Positions 1 to 64,000 of a stretch of DNA of 64,000 nt are shown piece after piece (position 1 is the first letter of the stretch; each line of letters starts with the position of its first letter). The position numbers and the translations under genes were made by a program. Origin of the DNA: Corallococcus sp. EGB (GTDB lineage Bacteria; Myxococcota; Myxococcia; Myxococcales; Myxococcaceae). The stretch spans positions 2,046,001-2,110,000 of the forward strand of contig NZ_CP079946.1 in the NCBI RefSeq assembly GCF_019968905.1. The letters are read 5' to 3'. Under the pieces are notes generated by a model. That model was given only the letters and a program-made list of their open reading frames with translations, was not told the origin of the DNA and ran no database searches.

Positions 1-739
1 GCGGCTGCTGCGCTCCGTGAAGGAGCGTTTCTCCGTGATGCTGACGCAGCGGGGGCACTCGGAGTGGTGGGGGCGGGGCCGGGTCCATTCCTCCTCGCCC
101 CGGACGGTCGACCTCAAGCAGATGGGGGAGGTGCACCGGGACCTTCGCCGCGACGGGCCCGCCCGGTTCCAGGTCATCGCCTTCGACGAGCCCCTGGTCG
201 CCGAGGCCCGCGAAGCTCTGGGGGCGCCGGCCTCCGCCCGGCTTCGTCAGCTCCAACTCGAAACGTCGCAGCCCGCGGCGGCCGCCTTCGTGCGCCTCCA
301 CGCTGTGGTGGAGCCGGGCCTGGCGGGGCGCCCCAACGCCCTCGCGCTCCAGACGGCCCTGACCGAAGCCCTCTCCTCGCTGGTCGGATGCCTGGAGCAT
401 TCAGGCGCGTGGGAGCGGCGCTACCGCTGGCCCATCCAGCGCGTGGTGGAGGCCCTGCACGAAGCCATTCCGGCGGGCATCACCCTGGATGCGCTGGCCC
501 ATCAAGTGGGCTGGAACCGCTTCCACCTGTGCCGCGCCTTTCGCGAGGAGCTGGGCATGCCTCCCCACGCATACCTCACCCATCTGCGCGTCTCGCGGGC
601 GCAGCGGCTGCTGACACAGGGACTGGCGCCCGCCGAGGTCGCCCTCCAGGTCGGGCTCTGTGATCAGAGTCAGCTCAACCGGCACTTCAAGCGCATCGTC
701 GGCGTCACCCCGGGGCAGTTCGCGCGCGCCGTGCAGTGA
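1..739 (+). CDS. AraC family transcriptional regulator, 5' end cut by window edge
   Basis: The C-terminal ~100 residues carry two helix-turn-helix motifs of the AraC/XylS type, ending in the usual RHFKRIVGVTPGQFAR signature, so the protein should bind DNA. The N-terminal part is a small sensor domain containing SEWWGRGRVH. The frame is open to base 1, and the residues just before the GTG at 17 (LLRSVKERF) align with LRVSMKEH of the second AraC gene at 44448. The true start therefore lies about 25 residues upstream of the window, and GTG 17 is internal. The two regulators share the EWW-RGRV sensor motif and are paralogues. The ligand is unknown. Confidence 0.9.
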   Translation, partial: RLLRSVKERFSVMLTQRGHSEWWGRGRVHSSSPRTVDLKQMGEVHRDLRRDGPARFQVIAFDEPLVAEAREALGAPASARLRQLQLETSQPAAAAFVRLHAVVEPGLAGRPNALALQTALTEALSSLVGCLEHSGAWERRYRWPIQRVVEALHEAIPAGITLDALAHQVGWNRFHLCRAFREELGMPPHAYLTHLRVSRAQRLLTQGLAPAEVALQVGLCDQSQLNRHFKRIVGVTPGQFARAVQ

Positions 740-769
740 GGCCGCCCGTCACGGCGCGCATCGCGGTCT

Positions 770-1159
770 CTAGCGGGAGCCTTCCCGGAAGACCGCTTCG
801 ATGTTGTTGCCGTCCGGATCCAACACGAAGGCGGCGTAGTACCCGGACGGATAGCCGGAGGCTTCCGCGCGCAGCCCGGGCCGCCCGTTGTCGGTTCCAC
901 CCGCCGCCACCGCGGCCGCGTGGAAGGCGTCGACCTGGGCGCGGCTCGTGGCGGCGAAGGCCGTGTGTTGCTTCACACCGTGGGGATGGAAGCGGTCGAT
1001 CCAGAAGACGGGGTACTCGCGGCCGTAGCCAATGCCATCCGCCCCGGTGTCCGCGGGAAGCTGCATGGCCCGGCGGAGGCCGAGCGCCCCCAGGGCCGCG
1101 TCGTAGAATGCGGCCGAGCGAGCGACGTCCGCGACGCCAATGCCTGTGTGGTCGAGCAT
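770..1159 (-). CDS. VOC family (glyoxalase/bleomycin-resistance fold) protein
   Basis: A single vicinal-oxygen-chelate domain of about 129 residues. It has the family opening MLDHTGIGVADVARSAAFYD and the closing AAFVLDPDGNNIEAVF. Such proteins bind a metal through His/Glu residues, and functions range from dioxygenase to thiol transferase and drug binding, so the substrate cannot be read from sequence. The chosen start is the ATG in front of LDHTG. Another in-frame ATG at 1189 lies 3 bases after the M3 peptidase stop, so co-transcription with that gene is likely. Neither start has a convincing ribosome binding site. Confidence 0.85.
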   Translation of the reverse strand: MLDHTGIGVADVARSAAFYDAALGALGLRRAMQLPADTGADGIGYGREYPVFWIDRFHPHGVKQHTAFAATSRAQVDAFHAAAVAAGGTDNGRPGLRAEASGYPSGYYAAFVLDPDGNNIEAVFREGSR

Positions 1160-1192
1160 GGGGGCAATGTATGGCCGTCCCCACCCCATGGC

Positions 1193-3023
1193 TCAAGGGG
1201 CGGCCGGCGCCTGTGTCACGAAGCCGCGCTCTCGCATCAGGGCGTCGAGGTGCGCGTCCCTCCCGCGGAACGCCCGGACGCCCTCGAACGGGTCGACGGT
1301 GTTGCCCACGGACAGCACGTGCTCGCGCAGCCTCGCGGCCACCTCCCGCGTCGTACGCGCCTCCCCCTTCCTGGAAGGCCTCGAACGCGTCCGCCGCCAG
1401 CATGTCCGCCCAGAGATACCGGTAGTAGCCCGCAGCGTAGGCGTTGCTGGCGAAGACGTGTCCGAAGTGGGGCATGCGGAAGCGCGTGCCGACCTCCGCG
1501 GGCGCGCCCATCTGGCGGAGCACGTCGCGCTCGAAGGCATCGGGGTTGATGCGCTTGCTCCCCGCCAGGTGCATCTTCATCTCCACCAGCGCGGAGGTGA
1601 GGAAGTCGACGGTGTAGAAGCCCTGGTTGAACGTCGCCGCCTTCTGGAGGCGCGCCACGAGCGCCTGCGGCATGAGCTGGCCCGTCGCGTGGTGCACGGC
1701 GAAGCGGCCGAGCACCTCCGGCGTGGCGAGCCAGTGCTCGAACAGCTTGGAGGGGAACTCCGCGTAGTCGCTCACCACGCGGGTGCCCCCGAGCGCCGGG
1801 GACGTCACGTCGCTATTCAGCGTGTGCCTCGCGTGGCCGAACTCGTGGAACAGCGTCTGGGCGTCGCGCCAGCCCAGCAGCGCGGGGCTCCCCGCTCCCG
1901 GTTTCACGAAGGGCATGCTGATGGCCACCAGGGCTGGCACCTCGCCCCGGAAGCGCTCCTGGACGCGGTACGTCTCCGTCTGTCCGCCGTTGTACTTGCC
2001 CTCCCGCGCGTAGGGGTCGAAGTACAGGAGTCCCCGCTCGCGGCCCGTCTCCCGGTCCTTCACCGCGAAGACGCGCACGTCCGGGGGGTAGACGGGCACG
2101 TCCGGCGCGGGCGTGAAGGTGAAGCCGAAGAGCTGGCCCGCCGCCCAGAACATGCCCTCGCGCAGGGTCTCCAGTTGGAGGTAGGGCTTCACCTCGCTGT
2201 CGTCGAAGCCATACGCCTGCTTGCGCACCTTCTCCGCGTAGTAGCGGTAGTCCCAGGGCGCGATGGGCTCCTTGGGGCCCTGGCTCCGCGCAATGGCAGT
2301 CATCGCGGCGACCTCTTCCTTCACGCGCGCGACGGCGGGCGTCCACATCATCTCCAGCAACTGCATGGCGCGCTCCGGGGTCTTCACCATCGCGCGCTGG
2401 AGCTGCCGGTGCGCGTGGGTGGGGAAGCCCATCAACTTCGCCTGCTCCGCGCGTGCCGCGAGGATTCGCGTGATGACCGCGTTGTTGTCATGCGCGTCGC
2501 CGTGGTCCCCGTGGCTGTCGTAGTTGCGCCAGACCTTCTCGCGCAGGTCCCGCCGGAGGAAGTCCGCGACCACCGGGCGGGTGTTCGCCACGGCCCACTT
2601 CCCCGGCTGTCCGCGCGCGGTGGCCTCGGCCGCCGCGGCCATGCGCAGCGGCTCCGCCAGGTCCGCCTCGTTCTCCAGGAGCGTGTAGCGCTTCTCGTCG
2701 GCGAGCACGTTCTGGTTGAACGTCGTGTAGAGCGTGGCGAGCCGCTGGTTGAGCGCGGCCAGGCGCTTCGAGCCCGCTGCGTCCAGCTGTGCCCCCGAGC
2801 GCACGAAGTCGTCGTGGTAGTACTCCACGAGGCGCGGCTGCTCCGGCGTCAGCCCTCCCTTCGCGGCCGAGTCCCGGACCGCCTTGCCCCGGAGGAAGAG
2901 CTTCCGGTTCTGGGACTGCTCGTCCCAGAACGCCGACAGCCGGGGCGCCATCGCGCGTTCCACGGCCTGATACTCCGGGCTGCTCACGAACGAGGACCAT
3001 GCGTTGTAGACCTCGTAGAGACA
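1193..3023 (-). pseudogene. M3 family oligopeptidase (Dcp/OpdA-like), 5'-truncated and frameshifted
   Basis: Most of an M3 zinc peptidase is present, including the zinc motif HEFGHARH near 1830-1847 and the C-terminal SVGNTVDPFEGVRAFRGRD. The reading frame breaks near 1355-1375. Upstream of it the protein reads ADAFEAFQEGGGAYD; the true C-terminus REVAARLREHVLSVGN lies in the +1 frame, next to a run of five C on the plus strand. The 5' end is also gone: homology reaches LYEVYNAWSSFV, just before the GTG at 2987, and then meets an in-frame stop at 3033-3035. Roughly the first 100 residues of a family that usually runs near 680-720 are missing. The long reading frame that continues to 705 is an artefact of the shift. 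Confidence 0.8.
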
Positions 3024-3080
3024 GAATACGGGTCAGGATTGTGCGGCATCCATCGAATGGAATTCGCCCGGAAGCCTCGG

Positions 3081-3548
3081 ATGGCCACACTCGACCGAAT
3101 TGATCGCGCGATTCTGGAGGCCCTCCAGGACAATGCATGGCTGTCCAACAAGGAATTGGCCGCGCAGGTGGGGCTGGCCCCATCTTCGTGCCTCGCGCGG
3201 GTGAAGCGGCTGGAGACGGACGGGGGCATCCGGTCCTACCGCGCGGACCTGGATCCGCGCGCGCTGGGGTCGGGCCTCCAGGCGCTCATCGCCGTGCAGC
3301 TCCGGCTCCACGTGGGCGAGGCCTTCGGCAGCATCGGGGACCACCTGCGCTCGCTGCCGGAGACGGTGGCGGTCTACTGCCTGGGGGGCACGACGGACTT
3401 CCTGGTGCACGTCGCGTGTCGGGACACCGAGCACCTGCGCGTGCTCACCATCCAGTCCTTCACCAGCCGTCCGGAGGTGAGCCGCATCGAGACGTCGCTG
3501 GTGTTCTCCTTCGCGCGCTCGGGGCTGCCGGTGGACCGGGGCGCCTGA
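3081..3548 (+). CDS. Lrp/AsnC family transcriptional regulator
   Basis: 155 residues. There is an N-terminal winged helix-turn-helix (LDRIDRAILEALQDNAWLSN...LAPSSCLARVKRLE) and a C-terminal RAM/AsnC effector-binding domain (about residues 65-145). Proteins of this family form octameric or dimeric DNA-binding complexes that sense amino acids or similar small molecules. ATG 3081 gives the canonical MATLDRIDRAIL start with GGAAG eight bases upstream; an in-frame ATG at 3057 has no ribosome binding site. The gene is divergent from the truncated M3 peptidase. Regulators of this type often control a neighbouring gene, but the likely partner here is broken. Confidence 0.9.
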   Translation: MATLDRIDRAILEALQDNAWLSNKELAAQVGLAPSSCLARVKRLETDGGIRSYRADLDPRALGSGLQALIAVQLRLHVGEAFGSIGDHLRSLPETVAVYCLGGTTDFLVHVACRDTEHLRVLTIQSFTSRPEVSRIETSLVFSFARSGLPVDRGA

Positions 3549-3741
3549 GCGTCACGGTGCACCGCCCCGCCAGCGCTCATGAAGTCCGCCTGGGGAGGGG
3601 ATGAGTTTTTTCTCACACTCACATGGTGCGGGCCAGACCCCGCTATATGCACCCTGCCGGGGCGGAGACGCCGCCGCCCTTACGGTGAGCGGCCCCGGTG
3701 GGTGATGGTGGCGACGGTGCTGTCGGGAGGACTGTTCTTCG

Positions 3742-4956
3742 ATGTGGCACGGGAGTGCATGGTCTTCCAGGGTCGTCACGTTGCTGCTGCTGTATGGCGG
3801 CACCGCGCTGGGGGAGCCGCTCACCCTGCGACTGGCGCTCCTCGAAGCCAGCAGTCAGGCTCCGGCGCTCGCACAGGCCCGGGCGCAGGAAGCCGTGGCC
3901 CGAGGGGACGAGGAGGTCGCCCGGACCTTCTCTCCGCTGACCCTGTCCCTGGGGGGAGGGGGAAATGATCCCCGGTGGGCCGTGGGACTGGTCCAGAAGC
4001 TTCCGGCCCCGGGCGCCCGGGCCGCCCGTGTGCTCGCCGCGGAGTGGACGACCCGCGGCGCCGCTGACGAGCGCCGCGCGAGCGAGGCCGCGGTCCGGGC
4101 GGATGCGCGGCGTGCCTACTTCTCATGCGTGCGCGCCCACCAGCTCCTGGAGACCTCCGCGCGCGCACTGGCGCTCGCGCGCGAGTCGGAGGCCGCCGCG
4201 GTGCTGCTCTTCGACACCGGCGCGGCCCCGGAGCTGGACCTGCTCCAGGCCCGCATCGCGCGAGGCTCCGCCGAAGTCCAATGGCTGACCCGCCAGGGTG
4301 AGCTCGCCGCCGCCACGGCGGCGCTGGCCCTGCTGCTGGGCCGGCCCCCGGGTGCGGCGCTGGAGCTGGTGGACGCCCCTCCGCCCGCGCTGCCTTCACT
4401 GGAAGCCGTGCTGGCCCGAAGCGCGCAATCCCCCGCCGCCGAGGCGCGTCAGGCGGACGTGGCGGCGGCCGAGGCCTCCCTGCGAGCGTCACGGCGGGAG
4501 CAGTGGCCCGCGCCCACGGTGGGGGTCTCCGTGGAAGCGGATGGTCCTGGGGGCAGCAGAGCGTATCTTCGCGGCGCGCTCGACCTGGACCTCTTCCTCC
4601 CTGGCCGGGGACGCGGAGAGACGGTCCGCGCCGCGGCCTCGCTGGAGCTCGCGCACGCCCGCCAGAACGAGGAGCGGCGTTCCCGGTGGTCGGACCTCGT
4701 CTCCAGCCATGCGCGCCTGTCCGCCGCGCTGGCGGGACTCGCGCGCTACTCGGAGGAGATCCTCCCCGCCGTGGAGAAGACGGAGGGCATGGCCCTGGAG
4801 TCCTATCGCGTGGGCCGCAGTCCCCGGGTGGCGCTCAACGCCGCGCTCCAGACGGCCACGGAGATGCGGACGCAGGCCATCGAGGCCGCCTTCGCCGCCC
4901 AGTCCGCCTTCGCGGACCTCGAACTCGCCGCCGGGATGCCCCTCGATGAGCCCTAG
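3742..4956 (+). CDS. TolC-like outer membrane efflux protein
   Basis: 404 residues with a hydrophobic signal (VVTLLLLYGGTALG) followed by two long Ala/Arg/Glu-rich helical repeats typical of outer membrane factors. Heptad-like alanine-rich stretches are clear around residues 95-200 and 280-390. It should form the trimeric exit duct of the efflux pump encoded directly downstream. Its stop overlaps the adaptor start by 11 bases, so the three genes form one translationally coupled operon. ATG 3742 is the first start that leaves a complete signal peptide. The protein is slightly shorter than classic TolC, as in CusC/CzcC-type factors. Confidence 0.85.
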   Translation: MWHGSAWSSRVVTLLLLYGGTALGEPLTLRLALLEASSQAPALAQARAQEAVARGDEEVARTFSPLTLSLGGGGNDPRWAVGLVQKLPAPGARAARVLAAEWTTRGAADERRASEAAVRADARRAYFSCVRAHQLLETSARALALARESEAAAVLLFDTGAAPELDLLQARIARGSAEVQWLTRQGELAAATAALALLLGRPPGAALELVDAPPPALPSLEAVLARSAQSPAAEARQADVAAAEASLRASRREQWPAPTVGVSVEADGPGGSRAYLRGALDLDLFLPGRGRGETVRAAASLELAHARQNEERRSRWSDLVSSHARLSAALAGLARYSEEILPAVEKTEGMALESYRVGRSPRVALNAALQTATEMRTQAIEAAFAAQSAFADLELAAGMPLDEP

Positions 4957-6019
4957 ATTCACGCTGCTCGCCTGCCTCTTCGCTTCCGGCGTGGGGTGCC
5001 AGCGGACGCCGCCCGCGGAAGGCGAGCCGCCCCTCCCGCGCGTCCGCGTCGCCCCCGTGGCTCCGGGGCAGGCCGTGCGCGGCCTTCGCGTCGCGGGCCT
5101 GCTGGCGGCCCCGCCCGGGCGCGAGGTCCGGCTCTCACCGCCCGCGCCCGGCCGGCTGTCGCTGCTGCGCGTGGCGGAAGGAGACCGGGTGCGAGCGGGC
5201 GAGGTCCTGGCCCAGGTGGACACGGTCAACGCCACCGCCGACCTCCAGCAGGCGGAGGCCTCCCTGCGCGAAGCCACCTCGGCGCTCGAGGCCGCGAAGG
5301 AGAAGCGTGCGCGCACGGACATCCTGGCCGCGCGCGGAGTCGCGGCGCGGCAGGACGCGGAGCAGGACCGGAACGCGGAGGACTCCGCCCGCGCCGCCGA
5401 GGCTCGGGCCCGGAGCGCCCTGGAGCTGGCGCGGAGCGGCCTGGGGCGCACCTCGTTGCGGGCCCCCTTCGATGGAGTCGTGACGGCCATCGGGGTGCGG
5501 CAGGGGGAGATGGTGGAGGGCGCGAACCCCCCCGTGGTCCAGGTCTCGGCGACGGATCCGCTGGAGCTGCGCGCGTTCGTTACCCAGCAGGAGGTCTTGG
5601 CGGTCCAACCCGGTCAACGCGCGACGCTCACCGTCGACGGGCTGGAGGGGACCCGCGAGGGCGAGGTCGTCGCGGTGTCCCCTTCCGTGGATCCGCAGAG
5701 CGGCAACGTGCTGCTCCGCCTGCGCTTCGCCAACCCGAGCGGGGCGCTGCGCCTGGGCGCGACCGCGCGAGCCTACGTGGTCGTGGCGTCGCTGGGCAGC
5801 GCCCTGGCCGTGCCGGCATCGGCGCTCCTGCCCCAGGAGGATGGGGGCGTCGCGGTCGCGCGGCTCGGGGACGGGCGGGTCCACCGGGTGCCGGTCCAGG
5901 TCGTCTCCGAGGACGATAGCGGGGCCATCATCCAGGGGCCGCTCGCGGTGGGCGAGCCCGTCGTCGTGGAAGGGGGGTACTCCCTGCCGGACGACGCCGG
6001 CGTGGAGGTCCTGCGGTGA
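4946..6019 (+). CDS. RND efflux periplasmic adaptor (membrane fusion protein)
   Basis: 357 residues. The lipoprotein signal LLACLFASGVGCQ gives a lipidated Cys. Order of domains: a split biotinyl-lipoyl domain (VRLSPPAPGRLSLLRVAEGD and the matching TSLRAPFDGVVTAIGVRQGE), an alpha-helical hairpin rich in Ala/Glu/Arg between them, then beta-barrel and membrane-proximal domains. It links the inner-membrane pump to the TolC-like duct. ATG 4946 lies inside the end of the upstream gene, and the TGA overlaps the GTG of the pump gene (GTGA), which indicates tight coupling. Confidence 0.9.
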   Translation: MSPRFTLLACLFASGVGCQRTPPAEGEPPLPRVRVAPVAPGQAVRGLRVAGLLAAPPGREVRLSPPAPGRLSLLRVAEGDRVRAGEVLAQVDTVNATADLQQAEASLREATSALEAAKEKRARTDILAARGVAARQDAEQDRNAEDSARAAEARARSALELARSGLGRTSLRAPFDGVVTAIGVRQGEMVEGANPPVVQVSATDPLELRAFVTQQEVLAVQPGQRATLTVDGLEGTREGEVVAVSPSVDPQSGNVLLRLRFANPSGALRLGATARAYVVVASLGSALAVPASALLPQEDGGVAVARLGDGRVHRVPVQVVSEDDSGAIIQGPLAVGEPVVVEGGYSLPDDAGVEVLR

Positions 6020-9000
6020 CGTGGCTGACGCTGCTGCGGCGCAACGCGCCCGGGGTCGTGGTGCTGCTGGCGGCGCTGACGCTTGCGGGGGTGCTCGGCG
6101 CGAGCCGCCTGCCCGGGGGGCTCTACCCGGAGGTGACCTTCCCGCGAATCGTCGTCACCGCGACGCTGAATGGCGCCAGCGCGCAGACCCTCCGGTTGTC
6201 CGTGACCGGCCCGGTGGAGGAAGCGCTGTCCACCGTCATCGGCGTGCGGCAGGTGCGCTCCCGGACCATCCGCGCGGCCGCGGAGATATCCCTCTGGTTC
6301 GACTCGCACACGGACATGGAGCGGGCCTTGGGGCTCGTCAATGCCCGGCTCGCGGAGGTGCAGAACGCGCTGCCCCCGGGCGCGGCGCTCTCCGCCGAGC
6401 GGCTCACCCCGTCGTCCTTTCCCATCCAGACCCTCGCCGTCACCGGGACGGCGGACTCCGCCCGGCTGCGCGAGTTCGCCCTGCGGACGCTGCGTCCGGG
6501 CCTGGCGGGACTCGCGGGAGTGGGGCGCGTGGACGTGGTTGGCGGCGACGTGCGCGAGCTTGACATCGCCGTGGACGCACAGCGGCTGGAGCAGGCGAGG
6601 CTGGACCTGCCCACGATCGCCACCCAGGTGGGCAGCGCGCTCATGCTCGAACCGGCGGGCCGGGTGGACGTGCACTACCAGCAGGCGCTGGTGGTGGTGA
6701 GGGGGCCGCTGGAGTCGCTGGACAAGTTGGCGGCGCTCGTCGTGGGCGGCACACCCGAGGCGCCCGTGCGGCTGGGCGATGTCGCGCGGATCCAGGAGGG
6801 ACACGCGGACCGGCTCTCCATGACGTACGCGAACGGCCGGCCCGCGGTGCTCGTCAACGTGGGCCGGCGGCCCGGGGCGGACGCCGTCACCCTGGCGCGG
6901 GACATCCAGGCGGAGCTCGACCGGGTGCGGGCGGGACTGCCGCCGGGCATCGACGTCGGGCTCTCCTATGATCAGGCCGGGCTCATCGCCCGGTCCGTGG
7001 CCCACGTGCGGGACGAGGTCATCCTCGGTGGGTTGCTCACGCTCGCGGTCGTGGGCCTCTTCCTTCGCTCCTGGCGGGCGATGACGGCCGCGGCGGTGGT
7101 GCTCCCGGCCACGCTGGCGATGACGTTTGGCGTGCTCTGGCTCACGGGTGGGACGCTCAACCTGATGTCGCTGGGAGGGCTGGCGGTGGCCATCGGGTTG
7201 GTGGTGGACGACGCCGTGGTCGTGGTGGAGGCGGTGTACCGCCGGGTGGCTGCGGGGACCGAGCGGTGGGCGGCGACCGCGGACGCGCTCCGGGAGATCG
7301 CCTGGCCCGTCACCAACTCCACGCTCACCACGGTCGTGGTCTTCGCGCCGCTGTCGTTGCTGCCCGGCGTGTCCGGCCAGTTCTTCTCCGCGCTGGCGTT
7401 CACGCTGTGCACCGCCGTGTTGCTCTCCCTCGTGCTGGCCGTCACGCTGACGCCGCTGCTGTGCGGGTGGTTGCTCGTCCCGCCCGGCGGCCACCCCGCG
7501 CCCGAGCCGGTCATCCCGGGGTTCATGCTCACGCAGTGGCGTGCGCGGCCGGGAGTGCTGGTGGCCGGCGTGGCGCTCCTCACCGGCCTGTTGGCGATGT
7601 TGGACCGGAGCGTGGGGACGGGATTCCTGCCGGAGCTGGATGAGGGCGCGTTCGTCGTGGACTACTTCACGCCGACGGGCACCTCGGTCGCGGAGGCGGA
7701 CCGGCTTGGGCGCGCGCTGGAGGCGGTGGTCGCGGAGATCCCCGAGGTCGTTGGCACCAGCCGGCGCCTGGGCGCGGAGCTGGGGCCGCCGACGGCCACC
7801 GAGTCCTCGCGGGGAGACCTGACCGTGTCGCTCTCCCCGCGGCGGACGCGCCAGGGGCCGGACATCATCGAGGAGACGCGCACGCGGGCCGAAGCCGCGC
7901 TTCCCGGCGTCCGGCTGGAGTTCGTCGAGCTGCTGCAGGACGTGCTCTCCGACCTGGAGGGCGCACCGGACCCTGTCGAGGTCAAGCTGCTGGGGCAGGA
8001 CGTCCAGGTGCTGCGGGATTTCGCGCCCCGGGTCGCCGAGCGGCTGCAGGACATCCCGGGCCTGGCGGACCTGTTCGACGGCGTCACCGGGTGCATTCCG
8101 GAGACCCACCTGGATGTGGACCTGGTCACGGCGGGCGGTCTGGGCTTCACGGCGCGGGACGTGTCGGCGCAGGTCCGCACCGCGCTGTCGGGCGAGGTCG
8201 TCGGGACGATCCCCCGCGAGGGATGGCTGGTGGACGTGCGCGTGCGGCTGCGTGACGCCGACCGCATGGAGCCCCAGGTGCTCCAGCACCTGCGCCTGCG
8301 GACTGCCGCGGGGCAGCTGGTCCCGCTGACGCAGGTGGCGCGCGTGCGCCAGGAGTGCCAGCCCGCGGCGCTGCTTTCGGACAACCTGCGTCCGCTGGTG
8401 GCGGTGACGGGGCGGCTGGAGGGGCGGGACCTGGGCAGCGTCACCGCGGAGGTGGAGGCGCGGCTCGCCACGCTGAAGCCGCCGGTGGGGGTGGAGGTGC
8501 GGCTGGGCGGTCAGCGCGAGAGTCAGCGCGAGTCCTTCCAGGCCCTCGTGCTCGTGCTGGCGTTGGCCACGCTGGGGGTCTTCCTGGTCCTGACCTTCCA
8601 CTTCCGCGGGGTCGTGCTCCCGCTGCTCATCCTGGGCTCGGTCCCCGTGGCGCTCGCGGCGGGCATCGCCTGTCTGCGCCTCACCGGCACGCCGCTCAAC
8701 GTCTCCTCGTTGATGGGCTGCATCCTGCTCGTCGGGCTCGTCGTGAAGAACGGCATCCTCCTGCTCGACCGGGCGGAGGTGGGACGCGCCGAAGGGCTGA
8801 CCGCCGCCGAGGCCGTGGGCCACGCCGCCGCCGTGCGCCTGCGCCCCATCCTCATGACGACGCTGGCGACGCTGCTGGGGCTCGCCCCTCTCGCGCTCGG
8901 GCTGGGCGAGGGCGGCGAGTTGCAGCGGCCACTGGCCGTCACCGTGCTGGGGGGCCTGGCCTTGTCCACGTTGACGGTGTTGGTGGGACTGCCGGCCGCG

Positions 9001-9042
9001 TACGTGCTGGTGCGCCGACACACGGCCTCCGCGAAGAGCTGA
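6016..9042 (+). CDS. RND efflux pump permease (AcrB/HAE-like)
   Basis: 1008 residues, the normal length for a proton-driven RND transporter. There are twelve predicted membrane segments in two halves (first near residue 15, second half beginning near 510 and 840), with large periplasmic porter loops between. The TM4 signature GLVVDDAVVVVEAVYRR contains the paired aspartates used for proton coupling in the drug-exporting HAE branch; heavy-metal HME pumps usually differ here. The start is GTG 6016, overlapping the adaptor stop. Substrate cannot be predicted. No dedicated local regulator follows, though the Lrp gene lies just upstream on the same strand. Confidence 0.92.
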   Translation: MTWLTLLRRNAPGVVVLLAALTLAGVLGASRLPGGLYPEVTFPRIVVTATLNGASAQTLRLSVTGPVEEALSTVIGVRQVRSRTIRAAAEISLWFDSHTDMERALGLVNARLAEVQNALPPGAALSAERLTPSSFPIQTLAVTGTADSARLREFALRTLRPGLAGLAGVGRVDVVGGDVRELDIAVDAQRLEQARLDLPTIATQVGSALMLEPAGRVDVHYQQALVVVRGPLESLDKLAALVVGGTPEAPVRLGDVARIQEGHADRLSMTYANGRPAVLVNVGRRPGADAVTLARDIQAELDRVRAGLPPGIDVGLSYDQAGLIARSVAHVRDEVILGGLLTLAVVGLFLRSWRAMTAAAVVLPATLAMTFGVLWLTGGTLNLMSLGGLAVAIGLVVDDAVVVVEAVYRRVAAGTERWAATADALREIAWPVTNSTLTTVVVFAPLSLLPGVSGQFFSALAFTLCTAVLLSLVLAVTLTPLLCGWLLVPPGGHPAPEPVIPGFMLTQWRARPGVLVAGVALLTGLLAMLDRSVGTGFLPELDEGAFVVDYFTPTGTSVAEADRLGRALEAVVAEIPEVVGTSRRLGAELGPPTATESSRGDLTVSLSPRRTRQGPDIIEETRTRAEAALPGVRLEFVELLQDVLSDLEGAPDPVEVKLLGQDVQVLRDFAPRVAERLQDIPGLADLFDGVTGCIPETHLDVDLVTAGGLGFTARDVSAQVRTALSGEVVGTIPREGWLVDVRVRLRDADRMEPQVLQHLRLRTAAGQLVPLTQVARVRQECQPAALLSDNLRPLVAVTGRLEGRDLGSVTAEVEARLATLKPPVGVEVRLGGQRESQRESFQALVLVLALATLGVFLVLTFHFRGVVLPLLILGSVPVALAAGIACLRLTGTPLNVSSLMGCILLVGLVVKNGILLLDRAEVGRAEGLTAAEAVGHAAAVRLRPILMTTLATLLGLAPLALGLGEGGELQRPLAVTVLGGLALSTLTVLVGLPAAYVLVRRHTASAKS

Positions 9043-9211
9043 GGGCGGGGGCGGGCTCAACCGGCGCCGGTGGCTTGGGGGCCCGCTGCTTCCGCTCCGG
9101 GGGTCACCTCGCGGCGCGGCTCCTCGGCTGGCGCTGTAACCTTTCGACCCGCTCCGTCGTGGTGGCCGTTGGACGCCCGGAATGGACCCGGCGCCGGAAC
9201 GGAGGTCGGAC

Positions 9212-10515
9212 ATGCAGGCGATGAAGGTGGCCGTGGTGGGCGGCGGGCTGGGTGGCCTCACGACGGCGGCGTTGCTCGCGCGAGGCGGCTGCGAGGTGAC
9301 GCTGTACGAGCGCTCGAAACACCTGGGCGGGCGGGCGCGGACGACGGAGGTGGCGGGCTTCCGCTTCAACCTGGGCCCGCATGCCCTGTACCGGGCGGGG
9401 GCGGCGCTGCGGGTGCTGGAGCGGCTGGGGGTGAAGCCCACGGGAGGCGTCCCGGCGCAGACGGGGTCCCATGCGCTCGTCGCGGGCCGGCTGCACACGC
9501 TGCCCCGAGGCGCCGTGACGCTGATGACGACGGACGTGCTGTCGCTCGCGGGGAAGCTGGAGGTGGCGAGGGTGCTGGCGGGGCTGGCCCGGATTGACAC
9601 GCAGACCCTGGGGGCGCTGTCGATGCGCGAGTGGTTGGAGACGCGCCTGACGCGAAAGGACAGCCGGGCGCTCATCGCGGCGCTGATCCGCGTGTCCACC
9701 TACTGCGCGGACCTGGAAGTGCTCAGCGCGGGAGCGGCGCTGAAGCAGCTCCAGTTGGCGATCGCCGCGAACGTTCTGTACGTGGACGGAGGTTGGAGCA
9801 CCCTCGTGGACGCGGTGGAGCGCGTGGGGCGCGAGGCCGGTGCGCGGCTCGAGTTGTCCGCGAGGGTGGATGCCGTCGTCCTCCAGGAGGGGAGCGAGCG
9901 GGTCGAAGGCGTGCGGCTCGTGGGCGGCGCGGTGCGGGGGGCGGACGCGGTGGTGTTGGCGGGGAGCCCCGCGGACGTGGCGGCGCTCCTGCCGGGAGAC
10001 GCGGTGCTCGCGCGAGAGGCGCGGGAGGCGGTGCCCGTCCAGGCTGCGACGCTGGAGCTGGGGTTGTCCGCGCTGCCGAGGCCGGAGGCATTGTTCGCGT
10101 TGGGGCTGGACGGGCCCTGGTACGCGTCGGTGCATTCGGCTGCCGCGAAGCTTGCCCCGGGAGGGGGGCGATGGTGCACGTGGCGAAGTACCTGGGTGGG
10201 GCGGACACGGAGGCGAGCGAGTCGGAGCTGGAAGCCGTGATGGAGGTGCTCCAGCCGGGTTGGCGCGCGAAGGTGGTGGCGCGACGCTTCCGTCCCTCGC
10301 TCACCGTCAGCGCTGGACTGCCACGAGCCGCGAACGGGGGACTCTCAGGGCGTCCCTCGGTGGAGGTGCCGCACGTGGACGGGCTGTATCGCGTGGGCGA
10401 CTGGGTGGGCGCGGAGGGGATGCTCGCGGACGCATCCCTGGCGAGCGCCGAGGCCGTGGAGCAAGCCCTGGTGCAGCGCACCGCGACGTCTCAGCGCAGT
10501 GCGGCGGGAGCCTGA
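9212..10515 (+). pseudogene. Phytoene desaturase-like FAD/NAD(P) oxidoreductase, single frameshift
   Basis: The product begins with a Rossmann FAD motif (VAVVGGGLGGLTTAALLARG) and GGRARTTEVAGFRFNLGPHAL, as in carotenoid and squalene desaturases and amine oxidases. The first frame is good to about 10165 (...AAAKLAPGGG). The remainder (AMVHVAKYLGGADTEASE... and the FAD-closing VGDWVGAEGMLADASLAS) is in the frame one base back. The break falls in a run of six G near 10161-10166; one more G would restore a protein of about 434 residues. ATG 9212 has GGAGG upstream. The substrate is unknown. A role in terpenoid desaturation next to the sterol locus is possible but only inferred. Confidence 0.8.
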
Positions 10516-10569
10516 GGCGGATGGGCGTCCAGGCCAGAAACCCCGCCCCGGCGGCGGCGCAGCGCAAAA

Positions 10570-11637
10570 ACCTGGCCGACAGTCGGACAGGTTGGGAGGA
10601 CCGCGAGAGGCCCCCTCGCGCTGTCTCCAGGCGGTGGCAAAACCAGTCGGACCGTCGGACAGGCTGGGAGGACCACGGCATACCCCCTCGCCGCCTCCGG
10701 GCAGTGGCAAAACTGGTCGGACAGTCGGACAGGTTGGGAGGACCGCGACAGACCCCCTCACTGTCTCCGGGCAGTGGCAAAACCGGTCGGACAGTCGGAC
10801 AGGTTGGGAGGATCGCGGCAGGCCCCCTCGCGCTGTCTCCAGGCATCGGAAAATCGGTCGGACGGTCGGACAGGTTGGGAGGACCGCGGCAGGGCCGCGC
10901 TGTCTGCCGGAAGCGGCAAAACCTGTCGGACAGTCGGACAGCTTGAGGGATCCGCGGCAGGCTCCGCGCTGTCTGCCGGAAGCGGCAAAACCTGTAGGAC
11001 AGTCGGACAGGTTGCACGCCCGCAGCTCGAAGCCTTTGTTCCGCCTGGACAGCGGAAGCCTGTCGGACAGTCGGACAGGTTGGGAGAGCCGTGGCCGGAG
11101 CCACCGTCTCCACCCAGGCCGGGGAAACCTGTCGGACAGTCGGACAGGTTGGGAACCGTGGCTGGGGGCCCACGCCCCCGGACATCGGAAACCTGTCGGA
11201 CAGTCGGACTGGCTTGGATGGACCGCAGTTGGGCCTCAGGTCCGCCTGGACAGGGGGGACTTGTCGGACAGCCGGATAGCTGTTGGAGGACCGTGGCACG
11301 GCCTCCCGCCCCAACTGGCCAGTGGAAACCTGTCGGACAGTCGGACAGGTTTGGGAGGACCGTGGCTGGGACTCCTGCACCGGTCGGACAGCGGAAACTT
11401 GTCGGACAGTCGGACAGGTTTGGAAGGACCGTGGCCGAGGGGGCGTGGTGTTGGGACCGGGCTGCGGAAACCTGTCGGACAGTCGGACAGGTTTTGGAGG
11501 GCAGTGGCCGGGAGGGCTCCTTGATGAATCCGAGTGTCGGAGACCGGTCGGACAGTCGGACAGGTTTGGATGGTGCCGGGCGTGGACCCCAGTGCCGACT
11601 CTGGGCCTCGGGAACTTGTCTGACAGTTGGACAGGTT
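10570..11637. repeat. Array of 16 degenerate ~70-bp repeats with a 24-bp conserved core
   Basis: Sixteen copies of a core built from TCGGACAGTCGGACAG with flanking CC/GG arms start at 10570, 10642, 10712, 10782, 10853, 10921, 10990, 11058, 11127, 11191, 11259, 11328, 11397, 11470, 11543 and 11614. Spacing is 64-73 bp (mean 69.6). The core is partly palindromic (CCTGTC...GACAGG; also CTGTC-G-GACAG) and contains a direct duplication of TCGGACAG. Linkers of about 46 bp are related to each other, so this is not a CRISPR array. Copies 1-7 share a GC-rich linker ending in GGCAAAA; copies 8-16 share GACCGTGGC after the core and GGAAAC before it. Copy 11 is the most degenerate. Confidence 0.95.
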
Positions 11638-11751
11638 TTGCCGGACCGGGCGGGGAGGGGGGCCTCCTGGATGTTCGGGAGCCTGGGGTGCCATGGATGA
11701 CCGCGCTCCGCTGGTACTCCTGGATTGTTGGAACCTGAGGACTTGAACGGG

Positions 11752-12711
11752 ATGGATGCACAGGCGCGAGGCGCAGTGGGGCAGGCGGCGCGTGAGCATG
11801 AGCGCTTCCTCTGGGGACTCTGCTACCGGATGACGGGCGTGGCCGCGGACGCGGACGACCTGGTCCAGGAGGTCTTTGCTCGCGCGCTCGCGACTCCGCC
11901 GGAGCGACTGGACTTGCTGCGACCCTGGTTGACCCGCGTGGCCGTGAACCTGGCTCGGGACCACCTGCGTCGGCGGCGCCGTGAAGGCTACGTCGGACCT
12001 TGGCTTCCCTCTCCCGTGGAGACCGGCGACGAGGAGGTCCCACCGTCAGTGGAGGCGAGGCTTCCCGGGGGCGGTTCGACCGAGGGCCGCTACGAGCTGC
12101 TGGAGAGCGTGTCCTTCGCCTTCCTCCTGGCGCTGGAAGCCCTGTCGCCCAAGCAGCGGGCGGTGCTGCTGCTGCGCGATGTCTTTGATTACTCGGTGCT
12201 GGAAGTGGCCGAGGCGCTGCGCATGTCCGAAGCGAACGTGAAGGTGGTGCACCACCGCGCCCGCGCGGTCATGGCCACGTATGACCAGGCACGCTGTGTC
12301 CCCACGCGCGACGTGCAGGCTCGCACACGGGCCGCGCTGGAGGCCTTCCTGGGCGCGCTGGTGATGGGAGACGTGGCCGCCGCGGAGGCTCTGCTGGCCT
12401 CGGATGTGCACGCCCTCTCGGATGGAGGCGGCAAGGTGCGCGCGGCCCAGGTGCCCATCGTGGGCCCACAGCGCGTCATCCTCTTCATTCGCCGGCTGAT
12501 GGAGATGCGGGGCCCGCCAGTGGCGTGGGAGGCACGGATGCTCAATGGCCTGCCCGCCGTGGTGGCGGTCTACCCTCCAGGAGCGGATCCGCTGTTGGCC
12601 TTGAACATGGTGATTCGCGTGGACGTAGACGCGAGCGGACGCATCCATGCGCTGCATTCCGTGCTGGAGGACCGGAAGCTCACCGGGGTGCGCATGCCCG
12701 TGCCGGAATGA
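11752..12711 (+). CDS. ECF41-type RNA polymerase sigma factor with SnoaL-like C-terminus
   Basis: 319 residues. Sigma region 2 (about residues 17-80, DADDLVQEVFARAL) and region 4 (about 120-178, LSPKQRAVLLLRDVFDYSVLEVAEAL) are followed by an NTF2/SnoaL-like domain. Two hallmarks of the ECF41 group are present: a WLPEP-like linker motif (WLPSP, 84-88) and DGGGK (224-228). In that group the C-terminal domain tunes sigma activity in place of an anti-sigma factor. ATG 11752 is preferred over an upstream in-frame start at 11725. The usual carboxymuconolactone-decarboxylase-type partner gene is not adjacent. The upstream region is the 16-copy repeat array. Confidence 0.9.
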   Translation: MDAQARGAVGQAAREHERFLWGLCYRMTGVAADADDLVQEVFARALATPPERLDLLRPWLTRVAVNLARDHLRRRRREGYVGPWLPSPVETGDEEVPPSVEARLPGGGSTEGRYELLESVSFAFLLALEALSPKQRAVLLLRDVFDYSVLEVAEALRMSEANVKVVHHRARAVMATYDQARCVPTRDVQARTRAALEAFLGALVMGDVAAAEALLASDVHALSDGGGKVRAAQVPIVGPQRVILFIRRLMEMRGPPVAWEARMLNGLPAVVAVYPPGADPLLALNMVIRVDVDASGRIHALHSVLEDRKLTGVRMPVPE

Positions 12712-12751
12712 CACGCGTTTCATGGAGAAGTGGTTCTGATGAATCTTTCGT

Positions 12752-13566
12752 GATGCGCATCCGCTTGACCAGGCTTCCAGGGAGCGGCGAGCAGGGCTCG
12801 CCACATCCCCAATCCCGAGGGCCTGGAGACGTGGCGCTGTTGATCGAACGGGAGGACGGCGCGGGGCCCTGCGTCGAAAGCACGGCCGAGTGCTTCCGGA
12901 TCGTCGCCTCGGGGGAAACCATCAAGCCCGCGCGCCGGAGCGCCAGCGCGGAACCCTCGAACTCTCCGAGGAGCGCGTCACCTGGAAACTGCCTGCCACA
13001 GGAACGGCGTCCCTGTCCGTCACCATCGAGACGGTATCCGGAAAGACCGTGGAGGGCGCGTTCCACTTCAACGTGGTGGCCGCGCCACTCGCCTCCAGCT
13101 CCGTCATCGCTCCGGGGCCGGATGTCACGGGAGGCAGTTGCGACATCGTGAGCAATGGCCACGTCGTCTCCACGAACGAGACCCACAACTGCCTTCGGTA
13201 TGGACACAGGGACGGCACTGCCTGGCAGGCGGAACAGATTGACGGACCCCCTGGCTCTTGGCGGTCTGGGGACTGGCCCCGCACTTCCCGAAGGCCTCGC
13301 CGGTGGATGACAAGCATGGCGCGTCGGGCCTGGCCTCCGGCGGAGGCAGGCCGGTCGTCGTCCTGCGCAACGGGACGTCGCGGTCGCCTGTCATGACGAA
13401 CGCCCAGGGCTCCTGGACCTATACCCAGCTTGGGATGGTGCAGGACGGCAGCCGTCCGAGCGTGACGATCCGTCCTACGGATGGCGTGCCGCATGTCCGC
13501 TGCCAGCGGGACGGCAGGGTGACCTTCCAGGAGGCCCGCCCACTCCCGCATTGCCCCAAAGGATGA
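12752..13566 (+). pseudogene. Remnant of a secreted repeat (BNR/propeller-like) protein, several frameshifts
   Basis: Protein-like sequence continues through this stretch but jumps between all three forward frames. One frame reads GAGPCVESTAECFRIVASGE near 12865-12925. A second reads LELSEERVTWKLPATG through TGGSCDIVSNGHVVSTNE (about 12955-13190). A third reads VVVLRNGTSRSPVMTNAQG and WTYTQLGMVQDGSRPSVTIR to the stop at 13566. Alternating 'title-phrase, TN-x-G-W' segments of this kind are typical of exo-sialidase-like surface propellers in myxobacteria. No start or signal peptide remains. At least two breaks are needed, so this is not a single base error. Confidence 0.55.
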
Positions 13567-13638
13567 AGCCCCTGCCCAAGCGCTCCCTTCGTCACCAGTT
13601 CCCTGGGGTGCGGCGGAGCGGGTGGACGGAGGGCAGGG

Positions 13639-15912
13639 ATGGCGGGACGGAGTGACGACTCACCGGTGGGGGGCGGACCATCCGTGTTCGCCCGGCTGGC
13701 GGTGGGCGTGTTCCGGCACCGGAGCTGGGTGTTGGTGGGCACGCTGTTGCTGCTCGGCGCGGCGGTGTGGGCGCTGCTGCGCGGCGGGCAGCTCACCACC
13801 GGGACCATCGAGGGCATCGAGTCCGCGCAGGCAGAGGCGCTCGCGCGGGGCGCCGCCGCGGGGTCGAATGATCAGACCCTGGCGGTCCTCTTCCACCACG
13901 ATGGGTGGACCACGGAGGACCCGCGCTTCACCCAGGCGCTGACCTCCGTGCTGACGCGCGTGGAGCGGCTGCCACAGGTCGCGTCGGTGGTGTCTCCCGT
14001 CGGGGCACCCGCGGCCTTCCGGGCCCGCTTGGTGGCCGCCACGGGCCACGACGTGCTGGCGCTGGTGCGGCTCAAGGGCGGCGAGCGCGAGGCCATCGCT
14101 GCGTTCCCCGCCGTGCGCTCGGCGCTGGAGGACCCGAACCTCCGGACGACGCTCACCGGCAAGGTGGCCTTCCTCGCCGCGCTCAATAACCTGCTGGAGC
14201 ACGACCTGCTGCGCGCGGAGTTGCTGTCCTTCCCGCTGGCGCTGCTGGTCCTGTTGTGGGTGTTCCGGACGGTGGTGGCGGCCATGCTGCCGCTGGTGGT
14301 GGGCGGGCTGGCGGTCGTCTGCGGCGTGGCGGGCGTGCTGCTCCTGTCGCACGTCACGAACATGGCGCAGTACACCCTCAACGTCGTCTCGCTCATCGGG
14401 CTGGGCGTGGCCATCGACTATTCGCTCTTCATCGTGAGCCGCTTCCGCTCCGAGCTCGCGCAGGGCTCCACCACCGAGCAGGCCCTGATGCGCACGCTGG
14501 ACACCGCCGGGCGGGCGGTGGCGTTCTCCGGGCTGGCCGTCACGGTGGGGTTGGGCGGCCTGCTCTTCTTCCGAGGCTCGTACCTGAGCGCCATGGGGCT
14601 GGGCGGCGCGCTGGTGGTGGCCTTCGCGGTCCTCTTCGCGCTCACCGTGCTGCCGGCGCTCCTCGCGTGGCTGGGGCCCCGGGTGGACCGGGGACGTCTG
14701 CCCTTCGCGCGCACCGTGGGAGGGGGCGGCGGCTGGCATGCGCTGGCCACCTGGGTGATGCGGCATCCGTGGTGGGTGCTGTTGCCGACGCTGACGCTCC
14801 TGTTGGCCATGGGGCTGCCGTTCCGCCGCCTGCAACTGGCGGCCACGGACATCACCGCGCTGCCCGAGGACACGGAGGCGCGCCGGGGCGCGGAGACCCT
14901 CGCGCGCCTGTTTCCCCGCGAGGCCGCCACCCGCGTGCTGGTGGCGGTGGAGTTCCCCGGAGGCAATCCGCTCACGCCGGAGCGCGCGGGCGCCCTCTAC
15001 GACGCCAGCCGTCGGGTGGCGTCCCTGCCCGGTGTGGTCGGCGTGGAGAGCGCGGTGGACCTGGGCCCCGGCATCGACCGCGCGACCGTCCTGCGAATGG
15101 CCGCGGCACCTCCCCAGCTCCTTCCTCCCGAGCTCCAGGCCGCGCGGGCCGCGTACGTCACCGGCAGCGTGGCGGTGATGCAGGTGCTGACCTCCGCGCC
15201 CCCCAGCAGCCTGGAGGCAAGGAACCTGGTCCGCGAGCTGCGCAAGGACCGCGCGGTGGGCGACGGCCGGTGGCTCGTGGGTGGGCAGACCGCGACGGAC
15301 GTGGACGCGGCGGCCTTCGTGAAGCGCCATACACCCGCGGCGGTGGGGTTCGTGATGGGGATGACGTGCATCGTCCTCTTCGTGCTCCTGCACTCCGTGG
15401 TGCTGCCCTTGAAGGCGCTCCTGATGAACCTGCTGTCGTTGGCCGGTTCGTTCGGGGCCCTGGTGTGGATCTTCCAGGAGGGGCACCTGCACCGGCTGCT
15501 GCGCTTCGAGCCCGCGCCCATCGAGCCGTCGCTGCCCATCCTGTTGTTCTGCGCGCTGTTCGGCCTGTCCATGGACTACGAGGTCCTGCTGCTCAGCCGC
15601 ATCCGCGAGGAGTGGCTGCGCACCGGCGACAACACCCATGCGGTGGCGGAAGGGCTGGAGCGGACCGGCGGCCTCATCACCAGCGCGGCGGCCATCATGG
15701 TGGCGGTGTTCGTGGCCTTCACGCTGGCGTCGGTGGTGGTGGTGAAGGCGATGGGGCTGGGCATGGCCATCGCGGTCGCGCTGGATGCGACGCTGGTCCG
15801 GGTGCTCATCGTCCCCGCGATGATGCGCCTGATGGGGGACTTCAACTGGTGGGGGCCCGGCCACTGGAGGCGCTCGCGGCCGCGGGTCCCGGGGACGGAG
15901 GTGCGGCCATGA
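13639..15912 (+). CDS. MMPL/HpnN-like RND superfamily lipid transporter
   Basis: 757 residues with the two-half MMPL architecture. Each half has one N-terminal membrane helix (about residues 25-45 and 370-390), a soluble porter domain, then five helices (about 190-340 and 560-740). The motif GVAIDYSLFIVSRFRSEL in TM4 and LSMDYEVLLLSRIREEW in TM10 are typical of MMPL proteins, which move lipids such as hopanoids or mycolates across the envelope. It ends in an ATGA overlap with the glycosyltransferase gene and stands at the head of the sterol-related locus. Export of a sterol, triterpenoid or glycolipid is a reasonable inference; the cargo is not proven. Confidence 0.85.
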   Translation: MAGRSDDSPVGGGPSVFARLAVGVFRHRSWVLVGTLLLLGAAVWALLRGGQLTTGTIEGIESAQAEALARGAAAGSNDQTLAVLFHHDGWTTEDPRFTQALTSVLTRVERLPQVASVVSPVGAPAAFRARLVAATGHDVLALVRLKGGEREAIAAFPAVRSALEDPNLRTTLTGKVAFLAALNNLLEHDLLRAELLSFPLALLVLLWVFRTVVAAMLPLVVGGLAVVCGVAGVLLLSHVTNMAQYTLNVVSLIGLGVAIDYSLFIVSRFRSELAQGSTTEQALMRTLDTAGRAVAFSGLAVTVGLGGLLFFRGSYLSAMGLGGALVVAFAVLFALTVLPALLAWLGPRVDRGRLPFARTVGGGGGWHALATWVMRHPWWVLLPTLTLLLAMGLPFRRLQLAATDITALPEDTEARRGAETLARLFPREAATRVLVAVEFPGGNPLTPERAGALYDASRRVASLPGVVGVESAVDLGPGIDRATVLRMAAAPPQLLPPELQAARAAYVTGSVAVMQVLTSAPPSSLEARNLVRELRKDRAVGDGRWLVGGQTATDVDAAAFVKRHTPAAVGFVMGMTCIVLFVLLHSVVLPLKALLMNLLSLAGSFGALVWIFQEGHLHRLLRFEPAPIEPSLPILLFCALFGLSMDYEVLLLSRIREEWLRTGDNTHAVAEGLERTGGLITSAAAIMVAVFVAFTLASVVVVKAMGLGMAIAVALDATLVRVLIVPAMMRLMGDFNWWGPGHWRRSRPRVPGTEVRP

Positions 15913-17108
15913 GCACATGGAGCCTCGGGGGGATGGCGGCGGGAGCGGCGGCGCTGGGCGTGCTCGCGCGGGGACACCGGGAGCTGATGGCCGGCCTGCG
16001 GCGGCGGGCGCCGCCGCCCACGACACACTTCGAGCCCCCTTCCGTGACGGTCATCCGGCCCATCCGCGGGCTGGACGTGGAGGCGCGGGAGAACGTGCGC
16101 GCGCTCCTGGAGCTGGACTATCCCGGCGACTGGGAGGTGCTCTTCGTCTTCGACAGCGAGGACGACCCGGCGTTCCTCCCCACTCTGGAGGAGGTGGGCA
16201 GGACGCCGACGCGCGCGAAGCGGGCGGAGCTGGTGGTGGCGGGCGAGCCCCCCTCGGGGATGACCGGCAAGCTGAACGCGATGCAGGTGGGCGTGGATCG
16301 CTCCCGCTGCGAGCTGCTGGCCTTCAGCGATTCGGACACGCGGCCCCCGCCCGGGGGGCTCACGGCGCTGGTGGGCGCGCTGCTGGAGGATGAACGGACG
16401 GGCGCCACGTTCGCGCCCATCTACGCGGCGGCGGACACGCCCCTGGCGGGCGATGTGGGCTACGGGCTGCTGGTGAACGCGTGGTACGGCGCGTCGGTGG
16501 CGTGCAACGCGGCGCCGGATGGCGCGCTGCCCTTCCTCATGGGGCAGCTGATGGTCTTCCGCCGCCAGGCGCTCGCGTCCATCGGGGGCGTGGGCTGCGC
16601 CGCCGGTCAGTTCGTGGACGACATGTACCTGGGCCGCCGGCTGCACGAGGCCGGATGGAAGAACCGCGTCGTCCACGCTCCCCTGCGCGTCGTCACCGGG
16701 CGCCTGGGGCTGGGCGCCTTCCTGCGCGTCTTCCGGCGGTGGATCCTCTTCGCGGAGGCCGGCATTCCCGGCGGCTTCGCGCGGACCCACTGGGTACGCG
16801 GAGCGGTGACCGGGCTGTCGTGGGGTTGCGTGGCGCTGGCGGCGGCGAGGAGGGACTGGCGCCTGGCGCTCGTGTCGGCGCTGCCCATCGGCTTCTCCGT
16901 CTGGAGCCAGCTGCGGCTCCAGCGGGCCTGTCACGGGCCGGACGTCGCGCCCCGGCACTACTGGGTGCCGGCGGTCCTCCCCTTGCTGGGCGCCGGCGTG
17001 GCGCTGTCCGCGAAGCTGTCGCGCGAGGTGGTCTGGCGCGGCCGGGGATACCGGTTGGATGCGAAGGCGCGCCTGGGGGAAGCCCAGCCCGCCCGGGCCA
17101 GCGTGTAG
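15909..17108 (+). CDS. Family 2/21 glycosyltransferase, HpnI/ceramide glucosyltransferase-like
   Basis: 399 residues. An N-terminal membrane segment is followed by a GT-A domain opening with PSVTVIRPIRGLDVEARENV. The catalytic series D1 (FVFDSEDDPAF), D2 (AFSDSDTR), D3 (QFVDDMYLGRRL) and the processive-type RRW motif (FRRWILFAEAG) are all present. Two or more C-terminal membrane helices follow (about residues 300-370). Relatives include hopanoid HpnI and ceramide glucosyltransferase, which add a sugar to a membrane lipid on the cytoplasmic face. The start overlaps the MMPL stop (ATGA). Its acceptor could be a sterol or another lipid made by this locus; this is inferred from neighbours. Confidence 0.85.
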   Translation: MSTWSLGGMAAGAAALGVLARGHRELMAGLRRRAPPPTTHFEPPSVTVIRPIRGLDVEARENVRALLELDYPGDWEVLFVFDSEDDPAFLPTLEEVGRTPTRAKRAELVVAGEPPSGMTGKLNAMQVGVDRSRCELLAFSDSDTRPPPGGLTALVGALLEDERTGATFAPIYAAADTPLAGDVGYGLLVNAWYGASVACNAAPDGALPFLMGQLMVFRRQALASIGGVGCAAGQFVDDMYLGRRLHEAGWKNRVVHAPLRVVTGRLGLGAFLRVFRRWILFAEAGIPGGFARTHWVRGAVTGLSWGCVALAAARRDWRLALVSALPIGFSVWSQLRLQRACHGPDVAPRHYWVPAVLPLLGAGVALSAKLSREVVWRGRGYRLDAKARLGEAQPARASV

Positions 17109-18457
17109 ACGGGACGGCGGACGCGATGATGCAGCCAGCTGCCCACCTGTTCCACCGCGCTCGCCACGGTGCCGCGCAAGGGCGGCCCGGCCGAGCGCAA
17201 CAGCGGCGCGGTGGACCGCAGGCTGCCCCCGGGACCGTTGGGCGAGAGCATCGCGGCGAAGGCATGGAAGACGACGCGCAGGTACTCGCGGGCCATCACC
17301 CGCATGCGGGGCTCCTCGGAGGAGAGCAGGGCCATGGAGGCGCGCGCGCCGCGCGGGCTGTGCTCCCAGTAGTGCAAGAGGCCCATCCGCAGCGCCCGCA
17401 TCCCTTCGTCCCGGCCGGCGAAGGCGCTGTAGAGCGCGGAGGCGAGCGCGACGCGCGTGCGCTGCGCCGGCCGCCTCGCGTGCGCGTAGTGCTCCAGCGC
17501 GCGGGCGACGTCGTCCGGGTGGCGGTGCAGCGACTCCTGGAGGGCGCGGGCATCGTGGAAGCACGACGCCATGCCGCTCGCCGTGAGGGGGTGACAGCAC
17601 GCGGCGGCGTCGCCCACGAGCACGGCGCTCCCCATCCAGACGGTCTCCGCCAGCCAGTCGTCGTTGGAGGCCATGCGCACCGCGGGCCGCTCCTCCAGCG
17701 CCCGCCAGACCGCCTCCCTCAGCCGCGGGGGCAGGGCGAGCAGCAGGTCCGGCTGGGCCCGCACCGTCTGGAGGGTGCTGCCCAGGGGCAGGTCCACCAT
17801 CACGCGCGCCACGCCGGGCTGGATGGCATAGGCCAGCGCGTGCACGGCGCCGCCCACGAACTGGTGGCCGTGGTCCGGATGGGTGAGGCAGTCGCTGTCC
17901 ACGGTCACGCCCAGCATGGTGGAGATGCGCCGGTGGTGCTCGGCGATGCCCAGCATCCTCCGCACGGGCGAGGCGCGCCCGTCCGCGGCCACGAGCAGCC
18001 GGGCGTGCACGGTGTGCTCGGCGCCCGCGTGCGAGTAGCGCAGGCGCACGCCGTGCTCGCAGTTGTGCTCCACGGCCGTCACCCGGGCCGGGGCGCGCAC
18101 GGTGACGCCGCGCCGCCGCGACACCGACTCCAGCAGGGGAAGGGTGAGGGCCGCGTGTTCGAGCGACAGGCCCGTGAGACCGCGACCGTAGGGAAGGACG
18201 AGCGTGCGGGCAGGGGCATGGAAGCGCACCGCGAAGCCCTTCACGGGCTGGGCCGTCCACCCCTCCACGACGTCCCCGAAGCCCAGCGCGCGCAGGTCCC
18301 GGATGCCCGCGGGGTGGAGCAGCTCGCCCGCGAGTTGTTTGTGCCGGTCCACGCCCGCGTCCAGCAGCAGGACGGACCACCCCAACTCGGCGAGCGCCGC
18401 CGCCACCGCGCATCCCGCGGGCCCTCCCCCGGCGATCACCACCTCGGCGTCCTCCAC
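16958..18457 (-). CDS. Squalene monooxygenase-like FAD-dependent oxygenase
   Basis: 499 residues. FAD Rossmann motif at the N-terminus (VVIAGGGPAGCAVAAALAEL), a DG-type motif (LLVAADGRASPVRRML), and GDAAACCHPLTASGM, which matches the GDAxNMRHPLTGGGM second FAD motif of squalene epoxidases. A C-terminal hydrophobic region (YLRVVFHAFAAMLSPNGPGG) resembles the membrane-association segment of that family. Expected reaction: squalene plus oxygen to 2,3-oxidosqualene, the substrate of the cyclase encoded at 19590. The start is GTG 18457 with GGAGG upstream, divergent from the squalene synthase gene. The 3' end overlaps the convergent glycosyltransferase by 151 bases, and the last ~45 residues look low in family similarity. 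Confidence 0.8.
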   Translation of the reverse strand: MEDAEVVIAGGGPAGCAVAAALAELGWSVLLLDAGVDRHKQLAGELLHPAGIRDLRALGFGDVVEGWTAQPVKGFAVRFHAPARTLVLPYGRGLTGLSLEHAALTLPLLESVSRRRGVTVRAPARVTAVEHNCEHGVRLRYSHAGAEHTVHARLLVAADGRASPVRRMLGIAEHHRRISTMLGVTVDSDCLTHPDHGHQFVGGAVHALAYAIQPGVARVMVDLPLGSTLQTVRAQPDLLLALPPRLREAVWRALEERPAVRMASNDDWLAETVWMGSAVLVGDAAACCHPLTASGMASCFHDARALQESLHRHPDDVARALEHYAHARRPAQRTRVALASALYSAFAGRDEGMRALRMGLLHYWEHSPRGARASMALLSSEEPRMRVMAREYLRVVFHAFAAMLSPNGPGGSLRSTAPLLRSAGPPLRGTVASAVEQVGSWLHHRVRRPVYTLARAGWASPRRAFASNRYPRPRQTTSRDSFADSATPAPSKGRTAGTQ

Positions 18458-18543
18458 GTGGCCTCCGCTCGAACCCCAGAATCCATGCCTGTCATTGACG
18501 AGTTATCCATTCATGCGCGGTGTCGCACGCAGAGGAGGCAGGC

Positions 18544-19590
18544 ATGAGAGAGCAGGCAGCGTCATTCTGTCGCGGGCAACTGCCCCGGGTGTCCCGGACC
18601 TTCGCGCTCAACATCCCGCTCCTGCCCGAGCCCCTGGACCTGGCGGTGACGGCGGCCTACCTGCTGTGCCGCATCGCGGACACGGTGGAGGATGAGTCCC
18701 CCGGGGGGCATCAGGGGGCGTTGCTCGACGAGCTGGCCGCCCTGGTGTCGCTGGAGCCGGGCTGGGAGGCCCGTGCCCGCTCCTTCGCGCGAAAGGCGCG
18801 GCTCGCGCTGCGGGACGAGGCTCCTCCGGCGGAGGCGGAGCTGATTTCCGACACGGAGACCGTGCTCGAAACCCTGGCCTCGCTTCCCTCCTGGGTCCAT
18901 CCCCCCATCGCCCGGTGCGTGCGCACGATGACCGGCGGGATGAACCAGATTCAACGGCTGCACGGAGGGAGCGGACAGGTCATGGGGCTGCCCGACCTCC
19001 AGGCGACGTTCATGTATTGCTATTACGTGGCGGGCGTCGTGGGCGAGATGCTGACCGGCCTCTTCGTCGCCAGCGCTCCCCGGGTTGTCTGGCGCGAGGC
19101 GTGGCTCATGCCCCGGGCGTCTGCCTTTGGCCGGGCCCTGCAGCTCACCAACATCCTCAAGGACGTGCGCGAGGACCTGGACCGGGGAACCTGCTGGCTG
19201 CCCAGGGACCGCATGGCCGCGCATGGCCTCACGCCCGCGACCCTGGTCCTGCCCTCGCTGCGCGCGCGCGCGGTGGCGCTGATGGACGAGCTGGTGGCGG
19301 TGACGCGCCGGGAGCTGGACGTCGCGCTCGAATACTCCCTGGCCCTGCCCGCGGAGGAGCCCGGCCTGCGGCTGTTCTGCCTCTACCCGCTCTTCTTCGC
19401 GGCCGCGACGCTGAACGCGGTGGAGGGCAATCCCGCCGTGCTCGACCCCGAGCCGGTGAAGATCCGCCGGGAGACGGTGGAAATGTTGATGCGGCTCACG
19501 CAGGAACGGGTGGGCTCCGACGATGACCTGCGCGCGCTCTATGCCCGCTGCGCAGGGGCGCCCTCGGGCGGTGGGGAGGCGTGGCGCTGA
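18544..19590 (+). CDS. Squalene synthase (farnesyl-diphosphate farnesyltransferase type)
   Basis: 348 residues. Both aspartate-rich motifs are visible: DTVED (46-50) and DVRED (207-211, within LTNILKDVREDLDRG). The segment FMYCYYVAGVVGEMLTGLF resembles the YCHYVAG region of eukaryotic-type squalene synthases, and SRTFALNI is the usual N-terminal signature. It should condense two farnesyl diphosphates to presqualene diphosphate and then squalene. Phytoene synthases are related, but the cyclase context favours squalene. ATG 18544 has GAGGAGG just upstream; the in-frame GTG at 18520 lies before that site and is not chosen. The stop overlaps the cyclase ATG as TGATG. Confidence 0.88.
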   Translation: MREQAASFCRGQLPRVSRTFALNIPLLPEPLDLAVTAAYLLCRIADTVEDESPGGHQGALLDELAALVSLEPGWEARARSFARKARLALRDEAPPAEAELISDTETVLETLASLPSWVHPPIARCVRTMTGGMNQIQRLHGGSGQVMGLPDLQATFMYCYYVAGVVGEMLTGLFVASAPRVVWREAWLMPRASAFGRALQLTNILKDVREDLDRGTCWLPRDRMAAHGLTPATLVLPSLRARAVALMDELVAVTRRELDVALEYSLALPAEEPGLRLFCLYPLFFAAATLNAVEGNPAVLDPEPVKIRRETVEMLMRLTQERVGSDDDLRALYARCAGAPSGGGEAWR

Positions 19591-21518
19591 TGCGGCGGGC
19601 GCTCGACGTGCTGGCGCGGACGCAGGAGGCGGACGGCTCCTGGAAGGGGGACTACAGCGGCCCGCTCTTCCTGGGGCCGGTGCACGTGGCCGGGCTGTAC
19701 GTGATGGGCCGCACGCCGGAGGGGCCCGTCCGCGACGGAATGGTGGCCTTCATGCGCGCCCACCAGAACGCGGATGGAGGTTGGGGGCTGGACGTGGAGT
19801 CGCCCAGCCTCGTCTTCACGTCGGTGCTCAACTACGTCGCGCTGCGGCTGCTGGGCATCGGGGCGGACGACCCGGGCCTCGTGCGCGCGCGGGCGTGGTT
19901 TCTTCCCCGGGGCGGAGCGCTCGCCAGCGCGTCCTGGGGAAAGTCCATCCTCGCCCTGCTGGGCGTCTATGAATACGAGGGCCTGGCGCCCGTGCCGCCC
20001 GAGCTATGGCTGTTGCCGCGGGCGCTGCCCTTCCACCCGTCGCGGCTCTGGTGCCACTGCCGCATGGTGTACCTGCCCATGGGCTGGCTCTACGGCCGCC
20101 GCGCCCGCGCGCGTGAGGCGCCGCTGCTGGCGGAGCTGCGGCGCGAGCTGTACCCCCAGCCCTACGCGGACGTGGACTGGAAGGCGGCGCGCGGACGCGT
20201 GGCGCCCACGGACGGCTACAGTCCCCACGGGCTGGCGCTGCGCGCCGTGCACCGCGCGCTGGCGCTGTACGAGCGATTCCATTCGAAGCGGCTGCGGGCG
20301 CGCGCCCTGGATGAATCCCTGGCGCTGATTCGCGGCGAGGACGAAGCGACGCACTTCATCTGCATCGGGCCCATCAACAAGGTGCTCGACATGGTGGTGT
20401 GGCACGTGGCGCGGCCGGACGGCCCGGAGGTGCGGGCCCACCTGGAGCGCCTGCCGGACTACCTCCAGCACACCTCCAAAGGCATCACGGTCAATGGCTA
20501 CAACTCCTCCCAGCTCTGGGACACCGCCTTCGCGGTGCAGGCGCTGGTGGCCTCCGGAGAGACGGCCGGAAGCCGGGACACGCTGGCGCGCGCGGGGCGG
20601 TACCTGGAGGCGCAGCAGGTGCTGGAGGATTCACCCGACGCCGCGAGGCATTACCGGCACCCGAGCCGGGGAGGGTGGCCCTTCAGCACGCGCGCGCACG
20701 GCTGGCCCATCAGTGATTGCACGGCGGAGGCGCTGAAGGCGTGTCTGTTGTTGGAGCCGCTCGGGCTCAACCGCGTCCCGCGCGAGCGCCTGGAGCAGGC
20801 CGTGGCGTTCATCCTGTCCCTCCAGAACCGGGACGGCGGGTGGGCCACCTACGAGCGGCAGCGGGGGCCGCGGTGGCTGGAGCGGTTCAATCCCTCGGAC
20901 GTCTTCGCCGGCATCATGGTGGACCCCAGCTACGTGGAGTGCACGTCCGCCTGCGTGCAGGCGCTGGCCGCGTGGCGCGGGGCCTTCCCGGACGCCCCGG
21001 TGGCGCGGCCCATCGCGCGGGGCGCGGACTTCCTGCGCCGCCAGCAGCGTCCGGACGGAGGCTGGGAGGGCTCCTGGGGCGTGTGCTTCAGCTACGGCAC
21101 GTGGTTCGGCGTCACCGGCCTGGTGGCCGCGGGCGCGAGGGCCGACGACTCCGCGCTGCGCAAGGCGGTCGCGTTCCTCAAGGCGCACCAGCGCGGGGAC
21201 GGCTCCTGGAGCGAGACCATCCAGGCCTGCCGCGAGCGCCGCTGGGTGGAGGGGCGCTCGGGCCACGCGGTGACGACGTCCTGGGCCCTGCTGTCGCTGG
21301 TGGCGGCGGGTGAAGCGGACGCGGACGCCACGCGCCGGGGCGTGGCGTGGCTCCGCGCGTGGCAGGAGACGGAGGGCGCGTGGCCCCCCGAGCCCCTGGC
21401 CGGCGTGTTCAGCCGCACCTGCGCCATCCACTACGACGCCTACCTGCGCATCTTCCCGCCGTGGGCGCTGGCGCTCGCGGAGCGGCGGGCCGAGGCCCTC
21501 AGGGCTTGCGGAGGCTGA
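19590..21518 (+). CDS. Oxidosqualene cyclase, cycloartenol-synthase-type residues
   Basis: 642 residues from ATG 19590 (GTG 19581 is possible but too close to the GGGGAGG site). Repeated QW motifs (QEADGSW, QNADGGW, QNRDGGW, RPDGGWEGSW, QRGDGSW) identify the triterpene cyclase family. The protonating motif is SDCTAE (Asp376), the form found in oxidosqualene cyclases, not the DxDD of squalene-hopene cyclases. Product-determining positions read Tyr304 (GYNSSQLWDT), His370 and Ile374 (HGWPISDC), equal to Tyr410/His477/Ile481 of plant cycloartenol synthase; lanosterol synthases have Thr, Cys or Gln, and Val. Cycloartenol is therefore the predicted product. Translationally coupled to squalene synthase. 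Confidence 0.9.
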   Translation: MRRALDVLARTQEADGSWKGDYSGPLFLGPVHVAGLYVMGRTPEGPVRDGMVAFMRAHQNADGGWGLDVESPSLVFTSVLNYVALRLLGIGADDPGLVRARAWFLPRGGALASASWGKSILALLGVYEYEGLAPVPPELWLLPRALPFHPSRLWCHCRMVYLPMGWLYGRRARAREAPLLAELRRELYPQPYADVDWKAARGRVAPTDGYSPHGLALRAVHRALALYERFHSKRLRARALDESLALIRGEDEATHFICIGPINKVLDMVVWHVARPDGPEVRAHLERLPDYLQHTSKGITVNGYNSSQLWDTAFAVQALVASGETAGSRDTLARAGRYLEAQQVLEDSPDAARHYRHPSRGGWPFSTRAHGWPISDCTAEALKACLLLEPLGLNRVPRERLEQAVAFILSLQNRDGGWATYERQRGPRWLERFNPSDVFAGIMVDPSYVECTSACVQALAAWRGAFPDAPVARPIARGADFLRRQQRPDGGWEGSWGVCFSYGTWFGVTGLVAAGARADDSALRKAVAFLKAHQRGDGSWSETIQACRERRWVEGRSGHAVTTSWALLSLVAAGEADADATRRGVAWLRAWQETEGAWPPEPLAGVFSRTCAIHYDAYLRIFPPWALALAERRAEALRACGG

Positions 21519-22005
21519 GCGTGCCCAGGTAGTCCGCCTTGCCCAGGTTGACGCCGTTGTGACGCAGCAGCGCGTAGGCGTGGGTGAGGTGGAAGTAGAA
21601 GTTCGGGATGATGTGCTCCAGGAAGTTGTCCGCGCCGCTCATCACCTGTCCCTCCCACCGCGGGTGGGTGATGACGCGGCTGGCCGCGCCCTCGAAGTCC
21701 TTCGCCGTCAGCGTGTTCAGGTACTCGAGGGTGGACCGGACGCGGGCGCTGAGCTCCTCCAGCGTCTGCTCCGTGTCCGGGTGCGACGGCGCGTCCTTGC
21801 CTGTCAGCCGCGAGGCCCCCAGCTTCGCGGCGTCACAGGCGATCTGCACCTGCTTCACGAACGGGAGCTGGTCCGGCGCCAGCCGGAAGCCCAGGTAGAG
21901 GTTCGGGTCGAAGGACTTCGCCTTGGCGTGCGCCGCGGCCGTCTCCAACCACTTGCCCAACTGCCCGAGCTGCTTCTTCATCTGCGAAAAGGTTTCGAAG
22001 TACAT
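21499..22005 (-). CDS. DUF1993 family protein
   Basis: 168 residues beginning MYFETFSQMKKQLGQLGKWL, with the family's four-helix, DinB-like plan and the conserved end NFYFHLTHAYALLRHNGVNLGK. DUF1993 proteins are cytoplasmic, of about this length, and of unknown biochemical role; the fold resembles DinB/YfiT metal-dependent enzymes. The ATG at 22005 gives the standard family start. The gene converges on the oxidosqualene cyclase and overlaps its 3' end by 20 bases. Nothing in the context suggests a role in sterol formation. Confidence 0.88.
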   Translation of the reverse strand: MYFETFSQMKKQLGQLGKWLETAAAHAKAKSFDPNLYLGFRLAPDQLPFVKQVQIACDAAKLGASRLTGKDAPSHPDTEQTLEELSARVRSTLEYLNTLTAKDFEGAASRVITHPRWEGQVMSGADNFLEHIIPNFYFHLTHAYALLRHNGVNLGKADYLGTLSLRKP

Positions 22006-22085
22006 GGGCGCGCAGGCTAACGAGGCAGGGAGTGTCTTGCGAGCCAATCGCCAGACGCCCTGCGTCACGCCGAGGTCACTGCTCC

Positions 22086-22735
22086 ATGGAAGAGGTCTGC
22101 GTGCGGTCCCCATCCTTCCGTTGCTGGCTGTTCGCCGCGTGGGTCCTCTGGGCGGTGCATCCGTCCGTCGCCCGGGCCCAGGCGCCAGCAGCCCCTCCGG
22201 TGGCGCGCCATGCGCAGGTGGATGCGCTGTTCGCCTGGAGGTGAAGGACGGGGCGCTGCGCGGCGCGGGTTCGCAAGCGCCGCTCGTGCCGCTCGAACCC
22301 GGCCTGTTCCGTTCGGGGGAGTCCACGGAGGAGTGGCGCTTCGCGGCGCAGGCCGCCAGGACGCCGCGCGAGCTCCACACCCGGGACACGCAGAGCGCAC
22401 TGCCCGCCCGCGTCTTCACGCGCGTGGACGCGAGGATGCCGACCGCCTCCGCGATGGAGGCGCTCGCGGGCCAGTACCACAGCGATGAAGTGGACATGAC
22501 CTTCACGGTGCGCATGGAGGACGGCAGGCCGCGAATGCGCTGGCAGCGCCAGAAGAGCACCGTGCTCGAACCCGCCGGTGGAGACCGCTTCGTCAGCGAC
22601 GAGGTGGGGACGGTCACCTTCACGCGCGCGAAGTCGGGGCAGGTGGACGGGCTGATCATCAGCACGACCCGGGTTCGCCGCCTGCGCGCGGAGCGGCTGC
22701 CGGCTCCGCGCGCGGGGAAGGTGCAGGGCCGTTGA
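22086..22735 (+). pseudogene. Internally deleted serine hydrolase (beta-lactamase-like) remnant
   Basis: The first frame gives a signal peptide (WLFAAWVLWAVHPSVARAQA) and RHAQVDALFAW, the usual beginning of a class C beta-lactamase-like serine hydrolase, and stops at 22244. A second frame, from about 22240, supplies the C-terminal accessory domain (LEVKDGALRGAGSQAPLVPL ... MEALAGQYHSDEVDMTFTVR ... to 22735). The whole catalytic core with SxxK and YxN is absent. About 300 or more codons must have been lost between QVDALFA and LEVKDG, together with a frame change. A second remnant of the same family lies at 35608. Confidence 0.65.
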
Positions 22736-22747
22736 GACGCCTTCGGC

Positions 22748-24172
22748 TCACGCCTTGAACGTCATCAGCGGCCGCAGCCGGGCCACCTCCCGGACGATGT
22801 CCGCGTCCACCTGCGAGGCCACCACCGGCCCGATGGGCTTGTAGGCGGCGGGGGCCTCCTCGATGCGGCGCTCGGCCCTCAGCGCGATGCAGTCCACCCC
22901 CGTCAGGCCCAGGTCCTCCTCGCGGTGCTTCGCGCCGCCGCGCGACATGGAGAAGCGCGAGTGCGCGCGGCCCGCCCCATGCGAGGCCGACGCCAGGGCC
23001 TTCGCGTTGCCCAGGCCCCGCATCAGGTAGGACGTGGCGCCCATGGAGCCGGGGACGATGACCGGTTGGTCCACCTCCGCCGGGCAGGCCCCCTTGCGCG
23101 CCAGCCAGCCGCCTTCCCAGGGCAGGGTGATGTTGTGCGGCACGTCGTAGACGAGCGGCGCCTCCACGTCCCCGAACAGCTCCCGCAGCGTCTGCCGCAC
23201 CAGCTCCGCGAGCAGCAGCCGGTTGAGGAAGGCGTAGTTGGCCGCCGTGGCCTCGGCCTTCAGGTACTCGCGCACCTTCGCCGGGTCCGCGAGCGGGAAG
23301 ATGCCGCTCGCCGGATGCGGTGTCCCCGGGGGCCACGCGGCCCGGGCCCGCTCCTGCCACGCCCTGCCCACGTGCCTGCCCATGTCGCGCGAACCGGAGT
23401 GCACCATGAACGCGAGCTGCCCCTCCCGCACGCCCCAGGCCCACGCCCGCGCGCGGTCCACCACGGCCTCCACCCGCTGCACCTCCACGAAGTGGTTGCC
23501 TCCGCCAATGGTGGCCAGCCCGGGGTCGCGCACCACGCCCTCCCGCCGCAGCCCGGTGGGCGCCCAGGCCGGGTCGCCCTCCAGCGCCCCGCCCAGGTGG
23601 ACGCGCTCGGACTCACGGTGAAGCTGGCCCAGGTCCACGCGCGCCGCCATGCCCAGGGGCCGGGTCTGCGTCTCCCCCAGCCAGCCGGCCAGCCCGTCGC
23701 GCAGGAGCGCCTCCAGCGCCCGCGAGCCCTGGGCGACGTCCCGCGTGCCGAAGAAGCAATGCCCCTTCATCCGCTCGACGAAGGCGTCGCGGCGGGCGAG
23801 GAAGGCCTCCACGGGGATGTCCGCGACGTGCAGGCGCATGCCGCAGTTGATGTCCGTGCCCACGGCGCCGGGCACCACCAGGCCCTCCGTGTGGACCACC
23901 GACCCGATGGCCACCCCGGAGTCACCCGGATGGAAGTCCGGCGTCGCCCGCACCTGCTTCACGCGGCCGCCGTCGGGGTGATGGAGCGCGGCGAGCGCCG
24001 CGAGCTGCCGGAGCGCCTTGCCCTCCACCGGCAGGTCCGGCGGAAGGAGGACTTCAGCGGGGGGAGCGTGGGGATCCGCCTGGAGGCGGACCGTGTAGAC
24101 ACGACCGTCGTAAGCAACGTCGAGCCCCTCGCGGGCGAGCGCCCGCAGGAGCCGGTTCAGTTTCGGCTGCAT
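22748..24172 (-). CDS. rtcB: RtcB family RNA ligase
   Basis: 474 residues. Manganese and guanylate-binding motifs of RtcB are present in order: GTDINCGMRLHVAD, GGGNHFVEVQ, FMVHSGSRDMGRHVG and the nucleotidyl-accepting histidine region SHGAGRAHSRFSMSRG. RtcB joins RNA ends carrying 2',3'-cyclic phosphate or 3'-phosphate to 5'-hydroxyl ends using GTP, in RNA repair or tRNA splicing. ATG 24172 has GAGAAGGT upstream. There is no RtcA cyclase, RtcR activator or archease beside it, so it appears to be a stand-alone gene. It is divergent from the hypothetical gene at 24388. Confidence 0.92.
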   Translation of the reverse strand: MQPKLNRLLRALAREGLDVAYDGRVYTVRLQADPHAPPAEVLLPPDLPVEGKALRQLAALAALHHPDGGRVKQVRATPDFHPGDSGVAIGSVVHTEGLVVPGAVGTDINCGMRLHVADIPVEAFLARRDAFVERMKGHCFFGTRDVAQGSRALEALLRDGLAGWLGETQTRPLGMAARVDLGQLHRESERVHLGGALEGDPAWAPTGLRREGVVRDPGLATIGGGNHFVEVQRVEAVVDRARAWAWGVREGQLAFMVHSGSRDMGRHVGRAWQERARAAWPPGTPHPASGIFPLADPAKVREYLKAEATAANYAFLNRLLLAELVRQTLRELFGDVEAPLVYDVPHNITLPWEGGWLARKGACPAEVDQPVIVPGSMGATSYLMRGLGNAKALASASHGAGRAHSRFSMSRGGAKHREEDLGLTGVDCIALRAERRIEEAPAAYKPIGPVVASQVDADIVREVARLRPLMTFKA

Positions 24173-24387
24173 GACCTTCTCGGAATCTGACCCGGGCGGA
24201 CCGCGGCCCGGGGGACGTGAGCGATGGGATTCGAGACCTCGGGTCAGCAGCCGCGGCCGGGACGCACGGAGCGTCCGCGCGCACCTGGACGACCGGACAG
24301 TCACCTCCTGACAGTGCTCGCGAAAACGCCCGCGCCATCCGAGGATGGCCCCATGCGTTCGTCGAAGCGGTGGAATGGAGCGGTGTC

Positions 24388-24816
24388 ATGACGGTGGCTG
24401 TCCTGCGGGCCCAGGCTCCGGACTTCGATGTGGCATCCGTCCTGGACCGCTTCCCGGACTGCCATCCGGATGCCGTCTGGTTTCAGGGGCAGCAGCGGCG
24501 TCAGGGGCGGCATTCGACCTCTGGCTTCAACCTCACCCTGGTGGAGGACGGGGAGGGCACGCTGCACGGGCCCGTCGCCGCCGCCCGCCGGCAGCTGGAG
24601 GTGCTGGGCTCCCTGCTCGCGGAGCTGCGCCAGCTGGCCGTGCCCTGCGTCGTGGACTTCGGGCTGTTCGTCGGAACCGCCCGGCACTTCACCAGCTCCA
24701 TCCACTTCCCGCCCGACGACGTCCGGTGGTTCGCGGACCAGGGCATCGCGCTGGCCGTCTCCGCCTACCCCACGGCCGACGAGGAGTCGGAGGACGGGGC
24801 GGGGGGCCTCCAATGA
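24388..24816 (+). CDS. Conserved hypothetical protein, possibly DUF4279-like
   Basis: 142 residues, acidic, no signal or membrane segment. The pattern fits DUF4279: a beta strand (FNLTLVEDGEGTLHGPVAAA), then a helical section (LEVLGSLLAELRQLA), then alternating strands (CVVDFGLFVGTARHFTSSIH) and a short terminal helix (VRWFADQGIALAVSAY). The assignment is from overall pattern only and the function is unknown. ATG 24388 is preferred because residues upstream of it are of low quality. The last four bases overlap the MarR gene (ATGA), so the two are co-translated. Confidence 0.6.
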   Translation: MTVAVLRAQAPDFDVASVLDRFPDCHPDAVWFQGQQRRQGRHSTSGFNLTLVEDGEGTLHGPVAAARRQLEVLGSLLAELRQLAVPCVVDFGLFVGTARHFTSSIHFPPDDVRWFADQGIALAVSAYPTADEESEDGAGGLQ

Positions 24817-25268
24817 GCGCCAGGAAGGCCCCCCCGTGGGACCCGGAGGCCGTACCGACCTTCTGGATCAACCATGCGTCCCGGTTGCTGATGCGCCACT
24901 TCGAGCAGCGGCTGCGGCCGCTCGAGTTCGGGATGGCCTACCTGCCGGTGGTCATCGCGCTGGAGGAGCAAGGGCCGCTCCTCCAGAAGCAGCTCGCGGA
25001 GTACGCCCACGTCGAGCAGCCCACCATGGCCGCGCTCCTCACGCGCATGGAGCGCGACGGGCTCATCGAGCGCCAGCCACACCCGGACGACAAGCGCGCG
25101 AGCCAAATCTCCCTCTCCGCGAAGGCCCGGAAGCGCGTTCCGGAAGCGAAGGTCCAGTTGGAGGAGGTCGCGGAGCAGGCGATGGCGGGCTTCAGCGAAC
25201 GCGAGCGCGCCACGTTCCTGTCGCTCCTGCACCGCGTGGTGGCCAACCTGGACCCCGACGCCGGGTGA
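24813..25268 (+). CDS. MarR family transcriptional regulator
   Basis: 151 residues with the winged helix-turn-helix of the MarR group: LQKQLAEYAHVEQPTMAALL (recognition region), followed by the wing MERDGLIERQPHPDDKRASQ with the conserved D-x-R. N- and C-terminal helices form the dimer interface. Such proteins usually repress a drug, oxidant or aromatic-compound response gene and release DNA when ligand binds. It overlaps the upstream hypothetical gene by four bases; the 5'-nucleotidase gene 60 bases downstream could be a target, but no clear operator was seen. Confidence 0.9.
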   Translation: MSARKAPPWDPEAVPTFWINHASRLLMRHFEQRLRPLEFGMAYLPVVIALEEQGPLLQKQLAEYAHVEQPTMAALLTRMERDGLIERQPHPDDKRASQISLSAKARKRVPEAKVQLEEVAEQAMAGFSERERATFLSLLHRVVANLDPDAG

Positions 25269-25332
25269 ATCCATACGGAATGTCAGAGTAGCGATGTAGG
25301 GTGCGCGCCCCTCCGGAAGATTCCCTTCCGGC

Positions 25333-27210
25333 ATGGCTCAAGGTCGAGGCCTCGTGAACCGCTCCTCCTTCCTGATGCGCGCGCTGCGCACCGGCGCGCT
25401 CTGTCTCCTGGGCGCCAGCTCGCTGCTGACCGCCTGTGACTCCAATGACGACCCGCCCGTCGACCCCGACCCGACGCCGGTGGACACCTCCCCGCGCACG
25501 CTGACGCTGCTGCAGACGAGCGACCTGCACACCAACATCTTCCCGTGGGACTACTTCACCGGGAAGGCGGACGCGAAGCGCGGCCTCGCCCGGGTGGCCA
25601 CGCTCGTCAAGCAGGAGCGGGCGAAGAACCCGGACTGCACGCTGCTCGTGGACACCGGTGACACCATCCAGGGCTCGCCGCTCGGCACCTACTACGCCCT
25701 GGTGGACAACACGCCCAAGCACCCCATGGCCGCCGCCATGAACGAGCTGGGCTACGCCGCCATGGCCCTGGGCAACCACGAGTTCAACTACGGCCCGGAC
25801 GTCCTGGACAAGTTCAAGCGCGAGGTGAACTTCCCCATCCTCGGCGCCAACGTGCGCAAGGTCGCGGACGGCTCCGAGGCCTTCACCCCGTATGTGCTGA
25901 CCACGGTCTGCGACGTGAAGGTCGGCATCCTCGGCCTGGTGACGCCGGGCGTGGCGACGTGGGAGCGCAAGGACAACATCGCCGGGCTCCGCTTCGATGA
26001 TCCGCTGGAGACCGCGAGGGTCTACGTCCCGAAGATGAAGCAGGCCGGCGCGGACGTGGTGGTGGTGGCCATCCACAGCGGTCCGGACAAGCAGCCCACG
26101 GGCAACGCGAGCAGCCCCGAGTCCTGGCTCGCGGACTACGCGGATGATTCGAAGTGGACCGACCGGGGCAACCTCCCCGGTGAGAACGAGGCCGTGCAGA
26201 TTGCCCAGCAGGTGGCGGACGTGGACGTGCTCCTCACCGGCCACACGCACCAGCCCATCCCGAAGATGCTGCTGAAGCAGCAGGATGGCCGCGAGGTCCT
26301 CCTCACGCAGCCCAACCGCTGGGGCAGCCACCTGGCCGACGTGAAGCTCAACGTCACCTGGAACGGCAAGCGCTGGGGCGTGGACGCGCACGACTCGTCG
26401 CTCCATGCCGTGGACGACACGGTGGCGGTGGATGCCACCGTCGTGCAGGCCACCCAGGCCTACCACGACAAGACGGTGGCCTACGTGAACCAGAAGATTG
26501 GCAGCACCACCGCGGCCTTCACGGGCGGCTTCCCCGGGCGCTACGTGGACAGCCCCCTGGCGGACCTGCTCAACACCGTGCAGGAGGAGGCCGCGAAGGA
26601 GGCCGGCTTCGATGTGGACCTGTCCGCGACGGCCTTGTTCAGCAATGACGTGGCGCTGCCCGCGGGGGACGTCACCCTGCGCGACGCCTACAGCGTCTAC
26701 ATCTACGACAACACGCTGTACGTGATGGAGATCAACGGCTCCATCCTCCGGCGCGCGCTGGAGTTGAACACGCTCTATTTCAAGCAGCTGGACGCGGCCA
26801 ACCTGCCCGCGAAGCCCGCGGACGCGAAGGCCACCACGCCCGTCGTCGCGGACTACAACTGGGACCTCTACTCGGGCATCGAGTACGGCTACGACCTGAC
26901 GAAGCCCGCGGGCTCCCGGCTCACGCACCTGCGCTTCAAGGGGCAGGACGTGAAGGACGACCAGCTCTTCCGCATCGCGGTCAACAACTACCGCGGCGGT
27001 GGCGGCGGCGGATTCAGCATGTTCAAGGAGGGCACCCTGCTGTGGTCCTCCGCGGACGGGGTGCGTGACTACGTCGCGCGCTACATGCAGGAGCACCAGA
27101 ACCTGTCGCCGGACGCGGTGAACACCTGCAACTTCACGCTCACGCCTGACCTCTACACGCCGTACTTCCAGGCCACGCTCGGCCCCGCGAAGTGCGCGCC
27201 CGTGAAGTGA
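25333..27210 (+). CDS. Bifunctional 5'-nucleotidase/UDP-sugar hydrolase-like lipoprotein
   Basis: 625 residues. The lipobox LLTAC predicts a lipidated, periplasmic or surface protein. The N-terminal metallophosphatase domain shows LLQTSDLHTN, LVDTGDTIQGS, MALGNHEFNYG and LLTGHTHQPI, the dimetal ligands of the family. The C-terminal nucleotidase domain (about residues 370-600) ends in the substrate-recognition region NNYRGGGGGGFSMF. Expected activity is hydrolysis of extracellular nucleotides or 2',3'-cyclic nucleotides for phosphate or nucleoside salvage. The start may be ATG 25333 or GTG 25354; the latter has AGGTCGAGG ahead of it and also keeps the whole signal. Confidence 0.92.
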   Translation: MAQGRGLVNRSSFLMRALRTGALCLLGASSLLTACDSNDDPPVDPDPTPVDTSPRTLTLLQTSDLHTNIFPWDYFTGKADAKRGLARVATLVKQERAKNPDCTLLVDTGDTIQGSPLGTYYALVDNTPKHPMAAAMNELGYAAMALGNHEFNYGPDVLDKFKREVNFPILGANVRKVADGSEAFTPYVLTTVCDVKVGILGLVTPGVATWERKDNIAGLRFDDPLETARVYVPKMKQAGADVVVVAIHSGPDKQPTGNASSPESWLADYADDSKWTDRGNLPGENEAVQIAQQVADVDVLLTGHTHQPIPKMLLKQQDGREVLLTQPNRWGSHLADVKLNVTWNGKRWGVDAHDSSLHAVDDTVAVDATVVQATQAYHDKTVAYVNQKIGSTTAAFTGGFPGRYVDSPLADLLNTVQEEAAKEAGFDVDLSATALFSNDVALPAGDVTLRDAYSVYIYDNTLYVMEINGSILRRALELNTLYFKQLDAANLPAKPADAKATTPVVADYNWDLYSGIEYGYDLTKPAGSRLTHLRFKGQDVKDDQLFRIAVNNYRGGGGGGFSMFKEGTLLWSSADGVRDYVARYMQEHQNLSPDAVNTCNFTLTPDLYTPYFQATLGPAKCAPVK

Positions 27211-27378
27211 GGTAGGGCGCCAGGGACGCCCGGAGGACGGCCCTCTTCCCCGGAGGGCACGTCCCCGGGCGGGTGCGGCCTATCCAGTAGGGCACGCGCC
27301 GCTGCCTCCGGGAGCGGTTTGCTGGCGGATGGACGGTGTGGATGTTCCGCCATGCAATCCCATGGAGGAAGGATGCCC

Positions 27379-27957
27379 ATGCGCACCGTGCCGTCGAAGC
27401 GGATGTCCCTGCTGACCGAGCGTGAAGCCCAGCTCGTCCTGTCCAGCGCCCCACGCAACCTGGCCGAGCTGTCGCCCCGGGAACTGCGAGGGCGCATCCA
27501 GCGCACGCGCCGCTTGATGGAGAAGTACCAGGACGCGGCGCAGCGGCAGCGCAGGGAGGCGCTCGGCAGGGAGGTGCCGTCCCGCTCCCGCCGCGCCGAG
27601 GGCAACCGCAACACCCTGCGCAAGGCGGAGTACTTCGCCGCCACCCTGGAGCGCTTCGAGAAGCGGCTCGCCCTGCTCGAGCGCAAGGCGCAGTCCCGGA
27701 CCCGCGCCGCGGGCAGCCCGGGCCCCCGGCGGGAGAAGCGCAAGACGCCCGCCCGCGCGGTGGCGGGGGGACGCAAGCCCGCGCGCCGGACGCGCGCCGC
27801 CGGGCGCACCGCGAAGGCCGCTGTCTCCGGGCAGCGCGCCTCCCGCCAGAAGCAGGGAGGGGCCCTGAAGCAGGAGCGCTTTCCAGCCCTCAAGCGTCAG
27901 GTCAGGGCCACGGCCCGGAACCGGCGGACCCAGGCACGCCGCGACGCCAGGCGCTGA
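27379..27957 (+). CDS. Conserved myxobacterial basic protein of unknown function
   Basis: 192 residues, strongly basic. The N-terminal half is a recognisable conserved helical block (LTEREAQLVLSSAPRNLAEL, then RELRGRIQRTRRLMEKYQD and AEYFAATLERFEKRLALLER). The C-terminal half is a low-complexity Arg/Lys/Ala/Pro tail resembling histone-like or nucleic-acid-binding tails. No catalytic motif is seen. GAGGAAGG at 27365-27372 fits the ATG at 27379 better than the in-frame ATG at 27373. The gene stands alone and converges on the esterase gene. A DNA- or RNA-binding role is suggested by charge only. Confidence 0.7.
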   Translation: MRTVPSKRMSLLTEREAQLVLSSAPRNLAELSPRELRGRIQRTRRLMEKYQDAAQRQRREALGREVPSRSRRAEGNRNTLRKAEYFAATLERFEKRLALLERKAQSRTRAAGSPGPRREKRKTPARAVAGGRKPARRTRAAGRTAKAAVSGQRASRQKQGGALKQERFPALKRQVRATARNRRTQARRDARR

Positions 27958-27970
27958 GGAGGGCCCTGGC

Positions 27971-29179
27971 TCAGGGGCGCACGACGTCCCGGATGAACCG
28001 GCTCAGCGACTCCGCCATCTTCTGGTGCGTGGCGGCGGAGGGGTGCCAGTCCTCGCCAACGCCGTCGGCGAAGGGGTTCTGCATGGCCATCACGTGGCGG
28101 TGGACCCGGGCATCGCCCTGGCGCTGGCGCTCGGCCACCATGTCGGAAATCCAATCGCCGACGTGCACGGACGTCACCACGCCCCCCTGCTCCATGCGCT
28201 TGAAGCCATCCGTCATGCTGCCGAGCGTGCACACGATGTGCGCGCGAGGGTGCAGCGCGCGGAGCCGTGCGAGGAACGTCCGGTACGCGGACTTGAACGC
28301 CGCTTCATCCGGGAGGAACGCGGCGGTGCCGCTGCCCGCGAACGTGTCATTGGTGCCGGCGTTGATGACAATCACATCCGGCGGGTCGATGGAGAAATCC
28401 CACGCAGCGGGAGCGTCCGGGACGGCGCGCTCGTAGATGGCGGGAATCAGCCCGGACGTGGTCAGGTCCAGGTTGCGGTACACGCCGTGGCCCGAATAGC
28501 AGACGAGCGACGCCTCCGCGCCCAGGGCCCGGGCCGTGAGCCAGCCATAGCTGCGTCTGGGATTCTGGTGCTTCGCCATGAAGCCAGGCGCCTTCGAGGA
28601 GGAGGACTCCGGGACGAAGGTGACGTCGGTGCCGTAGCCGCAGGTGATGGAGTCTCCGACGAACTCCATCCGGAGCCCCGTGGGGCGGTGAGGCGGCTCC
28701 TGGAACTCGCCATGGGCCTCCAGCGCGAGGAGCGTGCTGGTGCCCACCAGGGACTCGGTGCGCTTGATGAGCTCCACCGTGTGCGGGCCCTGGGCCAACC
28801 CACTGGCGAGCAGGTACGTGCCCTGACCGGGATGCACCGCGAGCAGCCTGGGAGGCGCACCGTCCACCACGACGTCGAAGTGGTTGGTCCCCACGTCGCC
28901 GCCCTGGCCGGCGTCGTCCAGCCGCATCCGCACGGCGTCTCCCTGGAAGCGCGCGCGGACCGTCACGCCCGGATGGGAGAAGACGACCCCGGTGTCTGAG
29001 CGGTACGTCCGGCCCGCGTACTGAACCCGCGCGTCGGAGGCCGGAAGGCTTGCCCAGGTCATGGAGGGGGTGTCCGGAGCGGGGGAGGGGGACCTGCACG
29101 TGGTCAGCATGAGGCCCGTGCAGAGCCAGACGACCCGGAGTCCCCATGTGAAGGTGGCGATGGATTCCGGGGCGCGCAT
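27971..29179 (-). CDS. SGNH/GDSL esterase lipoprotein, carbohydrate esterase family 2-like
   Basis: 402 residues. A lipoprotein-like signal ends in MLTTC. The N-terminal jelly-roll domain (about residues 45-160) and C-terminal SGNH hydrolase domain match the two-part plan of CE2 esterases. Block I is VGDSITCGYG with nucleophile Ser177; block III is INAGTNDTF; block V is DWHPSAATH, giving the catalytic Asp/His pair. Members deacetylate xylan and other plant or microbial glycans outside the cell. ATG 29179 keeps the complete signal; the frame is open further upstream but lacks family similarity there. Confidence 0.88.
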   Translation of the reverse strand: MRAPESIATFTWGLRVVWLCTGLMLTTCRSPSPAPDTPSMTWASLPASDARVQYAGRTYRSDTGVVFSHPGVTVRARFQGDAVRMRLDDAGQGGDVGTNHFDVVVDGAPPRLLAVHPGQGTYLLASGLAQGPHTVELIKRTESLVGTSTLLALEAHGEFQEPPHRPTGLRMEFVGDSITCGYGTDVTFVPESSSSKAPGFMAKHQNPRRSYGWLTARALGAEASLVCYSGHGVYRNLDLTTSGLIPAIYERAVPDAPAAWDFSIDPPDVIVINAGTNDTFAGSGTAAFLPDEAAFKSAYRTFLARLRALHPRAHIVCTLGSMTDGFKRMEQGGVVTSVHVGDWISDMVAERQRQGDARVHRHVMAMQNPFADGVGEDWHPSAATHQKMAESLSRFIRDVVRP

Positions 29180-29645
29180 AGGGGGCAAGGACCCGCGAAG
29201 AGATGCGAGGAGTGCATGAAGTTGAAGTGGTGTCTGCAACCCGAAGCGAAGTTCACCGAGGAGGGAGCCGTGTCCTCGGAGTATACGATCGTGCCAGGGC
29301 TGCCGTCGGGCGCCACGTCCGCGCCGGGAGCCAGCGGCCGAGCCACGGTGGGAACGTCGGCCGCATGTCCATGAAGTCAGGCCTGAAGCGGAACTGGATG
29401 GGGCGCGTCCGCTGGGAGCCGCGGATGACCGCCACGGTGACGGTGACCACGCCGTCCGCCCCCAGCGCTCCTTCCGCGTAGCGCGTCGCGCCTCCCTGGG
29501 TGGCCGCCGCCAGGCATGCCGCCGTCGGCTTGGGGCGCACGATGCCTTCAGCGGCACGGGGCTCCGAAGGATGAGTCTGTGATTGTTCCAGGGGCGAAAG
29601 AAGGGGACTTGCGCTGACCGGATGACCCTCGTATGAATCGGGTCA
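29180..29645. other. Intergenic region without a convincing gene
   Basis: About 465 bases between the CE2-like esterase and the TetR gene. A minus-strand frame (29253-29540, e.g. GALGADGVVTVTVAVIRGSQ) has somewhat protein-like composition and could be a relic, but it has no start site, no recognisable domain and no neighbours in frame. The upstream region of the divergent esterase and TetR promoters must lie here; no clear dyad was found. Confidence 0.4.
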
Positions 29646-30230
29646 GTGAGTCAGGACCCACGTACAGCCATCCTCAACGCCGCCGGCGAGGTCTTCGCGC
29701 GCTTTGGCTTCAAGAAGGCCTCGGTCGAGGACATCGCCCGGCGCGCGGGCGTCGGCAAGGGCAGCATCTACCTGCACTTCGAGAGCAAGGAGGCGCTCTT
29801 CGAGGCCTGTGTGGAGCGGGGGTACGGGGAGAGCCTGGCCGAGCTCAACGCGCGGGTGCGCCGGGCGAAGACGCCCGAGGCCCGGGTCCGGGCCTACATC
29901 CAATGCAAGCTGGAGCAGCAGACCCGTGCCCCCGGAGGGCAGCGCCTCGAGCTGAGCACCATCTTCGAGCTGGGACTCCAGGCGGCGCACCTCGTGCCCA
30001 GGATGCTGGAGTCTGACGCGGCGGTCCTGGCGAGCCTCCTGGAGGACGGCGTGGAGCAGGGGGTGTTCACCGTGGCCGAGCCCAGGTCCGTGGCTCGTGG
30101 CTTCGTGGCGTTGCTCAGCCAGATCACCGTCAAGTTGATGCCGCGCGAGGCCGAGGCCGCGCTGATGGCGTCGGTGGAGCACTGCTTCGACATCTTCATC
30201 CGGGGCCTCCTGAAGCGGCCTCCTGGTTGA
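29646..30230 (+). CDS. TetR/AcrR family transcriptional regulator
   Basis: 194 residues. The N-terminal helix-turn-helix is canonical (ILNAAGEVFARFGFKKASVE, then IARRAGVGKGSIYLHFESKE). The C-terminal ligand-binding and dimerisation domain carries no clue to the ligand. GTG 29646 gives the shortest standard TetR N-terminus. It is followed 109 bases later by a second TetR-type gene on the same strand, so the pair may act on a common or nested target. No enzyme or transporter gene is adjacent to suggest the regulon. Confidence 0.9.
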   Translation: MSQDPRTAILNAAGEVFARFGFKKASVEDIARRAGVGKGSIYLHFESKEALFEACVERGYGESLAELNARVRRAKTPEARVRAYIQCKLEQQTRAPGGQRLELSTIFELGLQAAHLVPRMLESDAAVLASLLEDGVEQGVFTVAEPRSVARGFVALLSQITVKLMPREAEAALMASVEHCFDIFIRGLLKRPPG

Positions 30231-30338
30231 CCTCTCTCTTCCTGGCCCCATGTCGTGCCCGGGCGCGGTGGGGCTCTTGCCCGGTCGGGACTGACCCGAA
30301 TGCCCATCCAGTCATTCCGCCCTTCGCGAGCTCTCAAG

Positions 30339-30887
30339 ATGACTGTCTTGTCTCTCATTCCCATGCAGCGCGCGGCGGTCCTCAAGGCCGCGCGAGAAGT
30401 CTTCGCGAGGAAGGGCTTCCTGCAGGCCTCCCTGCGCGACATCGCTGCCCGCGCGCGGTTGTCGCCCGCGAGGATGGCCCAGCTCTTCCAGGGCAAGAAG
30501 GAGCTGTTCGACGCGGTGGTGGATGACGTCTGCGACCGGGGCCTCGCGCGGCTGGAGGCGGCCGTGGGCGCGGCGTGGACGCCCGCGGAGAAGATGCGGA
30601 CCTTCATCGAGGTGCGCCAGGGAATGGCGGAGCGGACGGTCCAGCGGCTGCGCGTCACGCCCCGTGCGATGCGGGAGCTGCTGCCGCTCATCGAGCCGCG
30701 CCTCGCCCGTCCCCGGGCGCGCGAGGTCGCGATGCTGACGTCCATCTTCGAGGAGGGGAGGGCGCAAGGCTCCTTCGACGTCCGCAACGCCCGGGCCGCC
30801 GCGCGCGCGCTGGCGATGGGGTTCCAGCACATCGAATGCGCGCTGCTTCGCTTCGGGCTGCCTTCGGGAGCGCTCATCCGCCCATGA
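30339..30887 (+). CDS. TetR family transcriptional regulator, second of a tandem pair
   Basis: About 182 residues from ATG 30339; in-frame starts at 30300 and 30363 are also possible. The helix-turn-helix reads VLKAAREVFARKGFLQASLR then IAARARLSPARMAQLFQGKK, with an unusual SPARMAQLFQ in place of the typical SxGxxYxHF recognition helix, so its DNA sequence preference probably differs from its neighbour. The C-terminal domain (about residues 70-170) is helical and unassigned. The 3' end overlaps the convergent lipoprotein remnant by 14 bases. Confidence 0.82.
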   Translation: MTVLSLIPMQRAAVLKAAREVFARKGFLQASLRDIAARARLSPARMAQLFQGKKELFDAVVDDVCDRGLARLEAAVGAAWTPAEKMRTFIEVRQGMAERTVQRLRVTPRAMRELLPLIEPRLARPRAREVAMLTSIFEEGRAQGSFDVRNARAAARALAMGFQHIECALLRFGLPSGALIRP

Positions 30888-31409
30888 GCGAAGGGGCGCG
30901 CCTGCGGGACACCGCCACCGCCATGGCCGCGAGCACGACAAGGCCCACCCAGGCATGACGGGAAGTGGCCTCCGCCCATGTGTCCAGCGGAGTGCTCACG
31001 CCCGGCGCGCGTTCGAGCACCCAGCCGCACGTGGCCGCGCCGCCGGGAGGGGCGCCCTGTTCGCCGAGGTAGCCGTCGCCGCGAAGATGACGCTCATGTC
31101 GGCATATCCCTCGGCGGTGAGGACGAGGGAGGCGAGGTGCAGCGCCTCCGTCTTGCTTTCGGCGCTGAGCGTGCCCCATGTGATGCCGGAGCGGGTGACG
31201 CCGGGCAGGTTGCTCCAGTATGTCTTCGCCGCCTCGTCCGTCCAGGCATGGAGCGCGGACGCCCGCTGGGCGTCTGCCTGCGTTCCGGCGTCGACCTCGG
31301 TCCCCGCGTCCGGTGAGGTTCCCGGGCCGGAATCGTCACCGCAGGCACCGAGCGCCAGCATCGGACAACTCATACCAAGACACAGCCATCGGACGGCCTG
31401 TCGCCGCAT
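30874..31409 (-). pseudogene. Small lipoprotein with C-terminal membrane anchor, one frameshift
   Basis: The first frame encodes a lipoprotein signal (CPMLALGACGDDSGPG), a DAG-rich spacer and LHAWTDEAAKTYWSNLPGVT up to MSVIFA near 31070. The continuation GDGYLGEQGAPPGGAATCGW, and a hydrophobic C-terminus with basic end (AWVGLVVLAAMAVAVSRRRA), is in another frame. That tail resembles the membrane-anchor tails of myxobacterial surface proteins. One extra G in the GCGGCG context near 31068 would join them into a protein of about 178 residues. No enzymatic domain is recognised. It converges on the TetR gene. Confidence 0.6.
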
Positions 31410-31548
31410 TCGCTACCACCCCTGGGGCAGTGTTCCAGGGGCATGGCTTGTAATCGTGAGTTCTTGACTCCGCCGCTCTGAATGGCCCAACCCTGTCGGC
31501 ACGACGAGGGGCAACGGCGGTAGCGTCGCCACCGGGGACGCGGTCGCC

Positions 31549-31830
31549 ATGCGCTTCCTCTCCATGGAGGCCGTGGGCGTGGACGGCGGCCCCTTCGGGA
31601 GCATCTCCTTCGCCGGCCTCAAGCAGGATGTCCACGAATGGGTGGACACGTACCTCGCGAACACCCGCCTGAACTGGAACAACACCCTGGCCCGGGACAA
31701 GGGCATCCCGTACGTCTACGGCGGCGCGAACCTGTTCGCCTCCTTCGTGTCGCTGGCTTCCTGCCTCTACTCCCCCAGCCGCGAGCACGTAGCCGCGGCG
31801 CTGCGCGCGCCGATCGAGGGCCCGCATCCG
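31549..31830 (+). CDS. Hypothetical protein fragment
   Basis: A protein-like stretch (FGSISFAGLKQDVHEWVDTY, NTLARDKGIPYVYGGANLFA) without recognised family. In-frame codons extend upstream to about 31468 without a start codon of quality, and the frame runs on into the start of the pentapeptide-repeat gene, where composition becomes poor. It may be the remains of a gene interrupted at both ends. Codon use in the core looks ordinary for this genome. Function unknown. Confidence 0.35.
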
Positions 31831-31936
31831 GCAACGGTGACCGGGTGGCATTTTCATCGGAGATGCCGCTTTGAGTCGCGGACGTTCGGTGGCCAGATGG
31901 GTCGGTCGTCGACAACTGCTTCGCGCGGAGGACCTC

Positions 31937-33421
31937 GTGTCCACGGATACGTTCTATGTGCGGGTGGGGAAGAAGGCGGGACGGGAAGTCACCTTGCACT
32001 GCCTGACGGGTTTTGCTGGCACCCCGAGGGACTTCGGCTCAGGCAGGGCCTTCGCCTTGATGCTGCTCCTGGATGCGAAGCGCCGCGCGTGTGACATCGA
32101 CTATCTGGTGAGGGGGGCGCCGAAGGCGGTGGCGAAGAAGCGGGTCGCCCTGGCGAAGGAGGCTGAAGAAGCCGAGTCGCCCCTTCATTCGGACGCGGGC
32201 GCCGCCGTGGTCTGGGATGACCGGTGGCACGCCGAGCACACGCCGCGCTTCGTGGCGCGCTCGAGACTCCTCGCGCGGCACAACGCGGCCAGCGACGGGT
32301 TGCTGTACAAGGCCCGGCGCGAGCTGTCTCCCCTCGAGAAGAAGGGCATGGGAGCCTTCCTCGATGCCGCGTGGACGCGTCTCCATCACTTCGACCTCTC
32401 GGTGAAGGTGACGGACGAGAGGTACCTCCAACATCTCGTGGAGGGCCACATCTTCGGGACGACGGCCTTCGACGCCTGGGACGAAAAGCGGCTGCCCCCG
32501 CTGAAGAAGGAGCCGGCGAAGAAGGCGAGGCCCGTGAAGGAGCCGAAGCAGCCGCTGGTTGCCCGGCGCAAGGGGGACTTCTGCGGTGCGCGCCTGACGC
32601 CCTCGTTCTGGTCCTCGGCCTCCGTGGACGTGCCGGATGTGAGCGGCTCCTCGTTCCAGCGGGCGAATCTCGTGGGGGCTGGCTACGTGAGCGGCGTGAA
32701 GGCCGTGAAGAGTGACTTCACCGAGGCCCGGCTCACGCGTGCTCCGCCGTGGAAGGAATCGACGAACATCCAGGGTTGGAACCTGAAGGGCTCGTCGTTC
32801 CGGGGCGCGAAGCTGTTCCGGGTCGAGTTCGACGCGTGCGACCTGCGTGACTGCGACTTCACCCAGGCCGACCTCCGACACGCGAGGTTCCTGGCGTGCA
32901 ACCTCAAAGGCGCCATCTTCAGGGACGCCAACCTCGCGAGCGCCTTGATTCCTCGGGAGCAGGCCGACAAGGCGAAGCTGGAGGGAGCCAGGAACCACCG
33001 TCCACCGCCGGGCGGAAAACCCGGTGCCGCGTGCAGGGCGTTCGACCGGCTGATGACCCAAGCCAGGGGCATCGAGTTCGACGTCCGGTTCGCCTCGCCG
33101 AACGCGCGGGGCGAACAGGTGCGGCTCACCCTGGGACGACGTCCGACCGGTCCCAAGCGGATCATGTCCTATCAGCTCACGCTCTGGTGCCAGGGCACCT
33201 CGCGCCGGGCGACCCCCACGAGCGTCGTCTCTCCGCGCGTGGGCTACTATTTCGGTGTCGCGCTGAGTCATGTATCGGACCACTTCGCGGTTCCGCCGGA
33301 CCGGAGGCTCGACCTCTCGACGTTGACGTTGACGGCGAGGAGCCTGCGCGCGCCCGTGGGGCTCGCCGACTTGATGAAGGGAGCCCGCGCCGCGCTCTCC
33401 GAGGTCCTGGTCACGTCCTGA
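31937..33421 (+). CDS. Pentapeptide-repeat-containing protein with unknown flanking domains
   Basis: 494 residues from GTG 31937, which has GGAGG upstream; the longer TTG start at 31871 lacks one. The middle (about residues 240-345) holds pentapeptide repeats of the A(D/N)LxX kind, such as FQRANLVGAG, FRGAKLFRVEFDACDLRDCD and FTQADLRHARFLACNLKGAI, which fold as a right-handed beta helix. An N-terminal domain (about 1-190) and a C-terminal domain (about 365-494, VRLTLGRRPTGPKRIMSYQL) are unassigned, and a Lys/Pro-rich linker joins the first two. No membrane segment or signal. Roles of pentapeptide proteins range from gyrase protection to scaffolding; none is indicated here. Confidence 0.8.
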   Translation: MSTDTFYVRVGKKAGREVTLHCLTGFAGTPRDFGSGRAFALMLLLDAKRRACDIDYLVRGAPKAVAKKRVALAKEAEEAESPLHSDAGAAVVWDDRWHAEHTPRFVARSRLLARHNAASDGLLYKARRELSPLEKKGMGAFLDAAWTRLHHFDLSVKVTDERYLQHLVEGHIFGTTAFDAWDEKRLPPLKKEPAKKARPVKEPKQPLVARRKGDFCGARLTPSFWSSASVDVPDVSGSSFQRANLVGAGYVSGVKAVKSDFTEARLTRAPPWKESTNIQGWNLKGSSFRGAKLFRVEFDACDLRDCDFTQADLRHARFLACNLKGAIFRDANLASALIPREQADKAKLEGARNHRPPPGGKPGAACRAFDRLMTQARGIEFDVRFASPNARGEQVRLTLGRRPTGPKRIMSYQLTLWCQGTSRRATPTSVVSPRVGYYFGVALSHVSDHFAVPPDRRLDLSTLTLTARSLRAPVGLADLMKGARAALSEVLVTS

Positions 33422-33833
33422 ACCTCGGACGCGGTCGGAGACGACGCTCACGCCTCTCTTCGGTCACCGAACTCCCGACGGAGCCGAACCATGCATTTCT
33501 GGAGTGGATGCAGGCGATGGTCATGCATCTGCCAGCGGTCGATCCCAAGCTGCCACACGCGACATCGTACGACTCGTCCGCCAACAGCTTGGCAGCGCGC
33601 TCGCTGAAGGAGCGCAGCGCCGCGCACGTCCGCCATCGATCCGCACTTCCACCCGGGCGTGGCATCGTGCATCTCACGGCTGGTGAATGAGTTCGCCATG
33701 GGTGAGCGGCAACGGGCCGGAGTTCGTGGAATCGGCCATCCTGTTGAGGGGCATTTGCTGCCCCATGCTCCTGCGCCGCCTCTACCCTGACATTTGTTAG
33801 AGCCTGTCTGAAGGGTGCAGACTGCCCTCCACC
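33422..33833. other. Intergenic region, possible gene debris
   Basis: About 410 bases between the pentapeptide-repeat gene and the hypothetical gene at 33834. Short open stretches exist on both strands (for example SGNGPEFVESAILLRGICC on plus, near 33710-33770), but none has a start, a ribosome binding site and a recognisable family together. It may hold the worn remains of a mobile or duplicated gene; I cannot assign it. Confidence 0.35.
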
Positions 33834-34475
33834 ATGGAAGTGGAGATCGCACAGCAGGTGCTGTCGGGCCGATGGAAGAACGCAACCGCCGCGCTGGAGG
33901 CGTGCAAGCGTGGGGAATGGGCGGAGTTCGTGCGGCGGACCGCCCCGGCGAAACCCTTCCTGACGGGGCGGCTGGACCATGGCCGCTGCCTGGCGCGCGC
34001 CGAGCAGTCACTTGCCGGGCCGGTGCTGGTGAAGCTCACGCTCGTGCCGCTGTGGGCCTGCTCGACGGAAGACGGCGCGTCCACGGAGTGGGTGGCCGTG
34101 CACGGCGTGGCGGAGGAGGGACAGCCCTTGTCCGTGCTGGAGGTCGGGCCTTTCATCGGCGAGGAAGACGCCTCACCCCGTGTGGACGCGCTGTGGGAGT
34201 GCACGGTGCGGCGGTGGACCGCGGCGACCGTGGTCATGAGTCGCTCCTACTCGCCAGACATCCCGCTGGTGCTGCGCGCGGGGGACTTCGGCGTCTGTGA
34301 ATCATTCATGGAGGAGGTCGTCTCCGTGGCCGTGCGTGAAGCGGAGCCACTTCCGCGTCCGACCCGGGAGGTGCCCATGTTCTCGAACAGGTTCGAGCCT
34401 CGGGTCCGGGTGCCGCCCGAACTGGAGTCCCAGATTCGTGCGATGTGCTTCACGGCGGAGGACAGAGGGGACTGA
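33834..34475 (+). CDS. Hypothetical protein
   Basis: 213 residues, acidic, no signal peptide or membrane helix. The sequence alternates helices at the start (MEVEIAQQVLSGRWKNATAA) with several beta strands later (GPVLVKLTLVPLWACSTEDG, EWVAVHGVAEEGQPLSVLEV). Composition and third-position GC match its neighbours, so it is probably a real gene. I do not recognise the family. ATG 33834 follows directly on the previous intergenic region. It lies between regions of gene debris, which suggests an accessory locus. Confidence 0.65.
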   Translation: MEVEIAQQVLSGRWKNATAALEACKRGEWAEFVRRTAPAKPFLTGRLDHGRCLARAEQSLAGPVLVKLTLVPLWACSTEDGASTEWVAVHGVAEEGQPLSVLEVGPFIGEEDASPRVDALWECTVRRWTAATVVMSRSYSPDIPLVLRAGDFGVCESFMEEVVSVAVREAEPLPRPTREVPMFSNRFEPRVRVPPELESQIRAMCFTAEDRGD

Positions 34476-34541
34476 AGGGAGCCCGCTCCAGGTGCGGTGT
34501 CCGTGATGAATTCTCGCAGGGTGCGGTATCGCCGCGGGCCC

Positions 34542-34860
34542 ATGTCAGGAGCTTTCGCGAACCTGTCTTCACTGACGGACTGCTCCGACGCGGAGCTCGA
34601 AGCGCTTGCGGAACAGGCCGCCTACAGCGGCTTCGACCCCGGCCGGGACCTTGCGCCGCTGCGGGAACGACTCCTGCGGCTGGAGCGCGAGCGCGGCGTC
34701 ACGGAGGTCCACCGGCGCTTCTCCGACAAGGTGCTGGCCAGGGGCGCGCGGGGAGCCCTCCTGCCTCCAGTGGTCGCCGTCTGGAAGAGGGCTCGGCGCC
34801 AACAGTGGGTCCGGCCGGCGGTGCCGCTTGAAGGGCCGGAGCGTCAGTGCCAGGTGCCCG
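34542..34860 (+). CDS. Hypothetical protein, probably truncated at 3' end
   Basis: About 105 residues that read well from MSGAFANLSSLTDCSDAELE through FDPGRDLAPLRERLLRLERE to GARGALLPPVVAVW, then lose protein character near 34790-34860, where a kinase fragment begins in another frame. A charged, helix-rich N-terminal domain of unknown family. The simplest reading is a gene cut by a rearrangement that joined it to the kinase remnant. The frame remains open to 35183, but that part is a shadow of other sequence. Confidence 0.4.
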
Positions 34861-35050
34861 CGCGCAGCTGCAGCCGGTTGAGGATGTCGACTTCCTGGAT
34901 CGCTATCTCGACATCGAGCAGACCCGCTTCCAGGACCGGCTCCAGGTGGTCCGCGCCATCGACCCGGCCACACTCGGCGCGCTCGTGCCCAGCCTCATCC
35001 TCCAGCCGCTGGTGGAGAACTCCACCCGCGGCCTTCGTCAAGAAGCCTTC
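34853..35050 (+). pseudogene. Fragment of a LytS/YehU-type sensor histidine kinase
   Basis: About 65 residues matching the internal part of the His_kinase (PF06580) domain: VEDVDFLDRYLDIEQTRFQD, RLQVVRAIDPATLGALVPSL and ILQPLVENSTRG. In an intact protein this follows the phosphorylated His (QLNPHFLFN) and precedes the ATP-binding domain. Both flanks are missing: no sensor or His box upstream, no ATP-binding lobe downstream. The intact homologue at 39467-40555 shows what is lost (LALEKVRFEERLQVEWAVSP, ALTVQPLVENALKHG). The kinase fragment ends inside the 3' end of the convergent membrane-protein gene. Confidence 0.7.
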
Positions 35051-35535
35051 GCGGATGCCAGGGATGCGGAGGCGCGGCGCACCGGGAATCGCCGCCACAC
35101 CTGACGCTCCCAGAGAACCCCTCCCAGCAGCACCGCGACGCCGCTCCAGAGCAGCAGCGCATTCTCATCCAGCGCATGACTGAGGACGAGCAGCCCGCTA
35201 CCCACTCCTGAAATCGCAAGCGGCGCCAGGTGGCGAAGTCGCCACGCCCTCCATGCATTCACGGCGAGCGACAGGGAGACGGCCACCATCAGGATGAGCA
35301 GATGGGAGGACTCGGAGAGCGAGACGCCGATCCCCACGAAGGACAGCACCTGCGCGTAGGCCGAAAGGTGACCCGGGCACACGGCACACGCCAGGAGCGG
35401 TACCCATGAAGCCCAGAGGCCCCCGGCTGATCCATCGGCGGGGCGTGAAGCCTGCGCTCGATGGTGGAGGCAGTCACAGGACGAATCGGGGAGGTCCCCC
35501 TCCGTCGTGACCCCGCTGTTGTCCGATACAGACAT
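35038..35535 (-). CDS. MerC-like four-helix membrane protein
   Basis: 165 residues with four hydrophobic segments (starting at ASWVPLLACAVCPGHLSAYA, then HLLILMVAVSLSLAVNAWRA, LAPLAISGVGSGLLVLSHAL, LLWSGVAVLLGGVLWERQVW). The CAVC pair in the first helix and the LSALxxH arrangement resemble MerC-domain inner-membrane proteins, some of which transport mercury; many homologues have other or unknown roles. There is no mer operon here. The 13-bp dyad at 35610-35622 lies about 75 bases upstream of its start and could be its operator. Confidence 0.65.
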   Translation of the reverse strand: MSVSDNSGVTTEGDLPDSSCDCLHHRAQASRPADGSAGGLWASWVPLLACAVCPGHLSAYAQVLSFVGIGVSLSESSHLLILMVAVSLSLAVNAWRAWRLRHLAPLAISGVGSGLLVLSHALDENALLLWSGVAVLLGGVLWERQVWRRFPVRRASASLASAKAS

Positions 35536-35607
35536 GGAATGGCCCCGTCAGGTGAACGCCGTCGACCGCGCGGATGAGGGGAGCCAAGTAATGCCTCGTG
35601 GATTTAA

Positions 35608-36165
35608 ATGCAACTGTGTTGCGTTTTTGGGTTGCCCGTTCGTTGCGCGGGCGACCCGGCTCGCCTGGGCACGCTGCTCGCGGTGACGCCCGCGAGCGCC
35701 TCGCCAGATGCGTCATATCCACTCCCGCCTGTCTCCTCGCGCCATGAAGAACGAATCCAGCAGGCGCGTGCCTTCGCCCAGAAGCTGCTCAAGGACTTCC
35801 AGGTGCCGGGCCTCTCCGTGGCCGTCGCGCAGCACGGGAGGCTTGTCGGGTCCGAAGGGTTCGGCTCCGCGCTCCTCCAGCCCGACTTCCTGCGCAAGGA
35901 GACACTGGCCCTGCTCTTCACCTCGCAGATGCTCAAGTCCGACAAGGAGACGGGCGTGGGCATCGGCTGGCGCATCGGCGTGTCCGCCCAGGGGCGGCGC
36001 ATCCTCCACCACCGGGGCGCCATCGAAGGCGGAAGGGCCATGCTGATGCTCTTCCCGGACTCGCAGGTCGTCGTCGCCTTGCTGGGCAACACCTCCGCGG
36101 ACTTCGCCAGGCAGCAGGCCGCGCAGCTGGGGGAGCTCTTCATCACCGCGCCCAAGTCGGCCTCA
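35608..36165 (+). pseudogene. Serine hydrolase (beta-lactamase-like) with catalytic core deleted
   Basis: The front part (FAQKLLKDFQVPGLSVAVAQ, HGRLVGSEGFG) is the start of the beta-lactamase/PBP4-like domain. It is joined in frame to the domain's end: SALLQPDFLRKETLALLFTS, GVGIGWRIGVSAQGRRILHH, MLFPDSQVVVALLGNTSADF. The SxxK nucleophile, the YxN motif and the roughly 200 residues between them are absent, so it cannot be active. The frame has no stop of its own and runs on antisense through the LysR gene to 37071. Same kind of remnant as at 22086. Confidence 0.7.
35610..35622. promoter_or_regulatory. Short inverted repeat followed by T run
   Basis: GCAAC-TGT-GTTGC, a perfect 5-bp dyad, followed by GTTTTT at 35623-35628. 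It sits in an unusually AT-rich patch between the MerC-like gene and the hydrolase remnant. It could be a weak intrinsic terminator for plus-strand transcription or an operator for the minus-strand membrane protein gene. Confidence 0.35.
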
Positions 36166-37056
36166 CTTCCGCTTCCGTCCACGGGACCGCGGCGGTGTCG
36201 GCGCGGTCATCTCGGCCAGGACGTCGACGAAGAGCCGGACCTTGGGTGGCAGGTTCGTGCGGCTGGGATAGACGGCGTGGATGGGCCGCAGCATCGCGGG
36301 CTTGGGGCCGAAGAGGACCTTCAGCCGGCCGTCGCGGATGGCCTCCCGGCAGAGGATGTCCGGGACGAGCCCGATGCCCACTCCGGAGATGGCCGCCTCG
36401 CACGCCAGCTCCAGGTCGTTCACCGTCAGGACCGGATCAATCCGCGTCTTCACTCCGTGGACCATCCACGTATCGAACGCGGTGAAGCCGATGCAGCGGG
36501 CGGAGCGGAGGTCCCGGGCGTCCGGCGTGCCGTGCTTCGCCAGGTAGCGGGGGCTCGCGACGAAATGGCTCGAGGTCTCCCCGAGCTTCCGCGCCACGAG
36601 CGACGAGTCGGTCAGGGGGCCGATGTGGATGGCGACGTCGATCCCCTCTTCGATGAGGTGCGGCCGCCGGTCCGCCAGCACCAGCTCCACCTGTGCCTGG
36701 GGATAGAGGTCGAGGTACTTCGCGATGACAGGCGTCAGGAAGCGCCGGCCGTAGAGCAACGTCGAGGAGACCCGCAGCAGGCCGGAGGGAGCCGCCTTCC
36801 CCTGTTGCACCTCGCTGTTCGCTTCGTCGATGAGCGCGGCGATGGCGGCGCAGCGCTCGGAGTAGCTCACGCCCGCTCCCGTCACACGCAGGCGCCGCGT
36901 GGTCCGTTCGAGGAGCCGGACGCCGAGCCGCTCCTCCAACTGGCGGATGCGCTCGCTTACGGTCTGCTTGGTGATGCCGAGCTTGAGTGCCGCGCGGGTG
37001 AAGCTCTCCTCACGGACGACCATCGCGAAGAGGACCATGTCGGCCGGTGGAATCAT
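36163..37056 (-). CDS. LysR family transcriptional regulator
   Basis: 297 residues. The N-terminal winged helix-turn-helix is typical (MVLFAMVVREESFTRAALKL, GITKQTVSERIRQLEERLGV, RLLERTTRRLRVTGAG). The C-terminal periplasmic-binding-type effector domain runs from about residue 90 (LLRVSSTLLYGRRFLTPVIA) to the end, with a basic tail. ATG 37056 gives the standard MIPPADM start; upstream in-frame residues lack similarity. It is divergent from the glutathione S-transferase gene, with a perfect dyad between them, so it probably controls that gene and itself. Confidence 0.92.
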   Translation of the reverse strand: MIPPADMVLFAMVVREESFTRAALKLGITKQTVSERIRQLEERLGVRLLERTTRRLRVTGAGVSYSERCAAIAALIDEANSEVQQGKAAPSGLLRVSSTLLYGRRFLTPVIAKYLDLYPQAQVELVLADRRPHLIEEGIDVAIHIGPLTDSSLVARKLGETSSHFVASPRYLAKHGTPDARDLRSARCIGFTAFDTWMVHGVKTRIDPVLTVNDLELACEAAISGVGIGLVPDILCREAIRDGRLKVLFGPKPAMLRPIHAVYPSRTNLPPKVRLFVDVLAEMTAPTPPRSRGRKRK

Positions 37057-37074
37057 GGCCGTCAAGCCTAGCCT

Positions 37075-37104
37075 GACAATGAGTTCGCCCGGGGCCGCAT
37101 TGTC
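37075..37104. promoter_or_regulatory. Inverted repeat between LysR and GST genes, probable LysR site
   Basis: GACAATG (37075-37081) and CATTGTC (37098-37104) form a perfect 7-bp dyad with a 16-base spacer, centred in the 103-bp gap between the divergent LysR and GST starts. LysR regulators bind spaced dyads in exactly such positions. Confidence 0.6.
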
Positions 37105-37159
37105 CGAGCAGCCTGGAACCCGCATCTTGAGGCCTCACGCAACCTCAGGAGTGCCACCC

Positions 37160-37765
37160 ATGAAGCTCTACTTCGCCCTCAGGACCCGAGCGATCCGTCC
37201 CCGCTGGCTCCTGGAGGAGCTAGGCGTGCCGTATGAACTGGTCCGACTCGATCTTTCGCGGCAGGAGAACACCACCCCTGAATACCTGGTGGTGCATCCG
37301 CTGGGAGACCTCCCCGCCCTGGTGGATGGGGACCTCACGCTGTTGGATTCCCTCTCCAGCTGTCTGCACCTGGCCGACCGGTTCCCGGAGAAGCACCTGG
37401 CGCCGCCGGTGGGGAGCACGGAGCGCGGTCCCTATTACGGCTGGATGACCTTCGCCGAGTTGATCCTCGACCCACTGGTGATGGAGTTCTACCGGGACGC
37501 GCAGTCACCGGTGGCGCGCGAAGTCCCTGAAGGGGAGGCCATGAAGCTCAGGACGCGGCTCACGGCCGCTCTCGACCACATCCAAAGGGGACTCGGCGGC
37601 CGTGAGTTCCTCATGGGTGAGGCCTTCACCGCCGCCGATGTGGTGATGGCTTCCATCCTCCACCTTGCGAACACGCTGATGCTGCTCGATGGGTATCCGC
37701 GGTTGGTGGAGTACGTCAGGCGTCACTCTCAACGCCCCGCGGTGCGCAGGGCGGTTTCCGGGTGA
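37160..37765 (+). CDS. Glutathione S-transferase family protein
   Basis: 201 residues. Thioredoxin-fold N-terminal domain (MKLYFALRTRAIRPRWLLEE, then VVHPLGDLPALVDGDLTLLDS with the cis-Pro and the glutathione-contacting S/D region) and an all-helical C-terminal domain (about residues 85-200; GREFLMGEAFTAADVVMASI is the usual N-capping motif). It probably conjugates or reduces small molecules with glutathione or a related thiol in the cytoplasm. It lies divergently from LysR, with a dyad in between, which suggests inducible expression. Confidence 0.9.
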   Translation: MKLYFALRTRAIRPRWLLEELGVPYELVRLDLSRQENTTPEYLVVHPLGDLPALVDGDLTLLDSLSSCLHLADRFPEKHLAPPVGSTERGPYYGWMTFAELILDPLVMEFYRDAQSPVAREVPEGEAMKLRTRLTAALDHIQRGLGGREFLMGEAFTAADVVMASILHLANTLMLLDGYPRLVEYVRRHSQRPAVRRAVSG

Positions 37766-37769
37766 TCCG

Positions 37770-38569
37770 CTACCAGCTCTTCGCTGCGGCGAGCGCTTGG
37801 TTGAAGTCCAGGCCGCTGACGCGCATCACCGCGAGCCAGTAGAGGCCGCCACGTGGTACTGGCCATCCGGGACCTGGAGCCGGAACTTCGCGCCAGCCGT
37901 CACCACGAAGCTGGCGAGGCGCGGATCCTGGGTGCCGTTGCGGTCACCCCCGGGTCTGGAGTCCCGCCACATCCTGCCAGCCCCAGCCCCGGGCCGCATT
38001 GAAGGCCGAGTCGTCCGCCACCGCCCAGCCCTGCACCAGCGGCGCACCGGGAGGCTGGAAGTTCAATCCGTTCAGCTCCCGGGTCACATTGGGAATGACC
38101 TCCAGCGCGACCTGGGCCTCAACCGTCCCGACCTTCGCGTGGAGTATCGTGGCTCCCTCCGAGAACCCCTGGATCGTGCCATGTGCCACCGTGGCGATGG
38201 CCGGAGCGTCGGAGCTCCAGGTGGCCTCGCAGGTGACGTCGCGCGTGAAGGCTCGGTGCCTCGGTGGAAGGAGCCCATGGCCTTGATGCCCGGTGACCCG
38301 CCATGAACGACCTTGAGCGTCGGTGGTGGCTGGAGCTTCAGCGCTTCGAGCACGACGTCGCCCGCCATCGGCACCACCGGATTCGACGGAAGACTCTCGC
38401 CGCCTTCGTCGGTGAGCGCGGTGACGGTGTACGCATACGTCTCGCCCGGGACGACCGGGCGGTGGGCGAAGGACGAACGAAGGACCTGGCCGACCGATCC
38501 GGTGCAGCCGGACGCGCCCTGAAGCAACACACTGATGACGAGGGCCCGAGCAAGAGGGGAAGGGCGCAT
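37770..38569 (-). pseudogene. Lipoprotein with Big_2-like and malectin-like domains, several frameshifts
   Basis: Starts with a lipoprotein signal (ALVISVLLQGASGCTGSVGQ) and a fibronectin-like piece (TYAYTVTALTDEGGESLPSN) in one frame. A second frame carries a bacterial Ig-like Big_2 segment (WSSDAPAIATVAHGTIQGFS) and a malectin-type start (LNFQPPGAPLVQGWAVADDS, AARGWGWQDVAG). A third frame gives NGTQDPRLASFVVTAGAKFR and LQVPDGQYHV, and a last one MRVSGLDFNQALAAAKSW to the stop. Breaks fall near 38250, 37950 (a run of five G) and 37855. Three shifts in 800 bases make true decay more likely than sequencing error. Confidence 0.65.
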
Positions 38570-38629
38570 GTCCCCATCATCCAAGCGATGTGACGCAAGG
38601 TCTGACGGCCTTGCGATAGCGTCCTGCCC

Positions 38630-38806
38630 ATGACGGCTCCTGAGCCTCATGTGTCCGCACTTGTCGTCATGGGGATTACGGGACTGTCCCTGCTCCTGCT
38701 GGGCGCATGGAGTGCCCTTGCGTTCCGTTCCACCCGAGGTCTGCCCGACGGCTCTGGCGCGACACCGCCTGACTACGCCAGCAGCTCCTTCACCCGCACG
38801 GCGTAG
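38630..38806 (+). CDS. Possible small single-helix membrane protein
   Basis: 58 residues: a short polar start, one hydrophobic helix (ALVVMGITGLSLLLLGAWSA) and a polar tail that is antisense to the end of the response regulator gene (34-base overlap). No strong ribosome binding site. It could be a genuine small membrane protein or a chance frame beside the two-component genes. Confidence 0.35.
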   Translation: MTAPEPHVSALVVMGITGLSLLLLGAWSALAFRSTRGLPDGSGATPPDYASSSFTRTA

Positions 38807-39501
38807 CGCCGGCTCATGGTGAGGGGGACGGCGAGCCCTCGCAGGTGGAGGCGGAAGGTGTCGTTCTCCTCGCGCTCCATGCGCTCCACGTGCTCGAGGT
38901 TGACGACGGTGGAGCGGTGCACGCGGACGAAGTGGCGCGGGGGCAGCCTCGACTCCCAGCGCTTGAGCGACTCGTGCACCAGCAGCTCCCTCCCATCGGT
39001 GAGCACCAGGCGGGAGTAGTCGTCCTCCGCGAGGATGCAGCGCACGTCGCTCACCCGCACCAGCTCGGTGCGCGCGCCCTCCTGGACGAGCACCCGGTCT
39101 TCGAGGGTGAGCCTGCGCTCACCGGAGGGAAGCTGTCCGGACAGGGAGGAGCGCAGCCGCTCCACGGTGCGCGCCAGCCGTGCCGGCGAGACGGGCTTGA
39201 GCAGATAGTCGAGCGCGTTCACCTCGAAGGCCCGCACCGCGTGCGCGTCCAGCGCGGTGACGAAGACCACCGCCGTCTCGCCCAGCTCCTCGTCGAGAAG
39301 CTCGAAGCCGGAGGCCTCCGCCAGGTGGATGTCCAGGAACACCACATCCGGACGGCGGGCCCTCAGCACGCGGGTGGCGCCGGAGACGTCCTCCGCTTCG
39401 CCCACCACCTCCACGTCGGGGTGGGCCGCGAGCAGCCTGCGCAGCTCCACGCGTGCCAGCCGCTCGTCATCCACCAGCAGCGCTGAGAGTCGTCGTTCCA
39501 T
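38773..39501 (-). CDS. LytTR-type response regulator
   Basis: 242 residues. Receiver domain (about 1-120) with acidic pocket VDDE, phospho-acceptor VVFLDIHLAEASGFELL (Asp near residue 55) and the K of LDYLLKPV. The C-terminal LytTR DNA-binding domain (about 140-240) shows DYSRLVLTDGRELLVHESLK and RHFVRVHRSTVVNLEHVERM. It should be phosphorylated by the kinase encoded just upstream, whose 3' end overlaps its start by 35 bases. LytTR regulators commonly control extracellular polysaccharides, autolysis or secondary metabolism; the target here is unknown. Confidence 0.93.
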   Translation of the reverse strand: MERRLSALLVDDERLARVELRRLLAAHPDVEVVGEAEDVSGATRVLRARRPDVVFLDIHLAEASGFELLDEELGETAVVFVTALDAHAVRAFEVNALDYLLKPVSPARLARTVERLRSSLSGQLPSGERRLTLEDRVLVQEGARTELVRVSDVRCILAEDDYSRLVLTDGRELLVHESLKRWESRLPPRHFVRVHRSTVVNLEHVERMEREENDTFRLHLRGLAVPLTMSRRYAVRVKELLA

Positions 39502-40555
39502 GGGACACCTTCAGCCGCAGTGTGGCACGCACCCAGCCGTCGTGCTCCTCCAGGCAGAAGGCATGCCGGCCGGGGAAGAGCACCGCCAGCCGCTCCTGCA
39601 CGTTGCGGAGCCCGATGCCCATGGAGGCCGGCGCCGCGTGCGCGTCCGCCGCGCGTCGCAGGGTGCCGGTGTTGGCCACTTCCAGGCACAGTTCGTCCGC
39701 CTCCAGCGTCGCCCGCAGGGCCACATGCAGGACCGCGCCGCGCCGCGCCCCGTGCTTGAGCGCGTTCTCCACCAGGGGCTGCACCGTGAGGGCGGGCAGC
39801 AGGGCCTGCGCGGCGGCGGGCGACACCGCCCACTCCACCTGGAGCCGCTCCTCGAACCGCACCTTCTCCAGGGCCAGGTAGCTGTGGATGCCCTCCAGCT
39901 CCTGCTCCAGGGGAATCAGCGCCTGCTGGGGGCCGGTGAGCGTGCTCCGGAGCAACTCCGCCAGCTGCGTCACCATCGTCTGGGCGCGGCCGGGGTCCTC
40001 GGTGATGGTGGCGCGCAGGGAGTTGAGCGCGTTGAAGAGGAAGTGCGGATTGAGCTGATAGCGCAGCGCCTGGAGCCGCGCCTCGTGGGCCAGCGCCCGG
40101 GCCTCCAGCCGGGCCCGTTCCCCGGCCTGTTTCTCCTGCCAGGACTTCACGCCGAAGTAGATGCTGCACCACCCGCCGAACACCCAGCCCAGGTCCAGCC
40201 CGCCGTGCGGCACCCACGTCCAGTCCAGCACGGTGCGCTCCGGGAAGAAGGGCGAGGAGGCCGCGCGCAAGAGCAGCCACCACACGGCGCCCAGCCCCCA
40301 GCAGACGACGAACAACAGCAGCGCCTGGCCCCATGGGGGCAGGGGGCTCGCGCGGACGCGGCGGCAGGCGCGGTGCAGTCCCAGGCTCAGGGCGAAGCCA
40401 ATCCCCATCCGCAGCGCCTTGAAGACGAGCATGGCGTTGCGCCGCTCCACCGTCATCCCCGCGAGCACGGGCGCGTAGGTGGTGTAGGTGACCACGCCGT
40501 ACCCCAGCCACCCGGCGAGGTTCAGCTTCCAGAAGAGGCGGCGGGTGTCCGTCAT
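39467..40555 (-). CDS. LytS/YehU-type membrane sensor histidine kinase
   Basis: 362 residues from ATG 40555. Four predicted membrane helices in the first ~150 residues (for example WGQALLLFVVCWGLGAVWWL) form the sensor. The kinase core has the phosphorylated His in LRYQLNPHFLFNALNSLRAT, then LAELLRSTLTG, VQPLVENALKHGARRG and an HATPase lobe ending in MGIGLRNVQERLAVLFPG. It is the cognate partner of the LytTR regulator immediately downstream. The gap to the upstream PfpI-like gene is 8 bases, so all three genes appear to form one operon. Confidence 0.92.
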   Translation of the reverse strand: MTDTRRLFWKLNLAGWLGYGVVTYTTYAPVLAGMTVERRNAMLVFKALRMGIGFALSLGLHRACRRVRASPLPPWGQALLLFVVCWGLGAVWWLLLRAASSPFFPERTVLDWTWVPHGGLDLGWVFGGWCSIYFGVKSWQEKQAGERARLEARALAHEARLQALRYQLNPHFLFNALNSLRATITEDPGRAQTMVTQLAELLRSTLTGPQQALIPLEQELEGIHSYLALEKVRFEERLQVEWAVSPAAAQALLPALTVQPLVENALKHGARRGAVLHVALRATLEADELCLEVANTGTLRRAADAHAAPASMGIGLRNVQERLAVLFPGRHAFCLEEHDGWVRATLRLKVSHGTTTLSAAGG

Positions 40556-40563
40556 GGTCCAGG

Positions 40564-41535
40564 TCAGGGCGAGGGCGTCTGGGCGAAGCGCGCCACCACC
40601 CGCGAGTTGAACGCGGGCAGATCCGCGGGCTGGCGGCTGGTGACGAGCAGGCCATCCTCCACCACCGGCTCGTCCACCCAGGTGGCCCCGGCATTCTGGA
40701 GGTCGCGCCGCAGGGAAGGGAAGGACGTCACGCGCCGGCCCTTCACCCCGCCCGCGTCCGCGAGCAGCCACAGCCCGTGACAGATGGCGGCCACCGGCTT
40801 CCTCGCGCGGAGGAAGTCCTGCACGAAGGCCACCGCGCCGGGGACGAGGCGCAGGGCGTCCGCGCTGTGCGTGCCGCCCGGCAGATAGAGGGCGTGATAC
40901 GCGTCCGCGCGCGCGTCGGACAGCGCCCGGTCCACGGGGAACTCGCTGACCTGTCCCGCTGGCACCTCCGCGCGCACGCTGCCCGTTGTGGGGGCCACGA
41001 GCTCCACCCTGGCGCCAGCCTCCTCCAGCGCGCGCCGGGTCTCGGTCATCTCCGGCAGGTTGAAGCCATGGGTGAGCAGCAGCGCCACGGTGCGGCCCAC
41101 GAGCGGGCCCGCGGGGCGGGGCTCCGCCCGGAGCGCGCGGTGGTACACCTTGCTCACGATGGTCCACCGTCCGCCCAGCTTGAGCAGGGAGATGTAGTCG
41201 ACGAAGTCCGCCTTGGGCGTGCGCACGGCCACCTTGGCGACCGCGGCATCGCCGAAGACGTCCACCTGGAGCACCCGGTCCTCGCGCTCCGCGAGGGGAC
41301 GCTTCACCGCGCCCTGGATGTAGTCCTGGCCGGGCCAGGTGGCGAGCGTCCCGTCCGGCCCCACGGAGAGGAGCTTCGCCTCGGGATGGAAGGCGCGCTG
41401 GAGCCGTGCGCCGTCGCCGGACTTCACGCCCTCCGTGTAGTCGGCCACCACCGAGCGGATGGCCGCCACGTCGTCACTGGGAGCGGCCATCAGCCAGGTG
41501 GTGATCAGGATCGAAGTGAGGGGAGCCAGGGGCAT
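40564..41535 (-). CDS. Secreted NTF2-like/DJ-1-PfpI fusion protein
   Basis: 323 residues with an N-terminal hydrophobic signal-like segment. Residues about 18-130 form an NTF2/lumazine-binding-like domain (DVAAIRSVVADYTEGVKSGD, RWTIVSKVYHRA). Residues about 140-320 form a DJ-1/PfpI domain (GRTVALLLTHGFNLPEMTET) with the nucleophile-elbow Cys in PVAAICHGLWLLADAG. The chosen ATG 41535 has GGAGG five bases ahead; ATG 41580 does not. PfpI-type proteins act as glyoxalases, deglycases, chaperones or peptidases. Placement at the head of the two-component operon suggests a sensing or stress link. Confidence 0.82.
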   Translation of the reverse strand: MPLAPLTSILITTWLMAAPSDDVAAIRSVVADYTEGVKSGDGARLQRAFHPEAKLLSVGPDGTLATWPGQDYIQGAVKRPLAEREDRVLQVDVFGDAAVAKVAVRTPKADFVDYISLLKLGGRWTIVSKVYHRALRAEPRPAGPLVGRTVALLLTHGFNLPEMTETRRALEEAGARVELVAPTTGSVRAEVPAGQVSEFPVDRALSDARADAYHALYLPGGTHSADALRLVPGAVAFVQDFLRARKPVAAICHGLWLLADAGGVKGRRVTSFPSLRRDLQNAGATWVDEPVVEDGLLVTSRQPADLPAFNSRVVARFAQTPSP

Positions 41536-41682
41536 GGAGTCCTCCGCGAGCGGATGCCGTGACTCTGGCCCCCTTTTCACCGCGCCGCCGGAGGCATTCC
41601 GCGAGCGGCGTCAGCGCTCGGTAAGCGGTGATGAGGCGCGGTGAACGGCAGGGCCACGACCGCACGCCTGCCTGCCAGGTGG

Positions 41683-41730
41683 GGTCATATGAATTGACAG
41701 GCATATGACCAGATGGGTATATACGGCCCA
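41683..41730 (+). promoter_or_regulatory. arsR-type operator and promoter, apparently leaderless start
   Basis: GGTCATATG (41683-41691) and CATATGACC (41702-41710) form a perfect 9-bp dyad with a 10-bp spacer. A consensus -35 TTGACA (41694-41699) lies within the spacer and TATATA (41718-41723) follows after 18 bases. A start point 6-7 bases downstream coincides with the ATG at 41730, so the mRNA should have no leader. A repressor on the dyad would block the -35. Confidence 0.7.
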
Positions 41731-42092
41731 TGGACTCAACGTTCGCGATCATCGCGGAGCCGAACCGCCGGGCCATCCTGAGCCTGCTGGCGTCGTCGGA
41801 GCACTCCGTCGGCGAAATCGAGCACCAGCTGCGGATGCCCCAGACGTCGGTGTCCAAACACCTGCGCGTGCTGCGCGACGCCGGCTTCGTGGAGTCGCGC
41901 ATCGACGCCCAGCGGCGCGTCTACCGCATCCGGCCGGAGCCGCTGATGGCGGTGGATGAATGGCTCGCACCATTCAGGCGCTTCTGGACGACCCACGTCG
42001 ACGCGCTCGAACGCCATCTCGACCAGATGGACTTCGAACCTGAACCCAAGCCCGAACCCGAGCCCAAACCCAAGAAGGGGAAGAACCGATGA
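41730..42092 (+). CDS. ArsR family transcriptional regulator
   Basis: 120 residues. A compact winged helix-turn-helix (AEPNRRAILSLLASSEHSVG, LRMPQTSVSKHLRVLRDAGF, VESRIDAQRRVYRI) of the ArsR subgroup commonly paired with SRPBCC/AHSA1 genes; no metal-binding Cys pair is seen. The C-terminus is a Glu/Pro/Lys repeat (EPEPKPEPEPKPKK) that looks like a flexible tail. It probably represses its own operon through the perfect dyad overlapping the promoter at 41683-41710. Its TGA overlaps the ATG of the next gene. Confidence 0.92.
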   Translation: MDSTFAIIAEPNRRAILSLLASSEHSVGEIEHQLRMPQTSVSKHLRVLRDAGFVESRIDAQRRVYRIRPEPLMAVDEWLAPFRRFWTTHVDALERHLDQMDFEPEPKPEPEPKPKKGKNR

Positions 42093-42658
42093 GTCACCGT
42101 GCGCAGTACGTCCCCGGCCCCGCGGCCGGAGCCAGGGTCCAGAAGGAAGGCGACAAGTGGACGCTCGTCCTCGTTCGGGATCTGCGTCATCCCCCTGCGA
42201 AGGTGTGGAAGGCGCTGACCGACCCCAAGCACCTGGCCGAGTGGGCGCCGTTCGACGCGGACCGCAGCCTGGCCACGCCAGGGCCGGTGAAGCTCTCCAC
42301 GGTCGGCGCGCCGACGCCCATGGTCTCCGAGACCACCGTGAAGCGGGCCGAAGAACCGAAGCTGCTCGAGTACAGCTGGGGGCAGCAGGACCTGCGCTGG
42401 GAGCTGGAGCCGGTGGGTGACAGCGGCACCCGCCTCACGCTCTGGCACAACATCGACAAGGGCTTCATCTCCTGGGGCGCCGCGGGCTGGCACATCTGCT
42501 TCGACGTGCTCGACCATCTCCTCTCGGGCGACCCGGTGGGCCGCATCGTCGGTGGCGACGCCATGAAGTACGACTGGCAGCGCCTGAACTCCGAGTACGC
42601 CGAGCAGTTCGGCATCCAGTCTCCCGCCTGGAAGGCGGCCAACCCTTCGAAGCAGTAG
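42089..42658 (+). CDS. SRPBCC/AHSA1-like domain protein
   Basis: 189 residues with the helix-grip fold of the AHSA1/polyketide-cyclase family: LVLVRDLRHPPAKVWKALTD, PKHLAEWAPFDADRSL, then LEYSWGQQDLRWELEPVGDS and GTRLTLWHN. The large hydrophobic pocket of this fold binds small ligands or assists folding; the specific ligand is unknown. The four-base overlap with arsR (ATGA) and the leaderless operon promoter indicate joint, repressible expression. ArsR-SRPBCC pairs of this kind are common in soil bacteria. Confidence 0.9.
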   Translation: MSHRAQYVPGPAAGARVQKEGDKWTLVLVRDLRHPPAKVWKALTDPKHLAEWAPFDADRSLATPGPVKLSTVGAPTPMVSETTVKRAEEPKLLEYSWGQQDLRWELEPVGDSGTRLTLWHNIDKGFISWGAAGWHICFDVLDHLLSGDPVGRIVGGDAMKYDWQRLNSEYAEQFGIQSPAWKAANPSKQ

Positions 42659-42672
42659 AGGACCCGCCACCC

Positions 42673-43080
42673 ATGGAATCGACCCTTCCGAACCCGGCCC
42701 ATGTCGCCGCCCGGACCTCCCCCAAGGCCGTGACCCTCGGCTTCTGGATCGCCACCGTGCTCTTCTGTCTGCAGATGGGCTTCACCGCCTATGCGCAGCT
42801 GAGCCTGCCCCAGGTGGCGGAGGCGTTCACCCACATGGGCTTCCCGTCCTACTTCCGGGTGGAGCTGTCGTGGGCCAAGTTCATTGGCATCGCGGTGCTG
42901 CTCGCGCCCGTGCCGGCGAGGCTCAAGGAGTGGGCCTACGCGGGCTTCGCCATCAACCTCGTGTCGGCGCTCATCGCGCACTTCTCGGTGGGGGATGGCC
43001 CGGAGGCGTGGGGCTTCGCGGCGGGCACCGGCATGCTCTGGGCGCTGTCGTATTTCTTCTGGCGCCGCCTGACCGCCTGA
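42673..43080 (+). CDS. DoxX-like membrane protein
   Basis: 135 residues, four membrane helices (LGFWIATVLFCLQMGFTAYA, FIGIAVLLAPVPARLKEWAY, AGFAINLVSALIAHFS, ATGMLWALSYFFW-type segment near the end). The pattern with FPSYF and AKFIGIAVLL matches DoxX-like/DUF-type proteins of inner membranes. DoxX relatives associate with thiosulfate:quinone reduction or redox stress in some organisms, but small members have no settled role. Third gene of the arsR operon, 14 bases after the SRPBCC gene. Confidence 0.88.
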   Translation: MESTLPNPAHVAARTSPKAVTLGFWIATVLFCLQMGFTAYAQLSLPQVAEAFTHMGFPSYFRVELSWAKFIGIAVLLAPVPARLKEWAYAGFAINLVSALIAHFSVGDGPEAWGFAAGTGMLWALSYFFWRRLTA

Positions 43081-43092
43081 TTGGAGAGGGAC

Positions 43093-43524
43093 ATGAAGAA
43101 GACCGTGGCGACGGACTCCGCGTCCGCGTTGATCGACCAGCGGATCCAGGACCTGGGGGACTGGCGTGGCAAGACGCTCGCGAAGGTGCGGGCGCTCATC
43201 CACGCGGCGGACCCTGACGTCGTCGAGGAGTGGAAGTGGATGGGGACGCCTGTCTGGTCCCACGACGGCATCCTCTGCACGGGCGAGTCGTACAAGAGCG
43301 CCGTCAAGCTGACCTTCCTGAAGGGCGCTGCGTTGCCGGACCCCGCCGGTCTCTTCAACTCCAGCCTCGACGGGAACGTCCGGCGCGCCATCGACATCCA
43401 CGAAGGCGACAAGATCAACGAAGCGGCCTTCAAGGCGCTCATCCGCGCCGCGGTGGTGCTCAACCTGGAGAGCAAGAGCAACAAGCCGAAGGCTTCGCGC
43501 GCGAAGGCGAAGCGCGCCAGCTAG
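43093..43524 (+). CDS. DUF1801 domain-containing protein
   Basis: 143 residues. The DUF1801 core is clear (LIHAADPDVVEEWKWMGTPV, WSHDGILCTGESYKSAVKLT and AALPDPAGLFNSSLDGNVRR), followed by a Lys/Ala-rich basic tail. Members are cytoplasmic proteins of unknown function with an alpha/beta YdhG-like fold. ATG 43093 is chosen because GAGAGG precedes it; the TTG at 43081 is in frame but less likely. It ends the arsR operon and is followed by a hairpin at 43539-43560. Confidence 0.9.
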   Translation: MKKTVATDSASALIDQRIQDLGDWRGKTLAKVRALIHAADPDVVEEWKWMGTPVWSHDGILCTGESYKSAVKLTFLKGAALPDPAGLFNSSLDGNVRRAIDIHEGDKINEAAFKALIRAAVVLNLESKSNKPKASRAKAKRAS

Positions 43525-43538
43525 CGTCATCACGGGGC

Positions 43539-43560
43539 CCGGCGCTGACGTTGGCGCCGG
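43539..43560. terminator. Hairpin between convergent operon end and SDR gene
   Basis: CCGGCGC (43539-43545) pairs with GCGCCGG (43554-43560) around an 8-base loop, 15 bases after the DUF1801 stop and just beyond the SDR stop on the other strand. No T run follows, so it is a stem-type, possibly bidirectional terminator. Confidence 0.5.
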
Positions 43561-43576
43561 CCTTCCCGTCCAGGCA

Positions 43577-44338
43577 TCACCAGGGGATGACGCCCTGTTC
43601 ATCCGAGTAGGTGCCCGTGGGGCCATCCGGGCCGAGGAGCGCGAGGCGCACGGGTTCGCGCGCGGCCTGCTCGACGGTGCGGGGCCCCTGGAAGTTGTTG
43701 AGGGCCGTAGCCGTGTAGCCCGGGCACGCGGCGTTCACCTTGATGCGGGTGGATTCCAGGGCCACGGCGAAGGCAAGCGTGATGCCGTTGAGGGCCGTCT
43801 TCGACGTCGAATAGACCCCGTACATCGCATGGTAGGGATTCGCCGGGTTCGAGGCGTTCGTGAGTGAGCCGACGCCGCTCGACACGTTGACGATGCGTCC
43901 CGCGGGGGCCTCCCGGAGGAGCGGAAGCATCGCTTGGGTGACGGCGATGACGCCAAAGACGTTCGTCTCGAAGACCGCGCGGAACTCGTCGAGCGGCGCT
44001 GCGGTCGCAAGGCCTGCCTTCGCGCGCTCAGCCAGCGGCAGGTCGGGCTTCTCCGCCTGTCTGCCCGACCGGGCGATGCCCGCGTTGTTCACGAGCACGT
44101 CCAGGCGGCCGAGCTCCTTGCGGATGCGCTCGGCGGCGGCCGTGATGGATTTCCCGTCCGTGACGTCGAGAGCGACCGCGCGGGCATCCCCGGTGATGGT
44201 CTTCGCCGCCTCCTCGCCCCGGGCGAGGTCTCGCGAGCCGACGAGCACGGTGAAGCCATGCGCGGCGAGGTCCCTGGCGATCTGCAGGCCGATTCCCTTG
44301 TTGGCCCCCGTGACGAGGGCGACTTTTCTATCGTTCAT
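43577..44338 (-). CDS. Short-chain dehydrogenase/reductase
   Basis: 253 residues of the classical SDR type. Cofactor motif TGANKGIGLQIARDLA, structural NNAG (LVNNAGIARS), catalytic Ser in IVNVSSGVGSL and the YxxxK pair in YGVYSTSKTALNGI. The Arg in GSRD after beta-2 favours NADP(H). The end of the chain (GPDGPTGTYSDEQGVIPW) is typical of plant-menthone-reductase-like SDRs. Cytoplasmic; substrate unknown. It is divergent from the AraC regulator at 44448, with a strong dyad between them, which is a common arrangement for AraC-controlled SDR genes. Confidence 0.93.
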   Translation of the reverse strand: MNDRKVALVTGANKGIGLQIARDLAAHGFTVLVGSRDLARGEEAAKTITGDARAVALDVTDGKSITAAAERIRKELGRLDVLVNNAGIARSGRQAEKPDLPLAERAKAGLATAAPLDEFRAVFETNVFGVIAVTQAMLPLLREAPAGRIVNVSSGVGSLTNASNPANPYHAMYGVYSTSKTALNGITLAFAVALESTRIKVNAACPGYTATALNNFQGPRTVEQAAREPVRLALLGPDGPTGTYSDEQGVIPW

Positions 44339-44370
44339 GCCCCATGAACTACGGCGCCCGGACCGCACGT

Positions 44371-44415
44371 GCTTGGCGCTTCTTGGCGGGAATTTCGCGC
44401 CAAGAATGCCCAAGC
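44371..44415. promoter_or_regulatory. 45-bp dyad between SDR and AraC genes
   Basis: TTCTTGGCG (44380-44388) and CGCCAAGAA (44398-44406) form a perfect 9-bp dyad around 9 bases; outer arms GCTTGG (44371-44376) and CCAAGC (44410-44415) add a second perfect pair after 3-base gaps. The symmetric 45-bp element fills the centre of the 109-bp divergent gap, as expected for an AraC-type operator. Confidence 0.7.
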
Positions 44416-44447
44416 GAGCAGGGGCGGCGCGCCTTTACACTGAGGGG

Positions 44448-45224
44448 ATGTTCACCACCGAGGTGCTCCCGGTTCCGGTCCCTGGGCTCCAGGCCTTGAG
44501 GATGACGACCGACCAGCTGCGCGTCAGCATGAAGGAGCACCACGTCGTGGTGCGCATCGAGCGCGGGCAGAGCGAGTGGTGGAACCGGGGCAGGGTCTGG
44601 AATGGCGGGCCTGGTGCGGTCCACCTGAAGCAGCCAGGCGACGTGCATCGCGACGTCGCGCACGATGGGACGATGACCTACCAGGCCGTCGTGTTGCCCG
44701 AGAGCGACATCCAGCGCGTCTACCTGGAGGGGAAGGTCCTCGCGCATCCCCACTTCAAGCCTGGTGACGAGCGGGGCCTTCCCTTCCAGCGGCTCCTGGA
44801 TGCGGTCGCCGCTGGCGCGGATCGCCTCACGCTGGAGGTCGCGGTGGTCGAGGCCGTGCAGGCGTTCACCGTCTTGAGGGGCGCCACGCCGGACCACACG
44901 CGGCCGGTGCGGCGCGCGATGGCATACCTCCATGAGCGCATGGGCGACGCCGTCACGCTCGATGACCTCGCGGCCCACGCGGGGCTCGACAAGTTCCACC
45001 TGTGCCGAGCGTTCCGCGCCCAGATTGGCCTGCCGCCGCACGCGTACCTCACGCACCTGCGCATCATGTGGGCGAAGGAGCTGCTCCAGCGCGGCCTGCG
45101 GGCGTCCGAGGTCGCGACGCGCGTCGGCTTCTATGACCAGAGCCAGCTGAATCGCCACTTCCGGCGCATCGTGGGGACGACGCCCGCGCGGTTCGGGAAC
45201 GCGCGGTTGCGCCATGGCTGCTGA
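44448..45224 (+). CDS. AraC family transcriptional regulator
   Basis: 258 residues. An N-terminal cupin-like sensor (GQSEWWNRGRVW, VHLKQPGDVHRDVAHDG) is followed by the two-HTH AraC domain: VTLDDLAAHAGLDKFHLCRA and VGFYDQSQLNRHFRRIVGTT. ATG 44448 is the first start after the divergent region. It is a full-length paralogue of the truncated gene at the left edge of the window. It probably controls the divergent SDR gene through the 45-bp dyad at 44371-44415. Confidence 0.92.
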   Translation: MFTTEVLPVPVPGLQALRMTTDQLRVSMKEHHVVVRIERGQSEWWNRGRVWNGGPGAVHLKQPGDVHRDVAHDGTMTYQAVVLPESDIQRVYLEGKVLAHPHFKPGDERGLPFQRLLDAVAAGADRLTLEVAVVEAVQAFTVLRGATPDHTRPVRRAMAYLHERMGDAVTLDDLAAHAGLDKFHLCRAFRAQIGLPPHAYLTHLRIMWAKELLQRGLRASEVATRVGFYDQSQLNRHFRRIVGTTPARFGNARLRHGC

Positions 45225-45289
45225 TCCGCTGTCGGACATCCTGCGGCTCACCGAGGCCCGAACGGTCATCGCTCGAACGTCGGCCGGGC

Positions 45290-46756
45290 CTATGGCTGCG
45301 TGACGTGCACGAGGCTGGTCATCGCGTCCACGTACAGGGTCGTGTCGTCGGCGTGGAGCGGCAGCAGGGGCGTGACCGAGACCTGGTTCAGCTTCGTCTT
45401 GCGGAGCTGCTGCGTGGCCGGGTCCTTGAACACGGCGTAGGGGACATCCTGGATGACGTAGGGCTCGCCATTCACGTGGCCGATGATCATCAGCACATGG
45501 CCGGGGACGACGACGAGGTCACCCACCTGCGCCTGCGCCAGGGCCCGCACCCGTTCGTCGTGCGAGTCCTGCGCCGTGAAGAGGCGGTGGTTCAGCGCGG
45601 CGCTCCTGCCTTGCTTCCCGGAGTCGGGCGGCAGGAACAGCCCCATGCCACGGTACACCTCGCTGGTCAGGCCGCTGCAATCGCGCGCATTGAACTGGTG
45701 CCCCCAGCCGTAGCGCTCGCCCAGGAACTTGAACGCCTGCCGGAGGATGTTGGCGCGCGTCAGCGGCAGGTAGCCCGGCGCGGTGTCCGCGGTGCGGCGC
45801 ACCAGCGCGCTCTGGAAGGCCAGCGTGCCGTCCGGCTTTCGGACTGGCAGCAGCACCGGCCACGAGGCGTAGCTGCTCGCGCCGTTGACGGGCTCACCGG
45901 GTGCCACGTCGGCCCGGGGCAGCGCGGTCCCCATGTCGAGTTCGAGCTCGGAGACCGCTGGCGCTTCCGGCGTGAAGACCGTGCGCACCTGATCGCCGGT
46001 GACGACGCGCCCGGGGACCGTCGCCACGTAGGAGAACACCGCGTCGGCCGTGCCCTCCGCGATGTCGCCGCGCTGGACCCACGCGGGACCCTGGGTCGTC
46101 AGGACGAACAGCCACTGCTGGTCCGCGCTCTGATGCGCGATGATGACCGGTTCGCCCGGGAACAGGACTCCGGCCTGCAGGCTTTCGTAGTCGCGCAGCT
46201 CCCCCGAGGCGAAGAATTGCCGGCTGGACGGCAGCGACCGCAGGTGCGTGCGCCGAACGCTGAGGCCGTAGCGCGCGGCGGATGATTCGGGGATGTGCTG
46301 GCCCGCGGCGTTCTGGCGAAGCTCGTCGAGCATCGCCTCCGTCACGGGCCGCCCCTGTTCGTCGATGGCCGCCGGGATGGGAGTCCGCTGCGCGTCCCGG
46401 ATCCAGCCCGCGACCTGTGCGCGCGTCAGCGTGGGCGGGATGCCCTTCAGGTCGATGAAGCCGCCATCCGGCCCGAACGCGCGCAGGCGCTTCGCCGCCA
46501 CCTGCTCCGCATCGAGCAGCACGGCATCCGGAGCGGGGGCACGGCGGATCCAGAACTCGGGCGACAGCATGTCCTCGCTGAACGCGGGCACTCCGGAGGG
46601 AGACACGGCGAGCGTGGACGGCGCGGCGCAAGCGCTGAGGCCGGCGGCGGCTCCCACCAGCGCGAGCGAGAGCGTCCGCACGCGCCATGAGTGCACGAAG
46701 GCCCGGCGCGGCTTCACATGGGGCGAAGTGGGGGAGGGTGACGTCAGGCGGCTCAT
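45290..46756 (-). CDS. NlpC/P60 peptidase with SH3 domains, lipoprotein
   Basis: 488 residues. Lipobox region VGAAAGLSAC. An N-terminal helical NlpC-associated segment is followed by two bacterial SH3-like domains (about residues 165-245 and 250-335) and a C-terminal NlpC/P60 domain. The catalytic Cys is in FNARDCSGLTSEVYRGMG and the His in GHVLMIIGHVNGEP. This order matches YkfC-type gamma-D-glutamyl-diamino acid endopeptidases, which cut peptidoglycan stem peptides during cell-wall recycling or remodelling. It stands alone, converging on the AraC gene. Confidence 0.88.
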   Translation of the reverse strand: MSRLTSPSPTSPHVKPRRAFVHSWRVRTLSLALVGAAAGLSACAAPSTLAVSPSGVPAFSEDMLSPEFWIRRAPAPDAVLLDAEQVAAKRLRAFGPDGGFIDLKGIPPTLTRAQVAGWIRDAQRTPIPAAIDEQGRPVTEAMLDELRQNAAGQHIPESSAARYGLSVRRTHLRSLPSSRQFFASGELRDYESLQAGVLFPGEPVIIAHQSADQQWLFVLTTQGPAWVQRGDIAEGTADAVFSYVATVPGRVVTGDQVRTVFTPEAPAVSELELDMGTALPRADVAPGEPVNGASSYASWPVLLPVRKPDGTLAFQSALVRRTADTAPGYLPLTRANILRQAFKFLGERYGWGHQFNARDCSGLTSEVYRGMGLFLPPDSGKQGRSAALNHRLFTAQDSHDERVRALAQAQVGDLVVVPGHVLMIIGHVNGEPYVIQDVPYAVFKDPATQQLRKTKLNQVSVTPLLPLHADDTTLYVDAMTSLVHVTQP

Positions 46757-46931
46757 TCGTTGTGCTCCCGTGGGGGCTGGTTGCTCGCTCTCCGGAAGAA
46801 CGAACCTTCACCTCGCCCTATTTCGCAGGTGACCGCGTCATCCGCGATGAAATACGAGGACACCGGCGAGAGGCAGCGGCTCGCAGGGGGGAGCCTGTCC
46901 ACGGAAGCGGGAAACACTCATACTGGCGCGA

Positions 46932-47192
46932 ATGGCGCTTCGCTCTCCGATGCAGCGCTTCTGCTCCCCCTCCCGGGGCGAGGCCAACACGGAGACCCTG
47001 CACCTGGCCTTCGGCTTCAAGGGCAACGTCCTCTACACGCAGGAGCTGGACTTCGAGGACATGCCCGTCCTGGGCTGGCGCAAGGTGGAATCGCTGTGCG
47101 CGGAGAACGACTCGTTCACCTGCCGGGTCAACCCGTGTGTCTGCGAGTTCGTGACGAACAAGCCCCTCTCCGGGCAGGGCCGCTGCCGTTGA
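46932..47192 (+). CDS. Small hypothetical protein, possibly 5'-truncated
   Basis: 86 residues. The last 65 (LHLAFGFKGNVLYTQELDFE, MPVLGWRKVESLCAENDSFT, CRVNPCVCEFVTNKPLSGQG) have good coding character with four Cys. The first 20 (from MALRSPMQRF) do not, and no signal peptide is present although the Cys pattern suggests an exported protein. The 5' part may have been lost or lie in another frame across 46760-46930. No family recognised. Confidence 0.45.
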   Translation: MALRSPMQRFCSPSRGEANTETLHLAFGFKGNVLYTQELDFEDMPVLGWRKVESLCAENDSFTCRVNPCVCEFVTNKPLSGQGRCR

Positions 47193-47221
47193 AGTGAGGG
47201 GAGGGTGGGGGTTGACTCGGA

Positions 47222-49096
47222 ATGCGGTTTGCTGATTCTCCAGTGCCCATGGCCTCCTCTCGAAAATCCCGTGGTTTCGTCCCGAGCTACGTGCTGCCCG
47301 CGCTGCTGCTGTTCGCCCTGCCGCTGTTCGGACTCTGGTTCTCCGGTCACGCCTCCGACCGCATCGACGCTCAGGTGCTGGAGGTCGTCGAGAAGCAGAT
47401 TGGCCTCGACACGCAGTTGAGCGCGGAGGACCGCCAGGAGGCGCTCGCCTTCTACCGCGCGGTCCCCGCGTCCGCGGCCTGTCTGAGCGAGGACGAGGAG
47501 CTGGCGGGCTACCGCAGGAACCTGGGCAGCACGTGCTCGGACATGAAGCAGTTCGGGTGGGCGCACCTGGCCTCGTGGGGCCTGCTGGGGCTCGGGCTGG
47601 CCTCCACGCTGGTCGCGCTCCTGTGCGGCCTGGCCGCGTTCATCTCGCGCCCCTTCCAGTACGGCAGCTTCGTGGTGGGCTGGCTCGTGCTGCGCATCAC
47701 CAGCGCGCTCCAGGTGATGGGGCAGGGCGTGCTGGTGGTGTGGCTCTCCTTCTGGGTGACCGCGCTCTGGACCCAGCGCTACTACCCGAAGCTCATCGGT
47801 GGTGTGGGCATCATGGCGGCGATCGCCATCTTCGCGGTGGTGGTGGCCATCTTCCGCCGCCCGCCCATGGACTTCGACGTGGAGGCGGAGGAGGTCCCTC
47901 CGGAACGCGCCCCGGAGCTGTGGGACTGCGTGCGCCGGCTGTGCAAGCGGCTCCAGACGTCGCCGCCCGACCACATCCTCGCGGGCATCGACACCAACTT
48001 CTTCGTCACCGAGAACGACGTGCGCGTGAACGGGCGCACCCTCTCCGGCCGCACGCTCTTCGTGAGCCTGTCCCTGCTGCGCCTGCTGGAGCGCTCGGAG
48101 GCGGAGGCCGTCCTGGCGCACGAGATGGGGCACCTGCTGGGCGGCGACACCGGGCACGGCAAGCGGCTGGCGCCCATGCTCATGCACTTCAGCCACTACC
48201 TGCAGACGCTCTACGAGGGCGGGGTGACGCGCCCTGTCTTCTATTTCATGGCGGCCTACCGCGGGCTCTTCGAGCTCTCCCTGGGCCGCAGCCGCCGCGC
48301 CAGCGAGCTCGCCGCGGACCGGCTGGCGGCGGGCGTCACGTCGGGGCAGGACATCGCGCGTTCGCTGGTGAAGGTGGGCGCGTACGCGAGCTTCCGGGAC
48401 CGCGTGGAGGCGAAGCTCTTCGCCCAGGACGAGCAGCACCAGTCGGTGGCCATCGCGCAGCGGGTCGCGCACGGCTTCTCCGAGTACGCCCAGTCCGATG
48501 CGGTGCACGACGACCTGCAGGTCGCCGTGACGCCCCATCCGTTCGATTCCCACCCGCCCCTGGGCGCGCGCATGGAGAACGTGGGCGTCCACCTGACGCC
48601 CGCGGACATGGCGCAGGTGCTCCTGGAGCCCGTGGAGTCCTCGTGGGTGGAGGCCTTCGTGGACGCGGAGGCCATCGAGGCGCGGCTGTGGGGCGTCTAC
48701 GAGGAGCGCTTCTCCGAGGCCCACGACCTGTCGCTCGCCTACCGCTACGAGCCGTCCACGGAGGAGGAGCGGCAGCACGTGGAGAAGCACTTCCCGGCGC
48801 TCACCTTCGAGGGCAAGGACGCCAGCTACCAGGTGCGGCTGGATTACGCGCAGGTGAGCTGCTCGGAGTGGGAGCATCCCATTGAGTTCGACCGGATCGC
48901 CTCCGCCACCACCGCCGACCGCATGTTCAAGAAGTACCTGGACCTCCAGGTCTCCGGCGAGGGCCTCTTCAAGGGCAAACGCTCCATCTGCCTGAGCAAG
49001 CTGAAGGACCACGAGGCGGCGCTGGAGGCCGTCGGGCGCTACCTGGGACGGCACCGCTTCATGAAGGAGCACCGCTCCAAGTCAGACGCCGCCTGA
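47222..49096 (+). CDS. M48 family membrane metalloprotease
   Basis: 624 residues. Several membrane helices precede the catalytic domain (PSYVLPALLLFALPLFGLWF near the N-terminus, then about residues 105-215). The zinc motif is HEMGH (300-304) within AEAVLAHEMGHLLGGDTGHG, and the third ligand is in SRRASELAADRLAAG. A long C-terminal extension (about 440-624) without a recognised domain follows. M48 proteases degrade damaged or misfolded membrane proteins (HtpX-like) or modify lipidated peptides. ATG 47222 is used; an in-frame ATG at 47249 is possible. Stand-alone gene with a strong hairpin after it. Confidence 0.88.
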   Translation: MRFADSPVPMASSRKSRGFVPSYVLPALLLFALPLFGLWFSGHASDRIDAQVLEVVEKQIGLDTQLSAEDRQEALAFYRAVPASAACLSEDEELAGYRRNLGSTCSDMKQFGWAHLASWGLLGLGLASTLVALLCGLAAFISRPFQYGSFVVGWLVLRITSALQVMGQGVLVVWLSFWVTALWTQRYYPKLIGGVGIMAAIAIFAVVVAIFRRPPMDFDVEAEEVPPERAPELWDCVRRLCKRLQTSPPDHILAGIDTNFFVTENDVRVNGRTLSGRTLFVSLSLLRLLERSEAEAVLAHEMGHLLGGDTGHGKRLAPMLMHFSHYLQTLYEGGVTRPVFYFMAAYRGLFELSLGRSRRASELAADRLAAGVTSGQDIARSLVKVGAYASFRDRVEAKLFAQDEQHQSVAIAQRVAHGFSEYAQSDAVHDDLQVAVTPHPFDSHPPLGARMENVGVHLTPADMAQVLLEPVESSWVEAFVDAEAIEARLWGVYEERFSEAHDLSLAYRYEPSTEEERQHVEKHFPALTFEGKDASYQVRLDYAQVSCSEWEHPIEFDRIASATTADRMFKKYLDLQVSGEGLFKGKRSICLSKLKDHEAALEAVGRYLGRHRFMKEHRSKSDAA

Positions 49097-49105
49097 GGGG
49101 GGCCT

Positions 49106-49133
49106 CCGCCCGCGGCCATCACGCCGCGGGCGG
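49106..49133. terminator. Strong bidirectional hairpin after M48 gene
   Basis: CCGCCCGCGGC (49106-49116) pairs perfectly with GCCGCGGGCGG (49123-49133) around a 6-base loop, 9 bases past the M48 stop. It spans the last codons and stop of the convergent gene at 49119, so it probably serves both. No T run. Confidence 0.6.
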
Positions 49134-50009
49134 GCGGGTGCGGAAGAGACGGTCCGCCACGAGCTCGAACCAGGTGCCAGCGGGAAGCGCGGTCCCCGCC
49201 ACGGTCGCGTCGGCCCGCAGCGTGCCGCTGTGGATCTTCTCCATGAGCAGCGCTACCCGGGTGCCACCGGCCAGGGGGAGCCCGTCCACGTCGTGGTCGC
49301 GGGCCAGCACGCCGCTCACCCCGGGGGAGACCGAGACCTCTTGGAAGGGGGCCAGCGGGAGGCCTTCGACGACGACGGGCTCCGTGGGGGTGAACTTCAG
49401 CGGGCGCCCTGTCTCGGGATGAATGGCGAGAGCCGTGCCCTCGGCGCACGAGATGCCGTCCACGACCGCGCGCTCGGCCAGGGTGACGTACGTGATGCGG
49501 CCCGCCTCGGTCATGTAGACGCACGTGCCCGCCCGGGCCACGAAGCCTCCCTCGCAGCGCGCGTCGTCGTGCACGGTCACGACCGCGGGGCTGCCGGTGC
49601 TCGCGTGGACACGCTCGACGTCCACCTCGCCTTTGATGCCCGGCACGCGCACGTTCTTCGGCGCCTTCCGCGACGCGAGCTCATCGAACGAGGGCACGTC
49701 ATGCGGATGCAGACCCTCCGCGACGCGCTGCAGGAGCTCATCGTAGGAGGCCGCGATGTAGCGGGTGTCGCCGTACGTTTCGCTCATGTGGAGATAGAAG
49801 ACGGCCCCCACGCCCTTCTTCAAGTCATCCTCGACGTCGAGGTACCAGACGCCGCCGCCCCCATCCCGGGCGAAGGGAACCAGACCGGCGGGCAGCTCCT
49901 CGCTCTCATCACCGCCCCTGTCGATGTCGAGGCGCGTGCGCGGCCCGGAGGTGCTGCGCATCTGGGACAGGTCTTCCAGAAGCCTGGCGGGAAGGCGTGG
50001 GTCCATCAT
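49119..50009 (-). CDS. SMI1/KNR4 (SUKH)-like N-terminal domain protein with unknown C-terminus
   Basis: About 296 residues from the paired ATGs at 50009/50006. The first ~110 residues resemble a SUKH domain (LPAGLVPFARDGGGGVWYLD, then YIAASYDELLQRVAEGLHPH), the fold of many toxin immunity proteins. The remainder (about 120-296) consists of repeated beta-rich segments such as FVARAGTCVYMTEAGRITYV and GISCAEGTALAIHPETGRPL. SUKH proteins often protect against secreted nuclease toxins; here no toxin gene is recognised, although the low-complexity gene pair lies divergently next door. Assignment moderate. Confidence 0.6.
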   Translation of the reverse strand: MMDPRLPARLLEDLSQMRSTSGPRTRLDIDRGGDESEELPAGLVPFARDGGGGVWYLDVEDDLKKGVGAVFYLHMSETYGDTRYIAASYDELLQRVAEGLHPHDVPSFDELASRKAPKNVRVPGIKGEVDVERVHASTGSPAVVTVHDDARCEGGFVARAGTCVYMTEAGRITYVTLAERAVVDGISCAEGTALAIHPETGRPLKFTPTEPVVVEGLPLAPFQEVSVSPGVSGVLARDHDVDGLPLAGGTRVALLMEKIHSGTLRADATVAGTALPAGTWFELVADRLFRTRPPAA

Positions 50010-50217
50010 TGCCAGGCAGCTTCCGGGCAAACGCGGCCGGACGGCAAGCGCGGACGCCCTGGTGACTGGCGCCATCCGCCTGGTGACTGGGGTCACCGGC
50101 CGGGCACCTGATGGAAGCCCGCCGTCCCAGGGAAATCAGCGGGTTGGGGGGGCCACATGGCTGGCATCCGCGCTGCATCAGGGCCCGGCAACGCTGTCCC
50201 AGCCCCAGGTGACTCCC

Positions 50218-51198
50218 ATGATCAAGCCCACGGCCCTCTCGTCCTCCATGCTGCGCCCGAACGCGGCTCCGGCGTCTGCCATCAACCCGAAGCAGCAGCT
50301 CTCCGCGGGGCCCGTCCAGGCCAGCCCCCAGCAGGGCCTGCGGGGCAAGCTGGAGCAGGGCTTCAGCATGGTGGACTCCTTCGAGCCCGCCGCCATCATC
50401 AACCGGCACCAGCCCCGCACCCCGGCGCTCCAGGCGCCGGCTCCGGCGCCCCAGTCCTCCGGCTCCGGCGTGCCGAGCGCCAATGACCGGCGGCCGGCCG
50501 GTGACACCCGCTCCGCGGCGCAGATCGTCGACGACACCCCGGTGCTCAAGAAGCTGGGCCGCCAGAAGGACATCAAGTTCGATCAGCTGTGCAAGCAGAC
50601 GGGGGTCGACCCCAAGCTCGACCTGAAGGACCCGAAGCAGAACGCCGACGCCGTCTACCGCATGGCCAAGGTGCTGGAGTTCATCGACAGCGCCAAGGCC
50701 TCCACCGGCGGGGACCGCTCGAACAAGGTCCAGGACGGCGTGGGCGACGGCAACATCGAGGGCCTCACCAAGGACGGCGACGCGCGGCACGGCACCGAGG
50801 CCGGCATGCTCAAGGACTTCGCCGAGAAGGGCTACTCCTCCCTGGGCGAGCACCAGCTGCCGACGACGAAGGACACCCACGTCAAGGCGGACGGCAGCAA
50901 CAAGGACAACTTCCAGTGGTTCGCGGGCGAGGCGGGCAAGGCCCTGTGGTTCCTGCCCGGAGTCAGCAACGTCCTGACCGGGATTGGCAACTCGGAGGGG
51001 GGCTTCAAGGGCGTGCTGGAGGGCGCCGCGACCGGCTACCTCAACACCCTGAAGGGCGCCGCGGAGGGCGTCATCGGCTCCATCACGAAGGGCCGCGCCA
51101 ACCCGGCCGGCATGATCTTCGGCGGCGTCATGGGCGCGCTGGGCAACACCGAGGCCGCTCCGCAGCCCGTGAAGGACATCGCCAACCTGCTGGCCTGA
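50218..51198 (+). CDS. Low-complexity hypothetical protein, Gly-rich C-terminus
   Basis: 326 residues. ATG 50218 follows AGGTGA. A disordered Ala/Pro/Gln/Ser-rich first third (PALQAPAPAPQSSGSG) is followed by a folded middle (VLKKLGRQKDIKFDQLCKQT, NADAVYRMAKVLEFIDSAKA), an acidic DG-rich stretch (DGVGDGNIEGLTKDGDARHG) that resembles a calcium-binding loop without matching EF-hand fully, and an amphipathic Gly/Ala-rich C-terminus (LEGAATGYLNTLKGAAEGVI). No classical signal peptide. The make-up resembles secreted effectors or structural proteins rather than enzymes. Family unknown. The next gene is a similar size and composition. Confidence 0.6.
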   Translation: MIKPTALSSSMLRPNAAPASAINPKQQLSAGPVQASPQQGLRGKLEQGFSMVDSFEPAAIINRHQPRTPALQAPAPAPQSSGSGVPSANDRRPAGDTRSAAQIVDDTPVLKKLGRQKDIKFDQLCKQTGVDPKLDLKDPKQNADAVYRMAKVLEFIDSAKASTGGDRSNKVQDGVGDGNIEGLTKDGDARHGTEAGMLKDFAEKGYSSLGEHQLPTTKDTHVKADGSNKDNFQWFAGEAGKALWFLPGVSNVLTGIGNSEGGFKGVLEGAATGYLNTLKGAAEGVIGSITKGRANPAGMIFGGVMGALGNTEAAPQPVKDIANLLA

Positions 51199-51388
51199 TG
51201 ACCGCGGTCCTCCGGCTGATGACGGCAGTCATCAGCCCGCTGCCCCCTGCCGTGAAGCCGCATCCGCCAACCCCTTGAAACCACGGGCGGGCTTTGGCCC
51301 CACCGTTCGACAGGCGCAGGGCATGGCGGATGCAATTGGTCAGAGCATCATTGCCCCCCACCCCCTTCGCCCTACTAAGGTTCCCGCC

Positions 51389-52564
51389 ATGGCCCGTCGC
51401 ATCGGTTCGACCCCCTCCCGCTCCTCCACCCTCCCGACCTCCTCGACGTCTCAGCCCAAGCCGCCGGCGCGCGCGTCGACGCTCCCCGCCTCGACGACGG
51501 CCGCGAAGCCCCCGGCGACGATGACCGCGAAGCCCCCGGCGACGACGACCGCGGCGACGACCGCGAAGCCCCCGGCGGCGACCCCCTCCGCGACCACGTC
51601 GACGCCGCCGAAGCACGCGGGTGCTCCCGAGGGCGCGCCCTCGTACACCCCCTGGGAGACGACCACGGGCCAGGGCTCGGACGTGTCGGTGAGCGGCGGT
51701 GACAACAAGCTCAAGGCGCCCCCGGCCGCGAAGCAGACCATGTTCATCGACAAGCCGGCCACGCCCTACCAGAAGGACACCTTCGGCGGTGGCCGGCTGA
51801 GTGCCAACATGGGCTCGGTGCAGGCCTCCACCACGAGCCACAGCGGCGGTGGCGTGCACCACTACTCGGCCCAGGCCGAGGTCCAGGGCCCCAACGCCTC
51901 CTTCGAGATGCAGAAGGCGCACGCGGGCCGGTTGGGCGTGTCGAGCGTGCAGGTCACCGGCGAGGCCAACAGCTTCAAGGCGCAGGCCCAGGCCGGAGTG
52001 TCGGCCGACACGAACTCGCACGCCTACACCGCCGCGCTGACGGCCAAGGTGGAGACGGGCGTGGGCGTCACGGCGAGCGCGAGCCACGACTTCAACCAGC
52101 ACGTGGGCGGCTTCGTGAAGGGCGAGGCGAAGGCCTCCGCCACCGCCTTCGCGGAGGCCGTGGCCACGGTGGACCCGAAGACGGCCACGGCGATGGTCTC
52201 CGGCCAGGTGGGCGCGGGCGCCACGGCGGGCGTGTACGGCACGGCGGGCGGCCACGTGGGCCGCGTGCACGGCTCGGTCACCGCGGGCGCGGTGGCGGGC
52301 GCGTCGGCCCAGGCGGGCGGGAAGTTCGGCATCGAGAACGGCTTCCTCAAGCACTCCGCGGACGTGAACACGGCCGTGGGCGTGGGCACCCACGTGAAGA
52401 CGGACGTGGCGGTGGACCTGCGTCACCACATCAAGCCGGGCATCGCATCGGGCCTGCGCCCCGCGCTCGGCGCCGCGATGGGCGTGCCCGCCCCCGCCAT
52501 CGCCATCGAGCCCGAGAAGTCGAGCGTCCAGAAGCTCATCGCCAAGGCCTTCGGCAAGGAGTGA
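51389..52564 (+). CDS. Low-complexity hypothetical protein with Ala/Gly beta-repeat body
   Basis: 391 residues from ATG 51389. The first ~80 are Thr/Pro/Ala/Lys low complexity with AKPPATTTA-type repeats. The rest is a regular Ala/Gly/Val/Ser/His alternation (AEVQGPNASFEMQKAHAGRL, FVKGEAKASATAFAEAVATV, GVYGTAGGHVGRVHGSVTAG), as in beta-solenoid or amphipathic-sheet proteins. It ends in KKLIAKAFGKE-like basic helix (VQKLIAKAFGKE). No signal peptide and no known catalytic motif. It shares size, position and lack of signal with the gene just upstream, so a common secretion or assembly role is possible. A terminator hairpin follows. Confidence 0.6.
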   Translation: MARRIGSTPSRSSTLPTSSTSQPKPPARASTLPASTTAAKPPATMTAKPPATTTAATTAKPPAATPSATTSTPPKHAGAPEGAPSYTPWETTTGQGSDVSVSGGDNKLKAPPAAKQTMFIDKPATPYQKDTFGGGRLSANMGSVQASTTSHSGGGVHHYSAQAEVQGPNASFEMQKAHAGRLGVSSVQVTGEANSFKAQAQAGVSADTNSHAYTAALTAKVETGVGVTASASHDFNQHVGGFVKGEAKASATAFAEAVATVDPKTATAMVSGQVGAGATAGVYGTAGGHVGRVHGSVTAGAVAGASAQAGGKFGIENGFLKHSADVNTAVGVGTHVKTDVAVDLRHHIKPGIASGLRPALGAAMGVPAPAIAIEPEKSSVQKLIAKAFGKE

Positions 52565-52576
52565 TTCGCGGCGGGT

Positions 52577-52600
52577 GCCCCTTCCTCGTGGGGAAGGGGC
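52577..52600 (+). terminator. Hairpin terminator after low-complexity gene pair
   Basis: GCCCCTTCC (52577-52585) pairs perfectly with GGAAGGGGC (52592-52600) around a 6-base loop, 13 bases after the stop at 52564. No T run follows. Confidence 0.6.
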
Positions 52601-52677
52601 GCGCGGCGCGCCCTACGCTTTTGAGCGCGGGGTTCCTGGTGTCGTCATGGGCCACCTCATAGGAGGCTGGCCCTCCC

Positions 52678-53226
52678 ATGACGACCTCCCTTCTTCGAAC
52701 CCTCCTCGTCGGTGCTTCCCTCCTCCAGGCGCTCTCCGCGTGTGCCACGGGCCCGCGGCGGCACGAGCCGCCGCTTGCGGTCCCTCCCGCGGCCGAGTTG
52801 ACCGAGGCCCTGAAGCCCTTCGCCTTCCTGCTGGGGACCTGGGACGCGGCGGGCGGCGGTACGCCGGGTGCGTCCGCGGGAACCTTCACGTTCCAGCCGG
52901 ATGTGCAGGGGCATGTGCTGCTCCGCCGGAACGAGTCCTCCACGCCGGGTGGGCGGCATGAGGACCTGATGGTCCTCTTTTCGGGAGCGCCGGGGGCGGT
53001 GCGCGCGAGCTACTTCGACAACGAAGGGCACGTCCTCCAGTACTCGGCCCGCGCGGAGGGCTCGCCGGCGAGCGCCGAGTTCGTCACCGATGGGGCGCCT
53101 GGCACGCCCCGGTTCCGCCTGTCGTATCGGCTGAACGCCGGCGGCACGCTCAACGTCAAGTTCGAGATCGCCCCTCCCGGTTCCGACTTCCGGACCTACC
53201 TCGAGGGGACGGCCCGGCGGAGATAG
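52678..53226 (+). CDS. DUF1579-like lipoprotein
   Basis: 182 residues. Lipoprotein signal LLVGASLLQALSACATG. The mature part begins LKPFAFLLGTWDAAGGG, the usual opening of DUF1579/THAP4-like beta-barrel proteins, and continues with regular antiparallel strands (AGTFTFQPDVQGHVLLRRNE, RFRLSYRLNAGGTLNVKFEI). Proteins with this nitrobindin-like barrel are about this size; ligand and role are unknown. It should be attached to a membrane by its lipid. Stand-alone gene between two other exported proteins. Confidence 0.8.
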   Translation: MTTSLLRTLLVGASLLQALSACATGPRRHEPPLAVPPAAELTEALKPFAFLLGTWDAAGGGTPGASAGTFTFQPDVQGHVLLRRNESSTPGGRHEDLMVLFSGAPGAVRASYFDNEGHVLQYSARAEGSPASAEFVTDGAPGTPRFRLSYRLNAGGTLNVKFEIAPPGSDFRTYLEGTARRR

Positions 53227-53307
53227 GCAGGCCCTGGGACTCCCGGGTTTTCAATCCGCCGTGCTGGGGTGTGTGACGGACAGTCGCAGCCATTTACACT
53301 CTCCGGC

Positions 53308-54729
53308 ATGTCACGATGGCTCATCGCGCTGCTGCTGCTTTCGGGGTGTACGGAGTCCGTCTCGCCGTCCGACGCGGGCGTTTCCAGCGACGCGGGCACA
53401 CGCGACGCCGGCTCCTCCTTCGATGCGGGCGTGCGCGACGCGGGCGTCTCTCTGGGCTGGGGGCAGGGCACGGAGGTGGGCACGGTCGTCAATGACGTGT
53501 GGACACCCGGGCGCGACAGCGACGGCCGTGTGAACGAAGCGAGCTGGGCGCTGGTGCCGCACGGCCGGTGGGTGAGCATCGCGGGCACGAACCTCGACGT
53601 CCTGGCGGCGCAGGTGCAGACCGCCATGCCCGGGTGGCGGGATTACGGCAGCCAGGGCTGGGGCGGCGTCACGGAGGCGTGGAACGCGCCGGCCTTCGAC
53701 CTCGCCGGTCGCCGGCTGTGGCGTCACGGCGGCGGCCATGGCGACTCGAGCAACAACGGCATCTATCGCTTCGACCTCGACTCGATGCGCTGGTCGATTG
53801 AGCACATGCCGAGCGACTCCCGGCTCTGGAGTCAGGCGTACCGCCAGTCAGGCACCTTCGCGGGCTGTCCCGAGTCGGCCGCGGCCTACAGCGCCGAGGT
53901 CGACGCGGGCACCTGGGCGCAGCGCGACCACTGGTACTACGACGAGCTCTATTGGGACCGCACCGAAAGCAACCCCATGGGCAACCCCACGGCGCGGCAC
54001 GTCTACGACGGCTTCCTCTACGTGCCCGAGAGCAACGAGCTGGTGGTCGCCTGCCGCCGGCTGTGGCGGTACTCGCTCGAGAGCCACCAGTGGACCCTCA
54101 AGACGCACCCGCGCGCGAACGGTGACGAATATGCCCTCACGGAGGACGTCATCGCGGTGCTCGACCACGAGTCGAAGCTGGTGATTGGCTCCTGCGGTTC
54201 CGGGGGGCCCTTCGCTGCTGACTACGACCTGCGCACCAACGCCTGGCTTGCCCCGCGCGCGAGCTGGGGGAGCTGGGATTGGACAGGCGCTGCCTACACG
54301 CAGGATGGCGACGTCGTGACCCTCTTCATGCCGCCAAATAGCTCCGGGGACTATGCCTCGCCCGGCCGCTGGCAGCGCTACGACGTGGCCACGCACAGCG
54401 TGCTCGCGTCGGGTTCGACGTGGAACTACGAGGGCGGCCTGTCGCTCGCGTCGTTTCCCGACACCCATCACGCAACCGACGGTCACGGCATGGTCTACGT
54501 GCCCACGGAGGGCGTCTACTGGGTGTACACGAAGCTCAACAGCGGCATGAGCTGGCTGGAGCTCGACCTCAAGACGACGCCCGCGACGCTGCGTCCGAAG
54601 ACCTTCGCCAACGCCGCGCCCGTCTTGCAAAGCGGCATCGCGAGGCGCCGGGCCATCTACTTCCCCAGCCTCGACGCCATCGTATGGATGAGCCCCGCGA
54701 ACCAGGACGTGCTTGTCTTCCGGCTGTGA
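53308..54729 (+). CDS. Secreted lipoprotein, Kelch-like beta-propeller
   Basis: 473 residues from ATG 53308. Lipobox LLLLSGC followed by a Ser/Asp/Ala/Gly spacer with three DAG repeats, typical of myxobacterial surface lipoproteins. The body consists of propeller-like repeats ending in x-x-RYD or RFDLDSMRW (NNGIYRFDLDSMRWSIEHMP, FLYVPESNELVVACRRLWRY, RWQRYDVATHSVLASGS). Such propellers bind glycans or proteins, and some are galactose-oxidase-like, but no catalytic residues are recognisable. A perfect 11-bp hairpin follows. Confidence 0.75.
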   Translation: MSRWLIALLLLSGCTESVSPSDAGVSSDAGTRDAGSSFDAGVRDAGVSLGWGQGTEVGTVVNDVWTPGRDSDGRVNEASWALVPHGRWVSIAGTNLDVLAAQVQTAMPGWRDYGSQGWGGVTEAWNAPAFDLAGRRLWRHGGGHGDSSNNGIYRFDLDSMRWSIEHMPSDSRLWSQAYRQSGTFAGCPESAAAYSAEVDAGTWAQRDHWYYDELYWDRTESNPMGNPTARHVYDGFLYVPESNELVVACRRLWRYSLESHQWTLKTHPRANGDEYALTEDVIAVLDHESKLVIGSCGSGGPFAADYDLRTNAWLAPRASWGSWDWTGAAYTQDGDVVTLFMPPNSSGDYASPGRWQRYDVATHSVLASGSTWNYEGGLSLASFPDTHHATDGHGMVYVPTEGVYWVYTKLNSGMSWLELDLKTTPATLRPKTFANAAPVLQSGIARRRAIYFPSLDAIVWMSPANQDVLVFRL

Positions 54730-54742
54730 GGGATTGCCCACC

Positions 54743-54773
54743 AGGCGCTGGACGTCCAGTGCGTCCAGCGCCT
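54743..54773 (+). terminator. Perfect hairpin after propeller lipoprotein gene
   Basis: AGGCGCTGGAC (54743-54753) pairs perfectly with GTCCAGCGCCT (54763-54773) around a 9-base loop, 14 bases after the stop and 26 bases before the end of the convergent small-protein gene. Probably a bidirectional terminator. Confidence 0.65.
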
Positions 54774-54799
54774 GTGTGTGACGTCAACCGGGACGAGGC

Positions 54800-55063
54800 T
54801 TAGTTACAGGGTGCGCCGCAGACGCCGGCCCCGCGGGCCTGACATGCGGCCGTGTTGGTGCAGAACAGGCCATCTCCCGTGCAGCAGCCGAGCAGTCGCG
54901 AGGGCTCTTCCGACATGCCGTCCGGAACCGCGCTGCTGGGGGCGGTGGAGACGAGCACTTCATTCGATACGGGTTCGCTCGGGGTGAGCTGAGAAGCGGA
55001 ACCCGCCATTCCCACCACGAAGGCAAAACTCAGGGCGACTCCGGAAACAAGCATCCGCAGCAT
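54800..55063 (-). CDS. Small secreted Cys-rich protein
   Basis: 87 residues. A clear signal peptide (LVSGVALSFAFVVGMAGSAS) leads to a mature part of about 60 residues ending in a compact cluster of six Cys: LLGCCTGDGLFCTNTAACQA and GVCGAPCN. Small disulfide-rich secreted proteins of this type are common in myxobacteria and mostly unstudied. The pattern suggests a stable extracellular mini-protein or a precursor trimmed after export. No protease or transporter gene is adjacent. Upstream 180 bases hold no other gene. Confidence 0.7.
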   Translation of the reverse strand: MLRMLVSGVALSFAFVVGMAGSASQLTPSEPVSNEVLVSTAPSSAVPDGMSEEPSRLLGCCTGDGLFCTNTAACQARGAGVCGAPCN

Positions 55064-55244
55064 CTGGCGCTCCTTGGGTTGAGAGGCATTGAGGACGTTA
55101 CTCTCAGTGTGGCTTCAATCCAAGACGCCCTGGCGGGCAGTTGGGACGATTGGGTGTGGATGTATTTTAATGGGCGGAGTGGATGGTGCGCCTGGCATGG
55201 CTGTGACATCGATGACCTGCTGGGTGAGCGTCTCGACGCTCGTG

Positions 55245-55997
55245 TCAGGTCTTCCCGTAGCGGCGGAGTGCCTCCTCGAATTCGATCCGGCGTGCGCGCA
55301 GCAGTCCTCCCTTGAGGGGCTCTGCGCCGTCGACATCCACGTAGTCGAGCTTCCAGGCGAAGCCGAGCGCAGGGTCGATCCGGTCGACGATGAGGTCGAA
55401 GGTGTAGGCCGGGCCCTTCGTGGCCACCAGCCAATGCACGTTGTCGTGCTGGTCCGAGATGCTGGAGAGATCCCCTGGTCCGGACACGCGGTCGATGCTC
55501 GGGCGCAGCACCAGGTGCTCGGGCTGGCTCTCGACCCGTTCGAAGTGGCGCAGGTGGAACTCTCCAGCGAGCACCACGTGCATGGACACCATGTTCTGAT
55601 GTCCGTGAGGCACGATGGCCCGGCCTTGAGCCAGCCCGAAGAGCTTCGTGCCGAAGACGCGCGGCAGCCCTTCAATCCTGGGCAACGGCGCGGACATGGC
55701 GCCAGCCCGGTCATCCGGCAGCTCGATCCCCGGCTTCAGCCGGTCCGCGTCGATGGCCCGGAGCAACTCGGACAGAGGGACGCGGGCAAAGAGCGCCTCG
55801 ACCTGCTGCTGCCACTCCCGTGGCTCCAACTTCCGGTCATGGACATCCGAACAGAGCTGATGCGTGCGGGTGAGCCACGCCTGGACCTCCTTACGCACGG
55901 GCCCCGCGAGCGCGTCCTTCCGCAGGAGTGTTTGGACCAGCGCAAAGCCTGCCAGCGCCTGTAGCAGGACCTCTCGCCGTGTAGCGACCTGACCCAT
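55245..55997 (-). CDS. Tat-exported cupin-like hypothetical protein
   Basis: 250 residues. The N-terminus TRREVLLQALAGFALVQTLL resembles a twin-arginine signal, so the protein is probably exported folded. The middle and end (VPHGHQNMVSMHVVLAGEFH, LRHFERV, and SDQHDNVHWLVATKGPAYTF) have a His-rich double-stranded beta-helix pattern like cysteine-dioxygenase-type cupins, suggesting a metal centre. The first ~100 residues after the signal are helical and unassigned. Its substrate is unknown. It lies between the small Cys-rich gene and the beta-propeller gene, all on the minus strand. Confidence 0.65.
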   Translation of the reverse strand: MGQVATRREVLLQALAGFALVQTLLRKDALAGPVRKEVQAWLTRTHQLCSDVHDRKLEPREWQQQVEALFARVPLSELLRAIDADRLKPGIELPDDRAGAMSAPLPRIEGLPRVFGTKLFGLAQGRAIVPHGHQNMVSMHVVLAGEFHLRHFERVESQPEHLVLRPSIDRVSGPGDLSSISDQHDNVHWLVATKGPAYTFDLIVDRIDPALGFAWKLDYVDVDGAEPLKGGLLRARRIEFEEALRRYGKT

Positions 55998-56237
55998 GGT
56001 GTCTTCCTTGAGCTTGGGTGACTTGCCCGGTGATTCGAAGGGCGAGGTCCACGTGGGGCCTCAAGGAGAGCAGGCCGCGTGCCAGCCTTCTGCGCTGGCG
56101 TGTCCGACGCAATGTTCCGATTCCAGGTGCCCGCATGCGGTCGAGCAGCCACAGGTGTGGCTGGGAGGCGAACGCGCCCTCCCCGTGGAGCCGCAGGGAA
56201 GGGCGCTGCCTGGAGTCGTCAGGACTCCCGCGTCGAA

Positions 56238-57506
56238 TCAGAAGCGGACGAGGAAGGCGTCGTTGCCGCCGGCGCTGGTGTTGCCGCCGAGGCTGCCAGC
56301 CGTCTGCCCGGTGACGTAGGTGTTACCGGCGGCGTCCACGGCCACGCCGCGAGCGATGTCCTGGCGCGGGGTGGCCAGGGTCTGCGTGCCCAGCTGCGTG
56401 CCGAGCGCGTCGTAGCGGGTGAGGAAGGCATCGCTGGCGCCCGCATACGGGATGCCGGCGATCCCGCCGGTGTAGCCGACCACCTGCACGACATTGTCCG
56501 AGGTGACGGCGACGCCAAACGCGTAGTCGGGCTGAGCGCCTCCGAACAGGCGGCTCCAGTCGCGGTTGCCCGCGCTGTCATAGCGGGCGAGCAGCACGTC
56601 GATGGTGCCGTTGTTGGTGTTGCCATCCAGGCTGCCGAACGTATCGCCAGCGATGTAGACGGCGCCGTCCGGACCCACGGCGACGCTCTTCGCGTCATCG
56701 AGCTCGCCCGCGTCGATCTGCCGGACCCACTGCTGGACGCCGAGGATGTTCAGCTTGAGCAGGAAGATGTCGCTGCTCACCGGCGGGGTGGTGCCGTCGA
56801 TGCTGCCGAAGGTGTTCCCGACGATGTAGACCTCATGCGACGGCGTGACGGCGATACCGCGCGCGATGTCGCTGTTGCCGGTGCCGTATTGCTGGAGCCA
56901 GTACGGGTTGCCCCCCGTGTCGTAGAGCGCGGCGACGATGTCGTAGTTGCCGGGGTTACCGCCGTTGGTGAAGCTGCCGCCGGTGTAGCCGGTGAAATAG
57001 AGGGTGTCGTCCGCGCCGACGACGATGCCCGTGGCGAAGTCATCCATCTGCGTGCCGTTCTGGCGCAGCCACAGGCGGTTGCCGGCGGCGTCGTACTTGG
57101 CGATGAAGAAGTCCATCCCCCCGGCGTTCGTGTAGAAGTCGAAGCCGCCGAAGGTGGTGCCAGCGACGTATGCGTTGCCGTCCGCGTCGGTCGTCACGGC
57201 GGTGGCGCGGTCCGCCCCGGTGGTGCCGAGCTGGCGGACCCACTGGAGGTTGCCGGCGGTGTCATACCGGGCAATGAACGCGTCCTGACCGCCGGCCTTC
57301 GGGTCGGCGCCGAGCTGACTGGTCGTCTGACCCACCACGTAGACGCTGGAGCCAGACACGGCCACGGCGGTGGCCTGCTCATCCAGGTTGGCGCCGAGCT
57401 GGGCCACCCAGGACGGGGACGGGACCTGGGCCTCGGCGACGGAGGGGAGACCCGCGGCGCCAACGACGCCCGCGAAGCCGAACATGCTCAAGAGGAGCTG
57501 CTTCAT
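56238..57506 (-). CDS. SBBP-repeat beta-propeller secreted protein
   Basis: 422 residues. Signal peptide MKQLLLSMFGFAGVVGAAGL... cleaved near AEA. The mature protein is about seven repeats of ~52 residues with the SBBP consensus: DAFIARYDTAGNLQWVRQLG, then TAVTTDADGNAYVAGTT, repeated through to the C-terminal NDAFLVRF. Such repeats form a beta-propeller and occur in secreted or surface proteins of unknown function. ATG 57506 is preferred to 57518 because it gives a better signal start. Probably monocistronic. Confidence 0.88.
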   Translation of the reverse strand: MKQLLLSMFGFAGVVGAAGLPSVAEAQVPSPSWVAQLGANLDEQATAVAVSGSSVYVVGQTTSQLGADPKAGGQDAFIARYDTAGNLQWVRQLGTTGADRATAVTTDADGNAYVAGTTFGGFDFYTNAGGMDFFIAKYDAAGNRLWLRQNGTQMDDFATGIVVGADDTLYFTGYTGGSFTNGGNPGNYDIVAALYDTGGNPYWLQQYGTGNSDIARGIAVTPSHEVYIVGNTFGSIDGTTPPVSSDIFLLKLNILGVQQWVRQIDAGELDDAKSVAVGPDGAVYIAGDTFGSLDGNTNNGTIDVLLARYDSAGNRDWSRLFGGAQPDYAFGVAVTSDNVVQVVGYTGGIAGIPYAGASDAFLTRYDALGTQLGTQTLATPRQDIARGVAVDAAGNTYVTGQTAGSLGGNTSAGGNDAFLVRF

Positions 57507-57647
57507 CACGAACTCCATTTCTCAGTGGGGGGGATGCGAGCCGGGCGGGGGGAGTCCGTCGCCACGGCATCCTTGCAAGACCACGAGAAACGGGGGACGT
57601 GGAAGATGGGTATTAAAAGACACGCATTTGTCGGTGTCTCACGGTGC

Positions 57648-58562
57648 TCAGGTCGTCACGCGACGCTGGCGCACCCAGGTCTCGAAGCTCATGGGCGACA
57701 GGCCGTAGGAACGCGCGATTTCGGGCCGCGCCAGGACCGGGGCGACGTTCATGTATGTCATGCCTTGCGCTACGCCGGGATGCAGGCCGGCCGCGACCGC
57801 CTCTTCAATCGTGGCGGACTGGGCGACGTACTCCTTGCCGTCGACACGCGAGAGGACCTCGGCGATTTGGGGAAGCGTGAGGAGGTCACCCGCGAGCTGC
57901 AGCGTCACTCCATGGAACTTCGAGGGATCGTTGATTGCCGCCGCGGCCGCCTTGCCGATGTCCTCTGGGGCGATCAGCGGAATGGGCGTGTCGGTCCTGA
58001 CCACCGTGAGCAATCGGTGCCCGTCGACGAATCCGGCGGGATCCAGCATCGGGTGATCCATGAAGGTGGAGGGCAGGATGAGGGTCCAGTGCTTGAAGCC
58101 CGCCGTGCGTACGAGGTCGCAGGTGGCGAGCTTGTTCTCCCAGTACACTTCGTGAGACTTCCAGCGCCCCTCCGCCCAGCCCTCGACGTTGCGGTGGTCG
58201 CCGACGCCGGACGTCGCCGTGTGCACGAACGTGTCGACGCCCTCGGCCAGCGCGGCCTCGACGAGGTTCCTCCCTTGCTGGAGCTCCTTGCTGAAGTCGA
58301 TGCCGGCCTCGGAGGCAATCGGTGACTGCATGGAGAAGACCGCCCGAGCCCCGGCGCAGGCGGCGCGCAACGACGCCGGGTCGTCGAGGTCTCCGACGAC
58401 CACCTCGGCGCCAGCCGCCGCGAGCGCCTGGGCGTTCGCCGCCGCTGGATTGCGCACCAGCACGCGGACCGGCGTGTGGCCGCCAGCCAACAGTGCCCGG
58501 GCGGTGGCGCCCCCCTGCCGCCCTGTGGCAGCCGTGACGAGAACGGGAGTGGTGCGACGCAT
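57648..58562 (-). CDS. NmrA-like NAD(P)-binding protein
   Basis: 304 residues. Rossmann motif VTAATGRQGGATARALLAGG, GDLDDPASLRAACAGARAVF and the atypical SDR pattern of NmrA/HSCARG proteins, without the YxxxK catalytic pair in its usual place. These act as NADP(H)-sensing regulators or as isoflavone-reductase-like enzymes. ATG 58562 has AAGGAG eight bases upstream. It is divergent from the TetR gene at 58668, with two GC-rich dyads in the gap, so it is probably the TetR target. Confidence 0.88.
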   Translation of the reverse strand: MRRTTPVLVTAATGRQGGATARALLAGGHTPVRVLVRNPAAANAQALAAAGAEVVVGDLDDPASLRAACAGARAVFSMQSPIASEAGIDFSKELQQGRNLVEAALAEGVDTFVHTATSGVGDHRNVEGWAEGRWKSHEVYWENKLATCDLVRTAGFKHWTLILPSTFMDHPMLDPAGFVDGHRLLTVVRTDTPIPLIAPEDIGKAAAAAINDPSKFHGVTLQLAGDLLTLPQIAEVLSRVDGKEYVAQSATIEEAVAAGLHPGVAQGMTYMNVAPVLARPEIARSYGLSPMSFETWVRQRRVTT

Positions 58563-58579
58563 CGGCAGCTCCTTGGTAA

Positions 58580-58629
58580 GTGGGGGACCCCACCGTTTAT
58601 TTTCGTGGTTAGATATGGGGGAGGCCCCC
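58580..58629. promoter_or_regulatory. Two dyads in the NmrA/TetR divergent promoter region
   Basis: GTGGGG-GA-CCCCAC (58580-58593) is a perfect 6-bp dyad; GGGGG-AGG-CCCCC (58617-58629) is a second. They flank an AT-rich stretch (58595-58616) that probably holds the promoters. Their similarity and position fit paired TetR operators. Confidence 0.5.
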
Positions 58630-58667
58630 GTTTGTCAAAAGAACCGTCTGTTGGGGAGAAGCGCGCC

Positions 58668-59231
58668 GTGGAGCAAGGGAAGCCGTTGCGAGCGGATGGA
58701 CGACGCAACCGGGAGCGGATTGTCGAGGTCGCCGCGGAGCTGGTCGCCCGGGATGGCGCGCAGGTATCGCTGGAGGAGATTGCACGGCGGGCGGGGGTCG
58801 GCTCGGCGACGCTGCACCGGCACTTCCCGTCGCGGCAGTCACTGCTGGAAGTGATCTTTCGCGATGGCGTCGCGCAGCTGTGCGCGCGGGCGGCCGCGCA
58901 GCCGGGCAAGGATCCCGCCGGTGAGTTGGCGTCGTGGCTCGAGGAGGTGACGGTCTACACCGCGACCCACCGAGGGCTTGCCGCCGCGCTGCTGGCCGGC
59001 CCGGAGGGCCTCTCCGCCGAGGACATCTGCTGCACCGACATGCTGCTCGACGTGATGAACGCCCTGGTCGTCAGGGCGTCTTCGGCGGGCGCGCTTCACT
59101 CCGGTGCCACACCGGAGGACCTGATGATGCTGGCGAACGCGATTGCAGTCGCCAACGAAAACGACCCGCACTCCGCGCGCCGGGTGCTCCGCCTGGCGCT
59201 CAATGGCATACGGCCCTCGGGGACCTCATGA
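58668..59231 (+). CDS. TetR family transcriptional regulator
   Basis: 187 residues from GTG 58668, preceded by GGGGAGAAG; TTG 58632 is an in-frame alternative. The helix-turn-helix is canonical (RIVEVAAELVARDGAQVSLE, IARRAGVGSATLHRHFPSRQ). The C-terminal domain belongs to the TetR_C group that follows small-molecule sensors (VTVYTATHRGLAAALLAGPE). It very likely represses the divergent NmrA-like gene and itself through the dyads between them. Confidence 0.92.
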   Translation: MEQGKPLRADGRRNRERIVEVAAELVARDGAQVSLEEIARRAGVGSATLHRHFPSRQSLLEVIFRDGVAQLCARAAAQPGKDPAGELASWLEEVTVYTATHRGLAAALLAGPEGLSAEDICCTDMLLDVMNALVVRASSAGALHSGATPEDLMMLANAIAVANENDPHSARRVLRLALNGIRPSGTS

Positions 59232-59326
59232 AGGATGCTCCGCGCCCACCTCGGGACGCCTTCCGAGCCCGTGAGCGTTCCGCACGCTCATCGCCTTGGA
59301 TCGGGTGAAGACCGGTACACGGCTCA

Positions 59327-62275
59327 TCATCCCCTGACCGGGCAGGTCACGGGCTCGAGGTAGAAGGCCTCCCACGCGCCGGTGTCGGCGGGGTTGCAGA
59401 TGCCCGCGTTGCCGCCATTGCCGCTCTGGATGGGAGCGCCGGGGGTGACCTCCTTCCAGTTGCGCGCGGTGCCTGTCGACGACTCGAAGCCGTAGCGATT
59501 GCGGCCGCCATGGACACCGCAATCGTAGCGGGTGAACGACTCCGCCGTGCTGGGTGAGGCATTCACGGTGAGCTGATCCGCGACCACCGCCAGGTACGCG
59601 CCGTTCGTTCCCCTGAGCTTGTATTTCGCGCCGTGGGTGACGAGCTCGAAGACCTCACCATCGCTCTGCGTCGTGCCGAGCGCGGCCACCTTGTTCGCGC
59701 CATCGACAGTGAGCCACTTGTCGGTGCGCTCGCTCTGGATGCGGAAGCAGCCCGCGCTGCCGCTGGCCTCCGTCTGGCATGTCGCATCGCAACCATCGCC
59801 CGGCTGGGTGTTGCCATCGTCACATTGCTCGCCGCTCTCGACAGTGCCGTTGCCGCACACGGGGCCGGTGCTGTCGCCCGGGCAGGCCACCGGTTCGAGA
59901 TAGAAGGCCTCCCAGGCACCGCCATCGGCCGGATTGCAGGCGCCGCCATTGCCGCCGTCACCGCTCTGGATCGGCTCGCCCGCCGCGGTCTCCTTCCAAT
60001 GGGGCGCGCTGCCCGTGGAGGACTGGAATCCGACGCGAGTGCGCCCGCCGTAACCACAGGCAATCCGGGTGAACGACTCCCCACTGGTGAAATCGGCGCC
60101 CATCGTGAGCTGGTTCGCCACCACCGTCAGGAACGCGTCGCCCGAGCCCTTGAGCTTGTACCGGGTGCCATTCGGAACGAGCTGGAAGACCTGTCCCCCT
60201 GCTTGCGTCGTGCTGCCGGCGACGACCTTGCCCGCGGTGTTGACGGTGAGCCACTTGTCGGTGCGCTCGCTTTGAATCTGATAGCAGCTTCCGCCCGAGG
60301 TCTCGGTGAACAGGGCGGTGTAGGTGGCCGCGCTGCCAGGCGTGATGAAGGTGTGTGATTGCGCGCCGCCGTCCGACCACGACGAGAACGCCCAGAACCT
60401 TCCGTTCGCATACTGCGGCGACTCGACGCCCACGGAGCGGACGACACCGACCACGCCGGTCGTGTCGTGTGGCGCCGCGACCGGTCGCCCGTCCATCAGG
60501 ACCTGCAGTCCGCTCGGCACGCTGGTCACCGTGAGCGGGACCGTGACGGGGTGGACGTCGCGATAGGTCGTATGGGTGAGGCCAATCGAGTCGCGCACCG
60601 TGAGCCGCACGCGATACCAGACGTTGGCCGAGCTCTCGCCGACGCTCGGGATGGGCCAGCTCCCGCTCGCGATGCCGGTGGTGTCGGCCATGGCCGGGTG
60701 CGTGTGGGTGTCGTGGTGGAAGGTGATGTTCCAGGTCATCGCGCTCGGCGGCAGCGTGCCATCCTCCTGGTCGCTGGCCGAGCCGGAGAACGTCAGGTTC
60801 GTGGCCGCGGTGTAGGTCGCGCCCGCGGCCGGAGTCACGATCGTGGCCACGGGGGGCTTGTTGGTCGTCACCGTCAGCACGGCCTCGGTGCTGGTGGTCG
60901 AGCCCAGCCCGTTGGTCACGACCACGCGGAAGCGCGCGCCGCTGTCGGCGAGCTGCGCGGCGCTCAGCTCGTAGCCCGGCGAGGTCGCGCCGGCGATGTC
61001 CACGCCGTTCCGCTGCCACCGGTAGGTGAGCGGCGGCTCGCCACTCGCCGACACCGTGAAGGTCGCCGGATTGCCGACGGACACCAACGTGCTGGCCGGT
61101 TGCTGCGCGATGGTGGGCGGCAGTGAAGCCGTGTAGGCGATGCGACCCACCTGGCCCGCGCCGCGCGCCAGGTAGTAGAGCGCGCCATCGGGCCCGACAT
61201 CGAGGTCCACGGGCCCCGCGGCGGCCGTCGCGAACAGCGAACGCACACCGGTGTTCGGGTCGATGCGCGCGATCCAATTGTTGGTGTAGTCCGCGAAGAA
61301 GTACTGGCCGACGTACGCGCTGGGAAACGCCGTGACCGGCGGATTGTAGAAGGCACCGCCCGCGATGCAGTTGCCGGCGGCCGTGCCAGCGCCGTGCGGG
61401 TACGCGAAGAACGGCTGCGTGAGCTCCGGGCGGTTCGTGAAATAGCCCTCCGTCATCGGCCAGCCGTAGTTGGCGCCGGCCTGGCCGCGGTTGATCTCCT
61501 CCCAGCCGCCTTCGCCCACGTCGTTGATGAACAGGACTCCCGTGCCGGGTTGAACGTCGAAGGTGAAGGGGTTGCGCAGCCCCATCGCCCAGGTCGCCTT
61601 CGCGAGCCCGGTGGCGGTCGCATAGAAGGGGTTGTCCGTGGGGATGCTGCCGTCCGGGTTGAAGCGCAGCAGCTTGCCGAGCGGCGTGTTCAGGCTCTGC
61701 GAGTTGGAGGAGACCGCGTTCTCTCCGACCGAGACATAGAGCTTGCCGTCGAGTCCGAAGCGAACCGCGCCGCCGTTGTGGTTGGCGGCGTCGAGCGTCG
61801 GAAAGTCGGCGAGCACCAGCTCGCTGCCGGGAACCACCACGTTGCCGTTGGCGGTGAAGCGGCTGACCCGGTTGTGGATGCTGCCGGCGACCGACGTGTA
61901 ATAGACGTAGAGATAGTGGTTGCTGTCGAAGTTGGGATCGAACGCGACGCCCATCAGCCCACGCTCGTTGTCGGTGTCCACGGTGAGCGTCATGAACGGG
62001 GTTGCCAGAAGCTGGCCGTTCACGGCGACACGCAGCGAGCCGTTCTTCTCCGAGATGAACAGGCGCCCGTCGGGCGCGAAGGTCATGGTGGTGGGGCCCT
62101 GGAGGCCACTGACAAAGACCGAGTCCGCGAAGTTGGCGTCTTGAACGACGGCGCCCGCTCGCGCGACCCCCAGCTCCGGGGGCGACTCCATCGAGCAGCC
62201 CACAAGGAGGGCGAAGACCGCGCACACGACAAAGAGTGGCAGGGGAGACTCCGCTCGTACATTCGCTCCTGGCAT
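59327..62275 (-). CDS. PQQ-type sugar dehydrogenase with Ig-like and duplicated fascin-like modules
   Basis: 982 residues. Lipoprotein signal FVVCAVFALLVGCS. Residues about 30-385 form a GDH-B/YliI-like six-bladed propeller (GLQGPTTMTFAPDGRLFISE, MGVAFDPNFDSNHYLYVYYT, WAMGLRNPFTFDVQPGTG). Then an Ig-like domain (PATFTVSASGEPPLTYRWQR), a further beta-sandwich (about 475-620), and two copies of a beta-trefoil fascin-like module (CYQIQSERTDKWLTVN... and CFRIQSERTDKWLTVD...). A myxobacterial Cys-rich DUF4215 insert (CGNGTVESGEQCDDGN) lies between the copies. It probably oxidises or binds extracellular sugars or glycans. ATG 62275 has GGGAGAAG upstream. Confidence 0.88.
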   Translation of the reverse strand: MPGANVRAESPLPLFVVCAVFALLVGCSMESPPELGVARAGAVVQDANFADSVFVSGLQGPTTMTFAPDGRLFISEKNGSLRVAVNGQLLATPFMTLTVDTDNERGLMGVAFDPNFDSNHYLYVYYTSVAGSIHNRVSRFTANGNVVVPGSELVLADFPTLDAANHNGGAVRFGLDGKLYVSVGENAVSSNSQSLNTPLGKLLRFNPDGSIPTDNPFYATATGLAKATWAMGLRNPFTFDVQPGTGVLFINDVGEGGWEEINRGQAGANYGWPMTEGYFTNRPELTQPFFAYPHGAGTAAGNCIAGGAFYNPPVTAFPSAYVGQYFFADYTNNWIARIDPNTGVRSLFATAAAGPVDLDVGPDGALYYLARGAGQVGRIAYTASLPPTIAQQPASTLVSVGNPATFTVSASGEPPLTYRWQRNGVDIAGATSPGYELSAAQLADSGARFRVVVTNGLGSTTSTEAVLTVTTNKPPVATIVTPAAGATYTAATNLTFSGSASDQEDGTLPPSAMTWNITFHHDTHTHPAMADTTGIASGSWPIPSVGESSANVWYRVRLTVRDSIGLTHTTYRDVHPVTVPLTVTSVPSGLQVLMDGRPVAAPHDTTGVVGVVRSVGVESPQYANGRFWAFSSWSDGGAQSHTFITPGSAATYTALFTETSGGSCYQIQSERTDKWLTVNTAGKVVAGSTTQAGGQVFQLVPNGTRYKLKGSGDAFLTVVANQLTMGADFTSGESFTRIACGYGGRTRVGFQSSTGSAPHWKETAAGEPIQSGDGGNGGACNPADGGAWEAFYLEPVACPGDSTGPVCGNGTVESGEQCDDGNTQPGDGCDATCQTEASGSAGCFRIQSERTDKWLTVDGANKVAALGTTQSDGEVFELVTHGAKYKLRGTNGAYLAVVADQLTVNASPSTAESFTRYDCGVHGGRNRYGFESSTGTARNWKEVTPGAPIQSGNGGNAGICNPADTGAWEAFYLEPVTCPVRG

Positions 62276-62493
62276 CGCTGCTTCTCCCGGTCGAACAGGT
62301 TCATCCGCTTTTACGATGAAATCCTGTTCGAGTGACATCGAAGAACACCCTGGGGTGCTCATTCGCTCCTGCGGACGCCAGGGAAGCCCCATTCAGCGAG
62401 ATGCCGCGATCCCCTTCAGGAGTAGCTCAGCAGCGCTGACGCCGCCGTGAACTCGGCGCTGCCTGAAACCCCCAGCGCCTGGACCTGGCGCCC

Positions 62494-62760
62494 GATGCGG
62501 TCGACGGAGACGCCGCGCACCTGAACCCGCCCGACGGGGAGGGCGCGAACCTCGCGATGTACGACGGCGCCGAGTTGGGCAAGGCCATTGCCGCGCACGC
62601 AGGTGACCTCGAAGCAGCGCTCACCGAGTACGAGGAGGCCCTGTTCATCCGGAGCGCGAACGCCTCTGTCGAAGCCGCGAGGATCCACGCGCTCTGCTTC
62701 GAAGACCCCAACGCGCCGCAGGGGCTGCTCAACCTGTTCACCGGGGCTCTGCACCGACCG
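62494..62760 (+). pseudogene. C-terminal fragment of a TetX-like FAD monooxygenase
   Basis: About 85 residues in frame with no proper start: VDGDAAHLNPPDGEGANLAM is the conserved FAD-binding GD motif of the PHBH/TetX fold, followed by YDGAELGKAIAAHAGDLEAA and a C-terminal helix (ALTEYEEALFIRSANASVEA) to LLNLFTG. The N-terminal two thirds, including the GxGxxG Rossmann motif, are missing. The fragment continues past its expected end into the convergent hydrolase gene. It is a clear remnant rather than a short real protein. Confidence 0.7.
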
Positions 62761-62801
62761 CGTCCGAGCCGGTCGGGCGGAGCATGCCCGGCTCGTGTGG
62801 G

Positions 62802-63698
62802 TCAGGACCCGAGGAAGGGTTCAACGGCTGCGATCATCGCCGGGGACTCGAACAGGTCGTAGTGCGTGCGGCCGGGCAGGATGGCGAGGCTCGACTTGGA
62901 GTGACCGCTGCCATCGAGGCCGCCGTCGCGCTGACCTCCGCCGAGCAGCTCGTAGAATCGCGCGATGTACGAGGGCGGCATGCTGTCCGCGTCGGCGAAC
63001 ACGAGGAGGACGGGCATCGAGAGCTTCGACACCTCCTCGGACCAGTCGTAGGTGCTGCGCTGAAGCTCACCGGTCTTGTCGAGGAGACGCGCGAAGCTCG
63101 CGGGGTCGGGCGCGATTGCCGCGTAGGTCTGGTACACCGGCGCGGGCTTCATCATGTCGGCGATGGCGCCGGTCAGGTGCTGGAACGCCGCGGCCACCTC
63201 CGGGTACCAGGCGGTACTGCTGAACGGCGAGCCCACCACGACGAGCTTGCGCACGCGTGACGGATGCTGAATGGCGAAGCGCAGACCGACGCCACCGCCG
63301 AGCGAATAGCCCAGCACGTCCGCCCGGGGCACGCGCAACTCGTCGAGCACGGCCGCGAGGTCGTCCGCCAGCTGCTCGTAGCGCAGCGGCCGGTCGACAT
63401 CGGCGGTCCTGCCATGGCCCTGGAGGTCGACCGAGATGACCTGGCGCCCCTGGGCGAGGCGTGTCGCGACCGGCGCGTCCAGCAGGGTGTTGTGGAGCCC
63501 GCCGTGCAGCAGCACGAGCGGCGTTGCTCCGTCAGCGAGGGGGCCGCGCACTTCGTAATAGAGGTGCAGGCCGTTCACGTGGGCGTAGCCAGTCTTCGTC
63601 GGGGTCGTGGGGGCGGTCATGGGGGAGGTGCCTCGGGAGGAGAGGTGGGAGGTACAGGCGACAGCGAAGAGGGACAGGGCGGCAAGCAACGCTCTCAC
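62802..63698 (-). CDS. Alpha/beta hydrolase, lipoprotein
   Basis: 298 residues from GTG 63698. A lipoprotein signal (ALLAALSLFAVAC) and a short linker precede the hydrolase domain: oxyanion region PLVLLHGGLHNTLLDAPVA, nucleophile elbow LGYSLGGGVGLRFAIQHPS (Ser of GYSLG), acid and His near the C-terminus (VFADADSMPP, LPGRTHYDLFE). It should hydrolyse esters or similar small substrates in the periplasm or at the surface. The start overlaps the stop of the sigma factor gene as GTGA, so the two are translationally coupled. A shorter start at the MTAPTTPT methionine would lose the signal. Confidence 0.88.
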   Translation of the reverse strand: MRALLAALSLFAVACTSHLSSRGTSPMTAPTTPTKTGYAHVNGLHLYYEVRGPLADGATPLVLLHGGLHNTLLDAPVATRLAQGRQVISVDLQGHGRTADVDRPLRYEQLADDLAAVLDELRVPRADVLGYSLGGGVGLRFAIQHPSRVRKLVVVGSPFSSTAWYPEVAAAFQHLTGAIADMMKPAPVYQTYAAIAPDPASFARLLDKTGELQRSTYDWSEEVSKLSMPVLLVFADADSMPPSYIARFYELLGGGQRDGGLDGSGHSKSSLAILPGRTHYDLFESPAMIAAVEPFLGS

Positions 63699-64000
63699 GC
63701 GAGCACCTCCGGCAAGCCGAAGGCCGCGAGCTGCGAGGGCTGGAACGTGGTGATCTCGTGGATGCGGCCGTCGCGCACGTGCAGCACGTCGATCTTGAAG
63801 GCGCGCAACTCCTGGTCGCCCGGCCGCCGCAGATAGCTCACGGCCGCGGGCATGCGATTGGCCCACGCCGGCACCAACCGCCACTCGCCCATGGTGTTCG
63901 CCCGCTCCATGAGCGGGAGGACCTGATCCACGCCTTCGATGCACATGGGCAGCGGCGGCATGGTCACTCGCACGTCGCGTGTGAGCAACGCGATGGACGC
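63695..64000 (-). CDS. ECF sigma factor (SigG-like) with SnoaL-like domain, cut by window edge
   Basis: Only the C-terminal ~100 residues are inside the window: LLTRDVRVTMPPLPMCIEGV, AWANRMPAAVSYLRRPGDQE, LRAFKIDVLHVRDGRIHEIT, ending AAFGLPEVLA. This is the NTF2/SnoaL-like extension of the SigG/ECF56-type sigma factors, in which 'MPPLP' and a final FGLP are usual. The frame is open to base 64000, so the sigma domains lie outside. It overlaps the hydrolase gene by four bases. Confidence 0.8.
   Translation of the reverse strand, partial: ASIALLTRDVRVTMPPLPMCIEGVDQVLPLMERANTMGEWRLVPAWANRMPAAVSYLRRPGDQELRAFKIDVLHVRDGRIHEITTFQPSQLAAFGLPEVLA

Follow-up and report, generated by a model that had tools for sequence, protein, structure and literature searches.

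A dispersed palindromic repeat family of Corallococcus, multiplied into tandem arrays, with a conserved core whose polarity follows replication

The window analyzed here is a 64-kb stretch of DNA, positions 2,046,001-2,110,000 of the complete 9,431,171-bp chromosome of Corallococcus sp. EGB (G000). It contains 16 cores in a single orientation, lying between a FAD-dependent amine-oxidase-like gene and an ECF-type sigma factor gene (Table 1). The stop codon of the former is 54 bp ahead of the first core and the start of the latter is 115 bp past the end of the array. The frame of the FAD oxidoreductase gene is broken near 10160 (window 10130-10200), being one base short of its orthologues (CCCCGGGAGGGGGGCGATGG versus CCCCGGAAGGGGGCGCGATGG), which reflects either a true frameshift or an error in the sequence. 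Elsewhere in the window, at 51492-51594, there are tandem repeats of 24 and 36 bp (CGACGACGACCGCGAAGCCCCCGG).

Table 1. Positions of the array, the arms of the element and the flanking genes in the window.
Feature	Positions	Strand	Remarks
Array of 16 units, 25-bp core AACCTGTCSGAC-A-GTCGGACAGGTT	10569..11637	+	period 64-73 bp
Core centres, first eight	10581, 10653, 10723, 10793, 10864, 10932, 11001, 11069	+	
Core centres, last eight	11138, 11202, 11270, 11339, 11408, 11481, 11554, 11625	+	
Starts of 16-mer TCGGACAGTCGGACAG, first eight	10575, 10647, 10717, 10787, 10858, 10926, 10995, 11063	+	
Starts of 16-mer TCGGACAGTCGGACAG, last eight	11132, 11196, 11264, 11333, 11402, 11475, 11548, 11619	+	
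Left arm of element, core-proximal part	10539..10568	+	left-arm sequence model R1 matches 10539-10583, E=2.1e-4
Right arm of element	11638..11667	+	alignment with other right arms; sequence inspection
Inverted-repeat-like end CAGGCTCCCGAACATCCA	11668..11685	-	scores 14/16 against end consensus CAGGCCCNCGGACATNCA
Upstream neighbour, FAD-dependent amine-oxidase-like gene	9182..10515	+	Pfam PF01593, ORFs, orthologue comparison; host gene outside element
Downstream neighbour, ECF-type sigma factor gene	11752..12711	+	Pfam Sigma70_r2, Sigma70_r4_2; host gene outside element

A preliminary description of the window had reported 16 units with regularly spaced starts, and this was confirmed both by TRF and by a search for the 16-mer with up to 3 mismatches, which gave 24 matches in the window against a mean of 1.27 in shuffled sequences. 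The matches beyond 16 are the palindrome read on the reverse strand and a single 3-mismatch match at 61798. Except for this last one, the core is absent from the rest of the window, as had been claimed, and many copies lie in other parts of the genome. The proposed 24-bp core with a dyad holds as to the palindrome, whose conserved length is 25 bp, the central A being unpaired. The linkers are indeed far more variable than the core, with a mean identity of 0.53 (0.63 between adjacent linkers, 0.25 for shuffled linkers) against 0.93 for core positions -7 to +7 among the units, and some decayed cores are present within the array. Judged by these identities, the linkers are diverged homologous repeats, unlike CRISPR spacers, and a CRISPR array was ruled out.

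It is strongly supported that the window array belongs to a dispersed palindromic Corallococcus family, of which it is one multiplied copy. The cores of the host chromosome number at least 261 and form 56 clusters, from singletons up to 18 units; 261 is a lower bound, since clusters were retrieved by exact 16-mer matches and the left-arm model added a few places, the element occupying about 60 loci in all. Cluster periods are near 38, 50, 57-60 and 70 bp. The preliminary description implied an array special to its locus, which is wrong: there are about 56 such clusters, and at this place several close relatives carry only 0-4 units. The search of myxobacterial genomes which that description proposed found the core in 19 of 145 genomes of the order, namely all 16 Corallococcus and 3 of the 129 others, the latter with low copy numbers (1, 3 and 12 exact copies). 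Corallococcus carmarthensis and C. exercitus gave matches to a longer version of the core. Many loci are common to the three complete chromosomes compared (G000, G003 and G013), and the variation of unit numbers between chromosomes through tandem gain and loss is likewise strongly supported. The exact core was not found in viral contigs, and a phage origin was rejected on this ground; among the papers searched, there was no account of such a repeat in myxobacteria. Outside clusters, the core word seemed strongly avoided when compared with shuffled words, but this effect disappeared against Markov expectations and was discarded.

The complete element has about 155 bp, a length given by a tandem of entire elements repeating every 153 bp (L154:3720-4380, G003) and by a 157-bp copy common to two loci of a genome from another genus (G082). 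It comprises the 25-bp near-palindrome within longer, unlike arms that have inverted-repeat-like ends. The conserved block from -7 to +7 is GTC-S-GAC-A-GTC-G-GAC; the usual form of singletons (S=C) is a perfect palindrome about the central A, and arrays often have S=G, generating a direct repeat of TCGGACAG. The left arm includes GGATGAGAAGGTGAGAACCC and CCCCGTCGGCGGCGCACCGC, the right arm includes GTTTTGGAGGACCGCGGCC, and the two arms have similar, inverted ends, CAGGCCCNCGGACATNCA, at about -95 and -60 relative to the core. This end consensus is found in many clusters, with single matches frequently weak and positions consistent. In the window, 60 bp separate the last core centre from the right end, a placement shared with other clusters, and the left end is less clear. 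Halves of the window linkers resemble the arms of the element, and the arrays are its centre multiplied in tandem. Clusters of a second group, which have a period of 50 bp and were analyzed to a lesser depth, carry different arms.

The two 157-bp copies in G082 have 98.7% identity and indicate mobility. Four loci of this genome (L085, L087, L090 and L095) carry recent copies of a related element, two of them sharing the 157 bp and the remaining two sharing 94 and 77 bp with that pair. Full-length left-arm matches in the host chromosome are nearly all at family clusters, where no coding partner was seen. At empty sites the species compared are highly diverged, and no target duplication was found there. 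The element resembles a MITE in being small, non-coding and mainly intergenic, with inverted terminal sequences and dispersal by copying; the likeness rests on size, ends, placement and dispersal, and the conservation of the core in place sets it apart.

Other families of short repeats share some of these features. REP/BIME elements are also short palindromes clustered after genes, but the Corallococcus family lacks conserved pairing as well as the Y1/RAYT transposase (PF01797 in 0 of 16 Corallococcus genomes, with positive control genomes), and a REP/BIME origin with RAYT was ruled out. Pneumococcal BOX elements are built of modules, two at the ends and a variable number in the centre; the Corallococcus element has, by description rather than sequence, the same kind of build with variable central units, but its left arm shows no RNA fold. 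The Rickettsia palindromic elements (RPE) are palindromic, of about 150 bp, limited to one genus and present at many loci, with possible in-frame insertions in proteins (PMC10969869). The similarity to RPE considered here is one of size, palindromy, genus limit and an in-frame case in an NRPS gene, and the Corallococcus element differs in being mostly intergenic, with the centre multiplied into arrays, an invariant core and a polarity linked to replication. In that NRPS case (L039:9521-10420, G000, 4.36 Mb), a 13-unit array with a 57/60-bp period lies in frame within the adenylation domain, just ahead of the motif YTSGSTG, with the translated repeat PVGQSDRF... A single core in L044 has a flank on one side closely resembling that of the NRPS array.

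According to gene calls from a simple codon-usage script, clusters are mostly intergenic and largely just downstream of stop codons, with median distances of 91 bp to gene ends and 189 bp to gene starts. Convergent gene pairs hold 34% of the clusters against 19.5% in the background, a moderate enrichment, and divergent pairs hold 10% against 19% expected. Cluster density declines from origin to terminus, with 42, 36, 30, 22 and 17 oriented clusters per genome tenth (G000, G003 and G013).

Next to the window array, the ECF gene is present in all 16 Corallococcus genomes, half of which (8/16) have no unit beside it. Comparing the array across strains, we found 0 to 13 units in the relatives: against 16 in the host, the others that carry units have 13, 10, 7, 4, at least 3, 2 and 2, and in several unit-free genomes the FAD and ECF genes almost abut. 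The proximity of the array to the ECF start could suggest a local operator for this sigma gene. We consider this very improbable, since relatives retain the gene with 0-4 units or with nearly abutting neighbours, and the identical core follows dozens of unrelated genes. At two further loci, the element occurs within one species group, in 8 and 9 of its members, and is missing from all the other species. From the presence/absence pattern at these three loci, from which the order of events is deduced, we infer that the family spread in an ancestor of that species group, with unit numbers probably shifting afterwards. Partial duplications of the gene junction, free of cores, were seen in the intergenic region beside the ECF gene in L113 (G009) and L110 (G002), and they are perhaps traces of past rearrangement.

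At the same two further loci, located through flanking proteins and not via the core, all 14 core positions (-7 to +7, centre excluded) are invariant across 8 and 9 species, whereas the flanks have only 6 and 2 invariant columns out of 56, respectively, and pairwise identities of 0.40-0.59. These are the only two loci of this test; the G003 and G013 regions were taken by exact core match, which would bias an estimate of conservation drawn solely from those pairs. The pattern supports selection acting on the core, in situ across species. Of the two causes first proposed for the uniform cores, selection thus seems to hold, and conversion between loci is unlikely given the short and unlike flanks. 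In the preliminary description, cores scattered singly without conservation would have meant an ordinary intergenic repeat; they proved to be scattered, yet conserved.

An RNA hairpin, acting as a bidirectional terminator or as a stabilizer of 3' ends, would fit the location after stop codons, the surplus of convergent pairs and the GTTTT often found directly after the palindrome. However, no base-pair covariation was found in the core, where arm pairs agree no more than independence predicts, so that the sequence rather than the pairing is kept. Besides, about one third of the units have a G-G mismatch at -4/+4, no consensus fold was found in the left arm, no Rfam family matches the array, and the exact core sequence is kept beyond the needs of a stem. 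The hairpin, also raised in the preliminary description, is therefore an unlikely explanation.

With the replication origin placed by dnaA, the central A is far more common than T on the leading strand, with cluster counts of 24:7 against 6:16 in G000, 29:11 against 6:20 in G003, and 10:2 against 1:15 in G013. Since the three chromosomes share loci and are not independent, we grouped the loci by orthology. Polarity agrees with replication at 76 of 98 grouped loci and disagrees at 22 (p=4e-8, somewhat optimistic, as loci of a single chromosome may include undetected orthologues). The agreement is 55:10 in the origin half of the chromosomes; close to the origin the ratio is 36:6, and it drops to 9:8 around the terminus. 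Cores with perfect arms, differing only in the central base, keep the bias (71:23 versus 19:55, three chromosomes pooled). Left-arm orientation is unbiased (21:14 versus 13:7), which makes polarity a property of the core and not of the insertion direction; in the left-arm subset alone, core polarity is weak (p about 0.02). Among 12 orthologous pairs with a single core, three have cores in opposite orientations, involving two sets, with the central base as the only core change. Gene orientation was rejected as a cause, since polarity persists within same-strand pairs and within convergent pairs, and so was the A/T composition of the leading strand, with a skew of about -0.01.

A polarity that is strongest towards the origin recalls polar chromosome signals of the KOPS or Chi type, although we give this explanation hardly any chance. 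The octamers TCGGACAG and TCCGACAG have no leading-strand excess outside the cores (68:93 and 100:118), and about 56 clusters are all there is. FtsK sites are expected to become denser away from the origin, and cluster density does the reverse.

The invariance of the core against its diverged flanks and a polarity that follows replication argue that the core is not an idle repeat. A purely selfish MITE family, with the core kept for mobilization, young or homogenized copies and arrays made by replication slippage, would account for the inverted-repeat-like ends, the dispersal, the presence/absence at the window locus and the close G082 copies, and intergenic sites are usual for MITEs (PMC10969869). 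We find it rather doubtful, because 8-9 species keep an unaltered core where the flanks fell to 40-59% identity, their shortness and dissimilarity disfavour homogenization between loci, and a neutral element is not expected to yield a replication-linked polarity independent of arm orientation.

We suggest instead, as the probable reading, that a MITE-like element seeded sites for a putative dimeric DNA-binding protein. The existence of the family and its dispersal are direct results, as are the polarity and the variation of the arrays; protein binding is proposed from the conservation and symmetry of the core. The dimeric regulator first imagined for the array would fit this motif, judging from its sequence. 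A sequence-specific protein, probably dimeric, would read the two adjacent GTC-N-GAC palindromes and bind the cores as double-stranded DNA, which would be the reason why the sites persist, and arrays would offer it multiple docking sites. Helical phasing of the core spacings was uninformative. GTC-N-GAC matches the operator consensus of FadR-subfamily GntR regulators, NyGTM-N0-1-KACNy (PMC4494728). This is a resemblance of motif, and the core differs in having two copies 8 bp apart, scattered mostly after genes; the FadR class is a lead to a possible binder and not a finding.

Under this proposal of seeded protein sites, the polarity could be due to selection acting on the encounter of the bound protein with the replication fork or to replication-linked mutation at the palindrome centre, and the data fit both. 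A tentative extension, less likely than not, is that these form a dedicated set of polar sites, which a mobile element distributed and the chromosome has since kept, where the putative bound protein meets the fork in a direction-dependent manner that keeps the centre compatible with it. Since the flips are single-base and traceable at orthologous loci, the central base set against replication direction would allow selection and replication-linked mutation in palindromes to be told apart cleanly. If the core is a used site, it would exemplify a mobile repeat converted into protein sites all over the chromosome, with a copy number that changes fast between species.
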